In this document: in pieces, positions 1-62,224 of the stretch
How the letters are laid out: each line of letters starts with the position of its first letter
Numbering within the stretch: the first letter of the stretch is position 1
Origin: a virus
Virus record (IMG/VR): IMGVR_UViG_3300032291_003678
Location: 1-62,224 of that record
Reading direction: 5' to 3' (one strand)
Length of the DNA: 62,224 nt
The notes under the pieces: model-generated
The model's input: the letters and a program-made list of their open reading frames with translations, nothing else
Database searches by the model: none
What the model was told of the DNA's origin: nothing
Program-made: the position numbers and the translations under genes

Positions 1-31
1 AGAGCAGGCCCGAAACTATATTGGGGGAAAA

Positions 32-397
32 TTATTCCGCTTTGGCAGGACGACCTAACTTAATGGTTCCGTTTAAACGTTTCGCTTCCAATTCCATTTT
101 ACGTTTATAGGAAGCACTTTCCGGGTTTGGCTTACGTCCCAATTTAACTAATCCTTTAACTGATAGTCTCATTTGGCGTTTTGAACCCTCTACTACGGGA
201 CGACCTTTCTTAAGTTCACCCGCCGCACGTTTAGCTTCTAACTCCGCTTTACGAGTGGCATGTTTGCTTTCGGAATTCACGGGTCTTCCACGTTTAATTT
301 CGCCTGCTTCACGTTTTGCAGCCAACTCGGCCAATCTGATTTGTCTTACTGAATTTACGTTAACTGGTCTACCTAATGTTTTTACTGTGTTTGTCAT
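32..397 (-). CDS. AT-hook-like repeat protein
   Basis: 121 aa, very basic, built from about four and a half tandem repeats of roughly 28 residues. Each repeat opens with a GRP core (LGRP, RGRP, KGRP, LGRK, LGRP) and continues with a charged helix resembling ELEAKRxAGE. The RGRP core is the AT-hook that binds the minor groove of AT-rich DNA, so binding to the phage's own AT-rich DNA or to the host nucleoid is a reasonable inference. It has its own promoter motif about 45 bases upstream and the AAAAGGTT leader directly before ATG. The repeats are plain in the sequence; the role is inferred. Confidence 0.8.
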   Translation of the reverse strand: MTNTVKTLGRPVNVNSVRQIRLAELAAKREAGEIKRGRPVNSESKHATRKAELEAKRAAGELKKGRPVVEGSKRQMRLSVKGLVKLGRKPNPESASYKRKMELEAKRLNGTIKLGRPAKAE

Positions 398-442
398 AAC
401 CTTTTTATTTTTTTAATTTTACTTACTTTCTTATTACATGTT

Positions 443-453
443 AAATATACGAA
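443..453 (-). promoter_or_regulatory. Phage promoter motif (TTCGTATATTT)
   Basis: Copy of the recurrent motif about 45 bases upstream of the AT-hook protein gene. It resembles the Bacteroidota -7 box TAnnTTTG. Confidence 0.6.
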
Positions 454-460
454 ACTTATT

Positions 461-643
461 TTACGAAACCAAACTTACTTTGATATAATTTCGATCTAAT
501 ATTTTTTTACATTCAGAATAATCTGAAGGGTTAACTAGGAAAGTATTTCCGGTATTGTAAAATACGTTGGAAAGCTTGTTTGAATTGATTAACAATTGGT
601 TCGCTTTTTTTCTTAACCCTAATTCTACTGTAAATTTTTTCAT
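461..643 (-). CDS. Small hypothetical protein
   Basis: 60 aa, basic N-terminus (MKKFTVELGLRKKAN) and no recognised domain. It has its own promoter motif at 680-690 and an A-rich leader before ATG. It belongs to the run of single-gene accessory units at this end of the window. Function unknown. Confidence 0.6.
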   Translation of the reverse strand: MKKFTVELGLRKKANQLLINSNKLSNVFYNTGNTFLVNPSDYSECKKILDRNYIKVSLVS

Positions 644-1016
644 ATTTTTTCTTTTTAATTATTAACTTTCTTACATGTTAAATATACGAAATTAACTTTA
701 AAAATCCAAATCTATTTTATAGAGCGTTAGTAATTAACGTTCTAAACAAGGGAATTGTATATACCTTTTTTTAAAGGAGGAAGTGGAGGAGCGGAGGGGG
801 AAGGGTACCGTACCATGACCTTCTCTCAACACATTCCACCTATACTCGTTTCCACATACCATCCTATTCCCCCGCGCCTATAGGAATATCTTTCCTAAAT
901 GCGTTCCCTCATAGGAAATTGTTTCCACATTACTTAAACTAATGAATTAGTTGAAGACGTCAATACCTTATTTATAAGGGATTGTTATACCATTAGGTAG
1001 GAACCACGTTCCCTTA
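644..1016. other. 373-base gene-free interval with purine tract
   Basis: Apart from the promoter at 680-690 I see no convincing ORF. It holds an imperfect palindrome at 721-743 (arms AGAGCGTTA / TAACGTTCT), a purine run near 776-807 rich in GGAGG and GGGGG, a GGTACCGTACC palindrome near 806, repeated GTTTCCACAT, and three TAGGAA repeats. It looks less AT-rich than its neighbours. A non-coding RNA, a replication or packaging signal, or gene decay are all possible. Confidence 0.5.
680..690 (-). promoter_or_regulatory. Phage promoter motif
   Basis: Recurrent TTCGTATATTTAAC motif upstream of the 60-aa ORF, followed by the ACATGTAA variant spacer. Confidence 0.6.
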
Positions 1017-1247
1017 TTATTTTTTAATAATCTCCACTATATCATGATCCTCAGGTAATCTATTTTTTCTCATTACAAACCCATCATGTGTTCTAGTTCC
1101 TCTACCTCCAAAATAAGGAGATATATTAGGGTATTTCACTTCATGATCCATATAATCTCCTTCAGGTAAAGCCTTAACATACGTTAGCATTAACCCATGT
1201 TTGGATATTAATTGATCCCCCGGTTTACAATCTCTCAAATCTACCAT
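1017..1247 (-). CDS. Small hypothetical protein, LRDCKPGDQL type
   Basis: 76 aa. The opening LRDCKPGDQLISKHG looks like a small SH3/KOW-like beta fold of the kind common in phage accessory proteins. The middle GGRGTRTHDG is Gly-rich. Promoter motif at 1279-1289. Function unknown. Confidence 0.65.
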   Translation of the reverse strand: MVDLRDCKPGDQLISKHGLMLTYVKALPEGDYMDHEVKYPNISPYFGGRGTRTHDGFVMRKNRLPEDHDIVEIIKK

Positions 1248-1278
1248 TTCATTTCTTATTTTATCATTATTACATATT

Positions 1279-1289
1279 AAATATACGAA
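1279..1289 (-). promoter_or_regulatory. Phage promoter motif
   Basis: Recurrent motif about 35 bases upstream of the 76-aa ORF. Confidence 0.6.
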
Positions 1290-1305
1290 CTATTAGTTTA
1301 AATCC

Positions 1306-1485
1306 CTATTCATCCGCCCATTCATATATTTTTCCCTTAGCATACCACCCTAGTCCCTCACAACACGTGTAAGCCATATCCTCTAGATCTTCCACCGTCG
1401 AGTTTTCACCCATATATCCTTCACTGATCATATTATTCAATGCCTTGTTTAATATTTCTTGTTCGATTCCAAATCTACTTGCCAT
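1306..1485 (-). CDS. Small hypothetical protein
   Basis: 59 aa (MASRFGIEQEILNKALNNMI...YEWADE), acidic and helical. It has its own promoter variant (TTAATATACGAA on the plus strand) about 35 bases upstream and ends just before the promoter of the next gene. No domain recognised. Confidence 0.55.
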   Translation of the reverse strand: MASRFGIEQEILNKALNNMISEGYMGENSTVEDLEDMAYTCCEGLGWYAKGKIYEWADE

Positions 1486-1517
1486 AATGCTTTTATTTTT
1501 ATTTCTTATTACATCGT

Positions 1518-1528
1518 TAATATACGAA
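1518..1528 (-). promoter_or_regulatory. Phage promoter motif, variant
   Basis: Variant of the motif with one A missing, upstream of the 59-aa ORF. Confidence 0.5.
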
Positions 1529-1551
1529 ATCTAATTTAGATATGTTATTCC

Positions 1552-1743
1552 TTATTTGTTATAAGTTTCGTTGTAGTATTGCTCTCCAATATTGCCCCAT
1601 TTAGTTTCTAATGGGTTAATATGATAAGCATCAATAATCTGTTGCTTTTCCATTTCTTTGGCTTGTTTGATTTCTTCATTTGTCAATACAGGAGCAAATC
1701 CTTCTTTATTTAAAATTGATACTAACCATTCTACTGCTGTCAT
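1552..1743 (-). CDS. Small hypothetical protein, TAVEWL type
   Basis: 63 aa with TAVEWLVSIL at the N-terminus and a C-terminal AKEMEKQQIIDAY...EQYYNETY pattern that I recognise as recurrent in flavobacterial phage and prophage proteins. Its start lies 2 bases from the stop of the 75-aa gene upstream (1745-1972), so the two are probably co-transcribed. Function unknown. Confidence 0.65.
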   Translation of the reverse strand: MTAVEWLVSILNKEGFAPVLTNEEIKQAKEMEKQQIIDAYHINPLETKWGNIGEQYYNETYNK

Positions 1744-1744
1744 A

Positions 1745-1972
1745 TTATTTCTTTTTAACTTGTTCCATAAATTTATCTCTTGATTCTATACAGTCTAGCA
1801 TTCTAAATCTTGCATTAAAACCTTGTGTAAAAGCATTTTTAACTTCTTCTTCACTATAACTTCTTTCTTGTTGCCATTTAGCACCTGCGACAAAACTTTG
1901 CCTAGGGTCAGGATAAAAACCTTCTTGATTACACCATTTTTCAGCAGCTTCTTCAAGTGTGTATTGTTTCAT
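1745..1972 (-). CDS. Small hypothetical protein with GAKWQQE/YSEEEV module
   Basis: 75 aa. Contains EEAAEKWC, FVAGAKWQQE and SYSEEEV. The same module recurs near the C-terminus of the 430-aa protein at 59907-61199, so these are related pieces of a modular phage family. Sits between the 33-aa membrane ORF and the 63-aa ORF in what looks like one operon. Function unknown. Confidence 0.65.
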   Translation of the reverse strand: MKQYTLEEAAEKWCNQEGFYPDPRQSFVAGAKWQQERSYSEEEVKNAFTQGFNARFRMLDCIESRDKFMEQVKKK

Positions 1973-1975
1973 AAC

Positions 1976-2077
1976 TTATATAGAATTAGAAATTAAACAA
2001 TACATGAAGATTCCCCACACGATAATTAACCCTACCTTTGCAATGTTTGCTGCTGTTTGAACTGATTTTTCTGACAT
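1976..2077 (-). CDS. 33-aa single-pass membrane peptide
   Basis: MSEKSVQTAANIAKVGL followed by a hydrophobic stretch (IIVWGIFMYCLI) that would span a membrane. It starts with the conserved AAAGGTT leader and the promoter at 2108-2118 precedes it, which supports a real gene despite its size. Confidence 0.5.
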   Translation of the reverse strand: MSEKSVQTAANIAKVGLIIVWGIFMYCLISNSI

Positions 2078-2107
2078 AACCTTTTATTTTTTATCTTATT
2101 ACATTCG

Positions 2108-2118
2108 AAATATACGAA
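2108..2118 (-). promoter_or_regulatory. Phage promoter motif
   Basis: Recurrent motif serving the 33-aa / 75-aa / 63-aa gene run. Confidence 0.6.
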
Positions 2119-2141
2119 ATATAATTTAATTAGTTTGTTCC

Positions 2142-2348
2142 TTAGCTAAGGATTTTTACAATTTTATCTACGCTTTCAATTACTTTGAAACCACCATTGT
2201 TGTGAGTTGTTACCCCAATTCTAGTATGTTTTACTTCTGTAACTCTTCCATAATCCATTTTATCTGCTACTTCATAGAAATGCCCTATATGTTCTACATT
2301 AATGTAAATTGCAGTTTTGTCAACACTTGTTAATTTGATAATTTTCAT
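2142..2348 (-). CDS. FlbD-like small protein
   Basis: 68 aa. The pattern IKLTSVDKTAIYINVEHIGHF...TRIGVTTHNNGGFKVIESVDKIVKIL matches the small FlbD-like fold (two beta strands, Asn, then xVxEsxxxIxxL) often seen in phages. Promoter at 2374-2384, AAAAGGTT leader. Any DNA or RNA role is speculation. Confidence 0.6.
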   Translation of the reverse strand: MKIIKLTSVDKTAIYINVEHIGHFYEVADKMDYGRVTEVKHTRIGVTTHNNGGFKVIESVDKIVKILS

Positions 2349-2373
2349 AACCTTTTTATTTTTAATTACACTT

Positions 2374-2384
2374 AAATATACGAA
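2374..2384 (-). promoter_or_regulatory. Phage promoter motif
   Basis: Recurrent motif upstream of the FlbD-like ORF. Confidence 0.6.
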
Positions 2385-2400
2385 TTACAGTTTAACTCTC

Positions 2401-2676
2401 CTATACCTTAGTTAATAAACTAGGATGTACAGTATAACTTCCTTTACCATTTACTTCTGAAACTTTAACATTTACACCATTTATTTTAGTAACAAAAAAC
2501 ATTCTATTATTACTAATCTTTTTATGATTAATAGAAACGTTATCCCCTACCCTTAATGATGATTTAATATCATGAACCATTTCTGATTTTCTAACGGATA
2601 GAGCACTTTTTATAAATTCTATATCACTTTGATCTGCATTCTTGATGAACTGTAATATTCCTTTTAAATCTGTCAT
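2401..2676 (-). CDS. Hypothetical protein with C-terminal SH3-like half
   Basis: 91 aa. Residues 1-35 are helical (LKGILQFIKNADQSDIEFIK). Residues 40-91 alternate as beta strands (RVGDNVSINHK...VTKINGVNVKVSEVNG), resembling an SH3/KOW barrel. Own promoter at 2704-2714. Function unknown. Confidence 0.6.
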   Translation of the reverse strand: MTDLKGILQFIKNADQSDIEFIKSALSVRKSEMVHDIKSSLRVGDNVSINHKKISNNRMFFVTKINGVNVKVSEVNGKGSYTVHPSLLTKV

Positions 2677-2703
2677 AACCTTTATTTGTTTTAATTTATA
2701 CTT

Positions 2704-2714
2704 AAATATACGAA
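2704..2714 (-). promoter_or_regulatory. Phage promoter motif
   Basis: Recurrent motif upstream of the 91-aa ORF; it abuts the stop of the next gene upstream. Confidence 0.6.
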
Positions 2715-2715
2715 A

Positions 2716-2958
2716 TTAATCTATAAAATCAAATACCTCATTTAAACCATCTTCATCATCTTCAAAATCTTCTTTACATTCAAAGTTAAATAATTCATTA
2801 CACTCTTCAATATCAATAAGTATGCAATCATCATTACCAAGTATTTCCCCACCAAAATCAATTTCTTGTTGTGTTAAAGGTCTATTAAAAATAGTTCTAA
2901 CATTACCATATTGAGAATCGTAAACAAAACCATATACATTTTCTTTAAATACTAACAT
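2716..2958 (-). CDS. Small acidic hypothetical protein
   Basis: 80 aa with a very acidic C-terminal half (IDIEECNELFNFECKEDFEDDEDG). Own promoter at 2983-2993. The acidity is typical of DNA-mimic or host-takeover peptides, but no family is recognised. Confidence 0.55.
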   Translation of the reverse strand: MLVFKENVYGFVYDSQYGNVRTIFNRPLTQQEIDFGGEILGNDDCILIDIEECNELFNFECKEDFEDDEDGLNEVFDFID

Positions 2959-2982
2959 AACTTTTATTTTTTAATTACACGT

Positions 2983-2993
2983 AAATATACGAA
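2983..2993 (-). promoter_or_regulatory. Phage promoter motif
   Basis: Recurrent motif upstream of the 80-aa acidic ORF. Confidence 0.6.
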
Positions 2994-3024
2994 ATCTAAT
3001 TTAATTATTTAGTTCCCTAGCCTA

Positions 3025-3132
3025 TTAATTATTTATAATTTTTTGATAAGCTTTACACATTTCCTCATTATCACCTAGATAAATGTTACCTAATTTTTTC
3101 ATCCACTCGTAAAATTTTTCTGCTTCTTTCAT
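3025..3132 (-). CDS. 35-aa hypothetical peptide
   Basis: MKEAEKFYEWMKKLGNIYL... with an amphipathic helical look. It starts 1 base from the stop of the 93-aa gene upstream, suggesting translational coupling. Short, so only moderate confidence. Confidence 0.45.
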   Translation of the reverse strand: MKEAEKFYEWMKKLGNIYLGDNEEMCKAYQKIINN

Positions 3133-3133
3133 A

Positions 3134-3415
3134 TTATTTACCTTTATTTAATTCATCTAAAACAGCAACCTCAATAGTACCAATTCCCTTAAATATATTA
3201 TTATTCAAGTAAATAGCATGGTGATATTCATCTACTAAATCATGTAATTTACTCATAAATTCCTGTAAATCTTTCTTTTGAATATTTTTATATACTCTTT
3301 CTTTCAATTCACCTAATGCTTCACTTATTAGATCACCATCTTCGATAATCTCATTTTCAACTAATTGGTTTTCAATATTTCTAATTCCTTCTAACAATAA
3401 ATCTAAATTTTTCAT
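3134..3415 (-). CDS. Hypothetical helical protein
   Basis: 93 aa, mostly helical and acidic (LDLLLEGIRNIENQLVENEI). First gene after the promoter at 3445-3455, followed closely by the 35-aa ORF. No domain recognised. Confidence 0.55.
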   Translation of the reverse strand: MKNLDLLLEGIRNIENQLVENEIIEDGDLISEALGELKERVYKNIQKKDLQEFMSKLHDLVDEYHHAIYLNNNIFKGIGTIEVAVLDELNKGK

Positions 3416-3444
3416 AACTTTACGTTTTTATCTTATTACATGTT

Positions 3445-3455
3445 AAATATACGAA
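3445..3455 (-). promoter_or_regulatory. Phage promoter motif
   Basis: Recurrent motif with the ACATG spacer variant, upstream of the 93-aa ORF. Confidence 0.6.
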
Positions 3456-3471
3456 TCTTATTTTAATAATA

Positions 3472-3675
3472 CTATTCCTCTACTTCTACTAAATCATTTG
3501 ATAAGATATAATCATATAACAAGTCCATTTTTCTCTCAAAAGGTACATTTAACACCCAATCATTTTCCAAATATTTTCTAATAAACACATCTGTCAATCC
3601 CGCTAGATTTACATAACTATAATTCACTCTAAAATACTCTCTAACTTGTTCTACCATAACTTTATCTTTTATCAT
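3472..3675 (-). CDS. Small hypothetical protein
   Basis: 67 aa (MIKDKVMVEQVREYFRVNYSYVN...). The segment LTDVFIRKYLENDWV looks like a small helical domain. Own promoter at 3687-3697. Function unknown. Confidence 0.55.
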   Translation of the reverse strand: MIKDKVMVEQVREYFRVNYSYVNLAGLTDVFIRKYLENDWVLNVPFERKMDLLYDYILSNDLVEVEE

Positions 3676-3686
3676 TATTACATGTT

Positions 3687-3697
3687 AAATATACGAA
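3687..3697 (-). promoter_or_regulatory. Phage promoter motif
   Basis: Recurrent motif directly adjoining the terminator-like hairpin at 3698-3718, so one unit ends where the next begins. Confidence 0.6.
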
Positions 3698-3718
3698 AAG
3701 AGGATATAAAATCCTCTT
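3698..3718 (-). terminator. Terminator-like hairpin
   Basis: Arms AAGAGGAT / ATCCTCTT separated by 5 bases, placed between the 81-aa gene and the promoter of the next unit. Similar hairpin-plus-promoter junctions recur at 7728, 8761, 9375 and 13933. Confidence 0.55.
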
Positions 3719-3730
3719 CCATTATTACTT

Positions 3731-3976
3731 TTAATAAAATAATCCGTTCCAAACCAACCAACTTGGTTTTTGAAAAATACCTAATTTAGGTTCGTTTTTT
3801 GAATACTCTCCAACAACTTCCATAGTATAACAAATGTTACCACATTCGCTTACATCAACTAATATGCTTCGATTGGTTGAACTATAATTATCACTGAATT
3901 CATTACCAATTTCTTCTTTTAACATTTGAACTTTGTTTAAACCATCAATTGAATCTTGAATACTTAAATTTATCAT
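3731..3976 (-). CDS. Small hypothetical protein
   Basis: 81 aa ending KPSWLVWNGLFY. It is the last gene of a three-gene run (4206-4403, 3989-4198, this one) before the hairpin at 3698-3718. No family recognised. Confidence 0.5.
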   Translation of the reverse strand: MINLSIQDSIDGLNKVQMLKEEIGNEFSDNYSSTNRSILVDVSECGNICYTMEVVGEYSKNEPKLGIFQKPSWLVWNGLFY

Positions 3977-3988
3977 AATTTTGATTTT

Positions 3989-4198
3989 TTAAATTTTAGT
4001 TACATAAAAACACTTTGCAGTTTCCCTTCCATATTGATTTTTCAAACTACAAGTACCATAATTAGTTTTTAAGTCATTAAATTCAATATTATTATAACCT
4101 TTTTCAATTAAGTAATTTTCTAAATCTACTTCATTATTGGCTACTAATCTTAAATCCTCACCAAAATCTACTTCTAAATGAAATGCTAATAAATTCAT
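3989..4198 (-). CDS. Small hypothetical protein
   Basis: 69 aa, mixed alpha/beta, starting with an AAAGTT leader. Close spacing (12 bases) to the next gene suggests a shared transcript. No family recognised. Confidence 0.5.
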   Translation of the reverse strand: MNLLAFHLEVDFGEDLRLVANNEVDLENYLIEKGYNNIEFNDLKTNYGTCSLKNQYGRETAKCFYVTKI

Positions 4199-4205
4199 AA
4201 CTTTA

Positions 4206-4403
4206 TTATTTAAATTTTCTTACTACTAAATTACCAAGAATTCCTGAAATTGAACTTATTGATATAATTAACCAAAGTGGATATACTAACCCATAGTAGT
4301 GGCCTGTGTTAATATCCATTGTATAACAAGCTATGAAATGAGGTAATGTTAGTAAACAGTATATCCCTACTGACATTATTATTGATAATTGTAAACTTTT
4401 CAT
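4206..4403 (-). CDS. Two-pass membrane protein
   Basis: 65 aa with two hydrophobic helices (about residues 6-26 and 41-60: LWLIISISSISGILGNLVV) joined by a short loop. First gene after a promoter variant at 4428-4439. Inner-membrane location is likely; function unknown. Confidence 0.6.
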   Translation of the reverse strand: MKSLQLSIIMSVGIYCLLTLPHFIACYTMDINTGHYYGLVYPLWLIISISSISGILGNLVVRKFK

Positions 4404-4427
4404 ATTAATTATTTTAATTTTACAGTT

Positions 4428-4439
4428 TTAATATACGAA
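4428..4439 (-). promoter_or_regulatory. Phage promoter motif, variant
   Basis: TTTTAATATACGAA on the plus strand, a close variant of the motif, upstream of the two-pass membrane protein gene. Confidence 0.5.
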
Positions 4440-4462
4440 CTATAGCTTAAATATCTTATTCC

Positions 4463-4741
4463 TTAACTCAATAGTTTAAATCTCATTAAACGACCTTCTC
4501 CAACAGCAACACTATTCATGTTACCTATACTTTGCCAAACAAATTTAATATTGAACGCTTGCATATGATCACCTAATTTAGTTCTCACTTGCTCATATAT
4601 TTCATTTGGGAAAATATGTTCAGATAAACCAAAACCATTTTCAGCATATCCAGCTATTTTATCTAATGCTTCAAGGTAGTATTTATTTATTTGCTGATTA
4701 ATTCTTTGATCTCTTACTTCTGTGTTTAATTTAATTTCCAT
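4463..4741 (-). CDS. Hypothetical protein
   Basis: 92 aa (MEIKLNTEVRDQRINQQINKYY...). Mixed fold and no motif. Own promoter at 4779-4789 and AAAGTT leader. Function unknown. Confidence 0.55.
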   Translation of the reverse strand: MEIKLNTEVRDQRINQQINKYYLEALDKIAGYAENGFGLSEHIFPNEIYEQVRTKLGDHMQAFNIKFVWQSIGNMNSVAVGEGRLMRFKLLS

Positions 4742-4778
4742 AACTTTACATTTTTAATTATTAACTTTCTTACAGATT

Positions 4779-4789
4779 AAATATACGAA
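4779..4789 (-). promoter_or_regulatory. Phage promoter motif
   Basis: Recurrent motif upstream of the 92-aa ORF. Confidence 0.6.
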
Positions 4790-4799
4790 ATATGTTTTA

Positions 4800-5075
4800 T
4801 TAATCATATTCCATATCTAAACTCATTAAAATGTAATGAGATACACTTGTATAATCACCTATAGATGCAGTAGTTCTCCAACACCCAACTTCATAAACCA
4901 AGTCCTCTAACGTTGTACACTCTTTTAATGCTAGAATATATTCATTATCCATAACATTTCGATCAATTTCACTTTGAATAAACTTTTCTATAATACTAAT
5001 ACATGAAGGGAAGGTATTTTGTCTTTCTTCCTCTAAATCACGTGCATTTTTTCTAAAATCTTCATTATATGACAT
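4800..5075 (-). CDS. Hypothetical acidic protein
   Basis: 91 aa, acidic (MSYNEDFRKNARDLEEER), with a likely helical bundle. Own promoter at 5101-5111. Function unknown. Confidence 0.55.
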   Translation of the reverse strand: MSYNEDFRKNARDLEEERQNTFPSCISIIEKFIQSEIDRNVMDNEYILALKECTTLEDLVYEVGCWRTTASIGDYTSVSHYILMSLDMEYD

Positions 5076-5100
5076 AATATTTGTTTTAATTATTATACTT

Positions 5101-5111
5101 AAATATACGAA
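5101..5111 (-). promoter_or_regulatory. Phage promoter motif
   Basis: Recurrent motif upstream of the 91-aa ORF. Confidence 0.6.
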
Positions 5112-5118
5112 TTTTACT

Positions 5119-5415
5119 TTAAAAAATCTCTTCCTTTATACTAACTATTACTATTTCATTTGCAATAAATTCATCCAATTCCTGCTCTAATTGTTGAGCT
5201 TCATTATACAATTTTTCACCTCTGATTTTATGAGATATAATAGAAAAATCATTTCTACTCATATCAAAGAAAAATTCATTACCTTCATGTTCAATAGCGA
5301 AAGTAAAGTAACCACGACCTTCTTCATCATTAAAATCTTCAATTACATTGAAATTCTTTTGTACAGCATCAATTACATGTTTTGTAATAATGTTTTTTTG
5401 TTCTTTCTTTGTCAT
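5119..5415 (-). CDS. Hypothetical acidic protein
   Basis: 98 aa with EGRGYFTFAIEHEGNEFFFDMSRNDFSII, a short beta sheet followed by a helix. Follows the 70-aa ORF by 27 bases, probably on one transcript from the promoter at 5693-5703. Function unknown. Confidence 0.55.
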   Translation of the reverse strand: MTKKEQKNIITKHVIDAVQKNFNVIEDFNDEEGRGYFTFAIEHEGNEFFFDMSRNDFSIISHKIRGEKLYNEAQQLEQELDEFIANEIVIVSIKEEIF

Positions 5416-5442
5416 AATATTTTTTTTACTATTATTAAATAC

Positions 5443-5655
5443 TTAATCTATAATTGATTCAAATATAAAATCATAAGCCTCAGTTCCATTAAAACCCATT
5501 TCATCCAATATATTAATTAATTCATTAATATTTTTTGCTTCTGAAATGTATTCATCTTCATCTATTTCTAAAGAATCGTCACAATTACTTTCTAAATATG
5601 TTTTGTAATTATTAATTACATTTTCTTTTATTTCTTGGAATGTTAAACTACTCAT
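5443..5655 (-). CDS. Small acidic hypothetical protein
   Basis: 70 aa, acidic (DDSLEIDEDEYISEAKNINELINILDEMG). Promoter at 5693-5703 and the AAAGGTT leader before ATG. Function unknown. Confidence 0.55.
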   Translation of the reverse strand: MSSLTFQEIKENVINNYKTYLESNCDDSLEIDEDEYISEAKNINELINILDEMGFNGTEAYDFIFESIID

Positions 5656-5692
5656 AACCTTTATTTATTTAATTAATATCTCTTGAACGTTT

Positions 5693-5703
5693 AAATATAC
5701 GAA
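5693..5703 (-). promoter_or_regulatory. Phage promoter motif
   Basis: Recurrent motif upstream of the 70-aa ORF. Confidence 0.6.
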
Positions 5704-5737
5704 ATTTACTTTACTCATCCATTTCCTTAGTCACAAA

Positions 5738-5758
5738 AAGCCCCTTAAAAAGGAGCTT
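5738..5758 (-). terminator. Terminator-like hairpin
   Basis: Arms AAGCCCCTT / AAGGAGCTT with one mismatch, between the tRNA-like gene and the promoter at 5693. Likely ends the transcript carrying the tRNA-like element. Confidence 0.5.
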
Positions 5759-5809
5759 AATGTTTTGTAATAATTAAAAAAGAATAAGGGGTTATGAAGC
5801 ACTTATTTG

Positions 5810-5886
5810 CAACCAAGGTGGGATTCGAACCCACGTCTCTTCGGCCCTCTCGGACCGATTGCTTTCACCCCTTCCGCTTCTTGGTT
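5810..5886 (-). tRNA. tRNA-like element, isotype unclear
   Basis: 77 bases on the minus strand. There is a perfect 7-bp acceptor stem (AACCAAG / CTTGGTT) and a perfect T arm (GTGGG TTCGAAT CCCAC). The 17-base D arm, GCGGAAGGGGTGAAAGC, resembles the Leu/Ser D-arm pattern. The anticodon region is abnormal: TCGGT/GCCGA would leave an 8-base loop containing GAG, or the same bases fold as a 7-bp stem with a GAGA tetraloop. CCA is not encoded. It may be an unusual tRNA-Leu(GAG), a decayed tRNA, or a tRNA mimic. It sits alone between protein genes. Confidence 0.55.
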
Positions 5887-5983
5887 TAAGGTAATCTATA
5901 AGCCACTACCCTGGAGCTACGAATCGTATCATTACTATTCATTCTAGACTGAATGCAATAACATCTTATAGACTGATTTATTT

Positions 5984-6355
5984 TTATAATTCGTTATTAG
6001 CAATTGCTTCTAACACTACTTTGTTTTCTTCATCTTGTTCCTCATCAGTTTCTCCTAAATCCATAAAATTGTTTTCCAATGCATCTCTTAAATTATCTAC
6101 ATTAATAGGAGCTCCTACTACTTCAATTCTATTATCATAGTTTAATTCAAACTCAACTGAATCTACATCAATCAAATCTATTTCACAATTTTCTGCCCAA
6201 CTAATAACTTTATCAATTGCTCTTCCAATATCAAAAGTAGTAATAACTCTACCTTTATTTTCTTCAATACTATTAATTAAATTAATAACATCTTCTTTTG
6301 AGAAAATTGAACTAACTGAACTTTGAACTGACTGTAATACTAAATCTTTTTTCAT
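5984..6355 (-). CDS. Hypothetical acidic protein
   Basis: 123 aa. The N-terminal half is Ser-rich and helical, the C-terminal tail strongly acidic (DLGETDEEQDEEN). Own promoter at 6394-6404 and AAAGGTT leader. No domain recognised. Confidence 0.55.
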   Translation of the reverse strand: MKKDLVLQSVQSSVSSIFSKEDVINLINSIEENKGRVITTFDIGRAIDKVISWAENCEIDLIDVDSVEFELNYDNRIEVVGAPINVDNLRDALENNFMDLGETDEEQDEENKVVLEAIANNEL

Positions 6356-6393
6356 AACCTTTATTATTTTAATTATTAATTTTTCTTATACTT

Positions 6394-6404
6394 AAATATA
6401 CGAA
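6394..6404 (-). promoter_or_regulatory. Phage promoter motif
   Basis: Recurrent motif upstream of the 123-aa ORF. Confidence 0.6.
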
Positions 6405-6431
6405 CTTTATTTTAAATCTCTTATTCCTTTT

Positions 6432-6656
6432 TTAAATTTTTTCTTCAATTATTAACTGAGTACTAACTTCACATTGCATTTCTCTAAATAATTCAGGTCC
6501 CTTTTTAGAACCTAATATTAAATAAAATACAGCATCTACATCTTCAGCATTAACAAATTCTAATTCCTTATAGAGAAAATCAAAATCCTCAGCTAATTTA
6601 ATTTCGTTTTTAGCATTTAACCAATTAACGATTGATTTTTTATTCATTGTTTTCAT
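6432..6656 (-). CDS. Small hypothetical protein
   Basis: 74 aa (MKTMNKKSIVNWLNAKNEIKLAEDFDFL...). Second gene after the 44-aa ORF, AAAGGTT leader. Function unknown. Confidence 0.55.
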   Translation of the reverse strand: MKTMNKKSIVNWLNAKNEIKLAEDFDFLYKELEFVNAEDVDAVFYLILGSKKGPELFREMQCEVSTQLIIEEKI

Positions 6657-6661
6657 AACCT

Positions 6662-6796
6662 TTATGTTTTTAAGTTTTTAGCTAATGCTGATTTGAAATT
6701 CATTTCATGATTAAGTTTATCTTGAGCTAATATTTTCTCTTGATTTGCTTCCCACCATAATTGATATTCTTTTGAAGCAATACTTTTACCTTCCAT
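6662..6796 (-). CDS. 44-aa hypothetical protein
   Basis: MEGKSIASKEYQLWWEANQE..., helical and charged. It has the promoter at 6821-6831 and the AAAGTT leader, and the 74-aa gene follows 5 bases later, so it probably opens a two-gene operon. Confidence 0.5.
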   Translation of the reverse strand: MEGKSIASKEYQLWWEANQEKILAQDKLNHEMNFKSALAKNLKT

Positions 6797-6820
6797 AACT
6801 TTATCTTTTTAATTATACTT

Positions 6821-6831
6821 AAATATACGAA
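6821..6831 (-). promoter_or_regulatory. Phage promoter motif
   Basis: Recurrent motif upstream of the 44-aa ORF. Confidence 0.6.
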
Positions 6832-6859
6832 CTTTATTTTAAATAAACTATTCCTTTAA

Positions 6860-7165
6860 TTAAAATAAATTATTTAAGTATTTTTGAATTTCCATTTTAG
6901 CAATATTTGAAATACTTTTAGAAAATGACCCTATATGCCATTCAATAACTTCATCCAAATCTAAGGAACGATAATGTTTCCAATCGTAAATTGTAAATAC
7001 ATCTCCTTCCTCAGTTTCCATATCCCAAACAAAATTCACTTTATCCTCACCCGTATTATTATCGTCAGGTTCCCCAAAAGCATTTGTTAATTGTTCAACT
7101 GTTGCTCGAATTGTAACTCCGTGAAATGAAGTTCCATCTACATTTTTGTACGTTTTTTTAGCCAT
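6860..7165 (-). CDS. Conserved phage protein, GTSFHG...DWKHYR type
   Basis: 101 aa. The segments GTSFHGVTIRATVEQLTNAF, DKVNFVWDMETEEGDVFTIY, DWKHYR and EWHIGS form a pattern I recognise from small proteins in many unrelated phages. Its function there is unknown as well. Own promoter at 7205-7215, AAAGGTT leader. Confidence 0.7.
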   Translation of the reverse strand: MAKKTYKNVDGTSFHGVTIRATVEQLTNAFGEPDDNNTGEDKVNFVWDMETEEGDVFTIYDWKHYRSLDLDEVIEWHIGSFSKSISNIAKMEIQKYLNNLF

Positions 7166-7204
7166 AACCTTTATTTCTTTAAATTATTAATTTTTCTTAT
7201 ACTT

Positions 7205-7215
7205 AAATATACGAA
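7205..7215 (-). promoter_or_regulatory. Phage promoter motif
   Basis: Recurrent motif upstream of the 101-aa ORF. Confidence 0.6.
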
Positions 7216-7230
7216 ATTAAATTTAATTAT

Positions 7231-7692
7231 CTAATTCCCTTGTAAATCTTCTATATCACCTTCATATTCAAATTCCTCTTCATTCTCTTCTCTTTCTTCA
7301 ATCATATATCTTACATCCTCTATTGGTTGAGACATTACTAATTGTTTTAGTATTTGATCTTCCATCCCTACTTTGTTAAGAATGTATTGCATTGTTTCTC
7401 CATCTACACTTTGACCATTATATGTCAGGTATTTTAGAGTTTCAATAACTCCTTTAACTTGTTGTTCAATGTAACTCGATTGACTCATTTGGTAAGTAAT
7501 AGGTTCCACATCTACAAAGTAAGATTTAAAATAACCTCTTTCATCCCAACTAATGATTAATGATTTACCATCCTCAGTAGTTAAATGAGTTTCACTCGCA
7601 TCAAATACTTCAACAACATCAGCATAATCCAATTCAAATTCAGTGTGTGTACGATTTGATGCTTCTACAATAAAATAATTTACGTCTTTCAT
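7231..7692 (-). CDS. Hypothetical protein with acidic tail
   Basis: 153 aa. The N-terminus is beta-rich (YADVVEVFDASETHLTTEDG), the middle helical, and the last 25 residues almost all acidic. Own promoter at 7717-7727. Function unknown. Confidence 0.55.
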   Translation of the reverse strand: MKDVNYFIVEASNRTHTEFELDYADVVEVFDASETHLTTEDGKSLIISWDERGYFKSYFVDVEPITYQMSQSSYIEQQVKGVIETLKYLTYNGQSVDGETMQYILNKVGMEDQILKQLVMSQPIEDVRYMIEEREENEEEFEYEGDIEDLQGN

Positions 7693-7716
7693 AACTTTTA
7701 TTTTTTAATTATACTT

Positions 7717-7727
7717 AAATATACGAA
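7717..7727 (-). promoter_or_regulatory. Phage promoter motif
   Basis: Recurrent motif that directly adjoins the hairpin at 7728-7748. Confidence 0.6.
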
Positions 7728-7748
7728 AAGGGGATGTAAAATCCCCTT
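7728..7748 (-). terminator. Terminator-like hairpin
   Basis: Arms AAGGGGAT / ATCCCCTT followed on the minus strand by TT, directly after the stop of the 254-aa gene. Confidence 0.6.
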
Positions 7749-7751
7749 CCT

Positions 7752-8516
7752 TTATTTAACTATATTATTAACATATCCTAATACTTGACTTGTGATAGAA
7801 TTTATATTTACATTTTCTTCTTGAGATTTATGTCCATGCATAAACTCAAAAACTGCAGTTCCTTTTTTACCACTTTTACTTACATCAATTAATTTAATTG
7901 AAGAGATATGTGGGGTATAATTATGTTTCATTTGAATGTTAACTCCCTTATCAAATTTAATTCCTTCATTCATTAAATCAAATGTAATCTGACTTTTCTT
8001 AAAAGCTGAAATTTTTTCATCTAATTCTCTAATAGCTTTTCCTACTAAATTCATTTGAGTATAAACACTATCATATTCTTCTTTGAAAGGAAGTACAATA
8101 TTATTTACAGCATAAAGTATACTGAAAGAACTATCTTCTACAACTTCAGCTAACTTACCTAATAGCTGTAATCTTTTTAATTCCCAAATATCATCACCTT
8201 TAGTTGAAGTAGTATAGTAAGATAAATCAACTCCATTGAAAGATTGTTTCTTTTCATCAAAGTTCCAATTCTCTCTCAAGTAAATATTAAACAATTCTTT
8301 CTTGTAAGAGTAATCTGGATGAGCCATTCTAAAGTAAACAGACCCTCTTGTTACTTCAATTTCTACTTCTTTAGAAAAATCAGAAAAGAAAGGAAGCAAA
8401 ACATCTGACATTGCTTTTTGCTCTCTAACATAAATGTCTCCTCTTTTGTTTTCTAATACTTCTTTTTGAGATGTAAGGATTGCTTTTTGTTCTTCTAATA
8501 AACTAATTCTTGTCAT
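7752..8516 (-). CDS. Hypothetical coiled-coil protein
   Basis: 254 aa. Residues 1-40 are a Lys/Glu/Gln-rich helix likely to form a coiled coil (LLEEQKAILTSQKEVLENKR). The remainder is mixed alpha/beta with another helical stretch near residues 155-180. Own promoter at 8546-8556, AAAGGTT leader and a hairpin after the stop, so it is a single-gene unit. No family recognised. Confidence 0.55.
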   Translation of the reverse strand: MTRISLLEEQKAILTSQKEVLENKRGDIYVREQKAMSDVLLPFFSDFSKEVEIEVTRGSVYFRMAHPDYSYKKELFNIYLRENWNFDEKKQSFNGVDLSYYTTSTKGDDIWELKRLQLLGKLAEVVEDSSFSILYAVNNIVLPFKEEYDSVYTQMNLVGKAIRELDEKISAFKKSQITFDLMNEGIKFDKGVNIQMKHNYTPHISSIKLIDVSKSGKKGTAVFEFMHGHKSQEENVNINSITSQVLGYVNNIVK

Positions 8517-8545
8517 AACCTTTATTTTTTTAAATTTCTATACTT

Positions 8546-8556
8546 AAATATACGAA
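8546..8556 (-). promoter_or_regulatory. Phage promoter motif
   Basis: Recurrent motif upstream of the 254-aa ORF. Confidence 0.6.
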
Positions 8557-8572
8557 AAAAATTTTAAATATC

Positions 8573-8722
8573 CTAATAAACATAAAAAGGACCCTTATTA
8601 GAGTCCTTTCTGTTGTATTTCTTTTTATTTTTAAATACTTTTGTTTTACTTGCAGCCCAAATTTCCTGCATTGAAAATTGAACTTTTTCTAACTTACGAT
8701 TATTCTTTTTATTTTCTTCCAT
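8573..8722 (-). CDS. 49-aa basic hypothetical protein
   Basis: MEENKKNNRKLEKVQFSM..., very basic (SKTKVFKNKKKYNRKD). Its last codons overlap the hairpin at 8586-8609. Promoter at 8751-8761. Plausible small DNA- or RNA-binding peptide, but unproven. Confidence 0.45.
   Translation of the reverse strand: MEENKKNNRKLEKVQFSMQEIWAASKTKVFKNKKKYNRKDSNKGPFYVY
8586..8609 (-). terminator. Hairpin at end of the 49-aa ORF
   Basis: Arms AAAGGAC / GTCCTTT. It lies within the 3' end of the small ORF, so it could terminate transcription just past the gene. Confidence 0.45.
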
Positions 8723-8750
8723 TTTAAAATATCATTTTTTAATTATGGAT

Positions 8751-8761
8751 AAATATACGAA
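8751..8761 (-). promoter_or_regulatory. Phage promoter motif
   Basis: Recurrent motif directly after the hairpin at 8761-8779. Confidence 0.6.
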
Positions 8762-8779
8762 GGCTCCTTAAAGGAGCCT
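8761..8779 (-). terminator. Terminator-like hairpin
   Basis: Near-perfect palindrome with arms AGGCTCCT / AGGAGCCT, located after the stop of the 178-aa gene. Confidence 0.6.
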
Positions 8780-8802
8780 AGTACTTTTGTATGTAAAGTA
8801 AT

Positions 8803-9339
8803 TTATATTTGATTTAAAATACTTTGTGCTTCTTCTTGAGACATATTAGTAGCATGATTATCACCATCAAGTACATAATTATTTTCTCCACTTGCTACAT
8901 CTTCTATATAGCTTTTTCTCACAGCAAGACTAAAACCATCTTCTTCTGCTGTTTCATCTTCAGGATCTAAAAATAAACACCAAGTACCTTCAGGACCTTC
9001 TTCGGTTCTTATTAGTTTTGTTTTACTCCAATCTGTAGTATAATCAACATTATCATCTTCGTCTTCTTTCAACATTTCACCTTCAGATATGTACTTTATT
9101 TCACCTTTAATATAATCACTAAAGTCATTTATTAATTCCTCTTTACTGATTCCCATATTAGAACCATTTCCATCCCAATCCAAATCATATCCTGCTACAT
9201 CTATAGTATCCTGAACATAATCATCAACTAACGAATTAATATATGCTTCTAATTCATCAGTTGTTTTTATTTTATTTACGTCTTCTTTTAGCATTTTTCC
9301 TTCAGCAAGAAATTTTTTTAAATTAAAATTATTTTCCAT
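8803..9339 (-). CDS. Acidic protein with LAE-type N-terminal peptide
   Basis: 178 aa, acidic. The N-terminus NLKKFLAEGKMLKED resembles the capsid-targeting peptide of T4 internal proteins, which the prohead protease cuts after (I/L)xE. A second ISEGEMLKED copy occurs near residue 85. If so this would be an internal capsid protein; that is inference from a short motif. The C-terminal half carries many Asp/Glu. Preceded by a degenerate promoter (AAATATATAAAA) at about 9364. Confidence 0.5.
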   Translation of the reverse strand: MENNFNLKKFLAEGKMLKEDVNKIKTTDELEAYINSLVDDYVQDTIDVAGYDLDWDGNGSNMGISKEELINDFSDYIKGEIKYISEGEMLKEDEDDNVDYTTDWSKTKLIRTEEGPEGTWCLFLDPEDETAEEDGFSLAVRKSYIEDVASGENNYVLDGDNHATNMSQEEAQSILNQI

Positions 9340-9374
9340 TTTTATATTTTTAAATTATAATGATAAATATATAA

Positions 9375-9396
9375 AAGGGGATAAAATTATCCCCTT
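9375..9396 (-). terminator. Terminator-like hairpin
   Basis: Arms AAGGGGAT / ATCCCCTT with a 6-base loop, directly after the stop of the DUF932 gene. Confidence 0.6.
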
Positions 9397-9401
9397 CCTT
9401 T

Positions 9402-10202
9402 TTAAGCTGCAATAAATTCCTCAGCTAAAGCCCACAATTTAGTGTTCATATCAATGTCTTGAGTAAAATTCTTAACAGCTCTCGCTTTTCTTGTTTTACC
9501 TTTAGCATTCATGTAACCAAAACCACCACTTGTTAGTTTTTCTTGAACACGATTCAATACAACCCAAACATTATTACCAACATCTTCTTTACGTTCAGCC
9601 AATAACAAGCTATTAACTTCATCTGAAGATAATTGTTTTTCTTCACCAAAACGAGCTTCAACTGCTTTTAAAGCAAACTCATATTGTTGTTCAGGTGTCA
9701 TTTCAACTTGTGAAAACTTATTCAAGTTAGCAACTACAGTTGGTAATGTTTCAACTAATTGACTAATGTATACTCTCAAGTCAGCAAATGAATAACCCAT
9801 ATGTCTCATTTTAAAACCACCAAAATCTTGTGATTTAATAACCAAACCATTTTCACATACAAAACGAAACACACCCATTTCAAATTTAACAGCTGTAGAT
9901 CCATCATGTGAATTAATCAATAATAAAGTAGGATGCATATCAGCTTCACCATTTTCATCATTGATAACGATTTCAGGGTTGAAAAACTGAACTAAGTGTT
10001 TCTTAGTAGCAGCATTTTTAGTTCTACTTTTAACAGTTTTAACACTGTACGGGAACCAACCTAATGCTTCCATATCATCAACAATTGTATCTGTTGGAAT
10101 ATGAACATACTTGTCAGTTAATTTAGAACCAACTTTGTGGTTAAAAATTGAAGGAGCCAATGATTTTAATTCTTCTCTTGATAATACTTTTAATGTTTTC
10201 AT
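9402..10202 (-). CDS. DUF932-family phage/plasmid protein
   Basis: 266 aa using the ATG at 10202. That ATG has the AAAGGTT leader, and the promoter at 10233-10243 lies inside the longer reading frame, ruling out the upstream start. It matches the DUF932 (TIGR03299-like) pattern: SVKTVKSR, INSHDGSTAVKFEMGVFRFVCENGLV, then SQDFGGFKMRH. Family members occur on phages and plasmids near DNA-processing genes, with unproven function. Single-gene unit with promoter and terminator. Confidence 0.8.
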   Translation of the reverse strand: MKTLKVLSREELKSLAPSIFNHKVGSKLTDKYVHIPTDTIVDDMEALGWFPYSVKTVKSRTKNAATKKHLVQFFNPEIVINDENGEADMHPTLLLINSHDGSTAVKFEMGVFRFVCENGLVIKSQDFGGFKMRHMGYSFADLRVYISQLVETLPTVVANLNKFSQVEMTPEQQYEFALKAVEARFGEEKQLSSDEVNSLLLAERKEDVGNNVWVVLNRVQEKLTSGGFGYMNAKGKTRKARAVKNFTQDIDMNTKLWALAEEFIAA

Positions 10203-10232
10203 AACCTTTATTTTTTTAAAATTTCTATACTT

Positions 10233-10243
10233 AAATATACGAA
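10233..10243 (-). promoter_or_regulatory. Phage promoter motif
   Basis: Recurrent motif upstream of the DUF932 gene; it fixes that gene's start. Confidence 0.65.
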
Positions 10244-10253
10244 AGAAAATTTG

Positions 10254-10277
10254 AGGAGCCAAATTATTTAGCTCCTT
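10254..10277 (-). terminator. Terminator-like hairpin
   Basis: Arms AGGAGC / GCTCCT around the stop of the 46-aa ORF, just before the next promoter. Confidence 0.5.
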
Positions 10278-10404
10278 TCTCCTTGTAATAGTCTGATTTA
10301 GAGAATTTAGTTGTTGATTGTTCCTTAACAATTTTAGTTTGCCCTAAAGTAGGTAACCAAGCTATTAACTGTTCGTAATGTGATTTGCTGCTGTTTTTAC
10401 TCAT
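10264..10404 (-). CDS. 46-aa basic hypothetical protein
   Basis: MSKNSSKSHYEQLIAWLPTLG..., basic. Its start overlaps the end of the 68-aa gene by a few bases, suggesting translational coupling in a three-gene run from the promoter at 10801. Function unknown. Confidence 0.5.
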   Translation of the reverse strand: MSKNSSKSHYEQLIAWLPTLGQTKIVKEQSTTKFSKSDYYKEKGAK

Positions 10405-10603
10405 TTTCTTTATTATTAGTTATTTCTTTTAATCCTCCGTGTTTTAACATCCCGTTTATTCTATTTTCTAATGTAAGCCAATCTTTAATCTGAATACAAT
10501 AAATTAATTGTTCAAATTGAAATTCAGCGCTTGTATTAAACATATCACCTGTCCAATAATCTTCATCTACTTTATATGTTTTACCTTTAAAATTGAATTG
10601 CAT
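10397..10603 (-). CDS. Small hypothetical protein
   Basis: 68 aa. NFKGKTYKVDEDYW suggests a beta hairpin, then a helix. It overlaps its neighbours at both ends, so it is part of one operon. Function unknown. Confidence 0.55.
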   Translation of the reverse strand: MQFNFKGKTYKVDEDYWTGDMFNTSAEFQFEQLIYCIQIKDWLTLENRINGMLKHGGLKEITNNKENE

Positions 10604-10785
10604 TAGTTTGTGTTTTGAGTACCTGTTTGTTCTAAATATTTGGCTTCAACCAATTCCTTTCTTAATTCTACAATCTTTTTTATATTACCTACACCTACAT
10701 TTTTAATAGCGTTTTGGATAGTTTTATAAATTGAACTATGTGTTTTACCATTGGTTAACACAACTTGATAATATTTTTCAGCCAT
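10603..10785 (-). CDS. Small hypothetical protein
   Basis: 60 aa from MAEKYYQVVLTNG. I chose this start because the longer frame runs through the promoter motif at 10801-10813. The pattern YYQVVLTNGKTHSSIYKTIQNAIK suggests a beta hairpin plus helix. Function unknown. Confidence 0.6.
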   Translation of the reverse strand: MAEKYYQVVLTNGKTHSSIYKTIQNAIKNVGVGNIKKIVELRKELVEAKYLEQTGTQNTN

Positions 10786-10800
10786 TACTTTTTTATTTGA

Positions 10801-10813
10801 TTTAATATACGAA
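10801..10813 (-). promoter_or_regulatory. Phage promoter motif, variant
   Basis: TTTAATATACGAA on the plus strand, 16 bases upstream of the chosen 60-aa start. Confidence 0.55.
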
Positions 10814-10814
10814 A

Positions 10815-10838
10815 AAAGGCTCACATAAGCAAGCCTTT
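10815..10838 (-). terminator. Terminator-like hairpin
   Basis: Arms AAAGGCT / AGCCTTT after the SPFH-like gene. The same GGCT...AGCC type recurs at 13933 and 62080. Confidence 0.6.
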
Positions 10839-10855
10839 AATCAAATATTTTATTA

Positions 10856-11713
10856 TTAGTTTCTATTTAAAAGTATTCCTGAAGTTGCTCCAAATACATT
10901 ATTATGCCCGTATTCAGATGTACCATTATTTGCTCTTATTCTAGCGGTTTCAGCTTTATATAGTTCAAGTAACTTAGGTTGTGATAGTATTTCTTTAGTT
11001 TTAGCATCATATTGTGCTGCTTCATAATTACCCTTAGCTAATGCTACTTTCTTTAATGCTGTTTGTTCAGCTTGTTTTGTTTGTGAGATAATAGTTGCTG
11101 TCTCTTGTAGTACTGCAATCTTTCTTTCAATAGCTGCTTTATATGAGGCTGGTAATGCCATTTTAAGAACTGCAATGTTGTTTAACGTGAAACCCTCTTT
11201 ATCTAAAGCGGCAGTTAATGTTCTAGTTACATTTGCTTCGTACATGTTTCTATGTTGTAATAAACTATCTGAAGCAAATGATACGGCATTATCTAGTAAT
11301 TCTTTCCTAACTATTGTTCTTACTCTTGAATTAACTAAGTCATCCATTCCTACTCTATACTTGATAAATAAGTCAGCTGCTCTTGCTCTTTGTAATTGTA
11401 AGTTAATTGACACATCTAACCCGAATGTGGCTCCATCTGCTGATGTTACATCAATATGTTCATCTGCTTGTGAATCCTCATCTCCTGTTGCTGACCATAC
11501 TTTATGTTGTACTGATGTTGGATACATAAATACATCTTGTGTTGGTGGGAAATAGAAAATAAACCCTGATGCCATTTCAATGTTAGGAACACCTTTATTG
11601 GTTCCGATTTGATCTACTACTAATGCTACTTCTGCCGAATCGGCAATTTTACATGATCCTGCTAATCCTAATCCTAATAAGATTACTGCTACTGCTACTA
11701 AAATTTTGTTCAT
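10856..11713 (-). CDS. SPFH/prohibitin-like lipoprotein
   Basis: 285 aa. Signal peptide with a lipobox (GLAGSC, Cys about residue 21). It is followed by a band-7/prohibitin domain with VDVTSADGATFGLDVSINLQL-like strands and VNSRVRTIVRKELLDNA, then a coiled coil rich in Ala/Glu/Lys (residues about 195-260). Prohibitin-like proteins assemble into membrane rings. In phages they are rare and may protect the host envelope or affect superinfection. First in a run of membrane-protein genes (11752-13242), suggesting joint envelope remodelling. Confidence 0.8.
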   Translation of the reverse strand: MNKILVAVAVILLGLGLAGSCKIADSAEVALVVDQIGTNKGVPNIEMASGFIFYFPPTQDVFMYPTSVQHKVWSATGDEDSQADEHIDVTSADGATFGLDVSINLQLQRARAADLFIKYRVGMDDLVNSRVRTIVRKELLDNAVSFASDSLLQHRNMYEANVTRTLTAALDKEGFTLNNIAVLKMALPASYKAAIERKIAVLQETATIISQTKQAEQTALKKVALAKGNYEAAQYDAKTKEILSQPKLLELYKAETARIRANNGTSEYGHNNVFGATSGILLNRN

Positions 11714-11751
11714 AACTACTCTTGTTTAAATTTAATGGTTTTTAATTGTTT

Positions 11752-12123
11752 TTATTTTAATCCTAATTTCTCTCTCTTTGTTGTTGTGTATGATGAGGCA
11801 GAGATTTTTTCCTCAAACATTTGTTTAATTTTACTTGCTGACTTATACCAAATTGGTACTACACCTACATTAGCTATATAGTATGGGAATAAAAGACTGT
11901 ATTCTGTTTGACATATGTTAGGGGCATTTGATCTGAAAGATGCTTTGAGTGCAAACTTGTCGTTCCATTTTCTCTCTAAACCGTAATCTACTTTATGCTT
12001 TTCTAACATCTCCAAGATGTCTAAATCTTTGGCAGGAGTTTCGAATTCAAATAAATTAATAGATTCCACCACTATCCATACTACTAAACCTAAAATTAGC
12101 AATATAATTAAAAATACTATCAT
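11752..12123 (-). CDS. N-terminally anchored membrane protein
   Basis: 123 aa. One strong N-terminal membrane helix (IVFLIILLILGLVVWIVVES) and a soluble remainder facing one side. Neighbour of the SPFH-like lipoprotein and other membrane genes, same leader (AAGAGTAGTT). Function unknown. Confidence 0.6.
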   Translation of the reverse strand: MIVFLIILLILGLVVWIVVESINLFEFETPAKDLDILEMLEKHKVDYGLERKWNDKFALKASFRSNAPNICQTEYSLLFPYYIANVGVVPIWYKSASKIKQMFEEKISASSYTTTKREKLGLK

Positions 12124-12125
12124 AA

Positions 12126-12374
12126 CTACTCTTGTTTATTTTGTTTAACTTTTTTACTGTCTCTGTATTCTGATATTAGATCACAAGCATGCCATCCACA
12201 TTTTCCGGCAAATATAATTGACGATGTAGTTAATGCTAAGGATATTAACATTCCAAGTACTGTGTATATAGTATTTGGTTGATTCATTAATCGTAATCCT
12301 ATAGGAAGTATTAGTAGAGATGTAACCCATCCTATAAAAAATCCAAGTGTTTTTAAAATTGTTTTTGTTTTCAT
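12126..12374 (-). CDS. Two-pass membrane protein
   Basis: 82 aa with helices at about 8-28 and 38-60 and a charged tail (SEYRDSKKVKQNKQE). Stop and start of the flanking genes are 2-30 bases apart. Function unknown. Confidence 0.55.
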   Translation of the reverse strand: MKTKTILKTLGFFIGWVTSLLILPIGLRLMNQPNTIYTVLGMLISLALTTSSIIFAGKCGWHACDLISEYRDSKKVKQNKQE

Positions 12375-12405
12375 AATTACTTTTTGATTTTACTTATACC
12401 TTAAA

Positions 12406-12600
12406 TTAGTTAATATAAAAGTTCAAGACTCCTATACAGATTACAAACTCTACAATACCTACAATAACAGCTAGTCCTTGTTGTGGACCTTTACTATTAT
12501 TTAATAAATCTCTAAACATCCAATTTATTAGATGTGTCATTACTGTATGAAATAGAAATACTATTATAACTATCCCTAATACTGGAACTGTTACTACCAT
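12406..12600 (-). CDS. Small membrane protein
   Basis: 64 aa, mostly hydrophobic (two helices, VVTVPVLGIVIIVFLF and LAVIVGIVEFVICIGVL). The start codon overlaps the stop of the gene upstream in a TAATG arrangement, so translation is probably coupled. Confidence 0.55.
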   Translation of the reverse strand: MVVTVPVLGIVIIVFLFHTVMTHLINWMFRDLLNNSKGPQQGLAVIVGIVEFVICIGVLNFYIN

Positions 12601-13046
12601 TACTTTTTGATTTTAAAATTACCTAATTTTGCTACAAGTTCTTCCATTGTGTATTCAGGAATTGTTTCTTCTTCTATTTCTTTGGCATATTTCCAAGCAG
12701 TAGTTTCTGTTTTATCTAAAACTTCTTTATCTGTTTCTGCATAATTCCAAGCAATAAACTTTCCACACTTTTCAACAAATACAAATCTTTTATACCAATC
12801 TACCTTATTATAACTAACCATCATCCATTTACCTTGATTTGCTATAAAAGGATTACTTACAAATAGTGTTGGTAATGTATGGTGAGAGTCTAATATACCA
12901 TCTAATGTGTATGATGAAGAAGAATCATCATTTCTTATTGCTATAATTGGATAATAACCACAATTCTTAACTGATGTTATTGTTACCTCACCATACCTTA
13001 CATCAAAGGCTTTATCGCCTACTTTTAAATCTTTTAATGTTTTCAT
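12600..13046 (-). CDS. Hypothetical protein, LKVGDKAFDVRYG type
   Basis: 148 aa from MKTLKDLKVGDKAFD. I took this ATG rather than the longer frame because the extra 28 residues are atypical. The N-terminus looks like a small beta barrel (VGDKAFDVRYGEVTITSV). Likely co-transcribed with the membrane genes. Function unknown. Confidence 0.55.
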   Translation of the reverse strand: MKTLKDLKVGDKAFDVRYGEVTITSVKNCGYYPIIAIRNDDSSSSYTLDGILDSHHTLPTLFVSNPFIANQGKWMMVSYNKVDWYKRFVFVEKCGKFIAWNYAETDKEVLDKTETTAWKYAKEIEEETIPEYTMEELVAKLGNFKIKK

Positions 13047-13047
13047 A

Positions 13048-13242
13048 TTATTTACTTGAATTTTTAAACAAAATACTAAATAGGAAATTAATCCCCAATG
13101 CTTGCCAGAATGTAATTGGATGAACTCCATCTACTGCCCCGATAAGGCTGTTGTTCCAAAGCCATTGTACAGGCCAAGCCAATAATACACATGCTACAAA
13201 TAGTAGTGCCATTGCACCTAAAAATACTCCTAATTTTTCCAT
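13048..13242 (-). CDS. Small membrane protein
   Basis: 64 aa from MEKLGVFLGAMALLF. The longer frame extends into the promoter at 13270-13280 and is rejected. Two hydrophobic helices. First gene of its transcript, AAAAGTT leader. Confidence 0.6.
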   Translation of the reverse strand: MEKLGVFLGAMALLFVACVLLAWPVQWLWNNSLIGAVDGVHPITFWQALGINFLFSILFKNSSK

Positions 13243-13269
13243 AACTTTTATTGTTTTATTATTATACTT

Positions 13270-13280
13270 AAATATACGAA
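13270..13280 (-). promoter_or_regulatory. Phage promoter motif
   Basis: Recurrent motif upstream of the 64-aa membrane protein gene. Confidence 0.6.
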
Positions 13281-13300
13281 AACCTACTTTAAAACCCAAA

Positions 13301-13567
13301 TTAATCGTTAGGTCTTCTTGCAGAAATCCAATTATGCTCTACTATTTTATTTTTAGGAAACAGCGATTTATTAGCACGTCTATTAGTAGCATAATGGTAT
13401 AATGGTCCATTATAGTCAACGTTGTTTATACGTCGTTTTCCGTTGAATGAACGAAATTCTCGCGATGTAACTCGATACCAACCATTTAAGTTTGGCATAA
13501 ACAATTCTAAATTAGCAGCAGTATTAAAATCATATTTGATTTTTTCTGTATTACCAGTTTTCTCCAT
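13301..13567 (-). CDS. Conserved phage protein, GWYRVTSREFRSFNGKRRI type
   Basis: 88 aa, basic. The pattern GWYRVTSREFRSFNGKRRI...GPLYHYATNRR is one I recognise from flavobacterial phages, without known function. Overlap-free but close to the neighbours on both sides. Confidence 0.6.
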   Translation of the reverse strand: MEKTGNTEKIKYDFNTAANLELFMPNLNGWYRVTSREFRSFNGKRRINNVDYNGPLYHYATNRRANKSLFPKNKIVEHNWISARRPND

Positions 13568-13570
13568 AAC

Positions 13571-13669
13571 TTACATACGGTTTATTTGCTCTTGTATTAA
13601 ACCATCTCTCCATTGTTGAATGTATATTTCTTCTTCTGAGAGTAAGGATTGTAATTCCTCTTCTGTCAT
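13571..13669 (-). CDS. 32-aa acidic peptide
   Basis: MTEEELQSLLSEEEIYIQQW..., a probable single helix. It starts 3 bases before the stop-distal end of the 74-aa gene and precedes the 88-aa gene by 3 bases. Very short, hence low confidence. Confidence 0.4.
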   Translation of the reverse strand: MTEEELQSLLSEEEIYIQQWRDGLIQEQINRM

Positions 13670-13672
13670 AAC

Positions 13673-13897
13673 TTATTTAATATTTTTTATACAAAGGTCT
13701 AAACATGCTTCTTTCATCTTATCTCTTGCAGGATAGTTGTACCTAGCATCTTCCTCATATGATCCTGCTAATTCAAAATCCTCTGCTGAGGTATATTTAG
13801 ATGCTCTATGTTCTATTCCTTCAGGGATAAACTTTAGCATTCCTTCATAATCATCTTCCTTAATGTAAGTAAGTAGTAATTTTAAATCTAATTCCAT
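13673..13897 (-). CDS. Small hypothetical protein
   Basis: 74 aa. It contains YEGMLKFIPEGIEHRASKYT and a C-terminal helix with two Cys. Promoter at 13919-13929. Function unknown. Confidence 0.5.
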   Translation of the reverse strand: MELDLKLLLTYIKEDDYEGMLKFIPEGIEHRASKYTSAEDFELAGSYEEDARYNYPARDKMKEACLDLCIKNIK

Positions 13898-13918
13898 AAC
13901 TTATTTTTTCTTATACTT

Positions 13919-13929
13919 AAATATACGAA
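13919..13929 (-). promoter_or_regulatory. Phage promoter motif
   Basis: Recurrent motif upstream of the 74-aa ORF and just past the hairpin at 13933. Confidence 0.6.
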
Positions 13930-13932
13930 AAA

Positions 13933-13953
13933 AGGCTTGAAAAATCCAAGCCT
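13933..13953 (-). terminator. Terminator-like hairpin
   Basis: Arms AGGCTTG / CAAGCCT after the thioredoxin-like gene. Confidence 0.6.
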
Positions 13954-13964
13954 ATCTATACTTT

Positions 13965-14216
13965 TTAACCTATGAATGCCTTTAACTGTTCTACACTCAT
14001 AACACCTGATTGTTTACGAATATCTCCATTCTCATCAATTACTACTGTGGTAGGTACATTTCTAATCCCATGTTCCAATATTCTTGGATCACCACTAGAG
14101 GCATCTATTGATTGAAATTGAACTCCTGAGGTTTGTGATGCTACTTGTTGAAATGCCGGTGTGTATGTTTGACATGGCATACAATTGTTGGTATAGTATT
14201 TAATTACTGTCTTCAT
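13965..14216 (-). CDS. Thioredoxin/glutaredoxin-like protein
   Basis: 83 aa. CMPC active site at residues 12-15 (YYTNNCMPCQTY) and a cis-Pro loop NVPTTVVIDENG, the two hallmarks of the thioredoxin fold. The size is close to T4 NrdC-type mini-thioredoxins, which reduce ribonucleotide reductase. No reductase is in this window, so the partner is unknown. Directly follows the 67-aa ORF with no gap. Confidence 0.85.
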   Translation of the reverse strand: MKTVIKYYTNNCMPCQTYTPAFQQVASQTSGVQFQSIDASSGDPRILEHGIRNVPTTVVIDENGDIRKQSGVMSVEQLKAFIG

Positions 14217-14420
14217 TTAATTTTTCTTTAAATATTCTGAAATTATTTTGATTATTAAATTTTTATTCATATCACATCCCAATGGAACAGATATTTCTTT
14301 GTTTTCATTGTTAGTGTGGGGTTGAATACTATTAACATTTTGATCAACCAACCCTACAATTATTTCTATATCTAATTCCGGGTATTTACCCTTCATATGG
14401 TTTATAAATTCATTTTCCAT
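14217..14420 (-). CDS. Small hypothetical protein
   Basis: 67 aa (MENEFINHMKGKYPELDIEIIVGL...). It abuts the thioredoxin-like gene and the next ORF by 1-2 bases, so it belongs to the same operon. No family recognised. Confidence 0.5.
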   Translation of the reverse strand: MENEFINHMKGKYPELDIEIIVGLVDQNVNSIQPHTNNENKEISVPLGCDMNKNLIIKIISEYLKKN

Positions 14421-14422
14421 AA

Positions 14423-14626
14423 TTATTCTTCTATTTCGGCGTCTTGTATTGTTTGTACTAATAAAAATTGTTCGTTGTGTTTTAAAACGTGATCACACCC
14501 TAAATGATCCCTCCATGCTCTAAGTACTTCCATGTTGATACTTTTATTTTTGTTTTCAAAATTATGAAAAGCCATAGTGCGTATAACAACATAGAGTTTA
14601 TCGTTGTATTTAAATAATTGTTTCAT
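14423..14626 (-). CDS. Small hypothetical protein
   Basis: 67 aa beginning MKQLFKYNDKLYVVIRTMAF, a beta hairpin followed by a helix with RAWRDHLGCDHVL. Same operon as the thioredoxin-like gene. Function unknown. Confidence 0.5.
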   Translation of the reverse strand: MKQLFKYNDKLYVVIRTMAFHNFENKNKSINMEVLRAWRDHLGCDHVLKHNEQFLLVQTIQDAEIEE

Positions 14627-14662
14627 GGCGTATATATGGAGGGATATAAGTAGGGGTGGGTA

Positions 14663-14866
14663 TTAAATTACTTGTAAAATTTTAGTTTCTTTAACACTTT
14701 TAACTTGGAAATCAATGCTTCCACCTTCATTTTCATACATTTTAGTAACTTTTACTTCTGCATCTGTTACGCTTACTGCATCTACTAAATACTGTTCGGT
14801 AATTTTTGTTTGTTTACCTTTTTCATTGAAGTCTACAATAGACACGTTTGCTAAAAAATAACTCAT
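14663..14866 (-). CDS. DUF4494-like phage protein
   Basis: 67 aa. KQTKITEQYLVDAVSVTDAEVKV fits the DUF4494 pattern (E.YLVDA.S.TEAE), common in Bacteroidota phages and prophages, function unknown. Supports the host assignment. Confidence 0.7.
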   Translation of the reverse strand: MSYFLANVSIVDFNEKGKQTKITEQYLVDAVSVTDAEVKVTKMYENEGGSIDFQVKSVKETKILQVI

Positions 14867-14873
14867 TTTTAAT

Positions 14874-15182
14874 TTAATTTAAGGTTTCTAATAATTTTTT
14901 TACTTTAATACACATTTCATAATCTTCTACTTCCTCGAAGTATACTAATCCCATTTCTAAAGCAGGTTCCCATTCATCTTCATTAACTGTTAAAATAACT
15001 TCATCCATTTCTTCATCATCAGTTAAGGTAACAATAAATAGATCAACCATTGAGATTTTTTTACTTTTTTTCCAAAGATGATTTAGCATCTCATAAGTTT
15101 GAATATGAATAACCTCTGGGTGTGATTCAGTATATTCAATTAAAGCGTCTGTATCTTTTAATGTTAATTTTTTGGTTTTCAT
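14874..15182 (-). CDS. Hypothetical acidic protein
   Basis: 102 aa, acidic, mixed alpha/beta (LFIVTLTDDEEMDEVILTVNEDEWEP), ending in a Lys-rich helix. Adjoins the 119-aa gene with no gap. No family recognised. Confidence 0.55.
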   Translation of the reverse strand: MKTKKLTLKDTDALIEYTESHPEVIHIQTYEMLNHLWKKSKKISMVDLFIVTLTDDEEMDEVILTVNEDEWEPALEMGLVYFEEVEDYEMCIKVKKLLETLN

Positions 15183-15542
15183 TTATTTGGTTTTACGAGG
15201 TTTTCTTATTTTAGGTCGGTCTTCAGGATAGTGATTATAAAATATTTCACATAACTCCTTTTCTAAGGTTTCAATTGCTTCCTTATCTGCTTTAGTAATA
15301 CGAATTTTTCTTTCGTTTTTCTTAGGCTCATATTTGATTTTTAAAGCACTTAATTGTGCTTCTTTTTTATCAAATGTAGCCCATTCAGGAGATTTAATTT
15401 CAACTGATAATGGACCATTGGAGTGTTTGGTTTTATCCCAAATCCAAGTAAATGTTTCACCATTGTGATCCTTAAATTCTTGTGTGTATTGTAAAATAGG
15501 AGTATCGTTTTCTGCTATTCTACCTCGTCTTTCTACTTTCAT
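15183..15542 (-). CDS. Conserved-looking hypothetical protein
   Basis: 119 aa, basic C-terminus (RPKIRKPRKTK). A beta region, FTWIWDKTKHSNGPLSVEIK, then a long charged helix. The lead gene of a transcript beginning at the promoter variant 15547-15558. Function unknown. Confidence 0.55.
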   Translation of the reverse strand: MKVERRGRIAENDTPILQYTQEFKDHNGETFTWIWDKTKHSNGPLSVEIKSPEWATFDKKEAQLSALKIKYEPKKNERKIRITKADKEAIETLEKELCEIFYNHYPEDRPKIRKPRKTK

Positions 15543-15546
15543 AACC

Positions 15547-15558
15547 TTAATATACGAA
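15547..15558 (-). promoter_or_regulatory. Phage promoter motif, variant
   Basis: CTTAATATACGAA on the plus strand, only about 5 bases from the start codon of the 119-aa gene. The transcript could be nearly leaderless. Confidence 0.45.
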
Positions 15559-15565
15559 AAAAATT

Positions 15566-15991
15566 TTACTTAGCCAAACTTTTTACTTCTTTTATATGCT
15601 TACATTCTCTGTCCTTAGCTCTCCATACTCCTGGACAATTACAAGTGTATTTGAATCCATTTCGTTTAGTAACATATTCTCCATCTCCACTTGATGATTT
15701 GAATTTCCAAGTATCAATTTCTTTTACTTGTTCTTGTTTTGATATTTTTTGTGTCCATTTTATATCACTCAATTCAGTATTTGGGTGACATGGTATCCAA
15801 CCGGGAACAATATATCTACCACTAAGTGTATTTACTATACTTGGTGGAATTAAAGATTCAATTTGGTATTTGTGTACTTGAACTATAGATGTTTTTACAT
15901 TGGGGTTATCTATAGTAATAGCAGTATTAGAATATACTGTATAATCTTCCATAAAACCACAATTCCAAGTATTTGAAACATTGTATAACAT
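15566..15991 (-). CDS. SWIM zinc-finger protein
   Basis: 141 aa. The C-terminal CNCPGVWRAKDRECKHI fits the SWIM pattern CxC...CxH, a zinc fold that binds DNA or proteins. The N-terminal 95 residues match nothing I recognise. Own promoter at 16018-16028, AAAGGTT leader. Confidence 0.75.
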   Translation of the reverse strand: MLYNVSNTWNCGFMEDYTVYSNTAITIDNPNVKTSIVQVHKYQIESLIPPSIVNTLSGRYIVPGWIPCHPNTELSDIKWTQKISKQEQVKEIDTWKFKSSSGDGEYVTKRNGFKYTCNCPGVWRAKDRECKHIKEVKSLAK

Positions 15992-16017
15992 AACCTTTCT
16001 TTTTTAAATTTATACTT

Positions 16018-16028
16018 AAATATACGAA
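16018..16028 (-). promoter_or_regulatory. Phage promoter motif
   Basis: Recurrent motif upstream of the SWIM protein gene. Confidence 0.6.
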
Positions 16029-16051
16029 AGAAATTTTAAATATCCAAATTT

Positions 16052-16732
16052 TTAGTCATTGTATGATATAAAATCATCATTTTTATCTTTATCATCGTTT
16101 TCGTCTAATAAATTCAATGATTTGAATTGCTCATACATTGCATCATCCATTTCCCATTTAACTTCTTGGATTTTAGGTATTTCATAAGTATCTTCTATAC
16201 CTTGTATTTGTTTAGGTGTAAATATGTCTCCAATAGTTAAATAATAACAATTGTAACATAAAAATTCTAAATTTTCTTGTTTCCAATCTCGTTTATTTCC
16301 ATTTTTAAAATTAACTAGTAATGGTACTCTATAATCAGATACACGTTGTTCCTTAAATCCACAACAAGTGCATTCTTCAGCTAATATAGCTTCTTGAATT
16401 AATCTACGTTTGAATTTATCTATACTAAAGGATTCGGTGTATAATTCTCCTGATAATATTTTTTGTAGGTCAGGATCTCTACCATGATGTTTTAAAAATT
16501 TAGGGATACCTTTACCCACTTGATTTTTATGAACATCAAATAGTGTTGGTGAGTTAAGATCGTTATCGTCTACTCTGAATGATTTGAAATATGGTTTAAT
16601 GTGTTGGTAGGAACAGTTTAAGTATCGAGCTGCTGCTCTAATACTTTTAGTAACCTTCATTGCACGTAACAAATCTTCTTTTGAGTATATTTTTGGTTTG
16701 GGACCCTTACGAAAATCATTTGGATGAGCCAT
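16052..16732 (-). CDS. HTH plus degenerate HNH zinc-domain protein
   Basis: 226 aa. Residues 20-50 look like a helix-turn-helix (DLLRAMKVTKSIRAAARYLN). Residues 115-165 hold two Cys pairs (CTCC and CYNC) framing an HNH-like core. The usual catalytic His residues are replaced (DYRVPL, CYNCYY), so cleavage activity is doubtful and a DNA-binding regulatory role is more likely. It could instead be a decayed homing endonuclease. First of a gene run continuing toward 15566. Confidence 0.65.
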   Translation of the reverse strand: MAHPNDFRKGPKPKIYSKEDLLRAMKVTKSIRAAARYLNCSYQHIKPYFKSFRVDDNDLNSPTLFDVHKNQVGKGIPKFLKHHGRDPDLQKILSGELYTESFSIDKFKRRLIQEAILAEECTCCGFKEQRVSDYRVPLLVNFKNGNKRDWKQENLEFLCYNCYYLTIGDIFTPKQIQGIEDTYEIPKIQEVKWEMDDAMYEQFKSLNLLDENDDKDKNDDFISYND

Positions 16733-16737
16733 ATAAC

Positions 16738-17166
16738 TTATTTTTCATTTAGAAAATCGGGTATTATTTGAGATAAATAATTATAAAGATCTTCAGCGGT
16801 TTTTAGAAATACTTCTACTTCAGTTCCATCTTCTTTAGTTTCAATCAAGTAATTTATTGTACCATCTAAATTGGTACGTTCATATAGATAGAATGTAATT
16901 AATTCATATACATTCGTCCCCCAAGTTAATAACATTAATTTATCTATAACTCCATAGAATGGCTCTTCATATTCGAATAAATCTAATCCAAATTCACTTT
17001 GTAATCGAGCAGACTTATTAAGTGCTTTTTCATATTGCTCTATAAGTGATATAAATAGAATTTTCTTTTTGAATGCCTTATTTCGTCTTTGTTTTTTAAT
17101 TAAAACTGGAGAATTAAGCAGTTGTTCAAAGGCTTCGTGAAGGCTATTTTGTAGGTTGAGATCCAT
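16738..17166 (-). CDS. Hypothetical protein
   Basis: 142 aa, helical with a basic patch (KKQRRNKAFKKKILF). It overlaps the gene upstream by 23 bases and sits 5 bases before the HTH/HNH gene, so all are co-transcribed. Function unknown. Confidence 0.55.
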   Translation of the reverse strand: MDLNLQNSLHEAFEQLLNSPVLIKKQRRNKAFKKKILFISLIEQYEKALNKSARLQSEFGLDLFEYEEPFYGVIDKLMLLTWGTNVYELITFYLYERTNLDGTINYLIETKEDGTEVEVFLKTAEDLYNYLSQIIPDFLNEK

Positions 17167-17470
17167 TTTTTTCTAATTCTTTATATAAACTATCAATTTG
17201 GGAACATTTACGATAATCCTCTATTCTAATAAAGTATTCTAATGAAGCTTTTAGTGTAGGTAAGTAATTATCTTTAGTTATTACTATGTTAGCCTCTAGT
17301 TGCGGAATAGCACATACCGTAAATTCTTTTTTGTTGTCTTTAATAGCATGTTTCATCCCGTCTACAACGTTTTCAAATATAGAATGTTGTACTTTAGGAG
17401 CAAAAAGGGTATCTAAAATACCCCTTGTACTATACTCCTTTAATAATATGTTAGGCAGGTGTCTCTTCAT
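17144..17470 (-). CDS. Hypothetical protein
   Basis: 108 aa using ATG at 17470 (MKRHLPNILLKEYSTRGI); the longer frame would overlap the upstream gene far more. Helical with a predicted beta segment EFTVCAIPQLEANIVIT. Operon member with overlaps at both ends. Function unknown. Confidence 0.55.
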   Translation of the reverse strand: MKRHLPNILLKEYSTRGILDTLFAPKVQHSIFENVVDGMKHAIKDNKKEFTVCAIPQLEANIVITKDNYLPTLKASLEYFIRIEDYRKCSQIDSLYKELEKNGSQPTK

Positions 17471-17876
17471 TATCGGAACTTTTTGGTTGGGCTTCTCCTT
17501 CCATACTTCCACCTAATACTTTATCTTTGATAAAAGTAAATACTGAATCTAGTGGGATTTGGAAGTTAGCAGCCATTTTGTCAGGTGCGTCTGTATCTCT
17601 ATCAAATTCTAAACCATAGTCAACGAATTTTTTAGATACTGCTGTTGATATTGAACTTTGTAGTGTATCAACTTCTTCAGGTGTTAAGTTAGTTAATACT
17701 TCTCCGTTTTCGTTTACAGGGAAAAATTTAACTTTAATACCTTTTTTGGTTGGGTTTTTATTTACATCTACTACTACTTTAAAGCTTTCACCACCAATAG
17801 TAGCGTTATAGTTTAATTCACCTTCTTCTTTAAGAAGTTCTTCGTTTAAGAAGAAATCACGTAATTTGAATTCCAT
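17451..17876 (-). CDS. Hypothetical protein with LNE-type N-terminal peptide
   Basis: 141 aa. It opens with FKLRDFFLNEELLKEE, another short amphipathic peptide with an LxE site like T4 capsid-targeting peptides, then a beta-rich domain (NATIGGESFKVVVDVN) and a disordered acidic tail. A packaged internal protein is possible; this is inference. Located at the boundary between the accessory genes and the glycan cluster. Confidence 0.5.
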   Translation of the reverse strand: MEFKLRDFFLNEELLKEEGELNYNATIGGESFKVVVDVNKNPTKKGIKVKFFPVNENGEVLTNLTPEEVDTLQSSISTAVSKKFVDYGLEFDRDTDAPDKMAANFQIPLDSVFTFIKDKVLGGSMEGEAQPKSSDNEETPA

Positions 17877-17908
17877 ATTGTTAATTTTGGTATAAATATT
17901 AAAGGATA

Positions 17909-18766
17909 TTAAAAAATTTCATATTCAATTTCAATATCTGATAGACCCCAATTATCTTCATTTTTACTTTGAGTAAAATTTTCAACCCATTCCCAAGCAT
18001 CATTATAATGTTGTTTTGATGGAGAAGAACCATCATTTCCCATTCCTGTATGAGATAAATGATATACAGGCAAATTAAAATTAGCCTTTATATTAAATCC
18101 ATTTAATACTGCCTTTTTCTGTACATTCGTATCATTAAAGCAAGCATATATCATTTGTTCCTCAAATCCCTTTATACTATGCCATATATCTTTATGAGCA
18201 AATTGAAAATCACCACAACAATTAATTAAACTATATTCGTCATTTGGTGTCACTTTAGCAGGATAATATATAGGTTGAACTTCAATATCTATTTTATCTC
18301 TAAAACTTCTCCAATTATCAAATCCAACTTTTTCCAATTCAGAATATTCAATATCTCTTCTAGCTACTGAGTAAAATGTATTTTTGTCTATGTTAGATAT
18401 AAAATCATGGAGATATTCTTTTTTAGGTGCAATTATATCCATTGTGGAGCATACTATCCAGTCAGCAGTGCATCTTCTAAGCATTAGGTTTTGAGAGATA
18501 ACTCCATTAAAGGGGCTTACATTAGGGTTAAAATTAGATAAAATTTTTGCTATATGTTCTTCAATAATAAAATGTCTAATTTTACCAGTTTTGGGTATTT
18601 GGTCTTCTAATTCCCATAACAGAGGTTTTTTACCTATTGGGGTATTCCAATCACAAAACCAAACTTCATCAAACGTTTCTATCATAGAGGTTAAACATGT
18701 TACAATTCTTTCATTTTCTTTATAACCATCATTTCTACACCCTAATAATATCGCTGTTTTTTCCAT
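17909..18766 (-). CDS. GT-A glycosyltransferase-like protein
   Basis: 285 aa. Family-2-like features: N-terminal LLGCRND, an acidic metal-site candidate near ADWIVCSTMDI, and a C-terminal acceptor motif GDFQFAHKDIWHSIKGFEEQ like that of chondroitin/LgtA-type enzymes. Probably transfers a sugar made by this cluster. Last gene of the glycan operon. Confidence 0.7.
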   Translation of the reverse strand: MEKTAILLGCRNDGYKENERIVTCLTSMIETFDEVWFCDWNTPIGKKPLLWELEDQIPKTGKIRHFIIEEHIAKILSNFNPNVSPFNGVISQNLMLRRCTADWIVCSTMDIIAPKKEYLHDFISNIDKNTFYSVARRDIEYSELEKVGFDNWRSFRDKIDIEVQPIYYPAKVTPNDEYSLINCCGDFQFAHKDIWHSIKGFEEQMIYACFNDTNVQKKAVLNGFNIKANFNLPVYHLSHTGMGNDGSSPSKQHYNDAWEWVENFTQSKNEDNWGLSDIEIEYEIF

Positions 18767-18770
18767 AAAT

Positions 18771-19742
18771 TTACTTTTTATAATAATTTAACCAATACTC
18801 AATCATTTCATCTAGCATAGTTTCAAAAGTATAAGTAGGTTCCCATCCAGTTAATTGTTTTAATTTAGTAGAATCTCCTTTTAAATCATTTAATTCTTCA
18901 GGTCTAAGATATTTTTCATCTTGTACAACATATAACTTCCAATCTAAATTTAATGATGAAAAAACATATTCACATAATTCTTTTACTGAATGAGATATAC
19001 CTGTAGCACATACATAATCATCTGAATGGGTTTGTTGAAGTATTTCCCACATAGCTTTAACATAATCTTTGGCATGTCCCCAGTCTCTTGTAGCTTCTAA
19101 ATTACCTAATTTAAGGTTATCAGATAATCCTAATTTGATTTTAACAGCTTCTTTTACTACTTTATTAGTCACGAAATTAGTTCCTCTACGAGGGGATTCA
19201 TGATTGAATAAAATACCATTAGAAATAAACATTCCATAAGAATTTCTATAATTACGACAAATATTATAACTAAAAACTTTAGCACACCCATAAGGGGATA
19301 CAGGATTAAGTTGGGTTGTTTCTCTTTGAAATCCATCTTCATCTATAGTGTTCCCAAACATTTCTGATGATGAGGCTTGATAGATTTTGATATTGGGTTT
19401 AATTAATCTAACAGCCTCTAGTAAATTTAAAGTACCTATTCCAGTTGCTTGGGAGGTATAAACAGGTTGATCAAATGATATAGCAACGTGAGATTGTGCT
19501 CCTAAATTATAAATCTCATCAGGCATATATTTAGTAATAATTCTTACTAAAGAAGCCATATCTGTTAAATCAGCATATTCTAATTTAATTTTAGTAAAAA
19601 CACTATCTAACCTAAAAGTTTGATTTTCAGCTACTGAATTTCGTTTTAAGGTTCCTATTACTTCATATCCTTTTTCTATTAAAAGTTCAGCTAAATAAGA
19701 CCCATCTTGTCCATTAATACCCGTTATTATGGCTTTTTTCAT
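18771..19742 (-). CDS. gmd: GDP-mannose 4,6-dehydratase
   Basis: 323 aa SDR enzyme. NAD(P)-binding GINGQDGSY at the N-terminus, SSSEMFG, catalytic Tyr-Lys in YGCAK, and C-terminal ATRDWGHAKDYV, all characteristic of Gmd. It converts GDP-D-mannose to GDP-4-keto-6-deoxymannose. Its start overlaps the stop of the PLP enzyme gene by 4 bases. The length is slightly short of typical 345-370 aa enzymes but all core motifs are present. Confidence 0.92.
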   Translation of the reverse strand: MKKAIITGINGQDGSYLAELLIEKGYEVIGTLKRNSVAENQTFRLDSVFTKIKLEYADLTDMASLVRIITKYMPDEIYNLGAQSHVAISFDQPVYTSQATGIGTLNLLEAVRLIKPNIKIYQASSSEMFGNTIDEDGFQRETTQLNPVSPYGCAKVFSYNICRNYRNSYGMFISNGILFNHESPRRGTNFVTNKVVKEAVKIKLGLSDNLKLGNLEATRDWGHAKDYVKAMWEILQQTHSDDYVCATGISHSVKELCEYVFSSLNLDWKLYVVQDEKYLRPEELNDLKGDSTKLKQLTGWEPTYTFETMLDEMIEYWLNYYKK

Positions 19743-20893
19743 ACATTTTTATTTATAATATTTGTAATTTTTAATATATCAGATTCAGTTAAATCTTGAT
19801 GATTAGGTAAATAAAATCCAAATTTATCTATTATATCAGAATTTGGAAGATTTACTCTTTTATAATTTTCATACCATACTGGTTTATTCCCTAAATTTCC
19901 TGCTATCAAAGGTCTAACTTCAATGTTAGCTTCAATTAAATCCTTTATAATTTGATCTTTATTTTTACTTACAACAGGTATTGCAAAATTAGAAATAAAA
20001 TTATCTAAGTTTGTTTCTAGGTTTAATTCATTATTAGTTAAATTTTTTAAATAGAACTTAAAATTTAAGTTTCGTTTTTGAGAATAGTTATCTAATTTGT
20101 CTATAGCTCTTAAACCAATAAATGCTTGTAAATCTGTAGATCTTAAATTCATCCCTGGTAGATAGAAATTGTATAATGAACTAAAGCTATCAGTATTATA
20201 TTTAGTGTTGTAAATGTTTTGATCTTCAAGAGATAAATCTCTAGACCAGCCATGACTTCTCATCATTAACAAAGAGTTATATAGAGATTTATCATTTGTA
20301 TTAACAAAACCCCCTTCAATAGTACTTAAATGATGTCCGAAATACATTGAAAAGAATGATGCTAAACCAAATGTACCCAAATATTTTTCTTTATGTTTAG
20401 AACCCATACTCTCACATACATCTTCTAAAAGTAAAACATTGTATTTATTACATAATTTTAAAATATGTTCCATATCAGGAACTAATCCTAATACAGATAC
20501 CAATATAAGAGTACTTGGTGATTCAGTTTTGAATATTTCTTCTAAATGTTCTAAATCACAAGATAAGTCATTTAAATTGCAATCACATAAAATTGGTTCT
20601 AAACCTAATAACATTGGTGAAGATAAATCTGTAGCCCAACTTAATGATGGAACAACTACTTTATTATTTTTTAAACGATTTGTAAACTTTAAAGCAGCTA
20701 ATGTTAATAAAATTGAAGAAGAACCTGAATTGACAAATACCGAGTATTTAGTTCCTATTTTATTAGCCCATTTCTTTTCTAATTGAACTGTTAATTCACC
20801 TTTAGTAAGTTTAGGTATTTCATCTTGAGATAACCACTCAATTAAGTGATTGATATCATTTTTATCTATAGTATCGCTAACTAATTTAATCAT
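19739..20893 (-). CDS. ColD/RfbH-like PLP sugar 3-dehydratase
   Basis: 384 aa of the DegT/DnrJ/EryC1 fold (VPSLSWATDLSSP, LLLEDVCESMGSK, RSHGWSRD). The internal-aldimine Lys is replaced by His in SMYFGHHLSTIEGG. In GDP-colitose ColD and CDP-sugar E1/RfbH this Lys-to-His change marks 3-dehydratases rather than aminotransferases. The predicted product, given the neighbouring gmd, is GDP-4-keto-3,6-dideoxymannose. The motif is seen; the substrate is inferred. Confidence 0.85.
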   Translation of the reverse strand: MIKLVSDTIDKNDINHLIEWLSQDEIPKLTKGELTVQLEKKWANKIGTKYSVFVNSGSSSILLTLAALKFTNRLKNNKVVVPSLSWATDLSSPMLLGLEPILCDCNLNDLSCDLEHLEEIFKTESPSTLILVSVLGLVPDMEHILKLCNKYNVLLLEDVCESMGSKHKEKYLGTFGLASFFSMYFGHHLSTIEGGFVNTNDKSLYNSLLMMRSHGWSRDLSLEDQNIYNTKYNTDSFSSLYNFYLPGMNLRSTDLQAFIGLRAIDKLDNYSQKRNLNFKFYLKNLTNNELNLETNLDNFISNFAIPVVSKNKDQIIKDLIEANIEVRPLIAGNLGNKPVWYENYKRVNLPNSDIIDKFGFYLPNHQDLTESDILKITNIINKNV

Positions 20894-20896
20894 AAT

Positions 20897-21460
20897 TTAT
20901 TCTTTTATATAAAACCAACTACCATCTCCAAAAACACCTTTTGGTTCCTTATCTAAAAAAAATTCTTTTAATGCTTTTTGAATTGGGGGAAAAGGATAAT
21001 CATGTCCCGCAATTACACCTCCAACTTTAACTTTTTTAGACCAATTTTCTAAATCTTCTTTAACTGATGAGTATTGATGATTACCATCTATATAAACAAA
21101 ATCAATACTTTCTGGTTGTAAATAATCAGCGTATTGAGAAGAAGGCATTTTATTTTTTCTTATATTAGGATATTTAGCTAAAACTGTATCGAATATTTTT
21201 TCTGCTTGTTTTAACTCTGCTTCTTGTTTATCAAGATCCCAAGTATAATCATCTTCAGTGTATTTAGACCATGGGTCTACACAATTTAAAGTACTATTTG
21301 GGAAAATACTTGCTATTATTTCACCACTTTCACCACAATAAGATCCAATTTCTACAAGTTGAGCATTATTGTCTCCTATGTAAGATTTAGCAGAATAGCA
21401 TAAATTAAGAAGACCTTGTCTTTGGGTTGAATCTTCTCTCATTTTATGAGTTGTTACCAT
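20897..21460 (-). CDS. Class I SAM methyltransferase (TylF / Methyltransf_24-like)
   Basis: 187 aa. SAM-binding loop VEIGSYCGESGE, then NCVDPW, and the C-terminal IDFVYIDGNHQYSSVKEDLENW with GGVIAGHDY typical of macrocin-O-methyltransferase-like enzymes. Likely methylates a hydroxyl of the cluster's sugar or glycan. Stop and start spacing to the PLP gene is 3 bases. Confidence 0.8.
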   Translation of the reverse strand: MVTTHKMREDSTQRQGLLNLCYSAKSYIGDNNAQLVEIGSYCGESGEIIASIFPNSTLNCVDPWSKYTEDDYTWDLDKQEAELKQAEKIFDTVLAKYPNIRKNKMPSSQYADYLQPESIDFVYIDGNHQYSSVKEDLENWSKKVKVGGVIAGHDYPFPPIQKALKEFFLDKEPKGVFGDGSWFYIKE

Positions 21461-21483
21461 TTTTTTATTTTTAAGTTATTAAT

Positions 21484-22512
21484 TTAATAAAAATTCATTT
21501 TATACCAAGTTAAAAATTCAGATACACCATCTTTAAGTAATTTAGTTTCAACATACCCAAATTCACTTTTATATCTTTCTAAAGAATTCCAAACAACTTT
21601 TGGAGCAGTTGCTGAAACTATACTACTTGATTTTCCTTTTTGTATTGATTTATTAGTAGCTTCTCCTACAATGCTAGCTAATTCGAATATACTACACTCT
21701 TCTTCACCGGCCAAATTATAAGTGTTATAAGTTCCATATAAAGCAATATTTAACAACATAGTTGTAAAATCTGTAATATACAAATACCTTCTAGAAGCAC
21801 TTCCATCATCAAATAATTGTATTGTCTCTGAGTCACTTAATGATTTTTGGACTATTTCACTTAATACTCTAGAATCATCTTGTAATACCCCAGGACCATA
21901 ACACAAGGAAACTCTTGCTGATATTGCATTAAATCCATTTTCTCTTAGTTTATTAACTATCATTTCTCCACTAACTTTTCCTAAAATATAAAAGTTACGT
22001 TTATTAGACATATCAATATTAATTGGATCTGTTTCACAATGGGCATCTTGTTTAGTAGAAGCTGAATATACTTCTGAGCTACTTAGATATACACAAGTTG
22101 CTTTTGGGTTAATTTCAAAGATATCATTAAATATATTACTAACTCCTATTGTATTTAATCTTAGAGTACTTATAGATTGAGCTAGGAATTTAGATGGTTG
22201 TGCATATCCAGCACAATAAAAACAAAAATCAATTTTACTTAAATTTAATTTATCATCTTTAGATAAATCAGTATCTATATAAGTAATATTAGGAGAGTTT
22301 AGTAAGTGATTGATTCTACTAGGATTTTTTGATAAACTAGTTAATATTATTTTGATATTATAATCATATTCATCATTTAAATATGAGAAAAAATCAGCTA
22401 AAAATCCTCCAATTAATCCATTAGCTCCTGTTATTAAAACACTTGTATCTTTTAATTTTAATGTGTCTACTTGTTTTAATATTCTACTGTATTCATTTTT
22501 TGAGAAATCCAT
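21484..22512 (-). CDS. NAD-dependent epimerase/dehydratase (SDR)
   Basis: 342 aa. Rossmann loop ITGANGLIGGF, then YLSSSEVYSA and catalytic YILGK, the extended-SDR signature shared with UDP-sugar decarboxylases and 4-ketoreductases. Shares the ATG/stop overlap with the transketolase C-terminal gene. In this context it could reduce a keto group on the branched sugar or its side chain. Substrate unproven. Confidence 0.8.
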   Translation of the reverse strand: MDFSKNEYSRILKQVDTLKLKDTSVLITGANGLIGGFLADFFSYLNDEYDYNIKIILTSLSKNPSRINHLLNSPNITYIDTDLSKDDKLNLSKIDFCFYCAGYAQPSKFLAQSISTLRLNTIGVSNIFNDIFEINPKATCVYLSSSEVYSASTKQDAHCETDPINIDMSNKRNFYILGKVSGEMIVNKLRENGFNAISARVSLCYGPGVLQDDSRVLSEIVQKSLSDSETIQLFDDGSASRRYLYITDFTTMLLNIALYGTYNTYNLAGEEECSIFELASIVGEATNKSIQKGKSSSIVSATAPKVVWNSLERYKSEFGYVETKLLKDGVSEFLTWYKMNFY

Positions 22513-23384
22513 TATACAAGTTTATTAATTTTAATTTTAATTGATTCAACATCTAATCCTAATATTTCATCTATTTGATGTTTTTTACCATAATTTAGGA
22601 TAAATTCTCTTGGAACTCCAATATTACTTAATTTATAAGTCATACCTTCTAAAGACTCATTAATAAAATAATTTGTAGATCCTTTATAAAAGGGTTCACA
22701 AACTATAATATTATTTATAAAATGTTTTTTTAGAGTTTCACTATCAAAAGGAATTATAGTTGAATAATATAATAAAGTAACATCTAAATTTTTTACAGCC
22801 TCATATACGGGTTTTAACATATTACCATAACATACTACTAATGCTTTAGATCCTTCTTGGATTACATTGGCTTTGCCAAATTCAACTTTAAAATCTAAAT
22901 CATGTTCATACTCACTAAGTCTAAAATAAGTAGGAGCATTATTATTATAAGTTTGATTAAATAAACTATCAAATTCATATGAATTACCTGGTGAGATAAT
23001 CTGCATGTTAGGGATAACAGATAATGTTGCTACGTCACTTGGGCAATGGTGAGTACATCCTAACCCAGCATAATCATATGAGTTACCAATGCTAATAAAA
23101 TTACCATTTACATTTTGGTAACCAAAATCATCTTTTAATTGTTCTAATGCTCTTTCAACAATAAATGGAGCAATAGTATGAACAACGGGTATCATATTAG
23201 CTTTACTCATTCCTGATGCTAAACTAATTGTTGCTTGTTCTAGAATTCCTATATTATAGGTTCGGTCTGGGTAGTTTTTAAAGCATTTGTTAAATCCAAA
23301 TACTCCAATATCCCCTAAAAGAAGACATAAATTATCATCTTTAGACATTATATTTGAAATAGTTGTTACAAATTGTTTTCTCAT
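22512..23384 (-). CDS. Transketolase-like C-terminal subunit
   Basis: 290 aa covering the pyrimidine-binding and C-terminal domains (LLLGDIGVFGF, NIGILEQATISLASGMSKAN, THHCPSDVATLSVIPNM). The Glu in ILEQ should be the TPP-activating residue. The partner domain is the adjacent gene, so this is a two-subunit transketolase. Such split pairs occur in secondary sugar pathways. Overlaps the neighbour by 4 bases. Confidence 0.88.
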   Translation of the reverse strand: MRKQFVTTISNIMSKDDNLCLLLGDIGVFGFNKCFKNYPDRTYNIGILEQATISLASGMSKANMIPVVHTIAPFIVERALEQLKDDFGYQNVNGNFISIGNSYDYAGLGCTHHCPSDVATLSVIPNMQIISPGNSYEFDSLFNQTYNNNAPTYFRLSEYEHDLDFKVEFGKANVIQEGSKALVVCYGNMLKPVYEAVKNLDVTLLYYSTIIPFDSETLKKHFINNIIVCEPFYKGSTNYFINESLEGMTYKLSNIGVPREFILNYGKKHQIDEILGLDVESIKIKINKLV

Positions 23385-24130
23385 AGTTTTTCTATTATAT
23401 TTTTATATTCTTCTTCATTAGGAAATTTATGATGCCATTCAGGATTATTTTCTATCATCTCTATCCCTTTTCCTTTTATTGTGTTAGCTATAATACATGT
23501 TGGTTTATCACTTTTATTATTTAAGGCTGAGAGTATTTCGTTTTGGTTGTGTCCATCTATTACTTTAACATCCCATCCAAATGCTTTAAATTTAGCATGT
23601 AAATCTCCTAATCCAACAGCTCTATCAGTTGAATGATTAAAATCAATAATACAAAATAAATTATTTAAATTATGATGATTAGCTAATAAAGCTGATTCCC
23701 ATATTGTACCTTCATTTGCTTCCCCATCACCTACTATAACATAAATTTTATTTTTGTATTTTTTTATCTTATAAGCTAGTGCTAAACCAACACCTATAGG
23801 AAAACCATGTCCCAAAGATCCAGTTGAGGATTCAACATTATCAATTTTATCAGTTGGATGACCTCCTAATTTACTATTTAAATCACAGAAGGTATTAATA
23901 TCTTCTTTAAGTAAACCAAAATGATCTAATATAACATACAACCCTAATGATGCATGTCCTTTACTTAAAATAAAACGATCTCTATCTATTTTATTTTTTT
24001 TAATACTATCTACATCTAATACTTTATCATACAAGACATACATTATATCCAATATAGATAATGAACTAGGTATATGACCTTCTTTTTTTAAAGAAGCTAT
24101 ATCTACTATTTTTTTTATTAAAATATTCAT
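23381..24130 (-). CDS. Transketolase-like N-terminal (TPP) subunit
   Basis: 249 aa. TPP/metal motif GDGEANEGTIWESALLANHH, plus SLSILDIMYVLYD and the catalytic-site region RFILSKGHASLGLY. Pairs with the following gene to form a full transketolase. Inferred role: transfer of a two-carbon ketol unit to a 4-keto sugar made by the neighbouring enzymes, as TPP enzymes do in yersiniose synthesis (there with a different family). Confidence 0.88.
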   Translation of the reverse strand: MNILIKKIVDIASLKKEGHIPSSLSILDIMYVLYDKVLDVDSIKKNKIDRDRFILSKGHASLGLYVILDHFGLLKEDINTFCDLNSKLGGHPTDKIDNVESSTGSLGHGFPIGVGLALAYKIKKYKNKIYVIVGDGEANEGTIWESALLANHHNLNNLFCIIDFNHSTDRAVGLGDLHAKFKAFGWDVKVIDGHNQNEILSALNNKSDKPTCIIANTIKGKGIEMIENNPEWHHKFPNEEEYKNIIEKL

Positions 24131-24159
24131 AATAATTTTTTATTTATTTATTTTTATTT

Positions 24160-24169
24160 AAAATACGAA
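24160..24169 (-). promoter_or_regulatory. Possible degenerate promoter for lower glycan genes
   Basis: AAAATACGAA on the plus strand upstream of the transketolase genes, a shortened version of the phage motif. Weak evidence. Confidence 0.3.
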
Positions 24170-24190
24170 AAATATTTGTGGTATCCAAAT

Positions 24191-24673
24191 TTATTTATCT
24201 CTTTTTTGTAAAAGAGGATTAGAAATAGGCCAATATATTCCAATTTTAGGATCATCCCACTTTAAGGTAAATTGTACATCAGTATCTGCGTATTCCCCCT
24301 CATAAGCCCATTTATAGTGTAACATCGCTTTATCACTTAATACTAAAAAACCAATACCAAAATTTGGTGGGGTTAATACTTGTTTTCTTGTTCTATCATC
24401 TAATATAACCCAATCCCATTTCAAATAATTTTCGGATTCTGGTCTATTATCAACCACTACGAAATACATTTCTCCATGAAGACATGAAGTTAATTTCCAG
24501 GATTTATGGTCACCATGCATTCCTCTTAAAACGTGTTTTCTTGAGGTTGAAATTTTATCATGTTTAAAATCTAATTTAGGTTCAAAATTATCTTTGTTCC
24601 ATAATGTTAATAAATCACCTCTAAAATCAGTGAAAATATCAGGTTGGTAAATTTTTACTTCGGGAAATATCAT
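24191..24673 (-). CDS. RmlC-like sugar epimerase (cupin)
   Basis: 160 aa. FTDFRGDLLTLW, the LRGMHGD active-site His segment, and GEMYFVVVDNRP with the downstream PPNFGIGFLVLS match dTDP-4-dehydrorhamnose 3,5-epimerase-type cupins. Together with the GDP-mannose genes it may epimerise C3/C5 of a GDP-4-keto sugar to the L form. A ketoisomerase of the same fold is an alternative. The start overlaps the next gene's stop. Confidence 0.8.
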   Translation of the reverse strand: MIFPEVKIYQPDIFTDFRGDLLTLWNKDNFEPKLDFKHDKISTSRKHVLRGMHGDHKSWKLTSCLHGEMYFVVVDNRPESENYLKWDWVILDDRTRKQVLTPPNFGIGFLVLSDKAMLHYKWAYEGEYADTDVQFTLKWDDPKIGIYWPISNPLLQKRDK

Positions 24674-25524
24674 ATATTATTTAAGTTACAAAATTCTAAA
24701 AAGAAATGTTCTAGTTTGTCTTTAAATGAAGGTTCTTGAGTAGATATATTATAATTATAATCTATATAGGATTTCATATTTTCATAGGTTTCTGTAGTTA
24801 GATTATTTATTATATAAACTAATTCGTCAATATTATTAAATCTTATTATACCTCTTTCATCATACCCAAAATCTGATATGTTTGGGCAACCCCAATATAT
24901 TGGTATAGTTTTAGTATTAAAGGCATCACTAATTTTTTCAGTAAACCAGTTATGTTGTTTAGTATTTTCAACACATACATGAAACATGGATTCGTTAAAG
25001 CAGATTTTTTTAGAATGCCAAAATTCATTTGGTCTTCCTATTCCTCCTTTTTCAAAATCATCTTGATTAAAATCATCTAAAGTATAAAACCACTTTTTAG
25101 GGATACTTATTTTATCTTTTATCTGGTATATTTCTTGTCTGAGTTTATGTCCTTCTATTAATGATTTAGCTCCACTTAAGAAACTAACTTCAAAAGTTTT
25201 ATTTATCTTTTCAAAGGATTCAATATAAGATTTATCTAAATAATTACAACTATGATAAAATAAAATAGAATTAGGACAATTATCTAAAATTTCTTTCCCC
25301 CAAGCTAAAATTCCAGTAAATAAATTACAATTATTTTTTACCCAAGAATGCATCCCAAATAATTCATTAGGTTCTTGAAGAAAAATAAAATTGTAAGGGT
25401 TAATTGCCAATTGTTCAGCATTTTGGGGGACATAATCATAAAAGAAAGTTATGGGTTTATCTAACTTTTTAAGATTATCATAAATACTATCATTTTCAGA
25501 TATAAAATTAGAAAATATTTTCAT
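24670..25524 (-). CDS. GT10-like glycosyltransferase
   Basis: 284 aa. The C-terminal half FHVCVENTKQHNWFTEKISD, then TIPIYWGCPNISDFGYDERG, is the donor-binding motif of GT10 (alpha-1,3-fucosyltransferase-like) enzymes, which use GDP-6-deoxy sugars. That agrees well with a GDP-6-deoxy sugar made next door. N-terminal half is the acceptor domain. Confidence 0.75.
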   Translation of the reverse strand: MKIFSNFISENDSIYDNLKKLDKPITFFYDYVPQNAEQLAINPYNFIFLQEPNELFGMHSWVKNNCNLFTGILAWGKEILDNCPNSILFYHSCNYLDKSYIESFEKINKTFEVSFLSGAKSLIEGHKLRQEIYQIKDKISIPKKWFYTLDDFNQDDFEKGGIGRPNEFWHSKKICFNESMFHVCVENTKQHNWFTEKISDAFNTKTIPIYWGCPNISDFGYDERGIIRFNNIDELVYIINNLTTETYENMKSYIDYNYNISTQEPSFKDKLEHFFLEFCNLNNI

Positions 25525-26413
25525 TTTTTAATCTATTTAATTCATTAACCATTCCTTGTTCAGATTCTAGTCTAAATTCTTCTTTTGTTTTTACACCTAA
25601 ATTACTATTAATTAAATCTTTGTATAATGATAATTTAAATTTATTGTTTTCTGAGACTATTAAGTTATCGACAATAAATTGTTTTATGTTAGGATTTTTT
25701 TGTTTGTACATATCTAAAGCATACATTATGAAGGTATCATCAATTCCATAGTGGCCTAAACTTTCTGGTAGGTTTATATATTTTTTGAATATGCCAGAAG
25801 ATATTAAATTGCACCATCCTGAACCAAATTTAGTATATTGTTGGTTTTCAATTAATGATTTATCTTCATTATGTGTATATAGAGTATAGGGATCAAAACT
25901 TAAATAACTTTGATGATTTGGAGTTTCACTTAAATATTCTTTATTTACTATTACATCCCAAGATTTATCCCACATTTTAGACAATTGTGGGGTTATTACA
26001 CAATATTCATGATTTGTTCGCTCAAAAGCATTAACTAATGTATAAAGGGTATCATCCGGAAATATCATATCACTATCAAACCATATAAAAGCATCTACAT
26101 CATTTTTATAATTTTTTATAAAATGTCTTTTATAAGATAAGGCTCCTAATATTTGATTATCAAAATTGACTATTTCATTAACTAAAACTGAGTTTATTTT
26201 AAGTGTATTGTTTAATGCCTTAAATTTAGTTATAAAATATTCTGAATTAAGTGTGCTATTCCCCCAATCATAAAAATAATTAGATAGATTTAAACAAGGA
26301 TTAAATATTATATCAAAATCAACGTAATTTAAATTACGTCTTAGTTGATGAATAAAAGTTTGGTAATCATCTATTTCATATGGAGTTATATGAATACTAA
26401 TGTGATACTTCAT
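25508..26413 (-). CDS. GT-A glycosyltransferase-like protein
   Basis: 301 aa. DVDAFIWFDSDMIFPDDTLY supplies a DxD metal site, and GHYGIDDTFIMYALD resembles the catalytic Asp region of GT-A enzymes. It overlaps both neighbours by about 17 bases, which ties it to the operon. Sugar specificity unknown. Confidence 0.7.
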   Translation of the reverse strand: MKYHISIHITPYEIDDYQTFIHQLRRNLNYVDFDIIFNPCLNLSNYFYDWGNSTLNSEYFITKFKALNNTLKINSVLVNEIVNFDNQILGALSYKRHFIKNYKNDVDAFIWFDSDMIFPDDTLYTLVNAFERTNHEYCVITPQLSKMWDKSWDVIVNKEYLSETPNHQSYLSFDPYTLYTHNEDKSLIENQQYTKFGSGWCNLISSGIFKKYINLPESLGHYGIDDTFIMYALDMYKQKNPNIKQFIVDNLIVSENNKFKLSLYKDLINSNLGVKTKEEFRLESEQGMVNELNRLKNENIF

Positions 26414-27161
26414 CTTCTATAAATTTTTCTGGGTTGTTATTTATGTATTCTATAACTTTATTGGTATATTCAAATAATTGGGGAGAATTATGGTGATCCC
26501 AATTGATGTGAGTTCTACTTTCTAGATAGGTTTCATCTGCTTCTCTTTCAGTATTATAACCATCAGGACGCTTGAATAATAATGTTATATCTAACCATTT
26601 CTCCATTTCTAATCCCATTTGCCTAATAGGTCTAGTTATATGTACCCACCAATCATCTAACATAGGGTGTTCTTGTAATGATCCTATAAATTTGAATATG
26701 TCATTAGGAATAGAGGGATGAGCATTATAACCATCACCAAACCCCCACATAGGAGATCTTACACCATCTTTAACTTTTTCAATATTAACCCCTAATATAA
26801 AACTTTTATTTTTATATTTTTTAAATTGCTGTTCCCAAGAATCTGTTAATATTTCTATATCATCATTCATTCCAAATAAAAATTCGGCTTCTGAGGCTTT
26901 TGCTAAACTATTATAATGTTCATGAAGGGAACCATATCCATTTTTTCTATCAGATATAACTACTTTAATATCTATTTTTGAGGTAGGAGTATACCCTTCA
27001 ACAAACTTAATAGTCTCTTCATCATCAGTGTCTATTTTAATTAAAAGTTCTACTAATGATTTTTCTTTGGTTCTTTGATTAAAACTATCTAAGCATTCTT
27101 GTAAAAGATTAACTCTTTTTCTTGTAGGAATCATTACCCCTACTAATTTTTTATATTCCAT
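26397..27161 (-). CDS. Family-2-like glycosyltransferase
   Basis: 254 aa. VGVMIPTRKRVNLLQECLDS start, LIKIDTDDEET nucleotide-binding segment, and FLFGMNDDIEI metal site, consistent with GT-A. The C-terminus is rich in aromatic and acidic residues. Transfers an unknown sugar, in the glycan operon. Confidence 0.75.
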   Translation of the reverse strand: MEYKKLVGVMIPTRKRVNLLQECLDSFNQRTKEKSLVELLIKIDTDDEETIKFVEGYTPTSKIDIKVVISDRKNGYGSLHEHYNSLAKASEAEFLFGMNDDIEILTDSWEQQFKKYKNKSFILGVNIEKVKDGVRSPMWGFGDGYNAHPSIPNDIFKFIGSLQEHPMLDDWWVHITRPIRQMGLEMEKWLDITLLFKRPDGYNTEREADETYLESRTHINWDHHNSPQLFEYTNKVIEYINNNPEKFIEDEVSH

Positions 27162-27163
27162 GA

Positions 27164-27796
27164 TTATATCTGTTTTAATTCAATTTTAGTATAACGCTCA
27201 TTTTGTTGTTCTTGTCGAGTAATAGTTTTATTATGAATTATACTCCACTCTTCAGCTAATGGTAAATCAGCAAATGATTTGTATCCTGTTACCATCCCAT
27301 GTATTTGATGCCCTGTCCATTTAATATTAGGATTATTTTTATAAATACGTTTTTGAGTATCAGGCCAGTTAACCAATCCTTTTTCATTTACATTCCATCC
27401 CCATCTTTGAATATGCTCCGGGGTTAAACCAGGGACTAGATTTTTGCGAGGAGTAGTTACTAAATCTACTGGGTTATCTATTAGTATTGTTTTTAGGTTT
27501 TCAAGTAAAAATTCTTCAGGTATCTCATCAGCATCTATTTGGAATATATAATCTCCAGTGCATTTACTATTCATAAAGTTTTTATTTTCAAGAAAATTTT
27601 GTTGAAAATTAAATGGATAAGATGAAATTTTGTCTTTATAATTTTCCATTACAGACATTACTTCAAGAGTAACTCTATTTTGATCATAGACTACTACAAT
27701 TTCATCGTTATCATCTATTCTTGCTGTTAAATATGTAATGAGATTTTCTAATTCTTCATGTTCATTACAAACAGTTAAACCGTAACTTATTTTCAT
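27164..27796 (-). CDS. Family-2 glycosyltransferase, WaaE/KdtX-like
   Basis: 210 aa. SYGLTVCNEHEELENLITYL, then a YIFQIDADEIP DxD site. The C-terminal W...QKRIYKNNPNIKW and HQIHG resemble LPS-core beta-glucosyltransferases (WaaE/KdtX). Short but complete-looking. In the operon. Confidence 0.75.
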   Translation of the reverse strand: MKISYGLTVCNEHEELENLITYLTARIDDNDEIVVVYDQNRVTLEVMSVMENYKDKISSYPFNFQQNFLENKNFMNSKCTGDYIFQIDADEIPEEFLLENLKTILIDNPVDLVTTPRKNLVPGLTPEHIQRWGWNVNEKGLVNWPDTQKRIYKNNPNIKWTGHQIHGMVTGYKSFADLPLAEEWSIIHNKTITRQEQQNERYTKIELKQI

Positions 27797-27800
27797 ATTT

Positions 27801-28259
27801 TTAATTTGTTTTAAAGAATTCTATATAATCTAAGGCTTCAATAAAATCATTTTGAGGGTGATTTTTTAAAGACTTAATATCAGTTTTGTGAGTATAATAA
27901 TCTTCTGTTCCAGGTATTTTAAATTTACCTTTTTCTTCTTCGTTTACTTCGATTGCTTTTACACCTGCCCATTGCCAATCATATTTGCTTTTACCATTTG
28001 CAAATACCGTTCCTTTATCCTGGATATTGATGGTTATTGGGTACCATACACGTTTTTCTGAATCTGTATTTTTGAGATCTTTGTATAGTTCGGGTAGGGC
28101 TTCTTCATAAATTTCAAAGTCAAATTCACTTTCTTTCATTAAATCATTTGTTTGAAAACCACATCCAAAACAGAAATAACTGTTTTTTACTTCGTTTACA
28201 GGAGTGACATAACAAGCATCACTCCCGCAACGTGGGCATATAGATAATTTATCTTTCAT
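27801..28259 (-). CDS. Zinc-ribbon protein
   Basis: 152 aa. Two zinc knuckles, CPRCGSDACYV and CFGCGFQ, at residues 8-35, followed by an uncharacterised 115-residue alpha/beta region. Located inside the glycan operon, but it may be a phage regulatory or structural factor. The zinc ribbon is clear, the function is not. Confidence 0.65.
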   Translation of the reverse strand: MKDKLSICPRCGSDACYVTPVNEVKNSYFCFGCGFQTNDLMKESEFDFEIYEEALPELYKDLKNTDSEKRVWYPITINIQDKGTVFANGKSKYDWQWAGVKAIEVNEEEKGKFKIPGTEDYYTHKTDIKSLKNHPQNDFIEALDYIEFFKTN

Positions 28260-28276
28260 TTTATTTTATTTTTATA

Positions 28277-29608
28277 TTAAAATCCTTCTCCTGTTATGTC
28301 AGCTCCTGATTTTTTTAATTTAGGTAATTCAATTTTCTTAAGCTGTGGTAGTTTTAATTGAACCTGCTTAGGAAATTCAGGTACATTAGCAGTTAATACT
28401 GTATCTAGCTTTTCTTGCATCTTTTCAAATGAGAAATTAGTTTTACAATAGTGAGCTAAACGTTTTCCGTTATCTTGATATTTTTTATAATTTTCAAAAT
28501 AATCCCTTAATAAACCACCAGCAAATCCATAATCAACTGTAAACCATTGAGATCCTTCAATTAACATATCAGGTACTTGGGCTGATGGGTGAATGTTAGT
28601 TAAAGTTCCTGGGATTAGTGAGGTAAATTCAGGATTTAAGAAATCTAAATGACCACTCCAATTTGAGGCTATTACTGGTTTTTTAGTTTGAGTAAATTCA
28701 AGTAATGGTCTACCAAATCCTTCCCCTTTAGTAAAACTAACCATTGCTTTTATTTTAGAATGATTATACAGTTGGTTCATTTCATCATCTGAAATTTCAC
28801 CGTGGAATAGATAAATGTTAGGTAAATTTTTAGTAGGCATGGATTGTCTTATAATATCTATTCTTTTCAAGATATTATCTCTATCTATGATACTAGTAGG
28901 ACCTGACATAGTTTTTAATATAAGTGCGGGCTTTTTAGATTTATTTTTAAATGCTTCTAAAAACATTCTAACTAATCCTCCTACATCTTTTCTGTCTTGA
29001 CCCCATTCTCCTTGAAGCCAATGACCAGCAAATAGAAAAGCAAAATCTTCTTTTACATTATCTAGAGCATTTTTAATCTCAGAATCTTTAGGTAAAGATG
29101 ATTGAAAGTACTTAGTAATATCTACTCCTTCAAATAATACTTCTACAGGTGCTGTTAATTCCACTGTACCAACAACTTGTCTAGTCTTTTCATCTTGTTT
29201 TTGAAATTTACTTTCTTGGAATACTTTTTTAGCGTGCTCTGAAGATACTAAATTTAGATTCATTCGATTTAAACCTTCAATCCATTGTGGAGCACAGATT
29301 GTGGTTTCAATACCTGCAGTAATCCCAATATTATATTTTCCAATTGCTTGAAATTCATTAGGTACTGTAATTTGAGCCCAAATATCAGGTTGTTGAGTCA
29401 TTTGACCTTGCATAATATGAGGTTGTAAGAATCCCCATTCTTCTTGATGATCTTCTATAAAACTATGAGGTGTATTTCCCCAACGTTGTGGTATTATTTT
29501 AACATCGTACTTATCTAGATTAATTAATGCTTTAACTAAATCTCTACTACGAGAACCGTATCCACTGTAAGTGTCAATTGGACAACTTATTACAAATGTA
29601 TTTTTCAT
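28277..29608 (-). CDS. GT-B glycosyltransferase (group 1/GT4)
   Basis: 443 aa. ISCPIDTYSGYGSRSRDLV N-terminus, FLFAGHWLQGEWGQDRKD (Rossmann loop) and KAMVSFTKGEGFGRPLLEF, the E-x7-E-like donor motif of GT4. The C-terminal 35 residues are a Leu/Lys/Pro-rich tail. Pairs with the next upstream GT-B gene. Confidence 0.8.
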   Translation of the reverse strand: MKNTFVISCPIDTYSGYGSRSRDLVKALINLDKYDVKIIPQRWGNTPHSFIEDHQEEWGFLQPHIMQGQMTQQPDIWAQITVPNEFQAIGKYNIGITAGIETTICAPQWIEGLNRMNLNLVSSEHAKKVFQESKFQKQDEKTRQVVGTVELTAPVEVLFEGVDITKYFQSSLPKDSEIKNALDNVKEDFAFLFAGHWLQGEWGQDRKDVGGLVRMFLEAFKNKSKKPALILKTMSGPTSIIDRDNILKRIDIIRQSMPTKNLPNIYLFHGEISDDEMNQLYNHSKIKAMVSFTKGEGFGRPLLEFTQTKKPVIASNWSGHLDFLNPEFTSLIPGTLTNIHPSAQVPDMLIEGSQWFTVDYGFAGGLLRDYFENYKKYQDNGKRLAHYCKTNFSFEKMQEKLDTVLTANVPEFPKQVQLKLPQLKKIELPKLKKSGADITGEGF

Positions 29609-29617
29609 ATAATCTTA

Positions 29618-31042
29618 TTAATACGTTAATTTATGAACTAATTCTAGGGGCTCCAAATCTTCTACCATAAAGAATTCAAATGGTTTCTTAGGTGTAAATT
29701 TTTCTAATGTTAAATCAATATCTTTAATTACATTATTGCACATCATGCGAGAAGACATTCCTGATTCATCTGATGTTACCCATTCTCTAGCTGCTTTACC
29801 ATTCTCATCTCTTTCTTCAGGAGATAATTCATAAGCTTGTTGAATAGCATTAGCTAAATCTCTAAAGTCTAATCTATCATCCCAAATATAAGGAGTTGTA
29901 GGTGAACCCACTAATGACATATTATTTGGAAATACTGGTATAGCCCATTTACCATGTTTTTTATAAGTACCGAAGTGGTTTGAAGGGAATTCAGGTGTAA
30001 AATCAATCCATTTACCATTTTTATCTTCGAATCTCATTTGATCTTGCATACCACCTGTTACATTAGCAATAATCATTCTACCTGCCATCATAGCCTCAGT
30101 TAATGCTAATCCCCATCCTTCATTTGAAGAAGGTAATACCGTTACATCAGAGATATTATATAAATCGTTTAATTCATTAGTACCAAGTCTTTGATCTGAA
30201 AAGAATATATTTGATTTTGGGCCAAATAATAATGTTTTTACAGCATCTAAATCTGTACCATTTCCATCTACAACTTGAGTGTGTAATACTAAAGCAATTT
30301 TATCTGCTTTTTCTTTAGGTAATGAATCTAAAAACATTTTATGGGCAGCCATTAAATCACTAACACATTTTCTTCTAATATTTCTTGAGTTAAAAAATAC
30401 TACAAAATCAAATTCTTTATCACCAAACAATTTTTTCTTAGTATTTTGTAATTGAGATTTATCTTCTATAGGGAAGAATTGTTTTTCATTAATTCCATGA
30501 GGTACATAAGAGATAAGTTTACCATCTGCTCTTTTACCTAAAACCATTTCATTGATGTTTTTAGTTTGTTTTGAGATAGCTAATAATGTATCACATGATT
30601 CATAAAAGGCTCTATTGTAAAGTGGAGCTGGTAAGTCATCCCAAATATTTAAATAAATCATTGGAATTTGTTTTCTTACTTCATTTTCAATAGCAAATAA
30701 CCAATCATAGTATCTTGGATCTGTAAAAAACATTAAACCATCAGGTTTTTCATTTTTCAACATATATCTGATTAAATCAGCATTACCGTATCCATTATTT
30801 GGGTAAATAACTACATCTGTATCTGTAAGTTGGGTTTCAGTGTTAGTGGCTTGAGATAAATCTAATCTTTGACCATGTTCTGGGTGGTTAATAGCTGCTC
30901 CTATTATTACCCAATTGTAGTGGTGGGCAGTCCCTAAAACTATTTCTCGGGCCATTGTAGCAATACCCGAATGCATTCTAATGTCATCGCAAATGAATAA
31001 TATTTTTTTCCTTTGCTCTTTAGGTAGATAACCTTCTTTCAT
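29618..31042 (-). CDS. GT-B glycosyltransferase (group 1/GT4)
   Basis: 474 aa. RKKILFICDDIRMHSGIATM N-terminus and VTVLPSSNEGWGLALTEAMM donor motif. ADLIRYML and YNRAFYESCDTLL sit in the N-terminal domain. Similar GT-B genes occur in large phages. Furthest upstream gene of the glycan run; a shared promoter with it was not recognised. Confidence 0.8.
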   Translation of the reverse strand: MKEGYLPKEQRKKILFICDDIRMHSGIATMAREIVLGTAHHYNWVIIGAAINHPEHGQRLDLSQATNTETQLTDTDVVIYPNNGYGNADLIRYMLKNEKPDGLMFFTDPRYYDWLFAIENEVRKQIPMIYLNIWDDLPAPLYNRAFYESCDTLLAISKQTKNINEMVLGKRADGKLISYVPHGINEKQFFPIEDKSQLQNTKKKLFGDKEFDFVVFFNSRNIRRKCVSDLMAAHKMFLDSLPKEKADKIALVLHTQVVDGNGTDLDAVKTLLFGPKSNIFFSDQRLGTNELNDLYNISDVTVLPSSNEGWGLALTEAMMAGRMIIANVTGGMQDQMRFEDKNGKWIDFTPEFPSNHFGTYKKHGKWAIPVFPNNMSLVGSPTTPYIWDDRLDFRDLANAIQQAYELSPEERDENGKAAREWVTSDESGMSSRMMCNNVIKDIDLTLEKFTPKKPFEFFMVEDLEPLELVHKLTY

Positions 31043-31053
31043 AAACTAATTTA

Positions 31054-31242
31054 TTATTTTTCTAATTCTAAGTTCATATGGTTGTGAACTAATTTTTGGA
31101 ACTCAGGGTCCGTTAAATACAGATGCATACATCTATCTGCTAATTTTTGTAGAGAAAACTTAGTTTTAATTGTCTCTATCTTAAATGCTTCAAAGATATC
31201 TTTGTCTACCTTTACACTTGTTAATTGTTGATTTGTACTCAT
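31054..31242 (-). CDS. RHH-like small phage protein
   Basis: 62 aa. LTSVKVDKDIFEAFKIETIK, then FSLQKLADRCMHLYLTDPEF, is a recurrent phage pattern reminiscent of ribbon-helix-helix regulators with a C-terminal helix. Probably DNA-binding. Precedes the GT-B gene and may regulate it. Confidence 0.65.
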   Translation of the reverse strand: MSTNQQLTSVKVDKDIFEAFKIETIKTKFSLQKLADRCMHLYLTDPEFQKLVHNHMNLELEK

Positions 31243-31288
31243 GTTTTTAATTATTATTAATTAATGTTATATATAAATATACCAATAT

Positions 31289-32260
31289 CTAATAAAATGC
31301 AAAGGATTTTTTAATTTCCTCATTTTTATCACACAAATCGGGATTGTTAGAATAAGGGCAAAAATGACAATTATGTTTGCTTGGGTTCTTTTCTAGTGGG
31401 ATCGGATTATAAGATCCTTCATCTGTAAATACTTGAGTTAAAAAACTCTCTAATAATTGTGTTGACTTATTTATTTTTACTTTACCAGCAGCAGGTTTAA
31501 ATTCTTGGATTCGTTTTTGTGGAAAATCTCCACCTTCATATACTTTTCTCCTAGTAATAAAATATTCAACCTCAATATTATCAATTGGAAAATTATACTG
31601 TTCGGCAAAGAATTTTTTATAAAGAATTAATTGAGACATTTTAATGTCATCTTTCTTTTCCTTATCTCCCCAACCTCGAGTTGAAGTTTTAATATCAAGA
31701 ATTTTTATAGTATTGGTTGGTTCGTGGTAGAACACTACATCTATAAACCCATTAAATAAAACATTATTTAGTTTTTTGATTGGGTTTAAAACAATAGGTA
31801 CTTCACATCCTACCAAATACCATCCACGTTTTGAGAAATAAGTTCCTTTTTTCTTTTTAATATAATCTAAAATTTGAAGACCATCATCACAAAATTCGGC
31901 TAATTCTGCAGGGTTTGAAAAGTGAATATTTTTATTTTTAATGTAAAAATTCTTGTACTCTTCTCTCAATGCAGTTTTAAATTCAGTTTCAATATCTAAT
32001 CTATCAGCCGCTGCTCCACTTTCCTCGTAAAATACCGTTAGATAATGTTGAAGAGCGCGATGTAAAGCCGTACCAAATACCGCATGTATACTAGGTTCAA
32101 AAACCTTATGCCCGTCTCTATACTTTAAACCCCAATGATGAGGGCATGTAGCAAATATACTTAATTGAGAATAAGATACGGATTTATGATAAGCATAGTT
32201 TATCTCTGGTACAGTTACCTTTTGTAGGTCTTTTAAGGCTTTAGGGAGTTTTTTAGCCAA
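31289..32260 (-). CDS. PD-(D/E)XK nuclease with Fe-S-type cysteines
   Basis: 323 aa. SYSQLSIFATCPHHWGLKYRDG N-terminal region, FGTALHRALQHYL helix, GFIDVVFY...IKILDIKTS (the D...D-x-K catalytic core), and C-terminal CHFCPYSNNPDLC. One N-terminal Cys plus three C-terminal Cys is the layout of Cas4/AddB-type 4Fe-4S nucleases. A role in phage DNA recombination or end processing is likely. It overlaps the DUF3310 gene by 8 bases. Confidence 0.85.
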   Translation of the reverse strand: MAKKLPKALKDLQKVTVPEINYAYHKSVSYSQLSIFATCPHHWGLKYRDGHKVFEPSIHAVFGTALHRALQHYLTVFYEESGAAADRLDIETEFKTALREEYKNFYIKNKNIHFSNPAELAEFCDDGLQILDYIKKKKGTYFSKRGWYLVGCEVPIVLNPIKKLNNVLFNGFIDVVFYHEPTNTIKILDIKTSTRGWGDKEKKDDIKMSQLILYKKFFAEQYNFPIDNIEVEYFITRRKVYEGGDFPQKRIQEFKPAAGKVKINKSTQLLESFLTQVFTDEGSYNPIPLEKNPSKHNCHFCPYSNNPDLCDKNEEIKKSFAFY

Positions 32261-32537
32261 GGTTTTTTCTGTTTTGGATTTCTCTATCTAAATAAAATAA
32301 AGCTTTTTCTAAATCCTGGATAATATTGTCTTTTTTACCTGCTCTGGAAATGTATTTAAGTGTGTTACCTAAATTAAAACCTACTTTCCATGCTTCGATT
32401 ACTTTAATAGCCTCGTATGGGTTATCTTTACCTCCATAATGTTGAGGGTGGATTACTTGGTCGTTATCATCTTCATCCATTGTAACTATTACTTCTCTTT
32501 GATTCATTTCTTCAAATTTTTTTCTTGAGTCACTCAT
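32253..32537 (-). CDS. DUF3310 protein
   Basis: 94 aa. VIHPQHYGGKDNPYEAIKVI, then NTLKYISRAGKKDNIIQDLEKALFYLDREI, is the DUF3310 signature, found widely in phages. It is sometimes annotated as a nucleotide kinase relative, unproven. Translation is probably coupled to its neighbours. Confidence 0.85.
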   Translation of the reverse strand: MSDSRKKFEEMNQREVIVTMDEDDNDQVIHPQHYGGKDNPYEAIKVIEAWKVGFNLGNTLKYISRAGKKDNIIQDLEKALFYLDREIQNRKNLG

Positions 32538-32953
32538 TTTAATAACTTTTTAATTTCTTTTTCTTCTTTACCTAACTGTTGCAAAATTGCAATTACATCT
32601 TGTTGAGTTAGTATGTTACAGTAATCTAAAACCTCTCTAGTACTTATTTGAAAGTACTCAGATAGTAAACTTAGTACTTCTTTTACGTACTGTTGTTTTG
32701 TAGGCTTTACATACTTGTTGAAGAATTTTTGTTTGGGTAAAGTTTTACAATAAAACTCATATAATCTTTGTTTTGGTAATTGATGTTCTTGAATCTCAGC
32801 TACTAATTCAATGTAATTGGGATTCATTGAGATAATTTTATTAATCATGAAATTGTTAAAGATTTCATGCTCCTCGTTCGAAAACGAGGACCATGGCTCT
32901 TTGTCATAAGACATTTGCTTTACCCAATCAAAAATGGTTTTAATTTTGGTCAT
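32534..32953 (-). CDS. Clamp loader small subunit, gp62-like
   Basis: 139 aa. FNNFMINKIISMNPNYIELVAEIQ and QRLYEFYCKTLPKQKFFNKY resemble T4 gp62 and its cyanophage relatives. It is shorter than T4 gp62 (187 aa). Near the gp44-like ATPase gene as in T4, which strengthens the call. Forms the clamp-loading complex with it. Confidence 0.7.
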   Translation of the reverse strand: MTKIKTIFDWVKQMSYDKEPWSSFSNEEHEIFNNFMINKIISMNPNYIELVAEIQEHQLPKQRLYEFYCKTLPKQKFFNKYVKPTKQQYVKEVLSLLSEYFQISTREVLDYCNILTQQDVIAILQQLGKEEKEIKKLLK

Positions 32954-33182
32954 CTTCTAAAATGAATTTAAATTCATCAGGTAAACCATCTTTTAAAACT
33001 TCACCTGTTTCTGGGTCATAGAATACTTGGATAGGTAATACATTATCTTCGTTAGTACCTGTAATGAATTTAGATACTTTTCTTAGTAAGTATCCTTGGT
33101 GCCAAATTTTACCACCAGCGGCAGTTAAAATTGGAGTTGTTTTGCTTAAATCTAAGCTCATTTGTGGTTGTTGATCTTCCAT
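32940..33182 (-). CDS. Conserved phage protein between gp44- and gp62-like genes
   Basis: 80 aa. TTPILTAAGGKIWHQGYLLRKVSKFITGT and a beta-rich C-terminus (IQVFYDPETGEV). It sits between the two clamp-loader genes and overlaps the gp62-like gene by 14 bases. A replisome-associated role is inferred from position only. Confidence 0.6.
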   Translation of the reverse strand: MEDQQPQMSLDLSKTTPILTAAGGKIWHQGYLLRKVSKFITGTNEDNVLPIQVFYDPETGEVLKDGLPDEFKFILEDDQN

Positions 33183-33188
33183 CTTTGT

Positions 33189-34100
33189 TTATTTGGTTGT
33201 TAATAATTTTGAAACACAGGCACAAAATGTAATTTCTTTATCAGGTGCCATAATTGATTTGTATTGGTAATCTGCTATTACAAGAGTAGCAATTGATGAA
33301 TCTGTAAATTCATCTGCTCTTTCAAATAATACTCTATATAACTCATTATAATCTCTAATATTAGAATCCATTACTAACTGTCTTATAGTAGTAAAATTCT
33401 TAACATTTTTGGTTTTAAGTAATTCTATTACTTGATCTGATGTTTGTTTAAAATTAGTAATAGTTCTACTTTCTACTAATTCACCATTTTTAAGAGAAGA
33501 TTGTAGTAAGTTTAAGGTTTTTCTAATATCGGGATAAGTTTGTTTAACAATTCTTACTATATCAGCTTTAGTATAAGTAATACTTTCTAAATCTAGAATT
33601 TCAACACACTTGAAGGCTACATCCTGCATTGATGGAGGAGTTAATTCAAATATTACTGTTCTAGATTGAATAGGATCAATTATACGTTCAATGTAATTGC
33701 AAGTAAAAACAAAACGAGTATTTAAACTGTATGTTTCAATTATATTACGAAGTGCTGCTTGAGCGTTTATTGTTAAGAAATCTGCTTCATCCATTATAAC
33801 CACTTTTTGTGGTTTAAAACTAGCTGCTGAAGCAAATGATTTTACCTTATCTCTAATAGTATCAATACCATTTTCATCAGAACAATTAATGTATAATGAA
33901 TCACAATCAATATTATTGATGATTAGTTTGGCTGCAGTAGTTTTACCTGTTCCTGCTCCTCCTGTTAATAGTAGGTGAGGAATATCATTAGAATCAATCC
34001 ATTGTTGCAAAGATGATTTAAAATCATCATTTCCAATGTACCCTTCTAAGGTATCAGGTCTATACTTTTCGGTAAATAAGGTGTGTTTTTTATTGAACAT
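33189..34100 (-). CDS. Clamp loader ATPase subunit, gp44-like
   Basis: 303 aa AAA+ ATPase. EKYRPDTLEGYIGND N-terminus, Walker A GGAGTGKTTAAK, Walker B VVIMDEADFLT, sensor FTCN and QSRTVIFEL, as in T4 gp44 and RFC. Loads the gp45-type clamp on primer ends. Hairpin 34116-34137 separates it from the GroEL gene. Confidence 0.92.
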   Translation of the reverse strand: MFNKKHTLFTEKYRPDTLEGYIGNDDFKSSLQQWIDSNDIPHLLLTGGAGTGKTTAAKLIINNIDCDSLYINCSDENGIDTIRDKVKSFASAASFKPQKVVIMDEADFLTINAQAALRNIIETYSLNTRFVFTCNYIERIIDPIQSRTVIFELTPPSMQDVAFKCVEILDLESITYTKADIVRIVKQTYPDIRKTLNLLQSSLKNGELVESRTITNFKQTSDQVIELLKTKNVKNFTTIRQLVMDSNIRDYNELYRVLFERADEFTDSSIATLVIADYQYKSIMAPDKEITFCACVSKLLTTK

Positions 34101-34115
34101 AACTTTTATAATATA

Positions 34116-34137
34116 TGGAGCCTCTTTCGAGGCTCCA
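34116..34137 (-). terminator. Strong terminator-like hairpin
   Basis: Perfect 9-bp palindrome TGGAGCCTC / GAGGCTCCA with a TTTC loop, just after the GroEL stop codon and before the gp44-like gene. It probably limits chaperonin readthrough into replication genes. Confidence 0.7.
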
Positions 34138-34143
34138 AATTTA

Positions 34144-35784
34144 TTACATCATTCCTTGCATAGGATTGACTTCTTCTTTTTTGTCTTCTTTTTTCTCGTA
34201 AATTACAGATTCTGTTGTTAGGATTGTACCTGCAACTGAAGCTGCGTTTTCTAAAGCAATACGAGTTACTTTTTTAGGATCAATAATACCTGCTCCTTTA
34301 AAGTCCATTGTTGATAAGTCTTTATAGTTAAGACCAGCCCAATTACTTCCTTTTTCTGAGTCAGTTAATTTAGAACCTAAGTATTGAACTTCAGTCAAAT
34401 CATGTCCGGCGTTAGTTAAGATTCTTTGGAATGGAGCAGCTGCTGCTCTATAAACAATTTTCTTACCATTTACAAAATCATTTGAACCTTCAAAAGTAAT
34501 ACCTTTACGAGCATATAGTAAAGCAGTTCCACCACCAATTACAATACCTTCTTCTAAAGCAGCTTTTGTAGCAAATAAAGCATCTTCTACTCTATCTTTT
34601 TTCTCTTTGATCTCTAATTCACTATTACCACCTACGTTAATAATAGCTACACCACCAATCATTTTACCTAAACGCTCTTGTAATTTTTCTTTTTCAAATG
34701 GTGAACCTGCGTCATCAATTTGCTTTTTAATTTCTTGAGCTCTAGTTTCGATTGCTTCTTCTGATCCCTTACCATCAACAATGGTTGTTTTATCTTTACC
34801 GATTGTAGCAGTACGAGAATTACCTAGACATTGTTTTAATGTATTAACATCAATTTTATCAAGTTTATGACCTTTATCTTTAGAAAGAACTTGACCACCT
34901 GTAATAGTAGCTAAATCTTCTAAAGCCATTGTTCTACGATCTCCAAATTCAGGTGCTTTAACTGCTACTACATTTACAATACCTCTCATTTTATTAACGA
35001 TAGACACGGCTAATGCTTCACCATCCACATCTTCTGCTACTACTAATAGTGCTCGTTTTTCAGTGTTGGCTAATGTTAAAGCTGGAATTAATTCTTGGTG
35101 GTTAGTAATTCTACCATTATAAATTAAAATGTAAGGGTTATCTAACACAGCTGTCATTGTATTGTTATCTGTTACAAAATAAGGTGATTTATAACCTCTA
35201 TCAAATTGCATACCTTCAACAATCTCAAGTGAAGTTTCACCTGATTTTGATTCCTCGATAGCTACAATCCCATCTCTACCTACTTTTTCTAAAGCAGTAG
35301 CAATTAAATTTCCGATTTCTTCATCGTTGTTACCTGAGATAGTAGCGACTTCTTTGATTTGTTGATTATCAGAAATTTCTTCTGTTAGGTTATTAAGAGC
35401 GGATTTAAGTTCTTCTACAGCTGCATCAATCCCCTTTTTAATTTCAATTGGGTTTTGACCTGCACTTACGTGTTTTAATCCTTCTTCTAGGATTGCATAA
35501 GACAATAAAGTAGAAGTAGTAGTACCATCACCCACTTCATTAGCGGATTTAATTGATACTTTTTTAACTAATTCAGCACCAATTGATTCGATTGGATCTT
35601 CTAATTCTTTAAATTCTTTAGCTACAGATACACCGTCTTTGGTTACTGTTAATTGACCATAATCTCCTTTGATTAATACTGTTCTACCTGCTGGTCCTAA
35701 GGTAGAAGATACACTATCATTAAGTTTTTTAACTCCTGATAGTAATTTTGTTTTTAATTCTGTTCCGAATGCTGTTTCTGTCAT
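34144..35784 (-). CDS. groL: GroEL chaperonin
   Basis: 546 aa, full length. [15 protein letters not shown], the ATPase motif [10 protein letters not shown], the catalytic Asp region [15 protein letters not shown], and a shortened Met/Gly tail ending in NPMQGMM. Phage-encoded GroEL assists folding of phage proteins such as the major capsid protein, a job T4 does by supplying only a co-chaperonin (gp31). Paired with groES upstream, spaced by 2 bases. Confidence 0.95.
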
Positions 35785-35786
35785 GA

Positions 35787-36080
35787 TTAGTCTTCTATAA
35801 CTGATAAAATATCATTTTGGTTAGCGATTAAGTAATCTTCTCCCTCTAATTTAACTTTGTGAACTCCCATTGGTGGTAATACAACTTTCATTCCTGCTTT
35901 TAAATCCATAGGAGCAAATTCCCCTTTACTGTAATTATAAACTTGGGATACTGCTAATATTTCTCCCATAATTGGTTTTTCATTTCCCATATCAGGAATG
36001 ATAATGTTACCCACCATCATTTCTGATTCTTCCATGGGCTTTAGAATAACATTGCCGTTTCTCGGCTTTAATTTACTCAT
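35787..36080 (-). CDS. groS: GroES co-chaperonin
   Basis: 97 aa. N-terminal LKPRNGNVILKP, the mobile-loop region with hydrophobic IIIPD, and KVVLPPMGVHKVKLEGEDY. Caps the GroEL encoded by the next gene. Bacterial-type order groES then groEL is kept. Confidence 0.92.
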   Translation of the reverse strand: MSKLKPRNGNVILKPMEESEMMVGNIIIPDMGNEKPIMGEILAVSQVYNYSKGEFAPMDLKAGMKVVLPPMGVHKVKLEGEDYLIANQNDILSVIED

Positions 36081-36373
36081 AATGTAATTGAATTGGTTAA
36101 ATTGTTAAAATTAATTTCTACTGCTTTAGCATATTCCTTAATAGTATATTTAGAGGTATCTAAAGCTTGTTGTTTTGAAATAGAAAACAATGCTGAGGAG
36201 AGTTTAGTAAAATAACCATAAGGTTTTTCTGATTGAGTTGTTGGGTCAATTAGAACCACATTGTAACAACCTTCATCAATAATAATCTTATAGTCTCCTA
36301 AAGCAGGATCCTCAATCATTGATCTTTTCTTAATTGTGCCTTTTTGTCGGCCTTTAAAATTTACATTTGCCAT
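36077..36373 (-). CDS. Conserved phage protein
   Basis: 98 aa. EDPALGDYKIIIDEGCYNVV, PYGYFTKLSSALFSI and YTIKEYAKAVE form a pattern I know from Bacteroidota phages, function unknown. Overlaps the GroES start by 4 bases, so it is the first gene of a three-gene chaperonin operon under the promoter-like palindrome at 36390-36406. Confidence 0.65.
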   Translation of the reverse strand: MANVNFKGRQKGTIKKRSMIEDPALGDYKIIIDEGCYNVVLIDPTTQSEKPYGYFTKLSSALFSISKQQALDTSKYTIKEYAKAVEINFNNLTNSITL

Positions 36374-36389
36374 AACTTTTTTTATTTGT

Positions 36390-36406
36390 TTCGTATAATA
36401 TACGAA
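36390..36406. promoter_or_regulatory. Palindromic promoter motif
   Basis: TTCGTATAATATACGAA, a perfect inverted repeat of the phage motif. It could promote on either strand or serve as a repressor operator; only the minus-strand direction has genes nearby. Confidence 0.5.
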
Positions 36407-36454
36407 AAAATTTTTGGGTATCCAAACAAAACTTAACCTAAGGGCGTAAGGTTA

Positions 36455-36862
36455 TTATTTTATTTTTATGGTTTTGGGTTTTGCTTTTTCAGCAATAGGG
36501 ATAGAAATTTCTAGCAAACCATTTTCTAGTTTTGCTAACGCTAAAGATAAGTCATATTTAGCTGAAATTTTATAACCTAAACTAAAGGATTTTTTAGATA
36601 ATCCTCTATGAATTGTTCCAGGGTGAAGTTCTTTTTCTTCTTCTGGTTTGTCATAACTGATTTTTAGAATATCATCTTCGATATCTACTGTAACATCGTC
36701 TTTAGTAAGACCAGTACATGCTACTTCAAAGTGAAGTCCTGCATCGTCGTAAAAGATATTTAAGGGGTGAGGTTGTTTTGTGGTTGCTGCTGAACCGTAT
36801 CCACTTGTTGGGTAAAAGAAATTGTGGAATAGAATGTCAAATTCATTAAAGTTTGTACTCAT
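36455..36862 (-). CDS. Hsp20 small heat-shock protein
   Basis: 135 aa. Alpha-crystallin core: FEVACTGLTKDDVTVDIEDDILKI, then LGYKISAKYDLSLALAKLENGLLEISIP with the conserved A-x-x-x-n-G-l-L/I pattern, and C-terminal KTIKIK, a variant of the IxI dimer motif. Holds unfolded proteins for the neighbouring GroEL/ES. Phage Hsp20 proteins are common in T4-like cyanophages. Confidence 0.88.
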   Translation of the reverse strand: MSTNFNEFDILFHNFFYPTSGYGSAATTKQPHPLNIFYDDAGLHFEVACTGLTKDDVTVDIEDDILKISYDKPEEEKELHPGTIHRGLSKKSFSLGYKISAKYDLSLALAKLENGLLEISIPIAEKAKPKTIKIK

Positions 36863-36934
36863 ATTGATTTACGTTTTGTGAGTGCTTTTGCTACTCGTTA
36901 TTAATTGCCCTTAGGTCATTTGTCATAAATATTA

Positions 36935-37657
36935 CTACTCATGTAAAGCCACAAGAAAATATTCAGACTTTACTCCTGCTTCTTCTAGATTAATTTTTAA
37001 TAATCCATCTTTATAAAGATATGCTTTACCAACTGAATCTTTATTTACAGATACTATTTCTCTGAAGTTATTAGCACTAAATGCTACTGATTTTATGTGA
37101 TTAGTAATATTGCCGGGTTCAGAAAAATTTACTTTATTTGAATAAGATGATTTTTCTCCAATTATAAAACCAACAACATCCTCTTTTTGAAAATCTTTAG
37201 TTATTCCAATCTCAAAACGAGGTGGTTTATCTAAGGCATTGTGTGCTTTAATATATTTTTGAGTAAAATCAAAATTAATATCAAATTCTAAATCATGTGG
37301 TGGTAGGTTTGGAGCTACACCTGGATCCTGAATTAATCCTAAATCACTTAAATTGTAAGATAAATCAAATTGGTTATCACTAATATGAAGTTTTAAAAAG
37401 TGATTACCTTGTTTTTCTAATTTCAGTTCAATGTAATCGTTTGTAATATTAAGTAATTTAAGCAATTGACCAGTATTAAAAATACCAATCTCACAGTCTT
37501 CTAATGTTATAGGCGCAGTAATTTCTCCAATACAATCCTTATTGTCGACTGCAAATTTAATGTGAGCTTCGTTGTTTTTAACCTTAAATTTAACTTGAGA
37601 TGTTAGTCCGTTTAAGTAAAAACTTTCAATTATTTGTGCTAATATTTTTTTATCCAT
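36935..37657 (-). CDS. Sliding clamp, gp45-like
   Basis: 240 aa, close to T4 gp45 (228 aa). Two similar beta/alpha halves; FNTGQLLKLLNIT and SANNFREIVSV mark the paired helices, with GLLKINLEEAGVKSEYFLVAL at the C-terminus. Ring clamp for the adjacent split polymerase. Distance to the polymerase C-terminal gene is 1 base. Confidence 0.85.
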   Translation of the reverse strand: MDKKILAQIIESFYLNGLTSQVKFKVKNNEAHIKFAVDNKDCIGEITAPITLEDCEIGIFNTGQLLKLLNITNDYIELKLEKQGNHFLKLHISDNQFDLSYNLSDLGLIQDPGVAPNLPPHDLEFDINFDFTQKYIKAHNALDKPPRFEIGITKDFQKEDVVGFIIGEKSSYSNKVNFSEPGNITNHIKSVAFSANNFREIVSVNKDSVGKAYLYKDGLLKINLEEAGVKSEYFLVALHE

Positions 37658-37658
37658 T

Positions 37659-38594
37659 TTATGAGAATGTAAAGAATTTATGTATTAATGGGTTTGCAGG
37701 TGGTAATGACCATTCTAAGTCATCATAAAAACCTTGTAATTTATTTTGTAATATAGTTTCAAAACTTTTACCTCTATCAATATATTCATTGATAAAATCT
37801 TTCATTTTTTGGGGTAAATCAAATTCTAAGAAAGCTATAGCTTCCATTTGATAAGGATTATCTTTTAAATAAACCCATTTGATTTTATCGCCTTGAACTA
37901 TTTGACTATGGTCTTTATCTAATTGCCAAAACCTTAATAAGTCATTATAGCAAGTAGCAGCTTTAACATTAGCACCTGCACCTTTTTTAAGTGTAGATAA
38001 TATTTTACCTGGTTTTGGAGTAGCCTCAACATAGTCATTTAATACTTTAACTGATGTTGGATTACCTATTAGAGTAAAATCAACATCAGGTGAAGTTGCT
38101 TCAGTTCTAAAATCATGAATTTTTTTATCTACAATACTTTGTGGAGTGCCTTTAATAATTAATTCAAGTATTTCTTGATAAAACTTACCAAAGTATTTTG
38201 GGAAATTAGCTTTTTTAAATTCTAATCCTTTAATATCAAGTTCTTCTTTTGATATACCCTCTTTTTTAGTAATCCATTGAGCATAACGTCTTGTAGCTCT
38301 AAAATAGGCAGAACGAATAACACACTCGGTTTTCATTTCTAATCGGTGTGTACTAATATTAAAGGCTTCTCTAGCGAGTGTGTTATAATGTTCTGTTATA
38401 ATGTCTTGATATTTGAGAGCTACTTTCTCTAATAAATCATCTTTTTCCTGGTCAGGTTTTTCATCAAAATCAGGATATAAATGTTTTAATAAAGGTTCAG
38501 CATTAAAGTAATTAGAGTCTGTATCCACATAGGCACAAAAATTAAAATCACCTTCATCACAAATCCACCATGGAGTATCTTCTAAATGCCTCAT
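37659..38594 (-). CDS. DNA polymerase, family B, C-terminal part (gp43-like)
   Basis: 311 aa from ATG at 38594 (MRHLEDTPWWICDEGDFNF), immediately after the stop of the preceding 87-aa gene. A longer frame starts at 38657 but would overlap that gene by 62 bases. It holds polymerase motif C FCAYVDTDS and the thumb region to the C-terminus. Motifs A and B are in the separate gene at 38859-40589, so the two must assemble to be active. Confidence 0.85.
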   Translation of the reverse strand: MRHLEDTPWWICDEGDFNFCAYVDTDSNYFNAEPLLKHLYPDFDEKPDQEKDDLLEKVALKYQDIITEHYNTLAREAFNISTHRLEMKTECVIRSAYFRATRRYAQWITKKEGISKEELDIKGLEFKKANFPKYFGKFYQEILELIIKGTPQSIVDKKIHDFRTEATSPDVDFTLIGNPTSVKVLNDYVEATPKPGKILSTLKKGAGANVKAATCYNDLLRFWQLDKDHSQIVQGDKIKWVYLKDNPYQMEAIAFLEFDLPQKMKDFINEYIDRGKSFETILQNKLQGFYDDLEWSLPPANPLIHKFFTFS

Positions 38595-38595
38595 A

Positions 38596-38859
38596 TTAAA
38601 ATGTTCTTTCTCCAGGTACTGGTGGTAAATTAACTGGTCTGTTACCTTTGGAGTCAATATCTGTTCTTTCTTTAATTGTTATTTCAAAAGAATTTCCATT
38701 AACTTTACATCTTCCTCCTTGTTGTAGCATTTTTTTAAAGAATTTTTCTTGCGATTCATTCCACTCTTGAGATAGAGCAATTACTTCAGCTTTATCGGCT
38801 TTCTCTCCATTTAAGGTAATACTTACTCCATTTCTAATTGATTGTCCTTTTAATGCCAT
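38596..38859 (-). CDS. 87-aa gene between the two polymerase parts
   Basis: MALKGQSIRNGVSITLNGEK..., helical then beta, C-terminus ending NLPPVPGERTF. It starts in a TAATG overlap with the N-terminal polymerase stop and ends 1 base from the C-terminal polymerase start. All three are therefore translationally coupled. No homology recognised. It does not look like an intein or endonuclease. Confidence 0.6.
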   Translation of the reverse strand: MALKGQSIRNGVSITLNGEKADKAEVIALSQEWNESQEKFFKKMLQQGGRCKVNGNSFEITIKERTDIDSKGNRPVNLPPVPGERTF

Positions 38860-40589
38860 TATATCTCTAATTTAATTTCACCCCTAATTACTTTGTTCAT
38901 ATGTCTGTTTGCACAAAGTGCTGATTCTTGAATAATACGTTGACCACTTAATGTAATGGCTTCTGATAGAATTACATTTCCATATCTAAATGAAGGTAAT
39001 GCTGTAGCACCATAAAGTGAGTTAAGTAAGATTTTCATTGTGTATTGTAATAAATGATATTTTTCACCACCTATTGTATCACCTGCTTTATAAGCGGCTT
39101 TCATTTTATTTTTATATAAAACCCTTTCATCAAACCATTTATTCAAAATAGTAGATAATACTGACTCTTTATCTGTACGGAATATAACACCATTTGCTGA
39201 GATAGCCAAATTATATTGTTGAAGTAGTTTAGCTATTTTAGAAGAAGTCCAATCAATTTTATTGAATTTATCTTTATTAGTAAACCATTCAGTAGTGCGA
39301 GGTTTATCTTCAGTATCATTTATTAAGTCATTTAGGCCTAAGTGATTATTTCTATCATTAAAGTCTACAATTCTACCTACTAATGTTTCCTTACCAATGT
39401 TTAAGGACATAATAATTGAAGGGTATAGTGAAGTTAAATCCTCATCAAACATATAACGGTATAAACCTGCTTTAGGACAAAATAAATAACCACCTGCGTA
39501 ATTAGCCTTTTTAATAGGATTTCTATCACGTGAAGGTGGTACTATATCTTCTGATAGTAAAAACGCTGAAATAGCACCATCATGAATTTTAGATGATTGG
39601 TAAACATCATCATAATGGATTTTACCTTTGTGAGCTAGATTTTTAGTTAAACTGATGTAGTTAAATTTATGGTCTAAAGCTTTTAAAATTTCAACGTCTC
39701 TAAAGTTATATTCAATAAATTTATCCTTATCAGTTTCAAACAATCTGTCCAAACTACCTTCATATTCGATTTTAGATAATTTACAATACTTTTCCCCTAA
39801 TGCATCTAATTTATAAGAGGGTTCATCCGCAAATGAATATTTTTTATGTAAACGAATATAATCTAAAGAATACATCCCTTCAATTCTTATAGGTTGATCT
39901 TCATTATAAATTGTAATTCCAATATCGTTAGTAAATTTTTGTTCTTTAATTTTACCTATTGGAGATAAAACACTAGCTCTACGTTCACCTAATTGATTTA
40001 AAATTCTATAATAAAGATAAGGTATATCGAAATAATCACTATTATAACCAATTAAAATGTCAGGACTAACTTTAGTTAAATAATTTAACCATTTATTTAA
40101 TAGTTCTCTTTCGTTTGGTACAGGTATAATTTGTTTATTACCTATAGTGGTTTTTTCAATTTTATTCTCTTTGTCTAAAATTAGAATATACCATTTATCT
40201 TCTTGTTTATGCCACCAAGCAATTGATGTAACAGGTTTAGGTGCTTTTCTAATGTATTCAGGTGTAAGTGCACCACCCATTTCAATCTCGATATCGAAAA
40301 ATACTTCTTGGTGGGTAGTTGAAGGTTCATCATTTATGCCATATTTATCAATCAAAAACTTTTGATGAATAGGCATATCATGATAATGAATAAATGGATT
40401 ACTTCCTTCCCAGTATGTAGTTTTCTTTAGAGGTTCTCCGTTTAGACCAAAATGTGTAGCCTGGTTTTGGCTACACACTTCATAGGCATAATTTTGAAAT
40501 TCATATTGTTCTACTCCATCATCGGTCCATAAGGTAACATTGTATCTATTTTTACCTAATGATGTAGTTGTTATATTTTTATAACTCAT
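38859..40589 (-). CDS. DNA polymerase, family B, N-terminal part (gp43-like)
   Basis: 576 aa. Exonuclease motifs: Exo I FFDIEIE, Exo II NSDYFD and Exo III YNFRD. Motif A is DLTSLYPSII and motif B KILLNSLYGA. The protein stops shortly after motif B (HMNKVIRGEIKLEI), before motif C, which is in the gene at 37659-38594. Break site is comparable to split gene 43 of some T4-like phages. Confidence 0.9.
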   Translation of the reverse strand: MSYKNITTTSLGKNRYNVTLWTDDGVEQYEFQNYAYEVCSQNQATHFGLNGEPLKKTTYWEGSNPFIHYHDMPIHQKFLIDKYGINDEPSTTHQEVFFDIEIEMGGALTPEYIRKAPKPVTSIAWWHKQEDKWYILILDKENKIEKTTIGNKQIIPVPNERELLNKWLNYLTKVSPDILIGYNSDYFDIPYLYYRILNQLGERRASVLSPIGKIKEQKFTNDIGITIYNEDQPIRIEGMYSLDYIRLHKKYSFADEPSYKLDALGEKYCKLSKIEYEGSLDRLFETDKDKFIEYNFRDVEILKALDHKFNYISLTKNLAHKGKIHYDDVYQSSKIHDGAISAFLLSEDIVPPSRDRNPIKKANYAGGYLFCPKAGLYRYMFDEDLTSLYPSIIMSLNIGKETLVGRIVDFNDRNNHLGLNDLINDTEDKPRTTEWFTNKDKFNKIDWTSSKIAKLLQQYNLAISANGVIFRTDKESVLSTILNKWFDERVLYKNKMKAAYKAGDTIGGEKYHLLQYTMKILLNSLYGATALPSFRYGNVILSEAITLSGQRIIQESALCANRHMNKVIRGEIKLEI

Positions 40590-40608
40590 TTATAACCTTT
40601 ATTTAATA

Positions 40609-40869
40609 TTATTTTTTGGTTTTTGGGTAGTACTTTCTTTTTTTCTTTGGTTTAGGAGCTACTTCATCTGCTATAACTTCTATTTCTTCGGTTATTTCTG
40701 GTCTTAAATCTTTGTTATATAATTCCTCTACAAGTTTGATATTTTCCAATTCCTCAGGTGTGTATGTTGGGGTTTCTGTTGGTTGGTTTTTGTCTTGGTA
40801 GTTAAACATAAGGTATGCAGCTATTGTTAGTAACGCTAATACGCCTGCAGTTATTAGTAAGTTTGTCAT
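40609..40869 (-). CDS. Single-pass membrane protein
   Basis: 86 aa. N-terminal membrane helix (LLITAGVLALLTIAAYLMF), an acidic linker and a very basic C-terminus (PKPKKKRKYYPKTKK). A tail-anchored nucleic-acid-facing protein is possible; function unknown. Confidence 0.55.
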   Translation of the reverse strand: MTNLLITAGVLALLTIAAYLMFNYQDKNQPTETPTYTPEELENIKLVEELYNKDLRPEITEEIEVIADEVAPKPKKKRKYYPKTKK

Positions 40870-40886
40870 ATTTTTTAAGTTTTAAA

Positions 40887-41444
40887 TTAGTTTCCGGTTA
40901 GTTGTTTTAAATAAGATTTTTGAATTTCTTTATCTGTAAAGAATTGTTTTAAGTTAGGACGAAAATAATTTACATTTTTCATTACTTTTCTATCTCTTGT
41001 TCTGTAAACGATAAAATAGTCTCCAACTTTTTCGTAATGACATTCTTCACCTTGTTCACTCGATCTTTGAATGACAGTTGCTTTAGCGTCTTCTTCAGTT
41101 TTGCAAGCTTTAGATAAATTTGAAGCTTGTACCTCTTGATATGCTGGCCATATCTTATCCTTAAGGCCATGTAACATAGTACCGTTCCCAGTGGCAACAT
41201 AAGTAATATCGCACAGAGCATCCAGAACCTCAACGATGTCTCCTGCTTCGCAAGCTTCTCTATATTCTTCAAGTTCCTCAAGGATGAAATTGTATACAAA
41301 TTCCCATTCTTTTCGTTCGGGGATGTTTGCTTCATAATTGTTGGGTTTGCCCATTACGGCGTTAAATTCTTCTACCTCATCTACAAAAGGTACTTTTGGG
41401 TTTGTAATCATAACTTTGGTTTTAATTAATTTTTTTAACTGCAC
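40887..41444 (-). CDS. MazG-like NTP pyrophosphohydrolase
   Basis: 185 aa. VDEVEEFNAVMG, ILEELEEYREACEAGD and VLDALCDITYVATGNG carry the E-x-x-E...D-x-x-D metal site of MazG/HisE-type enzymes. They hydrolyse NTPs or dNTPs to monophosphates. In this neighbourhood it may trim the canonical nucleotide pool. Confidence 0.8.
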   Translation of the reverse strand: MQLKKLIKTKVMITNPKVPFVDEVEEFNAVMGKPNNYEANIPERKEWEFVYNFILEELEEYREACEAGDIVEVLDALCDITYVATGNGTMLHGLKDKIWPAYQEVQASNLSKACKTEEDAKATVIQRSSEQGEECHYEKVGDYFIVYRTRDRKVMKNVNYFRPNLKQFFTDKEIQKSYLKQLTGN

Positions 41445-41871
41445 CTATTATTAGGTAATAAGGCCAATCCGAATATAATAAATGATTTTCTACCATCAAA
41501 ATTTTTTCGCCTATTTTGTAGTCAATTTTTTGTCCTGCTTTAGAGGCATGGATTTCATGTAATACCTCATAAATACCTTCTTCTGCAGGTGTAGCTGTAG
41601 AGCGATTGTAGACTGGAGGGGAGTTAGGCTCTACATTATAAGGCATAAATTCATTAGCCCATTGATGCCTATCTCCACAGCCACAATCTTCAATTCCTAA
41701 AGCCTCAGTTACAACTTCTACAGCTTTTGCTATACCAGTTGCATGAGTGATTTTAGCAATTGTATCACCTAACCCTCTTGAAGGGGCATTTGGATCGAAA
41801 TCTTCTATCATTTTCTTAAATAGTCTTGTATGGGTTCTGAATCTTTTTTCTCCCAAGGGTAAATAATCCAT
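41422..41871 (-). CDS. Conserved phage protein with DCGCGDR motif
   Basis: 149 aa. N-terminus FKKMIEDFDPNAPSRGLGDT, then ITHATGIAKAVEVVTEALGIEDCGCGDR. The GDTI...GI...DCGCGDR pattern is one I have seen in other phage proteins of unknown function. Overlaps neighbours at both ends. Confidence 0.55.
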   Translation of the reverse strand: MDYLPLGEKRFRTHTRLFKKMIEDFDPNAPSRGLGDTIAKITHATGIAKAVEVVTEALGIEDCGCGDRHQWANEFMPYNVEPNSPPVYNRSTATPAEEGIYEVLHEIHASKAGQKIDYKIGEKILMVENHLLYSDWPYYLIIGAVKKIN

Positions 41872-42206
41872 TCATCACCTTTGTGAATTTGAGCATAAAT
41901 ATTTGGTGTATAACAAGAAGTATGAGGTTTATAATGTAATACTGCTGTATAAACACCGACAGTATTCTTTAATGTTAAACCTGTATCACAAATGTCATCT
42001 ATTACTAGAGTATTAGGTAACATCACGTCAGACCACGGTAAACCTAATTTATGTGACACCATCACGGCAGGAATTAACCCGCCGCGTTTTAGTCCAAATA
42101 CTGAATCGATGTTAGGTTGTTCGGTAATAATTTTTTCACATAACATATTAATTAAATCCGAAACATCATCCCAACTTAAATAAATTTTATTATCTATTTT
42201 TAACAT
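41808..42206 (-). CDS. Phosphoribosyltransferase
   Basis: 132 aa. The PRPP-binding loop VIDDICDTGLT and the upstream VFGLKRGGLIPAVMVSHKLG are typical of purine phosphoribosyltransferases of the Gpt/Hpt type. Encoded between the MazG-like and FolE genes. I infer that it could attach ribose phosphate to a 7-deazapurine base, but ordinary purine salvage is the simpler alternative. Confidence 0.85.
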   Translation of the reverse strand: MLKIDNKIYLSWDDVSDLINMLCEKIITEQPNIDSVFGLKRGGLIPAVMVSHKLGLPWSDVMLPNTLVIDDICDTGLTLKNTVGVYTAVLHYKPHTSCYTPNIYAQIHKGDEWIIYPWEKKDSEPIQDYLRK

Positions 42207-42901
42207 TATACTGGGTGTGTTCCGTTATTAATTTTAATTGAATCGAAGAATTCTTTACGTGCTTGATTATTATTTTCCATGAATACACCTGATGCTTTAG
42301 TGGTAACCATTGAAGCACCTTGATGTTTAACACCTCTACAAGATACACAGTTGTGAGTACCAACAATAGAAACGATTATACCTCTATTATTTTCACAAAT
42401 TTTATCTACTGCTTGGTGAACAGCTGAGGTTAATTGTTCTTGAATAGCACCTCTACGTCCGAAATGTTCTACAATTCTATTTAATTTAGATAAACCAATT
42501 ACTCTACCACCTTCACCTACTACATAACCAATATGAACTACTCCTCCAATTGTTTGGTGATGATGTGAACACATTGAAGTTAATGGAATATTTCTTTCGA
42601 TTACAATTCCATCGTAACCATCTGAAGGGAATGAAGTAATTTCAGACATTGGAGTGTATCTACCCTTCCATAGATCATTAACGTAGGCTTTAGCTACACG
42701 TCTTGGCGTATCAGCACTGTTTGGATCATTTCTCCAGTCGCAACCTAATGCATCTAAAAATTGACCATAGGCCTCTGCTGCATCATCAATCATAGATGAT
42801 TTTTCTTTTTCAGTAAGTGGGAAACCAGGTGCGACACCGTTTGCATAACCTACAGGAACGATTTCTAAATCGTTATGAATCTTTTTTCTGTTTTCTGTCA
42901 T
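42206..42901 (-). CDS. folE: GTP cyclohydrolase I
   Basis: 231 aa. PLTSMCSHHHQTIGGVVHIG (zinc Cys and His), IGLSKLNRIVEHFGRR and VSIVGTHNCVSCRGVKHQGA (second zinc Cys). Converts GTP to dihydroneopterin triphosphate, the first step toward preQ0 in 7-deazaguanine synthesis. Near queE and queD. Confidence 0.95.
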   Translation of the reverse strand: MTENRKKIHNDLEIVPVGYANGVAPGFPLTEKEKSSMIDDAAEAYGQFLDALGCDWRNDPNSADTPRRVAKAYVNDLWKGRYTPMSEITSFPSDGYDGIVIERNIPLTSMCSHHHQTIGGVVHIGYVVGEGGRVIGLSKLNRIVEHFGRRGAIQEQLTSAVHQAVDKICENNRGIIVSIVGTHNCVSCRGVKHQGASMVTTKASGVFMENNNQARKEFFDSIKINNGTHPV

Positions 42902-43079
42902 AAGAATAAGTTGTTTTTTTATCTTTACTTGTAAATTTATATCCGTCTAATGTAATGAAGTCTAAGTCAAGATCCAAATCTTCTACATAATATTGTACTT
43001 TAAAACTGCCAATTCTTTCATTGCAGTATAACCACCATAAAGTGTTAAGTATTTCAAGTGGGTTAGGTTGTGTTTCCAT
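42873..43079 (-). CDS. Small hypothetical protein in the queuosine-type cluster
   Basis: 68 aa (METQPNPLEILNTLWWLYC...). Overlaps folE start by 29 bases and abuts the queE stop. No domain recognised, but the tight packing suggests a real, co-regulated gene. Confidence 0.5.
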   Translation of the reverse strand: METQPNPLEILNTLWWLYCNERIGSFKVQYYVEDLDLDLDFITLDGYKFTSKDKKTTYSYDRKQKKDS

Positions 43080-43858
43080 TATACTTCTCTTTGGTCTTCA
43101 AATGCAATGATGTGTGGTCTCCAAGTTAATCTATAACCGTTATCTCGAACCCAATCAAACATTTTAGGATATGATTTGAATAAAGCCTCTCTCGAATCTC
43201 CTGCGGGCATGAACCAAACTTTGTCTTGAGGAATATCTAGTACTTTAATACAACCCATGATCTCTTCCAATGCGCCTTGATCTTCACCATCCCATACTGG
43301 CTTTAAATGGTAATCTGAATGATATGCAATTGATTTAGACATTGCATCATAATTTAATCTCAACTTGTTATGTTGCTTAACCATTTTCTCATCAACTGTA
43401 TCCCCTTGTGGTGTTTTAACTCCCACTCTAGGTACTGAATTGGAAAACTTGGGAGAGATACTGAGAAGGTTAATTGGATAATCAGTCTCAAGAAAATGAG
43501 AGCCCTCTGTTTCAATTGTAATGAAAATATTTCTTTCATGTGCAAAATGTGTTAGTTCATTTACTAATGCTGGATGCATTGTAGGTGATCCTCCGGTAAG
43601 CATCATCTCTGTGATGTGAGGATTTCTGTCGTATGCTTCAATTATATTCTGGAATGAATATTTTCCTTTTTCTGGATTAATTGATGTGTATGGACTATCG
43701 CACCAACCTCCTTCACCGAACCAGCAGCGGTGGGTACAGCCACTTGTTCGAATTACAATTGTAGGATATCCTGCTCTACTCCCCTCACTTTGGACTGCGG
43801 AATAAACTTCTACAATCGGTAATACTTTATTATAATCTTCTATTCTCTTTAATCCCAT
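43079..43858 (-). CDS. queE: 7-carboxy-7-deazaguanine synthase (radical SAM)
   Basis: 259 aa. Opening VYSAVQSEGSRAGYPTIVIR as in QueE, then an unusual cluster motif GCTHRCWFGEGGWCD (C-x3-C-x7-C), then MMLTGGSPTMHPALVNEL and ETEGSHFL. Converts 6-carboxytetrahydropterin to carboxy-deazaguanine. The cysteine spacing differs from the E. coli type but resembles other divergent QueE proteins. Starts the cluster with queD upstream. Confidence 0.85.
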   Translation of the reverse strand: MGLKRIEDYNKVLPIVEVYSAVQSEGSRAGYPTIVIRTSGCTHRCWFGEGGWCDSPYTSINPEKGKYSFQNIIEAYDRNPHITEMMLTGGSPTMHPALVNELTHFAHERNIFITIETEGSHFLETDYPINLLSISPKFSNSVPRVGVKTPQGDTVDEKMVKQHNKLRLNYDAMSKSIAYHSDYHLKPVWDGEDQGALEEIMGCIKVLDIPQDKVWFMPAGDSREALFKSYPKMFDWVRDNGYRLTWRPHIIAFEDQREV

Positions 43859-43859
43859 C

Positions 43860-44054
43860 TTAGTATAGTTTAAATTCTTTATATTTTTCGTAGAATGCTC
43901 TTCTACCTTCCTCCTGTAATTCTTCTACATACTCCCATACATCATCGGCATATCCCTCTTTTCCGTATAAGTCATCTCCGTACTTTAGAGTTTCAAAGTC
44001 CCATCTTTTATCAAAGGCTTTTGTTGCTAGATAAATTATTTCACTCTGTATCAT
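43860..44054 (-). CDS. Small hypothetical protein
   Basis: 64 aa, acidic (YGDDLYGKEGYADDVWEYVEELQ). Abuts the queE start, probably part of the same transcript. No family recognised. Confidence 0.45.
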   Translation of the reverse strand: MIQSEIIYLATKAFDKRWDFETLKYGDDLYGKEGYADDVWEYVEELQEEGRRAFYEKYKEFKLY

Positions 44055-44367
44055 CTTCTTCTGTTTCTTGCCTATCAGATCTTCCTTGCTCTCTTATCAT
44101 CCTAACCTTATATGTATCGAGATAGTACGATAGTATTCCTACTATTTCAAAATCGGTAAGTCCTTTTGTGTTGAATCTAGTTTCTGTTCGTTCTTCAGTT
44201 TCTGTAATAGTAACTGTAAGTGTTTTTGTTTCTGCCATGTTATTGTCTATATACTGTTTTGTTTTGCCTTCTAATTTATCTGCTAGAGATATTTTTCCTG
44301 TATTATCATCTAGGAAACCGTTTTCCTGTAAAAACTTATTATCTATATATTGCTGAATTTTTATCAT
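44041..44367 (-). CDS. Hypothetical protein with acidic tail
   Basis: 108 aa. TLTVTITETEERTETRFNTKGLTD is beta-like, and the last residues RQETEEDDTE are acidic. It overlaps queD by 29 bases. Function unknown; shares the 7-deazaguanine operon. Confidence 0.5.
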   Translation of the reverse strand: MIKIQQYIDNKFLQENGFLDDNTGKISLADKLEGKTKQYIDNNMAETKTLTVTITETEERTETRFNTKGLTDFEIVGILSYYLDTYKVRMIREQGRSDRQETEEDDTE

Positions 44368-44806
44368 GTTCTTTAAATTCTACACTCACTACTCTTACTC
44401 TGTTATCTGTTTCTATTTCAATAAATTCAGATACTTTTTCGTAAATGTATTTTGCAAACTGCTCTGCTCCTGTAGCGGGTACTACTCTTAGTTGAACTAT
44501 CCCTTCATTGTGCATTACTAATGCTTTAGGTAAGAATGGATCATCATTTGCAATGATGTAAGTATGATCAAACATATGATCCATCCACTCTTTTGGATTC
44601 ATACCATCAATCTTATTCTTAGCTCTTTTCATTCCTCCGAAGTCCCATACCCAGTTTCTTTCATCTAGGTCTCCTTCAAATACAATTTTGAAAGAAATAC
44701 CATAACCGTGAAGAAATCTGCAGTGAGTACCTTCTGCTCTCCATTGACGAAATACTGTGGAGTATCCATCAAATACTTTTGTTGATTGAAATTTCATATT
44801 TACCAT
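44339..44806 (-). CDS. queD: 6-carboxytetrahydropterin synthase-like
   Basis: 155 aa. The catalytic Cys and zinc His cluster is present as EGTHCRFLHGYGISFKIVFE, followed by NWVWDFGG, MFDHTYII and a C-terminal acidic region. It resembles the phage QueD branch of the PTPS family. Makes carboxytetrahydropterin for QueE. Start near the stop of the preceding 159-aa gene. Confidence 0.85.
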   Translation of the reverse strand: MVNMKFQSTKVFDGYSTVFRQWRAEGTHCRFLHGYGISFKIVFEGDLDERNWVWDFGGMKRAKNKIDGMNPKEWMDHMFDHTYIIANDDPFLPKALVMHNEGIVQLRVVPATGAEQFAKYIYEKVSEFIEIETDNRVRVVSVEFKEHDKNSAIYR

Positions 44807-45279
44807 TTATTTATTTTAATTTTAAATTGCTTTGGTGCTACTTGTTGTCCTCCAAAATATGGAAACAATAAATATCTAGGTCCCCACCATCTTGATGTTC
44901 TTGGAATAATTACTTTTTTATCTAAAGCTATAACGGTGTAACTATTCTGTGAGATATCTATATAGCAAATATACGGCTTATTTTGTTCGATTGCTCCTAA
45001 ATCCTCTACAAAATGCTTTCCATCTCTATAGAAATAAACACAGCCTATTGACTTTTTTAATTTACTATCGTATCTCCATCCAATTCTAACTGAATGCTTT
45101 TGATGATGCCATGAATCTGAAATTCCAAATATCTTATTTGTATCTCCTTGATCTGCTTTATTGTCTAAAGTATATGCAGGATCTGATAAGAATTCAAAAC
45201 TAAATGCTAAACTTGTTTTAAAAGTAAACTTAGGTACCCAAGTACTTCTGTGACTTCCTTTGTTAATTGTGTATATCAT
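44800..45279 (-). CDS. Hypothetical beta-sandwich-like protein
   Basis: 159 aa. INKGSHRSTWVPKFTFKTS opening and beta-rich alternation (VRIGWRYDSK, GCVYFYRDGKHFVEDLG), similar to an IPKGxH family I recall from Bacteroidota proteins. Function unknown. Directly upstream of queD. Confidence 0.5.
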   Translation of the reverse strand: MIYTINKGSHRSTWVPKFTFKTSLAFSFEFLSDPAYTLDNKADQGDTNKIFGISDSWHHQKHSVRIGWRYDSKLKKSIGCVYFYRDGKHFVEDLGAIEQNKPYICYIDISQNSYTVIALDKKVIIPRTSRWWGPRYLLFPYFGGQQVAPKQFKIKINKW

Positions 45280-45446
45280 TAGTCTTTATTAAAAAATGTT
45301 CGTTTAATTGCATACCAAGATCTGGTTATGAATTCCCAAGCTAGATATGCAGTTGGAATTAGTAGTACCCAGTTTGGAAGTCCTACATTATAAATTATAG
45401 GCAATACTACAATTGCTGCTATGATTGGATAGAATTGTTTTATCAT
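45279..45446 (-). CDS. 55-aa membrane protein
   Basis: MIKQFYPIIAAIVVLPIIYN... with two hydrophobic helices and a basic tail (AIKRTFFNKD). Its stop is adjacent to the start of the next gene, hinting at coupling. Confidence 0.5.
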   Translation of the reverse strand: MIKQFYPIIAAIVVLPIIYNVGLPNWVLLIPTAYLAWEFITRSWYAIKRTFFNKD

Positions 45447-45447
45447 A

Positions 45448-45987
45448 TTAATTGTTTTTCTTTAAGATTATACTTGTTATATTTTTTCCATTATGTGCCC
45501 ACTTTACTATGGATTTTCTAGAGTATCCTGGTATGCTGTTTGTTTTGGTTAGGTTGTTGTAGTATGGAAAGTATCCACTTTCATCATAACTTGATAGTAG
45601 GATGTTATTAGGAGCTTTAGCTTTTGCTACTGTTAGTATAATTTTATACATTGTTGAGTAAATCTTAATTAGATTAGCTCTACCTCCTTTAGGTAAATTA
45701 CTAGCAAAATCAGTACCACCTCCGTGTTCAGTAAATCCTAAATCACATACTGTTCCCTCAAGTCGAATCTGATCTTTATCTCCAGGTAGTACTATATCGG
45801 AAGGATAGTCTGTCACGGTGTAGTCGTAGATTATATCACCAACTGTAAAATTACCTTTATTTATCCCACCATTTATTTTAGCTGCATTTTTAACGTTGAG
45901 TTGTATTTCTTTTAAAATACTCAGGCTTTCGCTAAGTAGTTGTTCCTGCTCAGATAACTCAATAATATCTTTTAGTTTTATTTTCAT
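45448..45987 (-). CDS. Hypothetical protein
   Basis: 179 aa. N-terminus IKLKDIIELSEQEQLLSESLSIL is helical, the middle is beta-rich with HGGGTDFASNL. Not recognised. Adjacent membrane genes on both sides. Confidence 0.5.
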   Translation of the reverse strand: MKIKLKDIIELSEQEQLLSESLSILKEIQLNVKNAAKINGGINKGNFTVGDIIYDYTVTDYPSDIVLPGDKDQIRLEGTVCDLGFTEHGGGTDFASNLPKGGRANLIKIYSTMYKIILTVAKAKAPNNILLSSYDESGYFPYYNNLTKTNSIPGYSRKSIVKWAHNGKNITSIILKKNN

Positions 45988-45988
45988 A

Positions 45989-46156
45989 TTAAAATATTAA
46001 ATTGTACATTGCTTTAAAAATGTTATAAGCAATAACTGCCATAACTGACCAAGTAATAATTGCTGCCCAATTCCATTTTAAAGGATTGAATGAAGGTTTA
46101 GGTTGTTTGTCTTGTATTCCCATAACTTGTTTCATGTGATCGTTTATTTCTCTCAT
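45989..46156 (-). CDS. 55-aa single-pass membrane protein
   Basis: Soluble N-terminus (MREINDHMKQVMGIQDKQPK), then a membrane helix (WAAIITWSVMAVIAYNIF). A promoter-like variant is found at 46161-46172. Function unknown. Confidence 0.5.
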   Translation of the reverse strand: MREINDHMKQVMGIQDKQPKPSFNPLKWNWAAIITWSVMAVIAYNIFKAMYNLIF

Positions 46157-46160
46157 TATA

Positions 46161-46172
46161 TTAATATACGCA
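46161..46172 (-). promoter_or_regulatory. Phage promoter motif, diverged
   Basis: TTAATATACGCA on the plus strand, with the last A changed to C, just upstream of the 55-aa ORF. Confidence 0.35.
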
Positions 46173-46193
46173 CTTTATTTTATGATTCCAAAT

Positions 46194-46532
46194 TTATTTC
46201 CAAAATAATTGAATTGTCATTATACAAACTGCTAATCCTAAACAAATTAAAGTTTTTATAGTAAATGGTTCTTGGAACCATGAATGTGCCATATAGCTAA
46301 ATACTATTGCTCCTATAGAGAATCCTAGTAATCTTGATGGCCAAAGCTGTCCTTCAAAATGATGTACTAAGTGTTTAACAGAACCCATATAAAGTAGTGA
46401 GATTGGAAAACCCATCATTGCCACTAGGTATGGATGGTCTTTAAACCATTGCCATCTGAATTGTCCTTGTAGTTGTACAAAAGTAAATATTTGAGCAAGT
46501 AGCCCTAAACTAAAACCTATTAGTAAATTCAT
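46194..46532 (-). CDS. Multi-pass membrane protein
   Basis: 112 aa with four hydrophobic stretches (FSLGLLAQIFTFVQ, YLVAMMGFPISLLYMGSV, LLGFSIGAIVFSYMA, TLICLGLAVCIMTIQ). Its start abuts the thyA stop. Function unknown. Confidence 0.6.
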   Translation of the reverse strand: MNLLIGFSLGLLAQIFTFVQLQGQFRWQWFKDHPYLVAMMGFPISLLYMGSVKHLVHHFEGQLWPSRLLGFSIGAIVFSYMAHSWFQEPFTIKTLICLGLAVCIMTIQLFWK

Positions 46533-46533
46533 A

Positions 46534-47634
46534 TTAATTTGATAATGGTGCTTTAATTGCTGGATGTGATTGATAATCTATCAGTTTTAACAAACTATGG
46601 TCTAATTCATCAAATGGGACCTTAAACCCATCTATTCTTCTCATATCATCACATATCATTAGTTTTGGTAATGTAAAAGGTTCTCTTCCAATCTGCTCTT
46701 TAGCTTGTTCAATATGATTTGAGTATAAGTGAACATCACCTAAGTTACCAATCAACTCTTCAGGAACCATATTAACTTCTTTTGCTAGCATCTCTAGTAA
46801 TAATCCATAAGAAGCAATGTTAAATGGTAAACCTAAGAATGTATCTACTGAACGTTGATTCCACATTAAAGAGATTGCTCTGGTTGGTATGTTAGCTTCA
46901 TTAAGAATCTTTTCATATTTTTCTTTATCTTCTATCATAGTTGGCCAAATGTAATCTCCATCTAACATAGCATATTTTTTATCACCTAAAAAATTATTTC
47001 TTTCTCTTAAACTCAACTCTCTTGTATAAACTTGAAATCCATAATGACAAGGTGGAAGAACCATTTGGTCTAATTCTCCAACATTCCAAGCATTAACCAT
47101 TAATCGTCTTGAGTCTGGATTTGTTTTAAGGTCGTTGATTAGGTTTTGGATTTGGTCTATTTTATAGGTTGACATTCTCATTTCTGAATAATCAATACCT
47201 CTCCAATTTCTCCATTGCTTACCATAAATTGGACCTAAATCACCCCACTTCTTTGCAAATTCATCATCTGTTTTGATACGTTCGATGAATTCTTCTTTAG
47301 TTTTTGGTAAACCGATTGCAGGTAATAAATGTAGATTATTAGCAACTATTTGTTTTCTGTAATTTTCCCAACAATCACCATCCCAAATATGACAATTATT
47401 ATCAACCAAAAACTTAATGTTGGTATCACCTCGTAAGAACCAAAGAAGTTCTGTTACAATTGTTTTAAATGGCATCTTCTTTGTAGTAAGTAAAGGAAAA
47501 CCATCCTTCATATTGTGACGTATTTGTCTTCCGAATACTGAGATTGTTCCTGTACCTGTTCTGTCTTGTTTTGTTACTCCGTTGTCAAGAATGTCTTGAA
47601 GTAAGTCTGTGTATTGTTTATCTAATGAATTCAT
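46534..47634 (-). CDS. thyA: Thymidylate synthase
   Basis: 366 aa. GTGTISVFGRQIRHNM, ELLWFLRGDTNIKFL, the catalytic PPCHYGFQVY and LSLMWNQRSVDTFLGLPFNIASY-type folate segment. It makes dTMP from dUMP. Longer than E. coli ThyA (264 aa) because of internal insertions around residues 100-130 and 210-255, a pattern found in other Bacteroidota enzymes. Part of the phage nucleotide cluster. Confidence 0.95.
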   Translation of the reverse strand: MNSLDKQYTDLLQDILDNGVTKQDRTGTGTISVFGRQIRHNMKDGFPLLTTKKMPFKTIVTELLWFLRGDTNIKFLVDNNCHIWDGDCWENYRKQIVANNLHLLPAIGLPKTKEEFIERIKTDDEFAKKWGDLGPIYGKQWRNWRGIDYSEMRMSTYKIDQIQNLINDLKTNPDSRRLMVNAWNVGELDQMVLPPCHYGFQVYTRELSLRERNNFLGDKKYAMLDGDYIWPTMIEDKEKYEKILNEANIPTRAISLMWNQRSVDTFLGLPFNIASYGLLLEMLAKEVNMVPEELIGNLGDVHLYSNHIEQAKEQIGREPFTLPKLMICDDMRRIDGFKVPFDELDHSLLKLIDYQSHPAIKAPLSN

Positions 47635-47643
47635 TCCTTTAAC

Positions 47644-47880
47644 TTATCCTTTGAGTAATTGTTTACTTTTTATTTCTTCTTTTACTTGCCATAACATACT
47701 TTCAAACTTATTCTCTATATGAGAAGTCTGATAATAAGGCATCCCTTCCTCTTTTAATTTTTCAATGTATAGATTTACTAATCTTCTAGCATTAATACGG
47801 TGTCTTAATGTCTCACAGGAATTGATTACTTTTTCAATCCAGATTTCAATATCTACTGGTGTGTTACTTTCTGCTGCCAT
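47644..47880 (-). CDS. Small helical hypothetical protein
   Basis: 78 aa, mostly helical (INSCETLRHRINARRLVNLYIEK). Adjoins the thyA start and the next ORF, shared operon. Function unknown. Confidence 0.5.
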   Translation of the reverse strand: MAAESNTPVDIEIWIEKVINSCETLRHRINARRLVNLYIEKLKEEGMPYYQTSHIENKFESMLWQVKEEIKSKQLLKG

Positions 47881-48101
47881 TATAGTCTACTAAATTTTAG
47901 ATATTGTGCTGCTTTTACTGCTTGCATGAATTTTTTATATGCTGAGGATTGTGATGGTCTTCTTCCTGAGGGAGTCAGTAACTCAGTCTTAGACTGATAT
48001 TGATCTAGTGGTTCTCCCCAGTAAATAAAATACCCTTGATCCTCTTCAATCAATCTTACTTCATTATCATTTACTGTCGCTGATGCTATAAATTGTTTCA
48101 T
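47880..48101 (-). CDS. Small hypothetical protein
   Basis: 73 aa. ASATVNDNEVRLIEEDQGYFIY is beta-like, followed by a helical C-terminus with SSAYKKFMQAV. Shares a stop/start base with the 78-aa gene. Function unknown. Confidence 0.5.
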   Translation of the reverse strand: MKQFIASATVNDNEVRLIEEDQGYFIYWGEPLDQYQSKTELLTPSGRRPSQSSAYKKFMQAVKAAQYLKFSRL

Positions 48102-48102
48102 T

Positions 48103-48450
48103 CTATAAATTATTTAGTACTGTATCCAACATATTTGTTTCGTTCTTGAATAGCTTTTCCTCTAATGCTTGTCGATTGTCTTCAATATGAGTATGAATAG
48201 TGTCTACAATCATATCATATGCTTTTGGATGAATTGACTTTGCAAATGAGAATTTTGTGTTTGTTAATTGAACACCGCTGTCTTTTAGTAAAACGTAGTA
48301 ATGTTTTTGCTCATTGATAAGAAAATACTTATTTGTGAGTGGTGTCATTCTCAAAGATGTCTTTGGATGCTCTAACAACTTAGTGATAATATCAATAAAT
48401 TGTTGCTCTTGTGAGGTTGGTGTGTACTTGAAAAACCTTTTGAATATCAT
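48103..48450 (-). CDS. Hypothetical protein
   Basis: 115 aa (MIFKRFFKYTPTSQEQQFIDIIT...). Basic N-terminus, helical C-terminus. Adjoins the 73-aa gene. No domain recognised. Confidence 0.5.
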   Translation of the reverse strand: MIFKRFFKYTPTSQEQQFIDIITKLLEHPKTSLRMTPLTNKYFLINEQKHYYVLLKDSGVQLTNTKFSFAKSIHPKAYDMIVDTIHTHIEDNRQALEEKLFKNETNMLDTVLNNL

Positions 48451-48464
48451 AACTTTAAATTAGA

Positions 48465-48698
48465 TTAATTTTTATCAGGTTTAGTAAATAAATGTACTAC
48501 TATTCCTGCAAATAGTATTGGTAATATTGTTATAGAAAAAATATGTCCCATACTACATTCCCACCAATCATTAAATCGTGTGTGATGTATGCACCCAAAT
48601 AAGGAGTGCCCAACAGTGTATATAAACCATCCAAACATTGCTGAGATGTAGATTAGTATTATATACTTAATAAATTCTAAACTTGCTTTTTTATCCAT
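48465..48698 (-). CDS. Two-pass membrane protein
   Basis: 77 aa with helices YIILIYISAMFGWFIYTVGH and IFSITILPILFAGIVVHLF and a His/Cys-rich loop between them. Located beside the small lipoprotein gene. Function unknown. Confidence 0.55.
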   Translation of the reverse strand: MDKKASLEFIKYIILIYISAMFGWFIYTVGHSLFGCIHHTRFNDWWECSMGHIFSITILPILFAGIVVHLFTKPDKN

Positions 48699-48709
48699 AA
48701 CTTTTATTT

Positions 48710-49006
48710 TTAGTCTTTAAATATTGCTATTAGTAAAAGGGCAAACATTGTTATTACTAAGAAAATAGTAACTGTTCCTAAAACTCCACTATCATTACTA
48801 ACTTTCTTTACTACAGTATTATCTTTTGTAGATAAGATGTAAACAGTATTATCTTTTTCAACTACCTTATAAGTGATTGAATCGATACTTGCTAGTTGTT
48901 GTAATTCAACTGTTGTTTCTTGTTTTGGATTTTCTACCTTGATAGGTTTGTTGTTGCAGGAGATCATTGTTGCTCCTAATACTAACATACTAACTAATTT
49001 TTTCAT
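48710..49006 (-). CDS. Small lipoprotein with C-terminal membrane helix
   Basis: 98 aa. Signal peptide ending in a lipobox (GATMISC) and a C-terminal helix (VTIFLVITMFALLLIAIF). Promoter at 49036-49046. Envelope-located; perhaps superinfection exclusion, unproven. Confidence 0.65.
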   Translation of the reverse strand: MKKLVSMLVLGATMISCNNKPIKVENPKQETTVELQQLASIDSITYKVVEKDNTVYILSTKDNTVVKKVSNDSGVLGTVTIFLVITMFALLLIAIFKD

Positions 49007-49035
49007 AACTTTTATTTTTTAAATTTCTTATACTT

Positions 49036-49046
49036 AAATATACGAA
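49036..49046 (-). promoter_or_regulatory. Phage promoter motif
   Basis: Recurrent motif upstream of the lipoprotein gene. It lies downstream of the integrase stop and does not serve the integrase. Confidence 0.6.
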
Positions 49047-49069
49047 AAGCATTTTAATAAAGCAAACTT

Positions 49070-49873
49070 TTAGATAGGTAATTTTACTTTACTTAATAAA
49101 TTATTTGAAACATGTGTATAAATCTCAGTAGTTTTTGAACTTGAATGACCTGCTATTTTCTGAATTATTCTCAGATCTGTTCCTGATTCTAATAAGTTAG
49201 TAAACGAGGAATGTCTTAGTGTATGTATAGAGGAACTAGAATCTATATATTTTTTATATATTTTCTGGCAACTGCCAGTGGAGTATTGTGTTGAATTTTG
49301 GCCATTGAATAGAAACTCTTTTGGTATATATTGTTTGTAATAATTACGTAACAGTATTAGCACATTCTCAGATAAAGGCACTATTCTATCTTTTCTACCT
49401 TTTGCGTTTCTAATATGGATTAACATCCTCTTTGAGTCAATATCTTCAATTTTTAGATTTACAACCTCAGATACCCTTAATCCTACTGAGTAAGTTAGTG
49501 TTAGGATTGTTTTATGTTTTAAATTATCAATCTTAGATAGTTGACTCTTTATAAAATCTCCATCAATAACTCTTGGGAGTTTCTTTTCAGATTTGGGTCT
49601 CTTAAATGAGACTTTACCGTATTTTTTCCCCAGCACTTCTTTGTATAAGAATCTAATAGAGTTTATGACTTGATTCTGCTGGGAGATGGATGTAAAATTG
49701 TAGCTATCTAGATACTTTTGAAAATCGGAAGAATTACAATGTATTATCTGTTTATCACCTAAACTTTCTAAAAATGGTACTATATGTGATAGGTAGTTAT
49801 TTTTTGTTCTAGGAGAGTAGTTTAGGTATATAAACTTTTCTTCGCAAATCTTTATAATTTTTTGATTTTTCAT
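49070..49873 (-). CDS. Tyrosine recombinase beside a cassette array
   Basis: 267 aa, XerC/D-like. N-terminal SAM-like core-binding domain (SPRTKNNYLSHIVPFLESL), then the catalytic domain: Arg in SVGLRVSEV, HTLRHSSFTNLLESG (His and second Arg), GHSS and nucleophile IYTHVSNN. About 50-70 residues shorter than classical IntI, and I see no room for the IntI-specific extra helix. Located 75 bases from the first folded att-like site, it is the obvious candidate to move the cassettes at 49949-54190. It has no copy of the phage promoter motif upstream. Confidence 0.88.
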   Translation of the reverse strand: MKNQKIIKICEEKFIYLNYSPRTKNNYLSHIVPFLESLGDKQIIHCNSSDFQKYLDSYNFTSISQQNQVINSIRFLYKEVLGKKYGKVSFKRPKSEKKLPRVIDGDFIKSQLSKIDNLKHKTILTLTYSVGLRVSEVVNLKIEDIDSKRMLIHIRNAKGRKDRIVPLSENVLILLRNYYKQYIPKEFLFNGQNSTQYSTGSCQKIYKKYIDSSSSIHTLRHSSFTNLLESGTDLRIIQKIAGHSSSKTTEIYTHVSNNLLSKVKLPI

Positions 49874-49948
49874 GTTATAGATACTTAATAATTAACAGTC
49901 TATAAAAAGTTACATATATATTATAGTTATAAAACATTAAAACGATTT

Positions 49949-50079
49949 TATAACATCAAATATAAGAAATTTGGGGGCGGAGGAAACAATCGGTATTTTA
50001 AAGACTCCCACAAGCCGATTTCTTTAATTTAGTGGCACGTTGGCGAACCCCAAACTTCTCATATTTGCGTTACGTTATA
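49949..50079. repeat. Att-like palindrome 1 (next to integrase)
   Basis: Ends TATAAC / GTTATA. Arms CAAATATAAGAAATTTGGGG and CCCCAAACTTCTCATATTTG pair with a few mismatches. Unpaired bases next to the ends are AT on the left and CGTTAC on the right. The loop contains a second small stem (ATCGG / GCCGAT). Candidate attI or the attC of cassette 1. Confidence 0.8.
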
Positions 50080-50085
50080 CAACAT

Positions 50086-50388
50086 TTACTTGAACCAATA
50101 ATAAATTTCCTTTCTTTTATTATTTTCTATTATATAAATGGTAATTTTTCTATCTACAATTTCCAATGAATTAAATTTAAAGTTATTATTTACTACATAA
50201 CCAGTATCTTTATCAATTATAATTAATGATAATTTATTATTTAAATCACCTTCATAATGTGTATCTTTAACAAATAAAATATATTCTGATGGTTGAAATT
50301 CATTTTCATCATCAGTATAATTTTCCATATCTAATATGGTTTTATTAAATAATAAATCGGTTATTTCGTAACTATCTTTTGTTTTCAT
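50086..50388 (-). CDS. Cassette 1 gene: hypothetical protein
   Basis: 100 aa from MKTKDSYEITDLLFNK (ATG at 50388). The longer frame would need a TTG start inside att 2. Mixed beta/alpha, acidic. The stop is 6 bases from att 1. No function recognised. Confidence 0.6.
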   Translation of the reverse strand: MKTKDSYEITDLLFNKTILDMENYTDDENEFQPSEYILFVKDTHYEGDLNNKLSLIIIDKDTGYVVNNNFKFNSLEIVDRKITIYIIENNKRKEIYYWFK

Positions 50389-50400
50389 AAATAAAACGTT

Positions 50401-50492
50401 GTATAACAAGGTATATGTGAAATACCTATAAAATTTATATTAAAATTTAAAGTTCTCTGGTAAGGTACTTCACATATACCCAACCGTTATCG
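50401..50492. repeat. Att-like palindrome 2
   Basis: Ends GTATAAC / GTTATCG. Arms GGTATATGTGAAATACC / GGTACTTCACATATACC pair with one mismatch. Spacers next to the ends are AA on the left and AACC on the right. The stop codon of cassette 2 lies inside the GTTA box. Confidence 0.85.
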
Positions 50493-50741
50493 GTAATTCT
50501 TTTTGGATTTACTATTCGGACATTTTTTATTATGACACAACATTTCACCAAATATTCCAAGAAATCCGTTTCTTGATACTGTTGAGCCGCAATTGGTACA
50601 AAAATGTCCTACGCCTTCTCGTAATACTCTACTTAGTGGGGGTTTTGGTATAGAACTACCGATAACATCAGATATATTCAATTGTTTTTCGTATTCTTGA
50701 ACTATCTGCTTTGCTTTTAAGTAATCTTCTTTTTCTATCAT
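50487..50741 (-). CDS. Cassette 2 gene: zinc-ribbon protein
   Basis: 84 aa. C-terminal zinc ribbon CTNCGSTVSRNGFLG... with CHNKKC as the second knuckle; N-terminal helix with AKQIVQEYEK. The stop overlaps att 2. Function unknown. Confidence 0.6.
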   Translation of the reverse strand: MIEKEDYLKAKQIVQEYEKQLNISDVIGSSIPKPPLSRVLREGVGHFCTNCGSTVSRNGFLGIFGEMLCHNKKCPNSKSKKNYR

Positions 50742-50757
50742 TTGTATTTTAATTTAT

Positions 50758-50796
50758 GTTAAACAACTGAATATATCTGTAACCGTTATAAGCTAT
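50758..50796. repeat. Att-like site 3, degenerate
   Basis: Only the right half is well formed (ATCTG, then AACC, then GTTATAAGC). The left half GTTAAACAACTGAATATAT barely pairs. It may be a decayed or deleted site between cassettes 2 and 3. Confidence 0.45.
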
Positions 50797-51020
50797 GTTA
50801 GCTCAACTGCATCTAAAAGCATAATTATTTTAAATACCTTAAATCCATCATCTCGCCAAGTACCTTTAAACCTTTCTTTTATCATTCTTACTTCGCTTTC
50901 AGAATACTGTTCGGCAAATTCTACCTCTCCAATATCTGTAAAGTAGTCTAGTTTTTTTCCATCAAACTCATTTCTATTCACGTATTCTCCAAATCTATTT
51001 TTAATTACATATCTTTCCAT
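50793..51020 (-). CDS. Cassette 3 gene: hypothetical protein
   Basis: 75 aa from MERYVIKNRFGEYV; the longer frame runs into att 4. RFKGTWRDDGFKVFKIIML suggests a beta-rich fold. Function unknown. Confidence 0.55.
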   Translation of the reverse strand: MERYVIKNRFGEYVNRNEFDGKKLDYFTDIGEVEFAEQYSESEVRMIKERFKGTWRDDGFKVFKIIMLLDAVELT

Positions 51021-51029
51021 AAAAACACA

Positions 51030-51169
51030 GCTTATAACAACTGCTATATTCAATAGCGGTCATTAGGTTTAATTTAATTATTGTTTTGTACTTGTTATTT
51101 TCGGTCATCAACCGAAGCATTGTTTTGTGTTTTTCCGCTACTGAAATATAGCAGTGAACCGTTATAAGC
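51030..51169. repeat. Att-like palindrome 4
   Basis: Ends GCTTATAAC / GTTATAAGC match perfectly. Arms CTGCTATATTCAATAGCGG and CCGCTACTGAAATATAGCAG pair, with one extra T on the right. Spacers AA (left) and TGAACC (right). The loop is about 75 bases. Confidence 0.9.
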
Positions 51170-51173
51170 CATT

Positions 51174-51350
51174 TTAAGACACCGCACCGATTATAGATTC
51201 AATTCGTTTAATAATGTCCAACGTATTATTATATGTGTGGGCTTTTACTGTATGATTGTAATCAGATAAGTTACCTCTATTCATTGCCTCTGAACGTTCT
51301 TCATTTTCTTTTTTTAGTTTTCTAACTAAATCTTTTAATTCGTTTATCAT
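51174..51350 (-). CDS. Cassette 4 gene: 58-aa hypothetical protein
   Basis: MINELKDLVRKLKKENEERS..., a charged N-terminal helix, then NYNNTLDIIKRIESIIG-like sequence. The stop is 4 bases from att 4. Function unknown. Confidence 0.55.
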   Translation of the reverse strand: MINELKDLVRKLKKENEERSEAMNRGNLSDYNHTVKAHTYNNTLDIIKRIESIIGAVS

Positions 51351-51377
51351 TTTAAGTAAGATTTTTGAATAAAAACG

Positions 51378-51511
51378 GCTTATAACAGCATATTGCCAAA
51401 AGTGGCAGTTGTGTGGTTATATGAACATTTTTGCTTCGATTATACATTTGTTTTAAATTCAAGTTTAGTGCTTCGTATTCGCCTCCTTCGGCAATCTGCA
51501 AACCGTTATCA
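51378..51511. repeat. Att-like palindrome 5
   Basis: Ends GCTTATAAC / GTTATCAC. Arms GCATATTGCC / GGCAATCTGC with one mismatch. The right spacer contains AAACC before GTTA. Loop about 90 bases. Confidence 0.8.
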
Positions 51512-51517
51512 CCAATA

Positions 51518-51742
51518 CTACCTTAGTGCTTCTAATTCAGATTTTACTTCACTCCAAACTGTTATAGCAGATGGTGTTTCATCATCATAAGTATCCCAAT
51601 ATATGCGTGTTGGATTTTCTTCCAAAATCTTATCCACAATTAGTAATGCTACTTCAATACATTCTTCATAATGTAATGGTGCTTTGAAACTTATTTCTTT
51701 CAATAATGTTTCAGCTTTAAGTTTTACTTCTTCTTTTGTCAT
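51518..51742 (-). CDS. Cassette 5 gene: hypothetical protein
   Basis: 74 aa. Helical N-terminus (EEVKLKAETLLKEISF), then YEECIEVALLIVDKIL. The stop is 6 bases from att 5. Function unknown. Confidence 0.55.
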   Translation of the reverse strand: MTKEEVKLKAETLLKEISFKAPLHYEECIEVALLIVDKILEENPTRIYWDTYDDETPSAITVWSEVKSELEALR

Positions 51743-51776
51743 TTTAATTAAATTTATCGTTAATAATCCGTACTGG

Positions 51777-51871
51777 TGCTAACAGCGTATATATAAGATA
51801 CGCCTACAAGCATTTGTTTATAATTTAATATTTTCGTTAAGGCGTACCTCTCATATACGCAACCGTTAGCA
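51777..51871. repeat. Att-like palindrome 6
   Basis: Ends TGCTAAC / GTTAGCA match perfectly. Arms GCGTATATATAAGATACGCC / GGCGTACCTCTCATATACGC pair with a few mismatches. Spacers A (left) and AACC (right). Confidence 0.88.
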
Positions 51872-51877
51872 ACAAGG

Positions 51878-52153
51878 CTAAGAAAGCTCCGTGCGAAGTT
51901 TCTCAAAGTATTTAATTGCTTTCTCGATACTCTCTTTGTCTCGTTTGATATTAAAGAAAATATTGGTTTCTGAACCGCTTGCAGTTCGAATAGTTCGCTG
52001 TGTATTTGGTTCGATATATTGAAACATTACGTTTATAAAATCGCTTGTAATGTCTTCTTTTTCACCAATCCACATTCCTTTTTCTTGGTTCTGTTTACCT
52101 AAGTAAATCTTTTCTGTTAGTGGCGAATAGCCAATTCCTTTTTTGATACTCAT
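51878..52153 (-). CDS. Cassette 6 gene: hypothetical protein
   Basis: 91 aa. YSPLTEKIYLGKQNQEKGMW and a basic C-terminal helix. I have seen such short Bacteroidota proteins but not with a function. The stop is 6 bases from att 6. Confidence 0.55.
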   Translation of the reverse strand: MSIKKGIGYSPLTEKIYLGKQNQEKGMWIGEKEDITSDFINVMFQYIEPNTQRTIRTASGSETNIFFNIKRDKESIEKAIKYFEKLRTELS

Positions 52154-52198
52154 TTTATTTTAGTTATTAAGTTAAAAATCAATTTAATAAAGCCCAGT

Positions 52199-52290
52199 TG
52201 CTAACACCGTGTATAAGCAATGGCACACAAGCGGTGTAGGTAATTTGAAAGTGTGTATAAGTGCCACTGCTCATACACGAAACGTTAGCG
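52199..52290. repeat. Att-like palindrome 7
   Basis: Ends TGCTAAC / GTTAGCG. Arms CGTGTATAAGCAATGGCAC / GTGCCACTGCTCATACACG pair with few mismatches. Spacers AC (left) and AAAC (right). Confidence 0.88.
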
Positions 52291-52296
52291 GTCAGG

Positions 52297-52641
52297 CTAA
52301 GAACACACAACCTTATCAAGAACCTTTGTAAAATGAGTTCTTAAATCTTCAAGGTGCTTTTCGGTCGCTGACAACTTACCCTGCAACAAGTTTTCGTTTT
52401 CGTTCTTAATCCCAACACGACTATTATAGTCGCCAACAGCCTTTAGAAAATCATTAGCAAAATGCCTATTCATTTCTAATAACGGTATTAAAGGTTCTGC
52501 CGCTGCGTTCATTGGGTCAAGAGTTTGCTCAATTAGTAATCCGTCTTTTTGACCGATAATAGCAATCCTATTGCCTTGCTGTGTTTTTAGATACATTCTA
52601 ACAGTCATTGACTGATAATCTTCTTGAAATATAAATTCCAT
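52297..52641 (-). CDS. Cassette 7 gene: hypothetical protein
   Basis: 114 aa. N-terminal beta (QSMTVRMYLKTQQGNRIAII), then helices (GKLSATEKHLEDLRTHFTKVL). The stop is 6 bases from att 7. Function unknown. Confidence 0.55.
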   Translation of the reverse strand: MEFIFQEDYQSMTVRMYLKTQQGNRIAIIGQKDGLLIEQTLDPMNAAAEPLIPLLEMNRHFANDFLKAVGDYNSRVGIKNENENLLQGKLSATEKHLEDLRTHFTKVLDKVVCS

Positions 52642-52688
52642 TTTGTTGTTATTAAACTTTGGACTTCTAAAAGCGGAGAAGCCCGAAC

Positions 52689-52818
52689 CGCTAACACTTG
52701 CTTTGCAAAATGGCGGGTGAAGTGCTAATTTGAACCCTTGTGCCTTGAATAAACTTTAGTGCTTAACGAACATTTGTGCCTTGAAAACCGCCACTTCGCA
52801 AAGCAGATGCCGTTATAG
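52689..52818. repeat. Att-like palindrome 8
   Basis: Ends CGCTAAC / GTTATAG (weaker match). Arms CTTGCTTTGCAAAATGGCGG / CCGCCACTTCGCAAAGCAG pair well. GCC precedes the right GTTA. Confidence 0.82.
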
Positions 52819-52831
52819 GTAATAAAATTTA

Positions 52832-52999
52832 CTACCCTTTGTTTTTAAATTGTTTTATATATCTATCACCAACTTCGTTCCAAAGTCGTCTTGCTTGTTC
52901 GTAATCACCGACACTTATTTCTGCTTCAAATATCACTTCAAAGTGTTCTTCTGTACACTCCTTTGCAACTTCTTTTTTTATTTCATCTATTGTTTTCAT
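52832..52999 (-). CDS. Cassette 8 gene: 55-aa hypothetical protein
   Basis: MKTIDEIKKEVAKECTEEHF..., a helical acidic protein with a basic C-terminal YIKQFKNKG. The stop is 13 bases from att 8. Function unknown. Confidence 0.55.
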   Translation of the reverse strand: MKTIDEIKKEVAKECTEEHFEVIFEAEISVGDYEQARRLWNEVGDRYIKQFKNKG

Positions 53000-53018
53000 A
53001 ATTCGTAAATTTTACATA

Positions 53019-53117
53019 CCTATAACAAAGTGTATAAGTAATGTGGCTTAATTAATTTTGTTCTTTGATTAAATGTGTGAGTAAAGCCACACTACTCATA
53101 CACTCAACCGTTATAAG
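53019..53117. repeat. Att-like palindrome 9
   Basis: Ends CCTATAAC / GTTATAAG. Arms AGTGTATAAGTAATGTGGCT / AGCCACACTACTCATACACT pair with few mismatches. Spacers AA (left) and CAACC (right). Confidence 0.88.
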
Positions 53118-53120
53118 AAA

Positions 53121-53402
53121 TTATTTTTCCAATTTTTTATAATTCTTTGCATATAAGTATATCCCTAACCATATCCAAATTCCTGTTAATATACCAGTTA
53201 GTCTAACAAAAATTGGAAACTCAAAAGAAAAAATTAATGAGATATGTGTGATTATTACACCTAAGTGTAATCCTAATAAAAATAATGGTATTATAATGAA
53301 CCACAGTACAAATTTTTCTTTTGTTAAATAACTACTTATAACAACAGATATACCCAATTCGGGTCTCCGTATTTCATTTAAGTTTTCTACGTTTTTATTC
53401 AT
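53121..53402 (-). CDS. Cassette 9 gene: two-pass membrane protein
   Basis: 93 aa with hydrophobic helices (FIIIPLFLLGLHLGVIITHI and FVRLTGILTGIWIWLGIYLYA) and a basic C-terminus. The only ATG lies inside the loop of att 10, so the first 20 residues would be encoded by the recombination site. A start at a non-ATG codon after the site is an alternative. Confidence 0.55.
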   Translation of the reverse strand: MNKNVENLNEIRRPELGISVVISSYLTKEKFVLWFIIIPLFLLGLHLGVIITHISLIFSFEFPIFVRLTGILTGIWIWLGIYLYAKNYKKLEK

Positions 53403-53466
53403 TTTATCTTTTATTTAAGTTATTACTATTTAATCCCGAACTTGGTATATCTGCAACCGTTATGTG
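53334..53466. repeat. Att-like palindrome 10
   Basis: Ends ACTTATAAC / GTTATGTG. Arms CAGATATACCCAATTCGGG / CCCGAACTTGGTATATCTG pair almost fully. Spacers AA (left) and CAACC (right). Its loop overlaps the 5' end of the cassette 9 ORF. Confidence 0.88.
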
Positions 53467-53496
53467 AGATTGTTACGATTCGTTTTCAAAAGAAAT

Positions 53497-53667
53497 TTAG
53501 TCAATAAGAATTATTTCACTCACTTTGACGAAAAGAAATACTTTATCGTTTTGGTCGCTAAATATTTGAAAATCGGCACACCCTTTTATTATATTCTGCT
53601 TAAGAATTTCAGCCGTTTCTTGTAATATTTCTTTTTTTGTTCCGTTTTTAAAATGAATTGTCATCAT
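53497..53667 (-). CDS. Cassette 10 gene: 56-aa hypothetical protein
   Basis: MMTIHFKNGTKKEILQETAE..., then DNDKVFLFVKVSEIIL-like beta strands. This is a small alpha/beta protein. The stop is 30 bases from att 10. Function unknown. Confidence 0.5.
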   Translation of the reverse strand: MMTIHFKNGTKKEILQETAEILKQNIIKGCADFQIFSDQNDKVFLFVKVSEIILID

Positions 53668-53696
53668 AATGTTTTGTTTTAAAAACCCACAACCTC

Positions 53697-53830
53697 ACAT
53701 AACAAGTGTTTGGCAAAAAAGCGGGTTTGGTTATTAATTTAATGTTTGTTTTTTATTTGTATGTTTTAGGCTTAATCGAAGTTTTAGGCTTGTTTTTCCG
53801 CTTCTTCGCCAAGCACCGTAACGTTAGCGG
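53697..53830. repeat. Att-like palindrome 11
   Basis: Ends CACATAAC / GTTAGCGG are only partly complementary. Arms GTGTTTGGCAAAAAAGCGG / CCGCTTCTTCGCCAAGCAC pair with few mismatches. Right spacer GTAAC. Confidence 0.8.
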
Positions 53831-54043
53831 TCATTTTTTAGAAACGATGTCGTTACCCCATTCATCCTCTTTTAAATCGCCTGTATATTCTGTAACTTGA
53901 TAACTAACTTTCATTTTTACAATAAACCCAGCTTTACAACATTCAGAAGCTATTAATTTTGAGCCACCAACAGAATAAGTTTCTAAATTTCTATAAACAA
54001 CATTTGGTATTTTTAATTCCTTTTTACAATTTGGACATTCCAT
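53831..54043 (-). CDS. Cassette 11 gene: zinc-knuckle protein
   Basis: 70 aa. N-terminal CPNC and a later ECC pair could bind zinc (ECPNCKKELKIPNVVY...SECCKAGF). The stop directly abuts att 11. First cassette reached by the promoter at 54217-54227. Function unknown. Confidence 0.6.
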   Translation of the reverse strand: MECPNCKKELKIPNVVYRNLETYSVGGSKLIASECCKAGFIVKMKVSYQVTEYTGDLKEDEWGNDIVSKK

Positions 54044-54053
54044 AATTAAAACG

Positions 54054-54190
54054 AGTTATAACAGCAATTACACGCTATTGCTAGATTAGGTTTAATTCAA
54101 TGTTCAGTTATAGTCTTTCAATTCCTTGTTAAACTGAAAGATTGTTTTGTCCTTTTACTCAACAGACGTGTAGTTGCGTAACGTTAGCAC
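54054..54190. repeat. Att-like palindrome 12 (outer end)
   Basis: Left box TTATAAC, right box GTTAGCAC. Arms GCAATTACACG / CGTGTAGTTGC pair, loop about 95 bases. This is the last site before ordinary phage sequence and a candidate for the platform (attI-like) site. Confidence 0.8.
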
Positions 54191-54216
54191 CAATACTACT
54201 TAGTTTTCTAATACTT

Positions 54217-54227
54217 AAATATACGAA
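54217..54227 (-). promoter_or_regulatory. Phage promoter motif facing into the cassette array
   Basis: Recurrent motif, about 25 bases outside att 12, directed at cassette 11. No other copy occurs until 49036, so this is the only recognised promoter for the whole array. Confidence 0.65.
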
Positions 54228-54228
54228 G

Positions 54229-54252
54229 AAAAGCTTACCTAAGCAAGCTTTT
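54229..54252 (-). terminator. Terminator-like hairpin
   Basis: Arms AAAAGCTT / AAGCTTTT after the 139-aa gene, directly before the array promoter. Confidence 0.6.
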
Positions 54253-54258
54253 TCTTAT

Positions 54259-54678
54259 TTATTTTACAATAATTTTATATCCTGTATCAATACTTTCAAA
54301 TCGTTCTACAATCATTTGTTCAAACTCCTCACCATACCTACCCATATTATCTCCACAACAAATGTAAGGACCACCAGAAGGATCTACCATATTAATATTA
54401 TCTTTATTTGATGTAACTAAATTTAGGTATTTTACATGAGGGTATTCTCTTTTATCCTCATCGTACTCGTGTACAGCTTTTTTAAAATGATCTAAAGACA
54501 TTCTTTCTCCATTGTAAAAGTTTTCTATATGATCTTTACAATATTTGTCGTATGCTTTAAGATAATCATTAGGATAACCAATTCTACAGAAATTAAAATT
54601 CCCTTCCCATAAAATATTTTTATCACTATCTAGTGTGAAAGTGAATTGATCACCGTATCTGTTTTTGTATGTGTTCAT
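54259..54678 (-). CDS. Hypothetical phage protein
   Basis: 139 aa. YKNRYGDQFTFTLDSDKNIL N-terminus, then GEFNFCRIGYPNDYLKAYDK-like sequence. No domain recognised. First phage gene outside the cassette array, ended by the hairpin at 54229. Confidence 0.6.
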   Translation of the reverse strand: MNTYKNRYGDQFTFTLDSDKNILWEGNFNFCRIGYPNDYLKAYDKYCKDHIENFYNGERMSLDHFKKAVHEYDEDKREYPHVKYLNLVTSNKDNINMVDPSGGPYICCGDNMGRYGEEFEQMIVERFESIDTGYKIIVK

Positions 54679-54700
54679 TTCTTTTCTTTTATAATTTCTA

Positions 54701-54808
54701 TTAATTATTTGATATCCCTAATATAGCACCTATTAATAACACTCCTGCTGCCATACCATAGAAAAAAGCAACAGTTAAATCATATCTATCATAGTTATTA
54801 CTTTCCAT
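54701..54808 (-). CDS. 35-aa membrane peptide
   Basis: MESNNYDRYDLTVAFFYGMAAGVLLIGAILG..., one hydrophobic helix. Its start overlaps the stop region of the 131-aa gene upstream. Small but with typical membrane peptide makeup. Confidence 0.45.
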   Translation of the reverse strand: MESNNYDRYDLTVAFFYGMAAGVLLIGAILGISNN

Positions 54809-55193
54809 TATTTCTGTTTTTTACAATTTCTATTAGTTTCTTAAGACATTCAAGTTCCGCTTCTTCGTAGGTTTTAAAATTACTACCATAAGATTTACCA
54901 AAATTGTCATTTTCAGTTTGTATAAAACCTCCCCAGAAAATACCTAAATCTTTTTGCTTTTTTAAAGGTAAAGAAAATTCAATATTTGAATACTTTTCTC
55001 TAAACCATCTAAATGCTTGTTGGTATAGTGGTGCATCACACTCAATAGTAAAATTATCTGCTTCAATATCTGTATCTAAATGTAAGTATGGTTCTCCACC
55101 ATCCCATTGTCTATATGTTGCAATACAAGGTTCATCAAATCCTAATTCTTTTAAAGCTAATGCTTCTGCGTAAGGTATAAATTCTTTTTCCAT
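54798..55193 (-). CDS. Conserved phage protein, IPYAEALALKELGFDEPC type
   Basis: 131 aa. FIPYAEALALKELGFDEPC and LYQQAFRWFREKY are a pattern I know from Bacteroidota phages, function unknown. Overlaps the phosphoesterase start by one base. Confidence 0.65.
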   Translation of the reverse strand: MEKEFIPYAEALALKELGFDEPCIATYRQWDGGEPYLHLDTDIEADNFTIECDAPLYQQAFRWFREKYSNIEFSLPLKKQKDLGIFWGGFIQTENDNFGKSYGSNFKTYEEAELECLKKLIEIVKNRNNGK

Positions 55194-55879
55194 TATATAT
55201 CTATTTCAATTATATTTCCGTTACTACTTAGTGTACCAAATTTTCCATCTGTTACAACTGATCCATTACTAAACCAAGTATCACATGTACTTAGTTTTTG
55301 CATTCCAGCATTGACTATATCCTTACAGTTGTGAATGTGACCAAATAAGTGATATTGTGGTTTTACTTGTAATACTTTGTTTAAAAGTGATTTATCACCA
55401 CAACATTCCAAATAATTGTCTCTATCGTATGATTTATCTAAAATACCTTTTGGTGGACCGTGTGTTACTAAAATGTCAACATAAGATGGTATTGCCTGAG
55501 GCCAGTACCTGTCTAACTTAACTCTGTCTTTCATGAAAGCCCAGTTACCAAAGTTTGGTGTGTATGGGTTTCCATAAATGAATAGTCCTTGTATTTCAAC
55601 TAAATCATCTTCTAAGTAGTGAATATTATAGTCTTCAAAATCTTTTTTAGTAACTAATTTTTTTTCAATAGAGGTATCGTGGTTACCTGCAACGTATATT
55701 TTATGCTTGATGGGTAAACTTTTATACCAATGAATAAAATTTCTTACTTCTGGTTCGTTGTTGTAAGGATCTCTTGGGTTACTACAGTCACCTGAGTGTA
55801 TAACCATATCGATATCTTTAGGAATCGTTAATTGATCGTGATACGTGTGGGTATCCGAAATGTGCCAAATTTTTTTCAT
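55193..55879 (-). CDS. Metallophosphoesterase (calcineurin-like)
   Basis: 228 aa. All five signature motifs: HISDTH (metal), IHSGDCSN, VAGNHDT, LVTHGPPKG and LFGHIHNC. Hydrolyses phosphomonoesters or phosphodiesters; the substrate is unknown. Phage versions can act on nucleotides or nucleic acid ends. Own promoter at 55904-55914. Confidence 0.9.
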   Translation of the reverse strand: MKKIWHISDTHTYHDQLTIPKDIDMVIHSGDCSNPRDPYNNEPEVRNFIHWYKSLPIKHKIYVAGNHDTSIEKKLVTKKDFEDYNIHYLEDDLVEIQGLFIYGNPYTPNFGNWAFMKDRVKLDRYWPQAIPSYVDILVTHGPPKGILDKSYDRDNYLECCGDKSLLNKVLQVKPQYHLFGHIHNCKDIVNAGMQKLSTCDTWFSNGSVVTDGKFGTLSSNGNIIEIDI

Positions 55880-55903
55880 AACTTTTATTTTTTATTTATA
55901 CTT

Positions 55904-55914
55904 AAATATACGAA
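55904..55914 (-). promoter_or_regulatory. Phage promoter motif
   Basis: Recurrent motif upstream of the metallophosphoesterase gene. Confidence 0.6.
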
Positions 55915-55940
55915 AAAAGACTTACCGAAGCAAGCCTTTT
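55913..55940 (-). terminator. Imperfect terminator-like hairpin
   Basis: AAAAGACTT / AAGCCTTTT arms with mismatches, after the 332-aa gene and adjoining the promoter at 55904. Same junction type as 54229. Confidence 0.45.
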
Positions 55941-55945
55941 GTCAT

Positions 55946-56944
55946 TTATTTTATTCCTAATGCCTTTTTTACTAAATCTCTCATATAAGTACTCTTATTG
56001 AAATTGCTTGTTGACATGCATGTTATCTCCCAAAAATCCTTTATTGATAATGCTTTTACGTTTTGCATAACATATTCGTGTGCTTCTTCAACTGTTGAGA
56101 AGTATTTTCTTTCTGAATATTGTCCAGCTCCTGAATGTGCTTTCATTGTGTGTATGCTAAAGTCCGTATCTACGAAGTAGTACATGTCTCCTTCTTTAAT
56201 ATTAACCCCATCCTCTGTTGTAAAAAGAACTTTATTTTTTTCAATATAATCTAAAGCTGCTTCTTCTGTTAGGAAGTATGCATTTAGGTTTGAGTGAAAT
56301 TTCATTCCTGGTACTGATATAAAAGAATCGTAATATGAATTATCTTTCCTCACCCACCATACTTGGTCTCCTGCAAAAATATCTTTTCCATCGTGTGTTA
56401 TGAACAGTGGTTGTTTTATTTGTTTAATAGCATGAGTGATATGAGAACTACCTGAATTGTAATTAAGCCATATTCCTTCTTTCATTGAGGAACATTTTGT
56501 AACCAAAGTCATACTATCTATAGTTTTTATAGAACCATATTCATATACTTTTGCTCTATCACCTACTGTAAATACTTCTCCATCTGATAGACGTTTTACT
56601 GAATGTATTTTGTATAGTGGATTTTTTAGAATTGCCTCTGTAGAGTATGGTCCTGTTACAGGATATCCATTTACATTTCTACTCCATCCTTCTCTAAATT
56701 TTGTCCAAAGATCTGTTACACCTGAATCCTGTTTGAATGATATAATTTCAAATTCATGGTCAACTACTTCTTGCCAGAATTCTGGGTTGTTTTCTACTTC
56801 ATTATTGTCTAATTTTCTACAATCTGTGTAATTTCCAGAACATGGAGAATATCCATAATTTCTGTCTCCAGTACCTACTTCCATTCCAGGTTCCCAATCT
56901 CTTGCTAAACTTGGGTATTTTTGTATTAGTTTGTATTTTTTCAT
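55946..56944 (-). CDS. Repeat-containing phage/prophage protein
   Basis: 332 aa. Repeated units of about 75 residues with the pattern FTTEDGVNIKEGDMYYFV and FITHDGKDIFAGDQVWWV, each followed by a beta/alpha segment ending YFxTxEEA. I recognise this modular family from Bacteroidota genomes and phages, with unknown function. Overlaps the 82-aa gene by 4 bases. Confidence 0.65.
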   Translation of the reverse strand: MKKYKLIQKYPSLARDWEPGMEVGTGDRNYGYSPCSGNYTDCRKLDNNEVENNPEFWQEVVDHEFEIISFKQDSGVTDLWTKFREGWSRNVNGYPVTGPYSTEAILKNPLYKIHSVKRLSDGEVFTVGDRAKVYEYGSIKTIDSMTLVTKCSSMKEGIWLNYNSGSSHITHAIKQIKQPLFITHDGKDIFAGDQVWWVRKDNSYYDSFISVPGMKFHSNLNAYFLTEEAALDYIEKNKVLFTTEDGVNIKEGDMYYFVDTDFSIHTMKAHSGAGQYSERKYFSTVEEAHEYVMQNVKALSIKDFWEITCMSTSNFNKSTYMRDLVKKALGIK

Positions 56945-57189
56945 AATCTCTTTCTTGAGTTTTTTAAATAAATTGCTTGTTGCCTGATTCCAAATTCTCT
57001 TGTAAGAACATTTGAAGGTGCTTCATCCTCCATAAAGAATGACAATCCAATAATCATTTCACTGGCATCGAACTTTCTTTCTCTACCTTGAATCATTCCA
57101 TCTTTATCAGTAAATTTAGTAATTAGATCTGCCAGTTGTGCCTGAGTTTCGCATTGATTAACTGCTTGCCATTTTTGTAATTCTGTCAT
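56941..57189 (-). CDS. Conserved small phage protein
   Basis: 82 aa. KWQAVNQCETQAQLADLITK and GMIQGRERKFDASEMI are a family pattern seen in Bacteroidota phages. Mostly helical. Function unknown. Confidence 0.6.
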   Translation of the reverse strand: MTELQKWQAVNQCETQAQLADLITKFTDKDGMIQGRERKFDASEMIIGLSFFMEDEAPSNVLTREFGIRQQAIYLKNSRKRL

Positions 57190-57201
57190 AACTTTTATTT
57201 T

Positions 57202-57741
57202 TTATTTCCAATCAATTTTAGGACAATACTTGTTGTATTTTGCTTTAATGAATTCAGCAGTCATATTAACCTTAGCTTTCTTAGTTACCCACTTCTTTTG
57301 GTTTTGATCAAAATAAGAGTCATCTTTTGTTATATACTCTCTTAAACAACCAACTCCATGTATAGTACCAACAATAATTGCAGCTGCCCAAATCATACAA
57401 CCCATAAATTGACAGAACTCCCAAAAAGTTTTTGGTTCAATATGAACAAACAATCCAATAATTGAAGTAATTGCGCAAGCAGCAAGCCATATTGCTATAT
57501 AAACACCTGCACTAATACCTAATCTAGCTCCTACACTTCTATCTCCATTCTCATATTGTTTATCCAATAGATCGTAGATAACTACTGGAATTGAAAATAC
57601 TGTGTAAGGAATGATTGTTAAATACATCAATACTACTTTCCAGAAGTATGGGCATAAGTTGTTTGGTAATCCTTGGTTTTCACTAACACCATAAAACCAT
57701 TTGTACAATTTGACTGTTGTTGAATTTTGATCTAATGTCAT
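57202..57741 (-). CDS. Multi-pass membrane protein
   Basis: 179 aa with at least three hydrophobic helices (MYLTIIPYTVFSIPVVIYDL, SAGVYIAIWLAACAITSIIG, GCMIWAAAIIVGTIHGV) and a basic cytoplasmic tail. Own promoter at 57775-57785. Function unknown. Confidence 0.6.
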   Translation of the reverse strand: MTLDQNSTTVKLYKWFYGVSENQGLPNNLCPYFWKVVLMYLTIIPYTVFSIPVVIYDLLDKQYENGDRSVGARLGISAGVYIAIWLAACAITSIIGLFVHIEPKTFWEFCQFMGCMIWAAAIIVGTIHGVGCLREYITKDDSYFDQNQKKWVTKKAKVNMTAEFIKAKYNKYCPKIDWK

Positions 57742-57774
57742 AACTTTTATTTGTTTTTTAAATTAATAATACTT

Positions 57775-57785
57775 AAATATACGAA
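57775..57785 (-). promoter_or_regulatory. Phage promoter motif
   Basis: Recurrent motif upstream of the 179-aa membrane protein gene. Confidence 0.6.
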
Positions 57786-57787
57786 AT

Positions 57788-58147
57788 TTATTTTGATAAA
57801 ACAAATAATTCATACAAAGAATTTTCAGTTTTAAACTTAATATAATCCTCTCTCTGCTCTACAATCTCAGTTACTGTAGTTGTTTGCCAAGTAAAGAATG
57901 CGTTAAATGGGGACATAATTAAACTTCTCCCAACTGCTATTTCTTTATGTTGTGATTTGAATTTACCATCTTCATTAAACTCTAACCACATTATATTTGG
58001 AGATTGTTTTGTTAGACCATCTCTTTCTCTTACTAGTTTGTACTGCATATATTCTGTTCCGAATATTTCTTCAAATGATTTGTTTAATTCTAAGTTACCA
58101 TCCTCGTTTTGAGTTAGTAGTACTTTTGGTTGTGCTCCTCCTATCAT
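57788..58147 (-). CDS. Hypothetical protein
   Basis: 119 aa, beta-rich (KVLLTQNEDGNLELNKSFEE, SPNIMWLEFNEDGKFKS). Separated from the cPPR gene by 3 bases. No domain recognised. Confidence 0.5.
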   Translation of the reverse strand: MIGGAQPKVLLTQNEDGNLELNKSFEEIFGTEYMQYKLVRERDGLTKQSPNIMWLEFNEDGKFKSQHKEIAVGRSLIMSPFNAFFTWQTTTVTEIVEQREDYIKFKTENSLYELFVLSK

Positions 58148-58150
58148 AAT

Positions 58151-58561
58151 TTATACTGTATGTTCAATTCTTACTCTTACACAATTCTGAGGTAATCGGT
58201 GAATGTGTCTGTAGTTGTTAATGTATCCCATCATGTTTGCACTACCAACTGCATTTGCAGAATGTATTACAACATCAACAACAGGAGCTCCATCCAACCA
58301 TTGATTAACCAACCATTTTGTGCAATCCATTCCAGTCTTTTCCGTAATGTTATCATAGTTCAATTCATAATTGTGATACACGTTTGAATGCCATTCAGCC
58401 ATTGCTGATGGACCTAAATCGTGATCTAATGATATTATCTCAATGTTTTCTAATCCATAGTAAGTAACTTGATCTACAAATTGCTCATAGTTTCTAACTA
58501 CTTTCCATTCTGGATCAATTGGTGTTCTTACGTCGTCTAAATATATTTTAACTTTACTCAT
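58151..58561 (-). CDS. Cyclic-phosphate processing receiver-like protein (cPPR)
   Basis: 136 aa. The receiver-like order is IYLDDVRTP at the N-terminus, then ISLDHDLGPSA, then VVIHSANAVGSANMMGYINN at the C-terminus. That pattern (LDDxRxP, LDHDLG, HSxNxxG) marks the cPPR domain predicted to act on cyclic phosphate RNA ends. Substrate unproven. Confidence 0.7.
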   Translation of the reverse strand: MSKVKIYLDDVRTPIDPEWKVVRNYEQFVDQVTYYGLENIEIISLDHDLGPSAMAEWHSNVYHNYELNYDNITEKTGMDCTKWLVNQWLDGAPVVDVVIHSANAVGSANMMGYINNYRHIHRLPQNCVRVRIEHTV

Positions 58562-58724
58562 CTTTTTCTTGTTTTTCTAATTCATCTAACCCATCTACTA
58601 CTGTTACGTCCCAGTCTTTAAAATCTTCGTCAGGTTTGTTATTAATTTTATTCACATACCAAATCCCAGCTACCTCTATACCTACGAGTATTATTATTAA
58701 TATTATTGTTATAATTATTTCCAT
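58554..58724 (-). CDS. 56-aa single-pass membrane protein
   Basis: MEIIITIILIIILVGIEVAG..., a strong N-terminal helix then an acidic tail (PDEDFKDWDV). Overlaps the cPPR start, so translation may be coupled. Confidence 0.5.
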   Translation of the reverse strand: MEIIITIILIIILVGIEVAGIWYVNKINNKPDEDFKDWDVTVVDGLDELEKQEKDE

Positions 58725-58728
58725 ATGT

Positions 58729-59346
58729 TTAATCCCACCAGCGATTTATATTCTCATTTACTATTTTGAATAGTAGATCTTGAGCACGTTTTTGGTTGAT
58801 ATGGCAAATGTTCATAGCAATGATTCTTTTCATATCAGATTCATCTCTTCCATCTAAAGTAAATGGACCTGCTCCTTTTAACACTTTTCGATATATTAGT
58901 TTATACTTTTTAAACAACTCATCATACTTTTCCCATACCTCTTGTGAGTTGTATAGGGAAGATCCTGGCCTGTCTTTGCAAGGTGTAAACCATACTCTGT
59001 CTTTATGGTAATCCATGTATTCAGTAGCATATGTTTCATCTTGAACTAATTGGATTAATTTAACACATAGTCTCATTCTTTTGGCATCAAGTTGTGCTCT
59101 GGTATGTCTGTCTTTAGTACCAATCTCGTTTGCTTGTGCTTTGAGTTTATGTTTTAGTACTTCAAAGATAAAGTGGTCATCCCAGTGTCTGTCCTTCCAT
59201 ATAACTGGAAACCAGTAAATGATGTTTTGAATACCCCATTTAATTTCTTTGTGTAGGTATCTACCATCATGTTCCCACCACATCAATATCCTTTTGAATA
59301 TGTTTGGTCTTGGTCTGTTTTTTAAGTCTTCGAAAAAATCTTCCAT
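58729..59346 (-). CDS. Conserved phage protein, VIWKDRHWDDH type
   Basis: 205 aa, helical. WGIQNIIYWFPVIWKDRHWD and LKHKLKAQANEIGT are a recognisable phage family pattern, present in T4-like and Bacteroidota phages, without known function. Sits between two membrane-related genes. Confidence 0.7.
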   Translation of the reverse strand: MEDFFEDLKNRPRPNIFKRILMWWEHDGRYLHKEIKWGIQNIIYWFPVIWKDRHWDDHFIFEVLKHKLKAQANEIGTKDRHTRAQLDAKRMRLCVKLIQLVQDETYATEYMDYHKDRVWFTPCKDRPGSSLYNSQEVWEKYDELFKKYKLIYRKVLKGAGPFTLDGRDESDMKRIIAMNICHINQKRAQDLLFKIVNENINRWWD

Positions 59347-59609
59347 TATTTCTGCAATTTAAGTTTTCTTGGATTAACTTCAAATAAATTTCCTTCTGAA
59401 TCTAAATATCCAGCATAGAACGAACTATCTATTTTTATGATAACATCATACCCTAATACCATGTTAATACCATTTCTAGAAGTATGTGTTGTATCTACTA
59501 CTTTATATTCTCCTTTTTGGAGTACCGGTTGTTGTCTGCAGCTTACTACTATTAACATTAGTATTAGCATTGCTACAAATGTAATTGTAAATATTTTAAT
59601 TTGTTTCAT
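59346..59609 (-). CDS. Small lipoprotein
   Basis: 87 aa from MKQIKIFTITFVAM; signal peptide with lipobox LIVVSC. The longer frame adds 11 charged residues that would disturb the signal. Outer part beta-like (YKVVDTTHTSRNGINMVLGY). Envelope location. Confidence 0.6.
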   Translation of the reverse strand: MKQIKIFTITFVAMLILMLIVVSCRQQPVLQKGEYKVVDTTHTSRNGINMVLGYDVIIKIDSSFYAGYLDSEGNLFEVNPRKLKLQK

Positions 59610-59620
59610 ATTATTTCTTT

Positions 59621-59926
59621 TTAAATTTGTTTCCATTTCCAATCATCACTTGATTCTGACTTAACTTGACAAGAGAAGATTTGATATCCTGCTCTCCAGT
59701 ATGTTAAGTGAATAACCCCATCAGGACTTTCAGCTAATAGCTCGATATTGCTTGGTGGTGTTTCTTCAAATACTGTTTTCCATCTGTTTTTTTCTTGTGC
59801 AAGTTCAAAACCTCTTATAAAAGAATTTTTACAAGATAATTTAAAACGCTCTTTTGTAGCTGCAAACTTTTCTAGTTCAATTAAGGCATTTGCTTTAGCA
59901 GCTTTATCAATTTCTTCTTGTTTCAT
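59621..59926 (-). CDS. DUF551-like protein
   Basis: 101 aa. The last 50 residues, beginning WKTVFEETPPSNIELLAES, match the DUF551 pattern (W..V.E..P.....), with a helical N-terminus. Small phage and prophage proteins of unknown function. Overlaps the 430-aa gene by 20 bases. Confidence 0.6.
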   Translation of the reverse strand: MKQEEIDKAAKANALIELEKFAATKERFKLSCKNSFIRGFELAQEKNRWKTVFEETPPSNIELLAESPDGVIHLTYWRAGYQIFSCQVKSESSDDWKWKQI

Positions 59927-61199
59927 AAACTATCTTTTTAAATTGTTCAATAAACTTTATAATATCTCTTCTTTTATAACCTGGCTTAGTTGGATGTTCA
60001 ACAAGAGATTCAAGGATGTTTATAACATCTTCCTCACTATAACTTTTTTCTTGTTGCCCTTTAATTTCTTTAACAAGTGTGTCTAACATATCAGAAGAAA
60101 ATTTTCTAGCGTCGAACTCCTGTTGCCATTTAGCTCCTTGTATAAAACAATATCTCCTTGATTTATCTTTTTCTTCTGTTCTAAACTGTTTAGCTTCAAC
60201 AAATCTTTCAGCAGCTTCTTCAAGTGTTTCTTGTTTAGGTTCTCTATTGAATAACTGGTCATCCATATCTTTTTCTGCAAAATACATAAATTCAAGACAT
60301 TTATAAACACTCATTCCACTTTTACAACAATCTGAAATGTATTGTTTATACTTTTCAAAATCTTCATCAGTGTACTTGTAATCATCTTCTGTACGTCTGT
60401 CTTTTATTCTTTGTAGGTATTGTTCAAGTGTTTCTTGTTTATGTTTGTCAATTAACTCTTTCACACCTTTCTTTTTTTCTTCATTGAATATGTCTTCTAA
60501 AGTAATTTCTTGTTCAGGTCCACAATCACAAGTTATTGTATGACCACAATAGCATTTGATAAGTTTAGGTTCTATCTTATCAAGCATTTGAGCCACTAAA
60601 GAAGTTTTATATCCTAACACTACATCTTTAGGTTCTTCTTGTGGTAATACTACATTTCCTTTACACCAACCATAGTCATACAATCCTAACTCTTCATCTG
60701 ATTTCATCATATCGATGAGGTGTTGCTTTTGTTGTTCTTTTGGAATGATGATTTTGTAATCTCTCAAATCACTTTTACCTTCCCAATTTAAAGAACCATC
60801 TCCACTAATAGCGTTTACTTCAGCAATAGAAGTATTTATTCCGTGAAACCTCTCAACTTCAACCTCCTCACAACTTGGATTCTTAACAAACCATTCTAAA
60901 AACTCATCATCAATAGCTTGTACACCATCTGCAATTAAGTCTTGGTCTGTTGTTAAGATGATTTTTTTACAACTTGGTGCTTTATCTGCTAATTCAAACA
61001 TTGCTCCATTAGAAACAACATTATTATCTCTGTTTAACCAATAACTATCCCATTCAATTTCTTCATCAGAAGTGATGTAGATGTTTTGATACTTCGTAGA
61101 AGGAACATTCAAATGGCTTTCAGTAGTTAAAAATAAATTATTTTTATAACAATATAACCTACTTGGTTTGTCTGTTGGTAATACATGAATGTTTTTCAT
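59907..61199 (-). CDS. Modular composite phage protein
   Basis: 430 aa. Residues 1-150 form a domain with IILTTDQDLIADGVQAIDDE and DEFLEWFVKNPSCEEVEVER, patterns known from flavobacterial prophages. A Cys cluster CYCGHTITCDCG follows at residues 217-228, and the C-terminal third holds ETLEEAAERFVEAK, then FIQGAKWQQE and SYSEEDV modules shared with the 75-aa gene at 1745. Looks assembled by recombination. Own promoter at 61225-61235. Confidence 0.65.
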   Translation of the reverse strand: MKNIHVLPTDKPSRLYCYKNNLFLTTESHLNVPSTKYQNIYITSDEEIEWDSYWLNRDNNVVSNGAMFELADKAPSCKKIILTTDQDLIADGVQAIDDEFLEWFVKNPSCEEVEVERFHGINTSIAEVNAISGDGSLNWEGKSDLRDYKIIIPKEQQKQHLIDMMKSDEELGLYDYGWCKGNVVLPQEEPKDVVLGYKTSLVAQMLDKIEPKLIKCYCGHTITCDCGPEQEITLEDIFNEEKKKGVKELIDKHKQETLEQYLQRIKDRRTEDDYKYTDEDFEKYKQYISDCCKSGMSVYKCLEFMYFAEKDMDDQLFNREPKQETLEEAAERFVEAKQFRTEEKDKSRRYCFIQGAKWQQEFDARKFSSDMLDTLVKEIKGQQEKSYSEEDVINILESLVEHPTKPGYKRRDIIKFIEQFKKIVYETRRN

Positions 61200-61224
61200 A
61201 ACCTTTGTTTTTAAATTTATACTT

Positions 61225-61235
61225 AAATATACGAA
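61225..61235 (-). promoter_or_regulatory. Phage promoter motif
   Basis: Recurrent motif upstream of the 430-aa gene. Confidence 0.6.
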
Positions 61236-61242
61236 ATTTATT

Positions 61243-61413
61243 TTAATTTACCAACTTTTCTATGCGATAAGTTTTAAGATTAAAAAATATATCACCCCCT
61301 ATACACTCGTACTGTTGATCGTTTATAGTCATGATTTTACCATGATTTTTGTGTGAACGAATGGATTTTAGTGTTGGTGAAAGATCTTCACAGTATGTTC
61401 TTTTACCTCTCAT
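61243..61413 (-). CDS. 56-aa hypothetical protein
   Basis: MRGKRTYCEDLSPTLKSIRS..., basic and beta-like (GKIMTINDQQYECIGGDIFF). The ATG overlaps the TGA of the upstream 46-aa ORF. Function unknown. Confidence 0.5.
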   Translation of the reverse strand: MRGKRTYCEDLSPTLKSIRSHKNHGKIMTINDQQYECIGGDIFFNLKTYRIEKLVN

Positions 61414-61550
61414 AATCTACTTATTACTCCAATAATTAAAAATATTCCTAACCAAAGAATTGCACTTACAAATACCAAAGGGAATGTATCTACATTGTTA
61501 GCATCATATTTAAAAAATAGTATTTTAAATAGTATTTTAAGTCTACTCAT
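61410..61550 (-). CDS. 46-aa membrane peptide
   Basis: MSRLKILFKILFFKYDANNV... with hydrophobic C-terminal half (VSAILWLGIFLIIGVI). Overlaps both neighbours by a few bases (ATGA type), so translation is coupled. Confidence 0.5.
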   Translation of the reverse strand: MSRLKILFKILFFKYDANNVDTFPLVFVSAILWLGIFLIIGVISRL

Positions 61551-61777
61551 AGTCCTAGATATTTCTTAATACTTTCGTTACAGTAGTCTATATAGTGTAA
61601 TAACTCCTCTTGTACTACTTCTGAGGATCTTTCGGTTAAGTATTTACGAGCAGCTCTCTGTCTTTGTACAAAAAGTGAATGGGCTGGAGAGGTTATCGGT
61701 ACTGGTACTTCTAGTTGAGCTATAGTATTTATTTTTCTGTGTAGATCGATTTGATGTGAAAGATTTGATTCGCTCAT
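61547..61777 (-). CDS. Small hypothetical protein
   Basis: 76 aa. Helical, with PVPITSPAHSLFVQRQRAAR and a final KKYLGL. Overlaps neighbours at both ends. Function unknown. Confidence 0.5.
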   Translation of the reverse strand: MSESNLSHQIDLHRKINTIAQLEVPVPITSPAHSLFVQRQRAARKYLTERSSEVVQEELLHYIDYCNESIKKYLGL

Positions 61778-61778
61778 C

Positions 61779-62039
61779 TTATTTAATATTTGATTCTGGG
61801 TAGGAGTTTAGGATTGAATTTGTATCTATAGAATAGCCATAGTCAGTTATTTGTACTTTTTCACTAGCTGCTTTTAAAGCTTCTGCTACATGCATTTTTG
61901 CAAATTCAATCATTGCTCTTTTTATATTTTCTTGAGCAAATACGTAAGCATCTCTGTGAATTATTAAATTAAAACTACCTATTTTAGGTTCTTTAAAAAC
62001 GTTATTTTTTACTAAAACTTCTTCTGCTGTTGGTATCAT
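61779..62039 (-). CDS. Hypothetical protein
   Basis: 86 aa. KIGSFNLIIHRDAYVFAQEN and an Ala/Lys-rich helix. First gene after the promoter at 62069-62079, AAAAGTT leader. Function unknown. Confidence 0.55.
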   Translation of the reverse strand: MIPTAEEVLVKNNVFKEPKIGSFNLIIHRDAYVFAQENIKRAMIEFAKMHVAEALKAASEKVQITDYGYSIDTNSILNSYPESNIK

Positions 62040-62068
62040 AACTTTTATTTTATTTGTTTCTAATACCT

Positions 62069-62079
62069 AAATATACGAA
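62069..62079 (-). promoter_or_regulatory. Phage promoter motif
   Basis: Recurrent motif upstream of the 86-aa gene, directly following a hairpin. Confidence 0.6.
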
Positions 62080-62106
62080 AAAAAGCTTGCCTAAGCAAGC
62101 CTTTTA
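62080..62106 (-). terminator. Terminator-like hairpin
   Basis: AAGCTTGCCTAAGCAAGCCTT (plus strand) forms an AAGGCTTGC / GCAAGCTT stem; it ends the transcript of the gene running off the right edge. Confidence 0.6.
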
Positions 62107-62126
62107 TTAATTATTTTTAAAATATT

Positions 62127-62224
62127 TTACTTAATAGTGACCATTTGCATTATGGCTGGGTCTAGATATTTTGGGATAAGTTCTCTATAAACTCTACCTC
62201 TCTTATCACTTGTTGGATCAATTA
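62127..62224 (-). CDS. Partial CDS running off the right edge
   Basis: C-terminal 31 residues only (IDPTSDKRGRVYRELIPKYL then DPAIMQMVTIK, then stop). Open to the edge of the window, so start and function are unknown. Confidence 0.55.
   Translation of the reverse strand, partial: IDPTSDKRGRVYRELIPKYLDPAIMQMVTIK

Follow-up and report, generated by a model that had tools for sequence, protein, structure and literature searches.

A gp43-type phage DNA polymerase encoded in two pieces, with variable genes at the junction

We analyzed a 62,224-nucleotide stretch of viral DNA (IMG/VR record IMGVR_UViG_3300032291_003678), hereafter referred to as the window. Judging from its sequence, the window encodes a T4 gp43-type family B DNA polymerase that is split between motifs B and C into an N-terminal half (N) and a C-terminal half (C), with a small conserved gene, M, lying between them. 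The same split was found throughout a large clade of uncultured T4-like phages in which the genes at the junction varied. We consider it probable that a gp43-type gene was broken once, that its halves assemble, and that the junction has become a cassette slot in which M is a long-resident passenger and not a catalytic subunit.

The polymerase halves and M in the window

The first-pass annotation had described a family B polymerase split in two, with motif C in a separate ORF from motifs A and B and the exonuclease motifs, and our analyses confirmed this arrangement on the minus strand (Table 1). Read from the sequence, motif A (DLTSLYPS), motif B (KILLNSLYG) and the exonuclease motifs lie in N, and motif C (YVDTDS) lies in C. 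N matched the Pfam families DNA_pol_B (8.8e-22) and exo1 (8.8e-21), the PHROG DNA polymerase profile phrog_262 (2.6e-108) and, among PDB sequences, chains of the RB69 gp43 type (9.2e-49). C alone had no credible PDB match by sequence search and a Pfam match only below the cut-off; its identity is supported by its match to phrog_262 (2.2e-47) and by its homologues. As the profile match reached position 567 in N and started at position 565 in C, the two halves are contiguous, with no homologous residues lost. The window polymerase combines exonuclease and polymerase domains, family B motifs and homology to the gp43 profile.

Table 1. Positions in the window of the split polymerase, M and adjoining features
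Feature	Position	Strand	Description
PolB-N	38859..40589	-	576 aa; includes the 3'-5' exonuclease domain, motif A of the palm and motif B in the fingers
M	38596..38859	-	87-aa conserved orphan protein between the polymerase halves
PolB-C	37659..38594	-	311 aa; motif C (YVDTDS), remaining palm, thumb
N stop/M start overlap (TAATG)	38857..38861	-	
M stop, one base, C start (TAA-T-ATG)	38592..38598	-	
gp45-like sliding clamp gene	36935..37657	-	Directly downstream of C; putative identity, by position

The overlapping and adjacent stop and start codons noticed earlier were also verified. N ends in TAA (38861-38859) and M starts at 38859, one base being common to the stop and the start. The stop codon of M (38598-38596) is followed one base further on by the ATG of C at 38594. 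The longest reading frame of C extends back to a TTG at 38657, and its homologues begin at the ATG. The clamp-like gene had neither a Pfam match nor a strong PHROG match. Promoters and terminators in the region were at chance level (28 found and 28.0 expected, and 1 found and 1.7 expected, respectively).

Elsewhere in the window, the interval that separates the clamp-like gene from the clamp-loader genes (33189-36862) contains genes for a GroEL-family chaperonin and for Hsp20, together with an ORF that looks GroES-like by eye. A GTP cyclohydrolase I gene is close to that of a radical SAM protein, possibly of a deazaguanine pathway (42206-43858). A tRNA on the minus strand (5810-5886) was identified by Rfam (38.4 bits) and missed by ARAGORN.

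Split polymerases in related phages

The C half matched 398 stretches, and the C-driven scans kept the best 80 of these 398 and the best 80 of 457 stretches. All junction types were represented among the first 69 distinct loci that had both halves. After further scans, the matches listed gave 261 loci with a C match: 221 were split, 22 had no N within reach and 18, more distant than the split ones, had a continuous polymerase. The split loci collapsed to at least 155 distinct loci, window included, when loci were counted as distinct if the first 250 nt of C or the gap differed, a definition under which near-duplicates remain. Because homologues repeat the split in so many distinct loci and M has low dN/dS values (see below), both chance and the sequencing error once entertained as the cause of the split are excluded. 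Some of the 155 loci were found through M and others through C; since the former inflate the frequency of M, the 116 loci sampled through C were tallied separately.

In a FastTree phylogeny of 157 rows (14 of 171 loci were left out for short sequence), nearly all split loci fell into one main clade of 139 rows with a support of 100. The exceptions were L113, L250 and L260, without which 152 split loci remain. The nearest outgroup consisted of relatives with a continuous polymerase and included L250 and L260, whose polymerases are interrupted by GIY-YIG genes at the corresponding loop; those of near relatives are unbroken. The break in these two loci is separate from that of the main clade. A GTDB contig (L274) with a continuous 888-aa polymerase was placed as sister to the split clade (SH-aLRT 94, with long branches meeting at L274), and its polymerase already has a longer loop at the split position. 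Among named phages, the closest is Microcystis phage Mel-JY01, whose 2547-nt polymerase gene is continuous (34% identity). In the alignment, polymerases of the split clade are longer than that of Mel-JY01 by roughly 25 residues at the junction; N adds about 8 residues there and C about 20. The head of C was conserved across the 155 loci (P8 in 148, W9 in 140 and C12 in 147). The alignments and tree point to one ancestral break, probably in a loop, to which the halves would have adapted afterwards.

A distant relative from a 484-kb uncultured phage (L113, 1928-9852; LR756508.1) also had its polymerase split near motif C, with a gap of about 3 kb containing four ORFs and with Hint or intein-like stretches in both halves. 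In the GTDB collection, a first scan using N gave no match, and only four contigs were found, binned as 'bacterium', Flavobacteriales, uncultured bacterium and Pelagibacter, a binning too weak for a host claim.

Junction geometry and inserted genes

The 155 loci comprised 83 with M and cargo, 41 with M alone, 21 with the halves directly joined and 10 with cargo and no M; the corresponding numbers among the 116 C-driven loci were 57, 31, 21 and 7. In every one of the 21 insert-free loci, the two halves overlapped directly by ATGA. Relative to the N stop, the first insert began at -1 or -4 in 103 of the 134 insert-bearing loci, the -1 geometry of the window recurring in 53; C was offset from the last insert by -4, +1 or -1 in 112 of them, with the +1 spacing of the window in 39. 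A clamp homologue lay downstream of C in 150 of the 155 loci, the other 5 having no clamp gene within reach, and this boundary served as a control: gaps of more than 150 nt were present between C and the clamp gene in 23 of the 150 loci, compared with 129 at the N-C junction. In three loci (L124, L132 and L199) the ORF counted as cargo (K10) is part of C, which is therefore broken there.

The inserts were grouped into families by BLAST clustering, and 20 representatives were scanned against Pfam, of which 6 had no Pfam family at E 0.01. The clusters included DUF6165 proteins (49 members), cupins of the mannose-6-phosphate isomerase type (20), cytidylyltransferases (14; named heptose-phosphate adenylyltransferase in PHROG), DXD glycosyltransferases (7) and cysteine-synthase-like PLP enzymes (5). 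In addition, there were DegT aminotransferases, GNAT acetyltransferases, FkbM methyltransferases, formyltransferases, Smr and DUF2452 proteins, and a family 2 glycosyltransferase with a Pfam score below the cut-off. At least one Pfam-supported cluster that we grouped as of sugar or glycan type was present in 44 of the 155 loci. The largest insert, of 5.9 kb, had six ORFs plus M (L030). The order of cargo around M was fixed, as the DUF6165 cluster was downstream in 49 of 49 cases and the cupin upstream in 20 of 20, which indicated that the slot is not random. A minus-strand ORF formed a further cluster (K4, 5 loci) that, by its position and the gap length, probably lies over the DUF6165 (K0) gene.

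The DUF2452-type gene lay between the polymerase halves in L067, L078 and L104, and a look-alike (by eye) lay between C and the clamp gene in L273, as if moved between junctions.

The first-pass annotation had mentioned that split gene 43 in some T4-like phages is linked to homing endonuclease activity, and had set this link aside for the window. M looks like no endonuclease, but in relatives endonuclease genes occupied the junction in 5 of the 155 loci, namely HNH genes in L002 and L017 and GIY-YIG genes in L080, L250 and L260. Some of these domain scores were just under the Pfam cut-off; PHROG agreed for L017 and L080, and L260 was assigned by cluster only.

Turnover of inserts between conserved flanks

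Gains and losses mapped on the tree of 157 rows amounted to 8 changes for M, 17 for the DUF6165 cluster, 12 for the cupin and 11 for the cytidylyltransferase; the full cargo label changed 65 times, a number inflated by ORF-calling noise, including K4. Near-identical flanks were found around different inserts. L155 and L181, whose flanks were 94.9 and 93.5% identical at the DNA level, had gaps of 1398 and 4210 nt with different cargo, and L128 and L147 (flanks 93.8 and 92.9% identical) had gaps of 999 and 264 nt, also with different cargo. In L011 and L026 the flanks were 96.8 and 97.9% identical, yet M was only 79.3% identical. Among 23 loci with M alone, the identity of M tracked that of its flanks as well as the flanks tracked each other (rho 0.74-0.78; 0.78 for M and N versus 0.77 for N and C), the misaligned pair L102/L107 being disregarded in this comparison. 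Together with the fixed order of cargo, this speaks against pure shuffling.

The HNH genes of L002 and L017 were 97.4% identical, while N, M and C of these loci were 90.3, 79.8 and 87.7% identical, respectively. A 1001-nt stretch of 97.0% identity began about 180 nt inside N. This pattern appears homing-like, being the one expected of homing with co-conversion. Three loci without an endonuclease (L009, L013 and L021) had an altered N tail like that of L002, and these tails are possibly endonuclease scars.

Conservation, placement and predicted structure of M

Homologues of M were found in 31 IMG/VR loci in the first scan, but none of the database searches matched a function. M had no match to phage records at E<=1 and only sub-cut-off matches to Pfam and PHROG. 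A partial PDB profile match to a collagen adhesin (E 0.0015) had no stretch that passed alone and was not credited. AlphaFold models had mean pLDDT values of 65.6 (from 29 sequences) and 65.9 (from 73 sequences) and predicted a beta-beta-alpha-alpha-beta-beta core with a loose tail. The first model had no match with Z>=2 among the VIA structures, and the second had none at E<=0.001 in BFVD or the PDB. The earlier impression that M resembles neither an endonuclease nor an intein was upheld, as comparison with Pfam, PHROG, the PDB and known folds gave nothing substantial.

The sequence of M is conserved and evolves under purifying selection. Of 118 distinct sequences, 73 were left after dropping those at least 88% identical, and Q6, K23, S30, W33, F41, K43 and Q47 were invariant among them. 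The dN/dS values were 0.05-0.23 in six pairs (dS 0.41-1.05). Relatives with a single continuous polymerase, together with M as a spurious frame, had been envisaged as a refutation; such polymerases do exist in the more distant loci, but M, with these dN/dS values, is not spurious.

M did not constantly co-occur with the split polymerase. It was kept in all 24 rows of the window's own subclade and was absent from 28 of the 116 junctions sampled without using M. Of the 31 whole records searched, 25 lacked it. Among these were every one of the 10 directly split records (five of 84-113 kb; of uncertain completeness) and 11 of the 14 from IMG whose polymerase is continuous; M was present in the other 3 of these 14. 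Where M was at the junction, other genes set it apart from N in 40 and from C in 67 of 124 loci. In L029, M lay between GroEL-like and clamp-loader-like genes (names by eye); in L031 (6001-6264), a homologue lay far from the polymerase, between two ribonucleotide-reductase-subunit-like genes (by eye), in a record where an 800-aa polymerase frame, not split, is close to the end of the contig. Based on this varied placement, M is a replication-neighborhood gene of variable position, and we would expect it to be a small nucleic-acid-binding or protein-binding accessory factor.

A further homologue (L167, 6001-6270) had as its neighbor a gene that by eye looks like a methyltransferase gene; the C half of the polymerase was not found in this 23-kb record.

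Interpretation of the split junction

We propose a single break in an ancestral gp43-type gene that was still continuous. The break would lie in a loop immediately ahead of the catalytic motif C hairpin and would have left two translationally coupled ORFs (with the ATGA overlap) whose products would assemble into one polymerase. As the halves would be freed from a shared frame, the junction would tolerate any ORF that ends in a coupled stop and start, and it may thereby have become a cassette slot flanked by two essential, highly conserved sequences, with M as its commonest and long-resident passenger. Cargo would be swapped by homologous recombination through the polymerase flanks, with the exchange sometimes driven by homing endonucleases that occupy the slot themselves, and its carriage may benefit the phage. 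Several observations run counter to this reading: M is mostly inherited with its flanks, the order of cargo is fixed, endonucleases were present in so few loci, and the C-clamp boundary gains genes too. A more elaborate version is possible, and we advance it only tentatively: the junction may be a domesticated gene-capture site, a recombination cassette with two slots, before and after M, that swaps surface-glycan and other host-interaction genes, with polymerase-targeting homing endonucleases as occasional motors.

The suggestion of the first-pass annotation that M is a third polymerase subunit, or an assembly factor bridging N and C that is kept adjacent for co-translational assembly, would accommodate the TAATG coupling of M to N, the long conservation of M with its seven invariant residues, the purifying selection on it and its retention throughout the window subclade. 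We nevertheless consider it unlikely, as many split polymerases lack M, including every directly split record searched, M is placed away from the polymerase in some phages with a continuous polymerase, and cargo frequently parts it from N or C. M is most likely a resident passenger and not a third subunit. As M is mostly inherited with its flanks and the window subclade has kept it without exception, it could matter to the polymerase in that subclade.

Ordinary homing endonuclease damage, in which the gene was split, the remainder is neutral debris and the cargo is incidental, is similarly improbable in our judgment. The endonucleases in five loci, the possible scars in three others and the published Aeromonas 43A/43B cases (PMC2988022) are consistent with such damage, but the cargo consists of intact, conserved and coupled ORFs of recurrent families in a fixed order, and the split has outlasted considerable divergence, with the head of C conserved. 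A self-splicing intron or split intein that restores a continuous polymerase has precedents in the phage polymerase introns (PMC11878797) and split inteins (PMC6892783) that have been documented, and both halves of L113 had the Hint or intein-like matches described above. This explanation is very improbable for the present junction: Rfam identified no group I intron in the window or in 12 loci, N and C of the window had no Hint or intein domain by Pfam, neither an N-intein on N nor a C-intein on C, and the residues added at the junction are too few for an intein. In addition, the direct form has only the ATGA overlap, which leaves nothing to excise. The cassette slot with M as passenger is the reading that we retain.

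Throughout this large clade, an essential replication enzyme is stably encoded in two pieces, and the break is reused as a gene carrier site. This makes it testable how free-standing endonuclease insertions become stable gene architecture. It also offers a single recognizable locus, between ALCANRHMNK and HLEETPWWICD...YVDTDS, for surveying phage auxiliary genes in metagenomes. A two-chain palm, in which the catalytic aspartates of motifs A and C would be on separate polypeptides, would be a natural split polymerase of possible use.

Comparison with known systems

Both split polymerases and endonuclease insertions have been described in phages before. Polymerase introns in phages have been reported (PMC11878797), and the related literature also includes PMC7824862 and PMC2993671. 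In the open-licence PMC literature, as represented mostly by titles and the starts of abstracts, we recognized no description of a split phage polymerase with variable cargo other than endonucleases, nor of a stable split that serves as a cassette site. In OM43 phages MEP401 and MEP402 and metagenomic relatives, two ORFs likewise encode the polymerase and flank a small ORF of unknown function, but it is a family A polymerase (PF00476), the phages are of 43 kb, and the excerpted account describes no variety of cargo (PMC10580990). The PolB of Pseudomonas jumbo phage MIJ3 is also divided over two ORFs that flank another; the intervening ORF is, in contrast to M, an HNH endonuclease, and the halves are reported to have a putative split intein (PMC6892783). 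Polymerase genes of the Jug huge phages are often split by endonuclease genes, but with group I introns and endonucleases and no other cargo in the excerpted description (PMC12363816). The Aeromonas T4-like phages 44RR and 25 resemble the window in that one gp43-type polymerase is encoded as two ORFs (43A/43B), and the gp43 halves of phage 25 are reported to co-purify and to be active (PMC2988022). They differ in having a seg endonuclease or an untranslated spacer at the split, as described in the same excerpted source, where the present clade has variable cargo (PMC2988022). In addition, the split of 44RR is upstream of motif B (498-aa N part; alignment column 554), whereas that of the window is further C-terminal, after motif B (column 660).

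Follow-up and report, generated by a model that had tools for sequence, protein, structure and literature searches.

Integrons are regarded as gene-capture devices of bacteria, the integrases (IntI) of which read the folded attC sites with an additional domain. The locus described here raises the question of whether a phage may carry a platform of this type in its own right. It is located in a window (the whole stretch of viral DNA that was analyzed) of 62,224 nucleotides, and the host group of the virus is the Bacteroidota. An earlier note, made from the letters of the window, had pointed out an integron-like array of folded sites and one-gene cassettes which adjoins a tyrosine recombinase gene.

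Sites, units, and promoter motif of the array

Between positions 49951 and 54186, 12 hairpins of the type TAACG...GTTA, all in one shared orientation, alternate with 11 minus-strand ORFs. The described alternation of 12 folded sites with 11 one-gene units is confirmed by the site scan, the shuffles, and the ORF list. Site structure was assessed by a stem scan and a cross-pairing control. In the scan of the whole 62-kb window, 12 of the 15 candidate sites with a score of at least 9 are the hairpins of the array, and 10 of these 12 score above 12; dinucleotide shuffles of the whole window yielded 2–6 matches at score 9, 0–1 at score 12, and none at score 14. The stem score is 15.9 within the same site compared to 7.1 when arms are paired across sites. 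When folded as DNA, 11 of the 12 sites exceed shuffled copies (mononucleotide shuffles) in stability by 1.8–5.0 SD; the site at 51383–51508 does not (z = −0.7). One strand is more stable than the other in all 12 sites, which results from asymmetric spacers and G-T wobbles, and the folds, as judged by eye, have no regular extrahelical base. The sites are imperfect palindromes with R'' (...AAC) and R' (GTT...) boxes in which structure is conserved over sequence, as is characteristic for attC. The ends of each cassette are complementary over a mean of 4.4 nt beyond TAAC/GTTA, compared to 0.87 nt for the flanks of one site (p = 0.006 for the window alone). This complementarity is the expected trace of circular units which are closed at the R box.

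An identity of the hairpins with terminators or Rfam RNAs was also considered and is unsupported: a search against Rfam returned no match for the hairpins, and a terminator scan detected five terminator-like sites (2.1 expected), which do not match the hairpin set.

All units are encoded on the minus strand. The one nearest to the recombinase gene (unit 0, 49927–50074) is an ORF-less mini-cassette with attC 49951–50077, in which an 11-nt loop, TCGTTTTAATG (49935–49945), between 9-bp arms replaces the ORF. The layout of sites and ORFs given in the earlier note is real, except that the site nearest to the recombinase belongs to this ORF-less unit and that the attI (see below) had been overlooked. 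Adjoining are cassette 1 (50075–50486; ORF 50086–50388, attC 50404–50489) and cassette 2 (50487–50785; ORF 50487–50741, attC 50663–50788), the stop codon of which is the TAA of the R box while its start codon lies inside the loop of its own attC. These are followed by cassette 3 (50786–51161; ORF 50793–51020, attC 51035–51164), cassette 4 (51162–51505; ORF 51174–51350, attC 51383–51508), cassette 5 (51506–51865; ORF 51518–51742, attC 51780–51868), cassette 6 (51866–52284; ORF 51878–52153, which codes for a DUF7446 protein, attC 52202–52287), cassette 7 (52285–52812; ORF 52297–52641, attC 52692–52815), and cassette 8 (52813–53110; ORF 52832–52999, attC 53023–53113). Cassette 9 (53111–53459; ORF 53121–53402, attC 53339–53462) holds the second of the two ORFs which start within the loop of a site. 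The array is completed by cassette 10 (53460–53823; ORF 53497–53667, attC 53700–53826) and cassette 11 (53824–54183; ORF 53831–54043, attC 54059–54186). A homolog of cassette 7 (75% nucleotide sequence identity) occurs as an ordinary gene, outside any array, on another viral contig (L293). When three cassettes from the window were searched in viral contigs, no relative was found for one, a single relative (outside any array) for another, and two relatives with 51–64% protein sequence identity for the third.

The phage promoter-like motif TCGTATATTTAAGTAT has 29 matches in the window, while 3.4 are expected. The claim that the cassettes lack this motif stands in that it is absent inside the array; an exact copy, however, sits directly upstream of the array (54211–54226, minus strand), a position from which the entire array together with the recombinase gene could be transcribed. 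The array is probably read as a single transcript which starts at this phage promoter at the far end, traverses the cassettes, and continues into the recombinase gene.

The recombinase and its attI

The tyrosine recombinase gene adjoining the array is confirmed (49070–49873, minus strand); it codes for a protein of 267 aa, which we propose to be a phage integron integrase. It matches Pfam PF00589 (5e−34) and NF040815 (171 bits), and the catalytic residues R133, K158, H217, R220, H243, and Y252 are invariant in an alignment of 26 relatives. The best solved fold by E-value in a Foldseek search is 2A3V, an integron integrase. This, together with the same logic of attI, attC, and cassettes, would be compatible with a true canonical integron of the IntI family which a phage took up from a bacterial chromosome. 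The match to TIGR02249, however, attains only 155 bits against a cut-off of 265 and is split over two stretches. The distance from the patch II region to HxLRH is about 49 residues, compared to 96 in IntI where measurable, and the additional domain of IntI near patch III is absent, with about 47 residues missing. In a maximum likelihood tree, 25 IntI sequences form their own branch (support 100/100), which is long, while the phage recombinases are found in a separate clade (100/99) that adjoins insert-lacking XerA-like enzymes. Judged by domain content and phylogeny, the recombinase is not an IntI. An origin from a canonical integron, with which the reversed cassettes described below are also at odds, conflicts with both the tree and the lack of the domain, and we consider it hardly credible. 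A scan of viral records and control genomes with TIGR02249 was uninformative because every Xer matches weakly. According to PMC9668308 (citing Messier and Roy 2001) and PMC8138268, integron recombination requires the additional domain, and its absence counts against the reading as an integron-type platform. The platform appears to work like an integron, yet its recombinase lacks a feature which is defining for IntI.

A conserved motif, AACTATTATATATA, joins the array to the recombinase gene on its 5' side (about 49909–49929, minus strand). The insertion point is between G49926 and T49927 (G|TTA on the plus strand, TAA|C on the minus strand). This motif is adjacent to the recombinase gene and is used for insertion, different cassettes being joined to it exactly at TAA|C, as is the case for an attI. 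Searched for with a strict pattern, AACTATTATATATA is present at 86 of 99 loci, on the 5' side of the recombinase.

Members of the recombinase family are encoded at 98 viral loci. Among the contigs with at least 2 kb of sequence 5' of the recombinase gene, 58 of 61 have at least one site directly 5' of it, and 51 of 61 have at least two. On this side, 261 sites are in the expected orientation and 2 are reversed; on the 3' side, 50 contigs carry 5 sites in the expected orientation and 1 reversed. Dozens of further viral contigs have the same platform with a freshly reshuffled set of cassettes. An exact 48-nt attC was retrieved from at least 120 viral stretches, among which are contigs of 362 and 465 kb.

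The array might be a passive attC cluster which lacks an integron integrase (CALIN), its cassettes stemming from host integrons and being moved by host IntI, while the neighboring recombinase serves phage integration or dimer resolution. Polaribacter phage P12002L has such a CALIN, without a recombinase, which agrees with the present array in ORF polarity and in the type of site down to the 11-nt loop TCGTTTTAATG; an attC of this phage was active with class 1 IntI1 (PMC9892861), and a true IntI is encoded in 105 of 395 sampled Bacteroidota genomes. Formally, there is no IntI in the locus analyzed here, but a conserved non-IntI recombinase and an attI adjoin the array. The dedicated attI directly before this recombinase clade is conserved across phages, the linkage of recombinase and array is near-universal in contigs with enough sequence, and the cassettes are reversed relative to canonical ones. 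We thus consider a passive CALIN unlikely.

Exchange and polarity of the cassettes

Comparison of related phages, the check proposed in the earlier note, revealed the junction-precise differences which are expected for mobile cassettes. Loci L025 and L060 share a 100% identical unit although their recombinases show only 60% protein sequence identity, and unrelated sequence begins exactly at TAA|C (G|TTA on the other strand) at both ends. Loci L055 and L065 (67%) likewise share a unit which ends at TAA|C on both sides. Locus L014 is 99.8% identical to L028/L029 over 3 kb on the 3' side of the recombinase, and yet the cassettes are permuted; one unit adjoins an attC in one of the phages but the attI in the others. 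Such permuted arrays and base-precise junctions at both ends characterize cassettes that are mobile as units bounded at G|TT and, as far as can be read from the sequences, cassettes are exchanged between phages at these junctions. Chimeric assembly is possible because most relatives are metagenomic contigs; yet identical cassettes recur across independent datasets.

Many attCs have an identical 48-nt core, which could support homologous recombination. Part of the reshuffling could come from this source. That homologous recombination between repeated hairpins accounts for the variation of the array as such, with the hairpins otherwise being terminators or RNA leaders, is very improbable: the switch between unrelated sequences falls precisely on TAA|C at either end, attC–attI joints included, the cassette ends are complementary, and the terminator and Rfam results reported above do not fit.

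The usual order of an ORF followed by its attC had been assumed, but the junctions show the attC followed by the ORF in coding direction. Shared units run from TAAC to TAAC or from TAAC to attI, and the upstream site travels with the ORF in all three informative pairs of shared cassettes (none against), such pairs being few. A histogram of the distances of BLAST ends around the GTTA side gave a poor signal since the units are in fact bounded at the TAAC side. The canonical polarity is ruled out by the junctions and the attI joints. The junctions indicate that the mobile unit is an attC and its downstream ORF, which means that the ORFs have a reversed orientation with respect to attC and face the integrase. 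The phage cassette ORFs do not lead away from attI, as they would if read from a Pc: 264 of 267 are directed towards the integrase (264:3). The integron-like platform proposed in the earlier note is upheld by the recombinase/attI/array linkage and by base-precise exchange, while its cassette polarity had to be revised, its attI added, and its recombinase placed outside IntI.

We thus consider it likely, with a probability of roughly 85%, that the locus is a phage-encoded integron-type platform with a XerA-like recombinase, an attI, folded attC sites, reversed cassettes, and a phage promoter at the far end. This reading builds on the sites, the attI, the exchange, the linkage to the recombinase clade, and the reversed polarity as read from the sequences; the recombinase as catalyst, the single-strand mechanism, and transcription are presumed. 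The XerA-like recombinase would recognize each attC hairpin in its folded single-stranded form and would cut at TAA|C (G|TTA on the other strand). Cassettes would be excised as circles, each with one attC and one ORF, and be inserted at the attI immediately 5' of the recombinase gene or at other attCs. The attC would serve as the 5' leader of its gene, with all ORFs facing the integrase, and transcription would proceed from the far end through the cassettes to the recombinase gene.

We lean, with more reserve, towards a wider view: this may be a phage-dedicated integron lineage without the additional domain of IntI, with reversed cassettes in which each attC provides its own gene with a 5' leader and, in some cases, with the start codon. 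Its cassettes may constitute a common reservoir of small accessory genes that passes between many Bacteroidota phages, jumbo-sized ones among them, and the fixed 11-nt hairpin loop may mark how new attC sites or cassettes arise.

Comparison with known systems

Many viral contigs appear to carry their own version of an integron, without the extra domain, with genes turned round, and with identical cassettes across divergent phages. This amounts to a natural experiment on the elements which an integron integrase requires; it also points to a way in which phages may put together accessory genes and, with the fixed 11-nt loop, gives a lead on how cassettes arise.

Bacterial integrons (class 1 and chromosomal) have in common with the phage platform a recombinase gene, an adjoining attI, tandem one-ORF cassettes, structured sites with R'/R'' boxes, the G|TTA unit boundary, and array heterogeneity. 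They differ in that the phage recombinase lacks the additional domain and falls outside the IntI clade, and in that the phage ORFs are, with the exceptions counted above, all reversed relative to attC. The complementary R arms of the phage platform extend to about 10 bp. Bacterial integrons have a known Pc at the attI side, whereas the phage array has its promoter motif at the far end. The "reverse" integrons of spirochaetes, the integrase gene of which is reported as reversed (PMC9668308), share an unusual orientation of this gene relative to the array; here, in contrast, it is the cassette ORFs which are turned round with respect to attC, and the integrase does not belong to IntI.

The closest cellular recombinases (about 40–55% protein sequence identity), also devoid of the IntI insert, are encoded at XerA-like loci on Bacteroidota chromosomes (L167–L246), which belong to the NF040815 family, named "site-specific tyrosine recombinase/integron integrase". 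Several of these loci have arrays on the 3' side that are composed of the same TAAC...CGTTA sites and that also show complementary cassette ends. There, the gene is followed on its 3' side by attI and array, and 16 of 17 ORFs are canonical (16:1), whereas the phage arrays lie 5' and their ORFs are reversed.

Among 10,705 phage genomes, three complete integrons in temperate phages and 17 CALINs were found (Qi et al. 2023; PMC9892861), so the earlier note is justified in calling descriptions of phage-encoded platforms rare. Both that study and ours concern cassettes with attC sites in phages. In searches of the journal literature, no account of a phage-dedicated, insert-lacking integron was encountered. 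The cases of Qi et al. are captured bacterial integrons in temperate phages or integrase-free CALINs, whereas here a dedicated integrase clade with an attI is found on viral contigs of many sizes. Phage integrons and CALINs had already been reported; what is new compared to that study is the dedicated platform.

A recombinase gene with an array of folded sites

On its minus strand, the region 49070-54190 encodes a tyrosine recombinase of 267 aa and, 5' of it, eleven small ORFs which alternate with twelve hairpins, these reading TAACG...GTTA on the same strand (attC). When the whole window was scanned for such stems, the same twelve sites were recovered together with three weak matches elsewhere. 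Ten of the real sites scored above 12; ten dinucleotide-shuffled windows gave 2-6 matches at score 9, 0-1 at 12 and none at 14. The eleven ORFs and twelve hairpins beside a recombinase which the earlier note had reported are thus real features of the window. In all twelve sites, the minus-strand fold is more stable than the plus-strand fold.

IMG/VR was searched with the recombinase and two relatives, and three scans yielded 98 distinct loci. After removal of near-duplicates, linkage was evaluated for the 61 contigs which extend 2 kb or more to the 5' side of the gene, counting sites within 4 kb. At least one site is found 5' of the recombinase in 58 of these contigs and at least two in 51, with 261 sites oriented as in the window and 2 opposite. 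The 3' side, evaluated in 50 contigs, has 5 sites in the window's orientation and 1 opposite. On the array side, 43/98 contigs break off within 5 kb, compared to 19/98 on the other side, as would be anticipated if the array is repetitive or variable. A conserved AACTATTATATATA element (attI; window 49909-49929, joint between 49926 and 49927) precedes the recombinase start by a short distance, and the last cassette end (..TAAC) abuts it in nearly every locus. A strict pattern detects it in 86 of 99 loci, the commonest spacing to the recombinase being 55 nt.

A terminase gene of one family occurs in 6 of 11 records tested. The window is related to Flavobacterium phage immuto; the syntenic region of immuto around thyA carries neither the recombinase nor such sites.

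Several sequence elements recur in these arrays. An oriented 11-nt loop, TCGTTTTAATG (window 49935-49945), caps hairpins whose stems have a set length: for the most part 11-12 bp in minimal 48-nt attCs, and 9 bp in ORF-less mini-cassettes. It occurs 82 times in 244 kb of viral arrays (e.g. loci L014, L028, L013), never reversed there, and twice in 1.52 Mb of non-array flank; it may mark the way in which attCs or cassettes are generated. At least 120 viral stretches (L296-L375), including contigs of 362 kb and 465 kb, contain one and the same 48-nt attC sequence. The motif GAAGCAC(N4-6)GTAGYATTG often stands before the TAAC end of cassettes, and next to attI in L009, L015, L037, L040 and L062. 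Strict matches number 7 on the 5' side of the recombinase and 0 on the other side; part of the motif is retained at the far array flank of the window (54184-54200).

Mobile units, their proposed expression and their cargo

Beyond the TAAC/GTTA core, the two ends of one cassette show a mean complementarity of 4.4 nt (6 nt in 123/240; p=0.006 for the window alone), compared to 0.87 for the two flanks of one site, which indicates that the R-box arms belong to one unit, once closed on itself. In the comparison which the earlier note had proposed, related phages differ in their cassettes exactly at the junction (TAA|C, equivalent to G|TTA on the other strand). On the 3' side of the recombinase, loci L014 and L028/L029 are 99.8% identical across 3,039 nt, and their common cassettes, mostly 100% identical, stand in different order; a unit which abuts attI in L028 and L029 is attached to an attC in L014. 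L025 and L060, with recombinases 60% identical, share a 100% identical unit whose identity begins and ends exactly at TAA|C, and a unit bounded likewise is shared by L055 and L065 (recombinases 67% identical). Each of these shared units starts at the TAAC of one site and stops at that of the next site downstream, or of attI. The mobile unit is a site with its downstream ORF. On the other strand, this corresponds to cutting at G|TTA, as in integrons, but the polarity is reversed, attC then ORF, in 264 of 267 cassette ORFs. Consistent with this polarity, two window ORFs have their start codon within the loop of the attC that belongs to them.

In some cassettes (window 50487-50741, L021, L004, L047 and others), translation extends over the attC arm, so that a common N-terminal peptide (NLNISDV/QLNISDV) is fused to unrelated proteins.

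The window contains 29 copies of the promoter-like motif TCGTATATTTAAGTAT (3.4 expected), mostly on the minus strand. An exact copy (54211-54226) lies directly upstream of the array in coding direction, none lies within it, as the earlier note had stated for the cassettes, and the next is past the recombinase. Judged from this placement, array and recombinase may form one transcription unit. This would explain the reversed ORFs, as the phage promoter would read only cassettes in that orientation.

Clustering of the 276 cassette ORFs, whose median length is 89 aa, gave 235 clusters, 210 being singletons. A Pfam family could be assigned to just a few of 144 representatives (DNA methyltransferases, RNA ligase, PARP, YopX, DUF7446 and others). 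PADLOC matches are mostly methyltransferases, which are also common among PHROG matches. A 75% homolog of one window cassette gene is an ordinary gene of another viral contig.

The recombinase and its relatives

All six catalytic residues are invariant among 26 relatives. The sequence resembles XerA-type enzymes (4A8E, 5HXY) and the integron integrase 2A3V, the latter being the top Foldseek match of the predicted structure (pLDDT 83.8). By profile and sequence comparison, the IntI segment at approximately profile positions 180-255 is absent from the phage recombinase. A tree was built which also included 25 IntI, 14 XerC/XerD and 29 bacterial relatives. In it, one clade (100/99) beside XerA-like enzymes unites the phage enzymes with four MAG sequences, which may be phage contigs; IntI branches separately.

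XerA-like recombinases devoid of the IntI insert are also encoded on Bacteroidota chromosomes (L167-L246). Arrays built of the same TAAC...CGTTA sites lie on the 3' side of the gene in several bacterial relatives, with a cassette-end complementarity of 4.8 versus 0.9 and canonical ORF direction in 16/17 cases. Bacteroidota chromosomes thus seem to possess an insert-lacking integron type, and these loci may represent a little-described one.

Comparison with known integrons

We consider it highly probable (roughly 0.86) that the window platform works like an integron; its recombinase would be the catalyst, presumably by a single-strand mechanism and with the cassettes expressed as proposed. By two tested features, it is not an IntI integron. 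According to published work (PMC9668308, PMC8138268), it is the additional domain that defines IntI, and this domain is necessary. Qi et al. (2023, PMC9892861) reported complete integrons (n=3) in temperate phages, as well as CALINs (n=17), and IntI1 recombined attI1 with phage attCs in 5/6 cases. The literature searched, with preprints and most subscription papers outside its reach, gave no account of a phage-dedicated platform that combines reversed cassettes with an insert-lacking integrase.

Phage P12002L from the set of Qi et al. shares the site type, the 11-nt loop and the ORF polarity, yet no recombinase is annotated in it. It is an isolated lytic Polaribacter phage (L292, NC_028924), with TCGTTTTAATG in attachment sites at 30008-30056 and near 30926; its methyltransferase cassettes have the polarity of those in the window. 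Bacterial integrons share with the phage array, read on its other strand, the cutting at G|TTA, an attI beside the recombinase and a recombinase divergent from the array, but their ORFs are not reversed relative to attC. In the Bacteroidota chromosomal type, the array is 3' of the gene and the ORFs are canonical, whereas in the phage form the array is on the other side and the ORFs are reversed.
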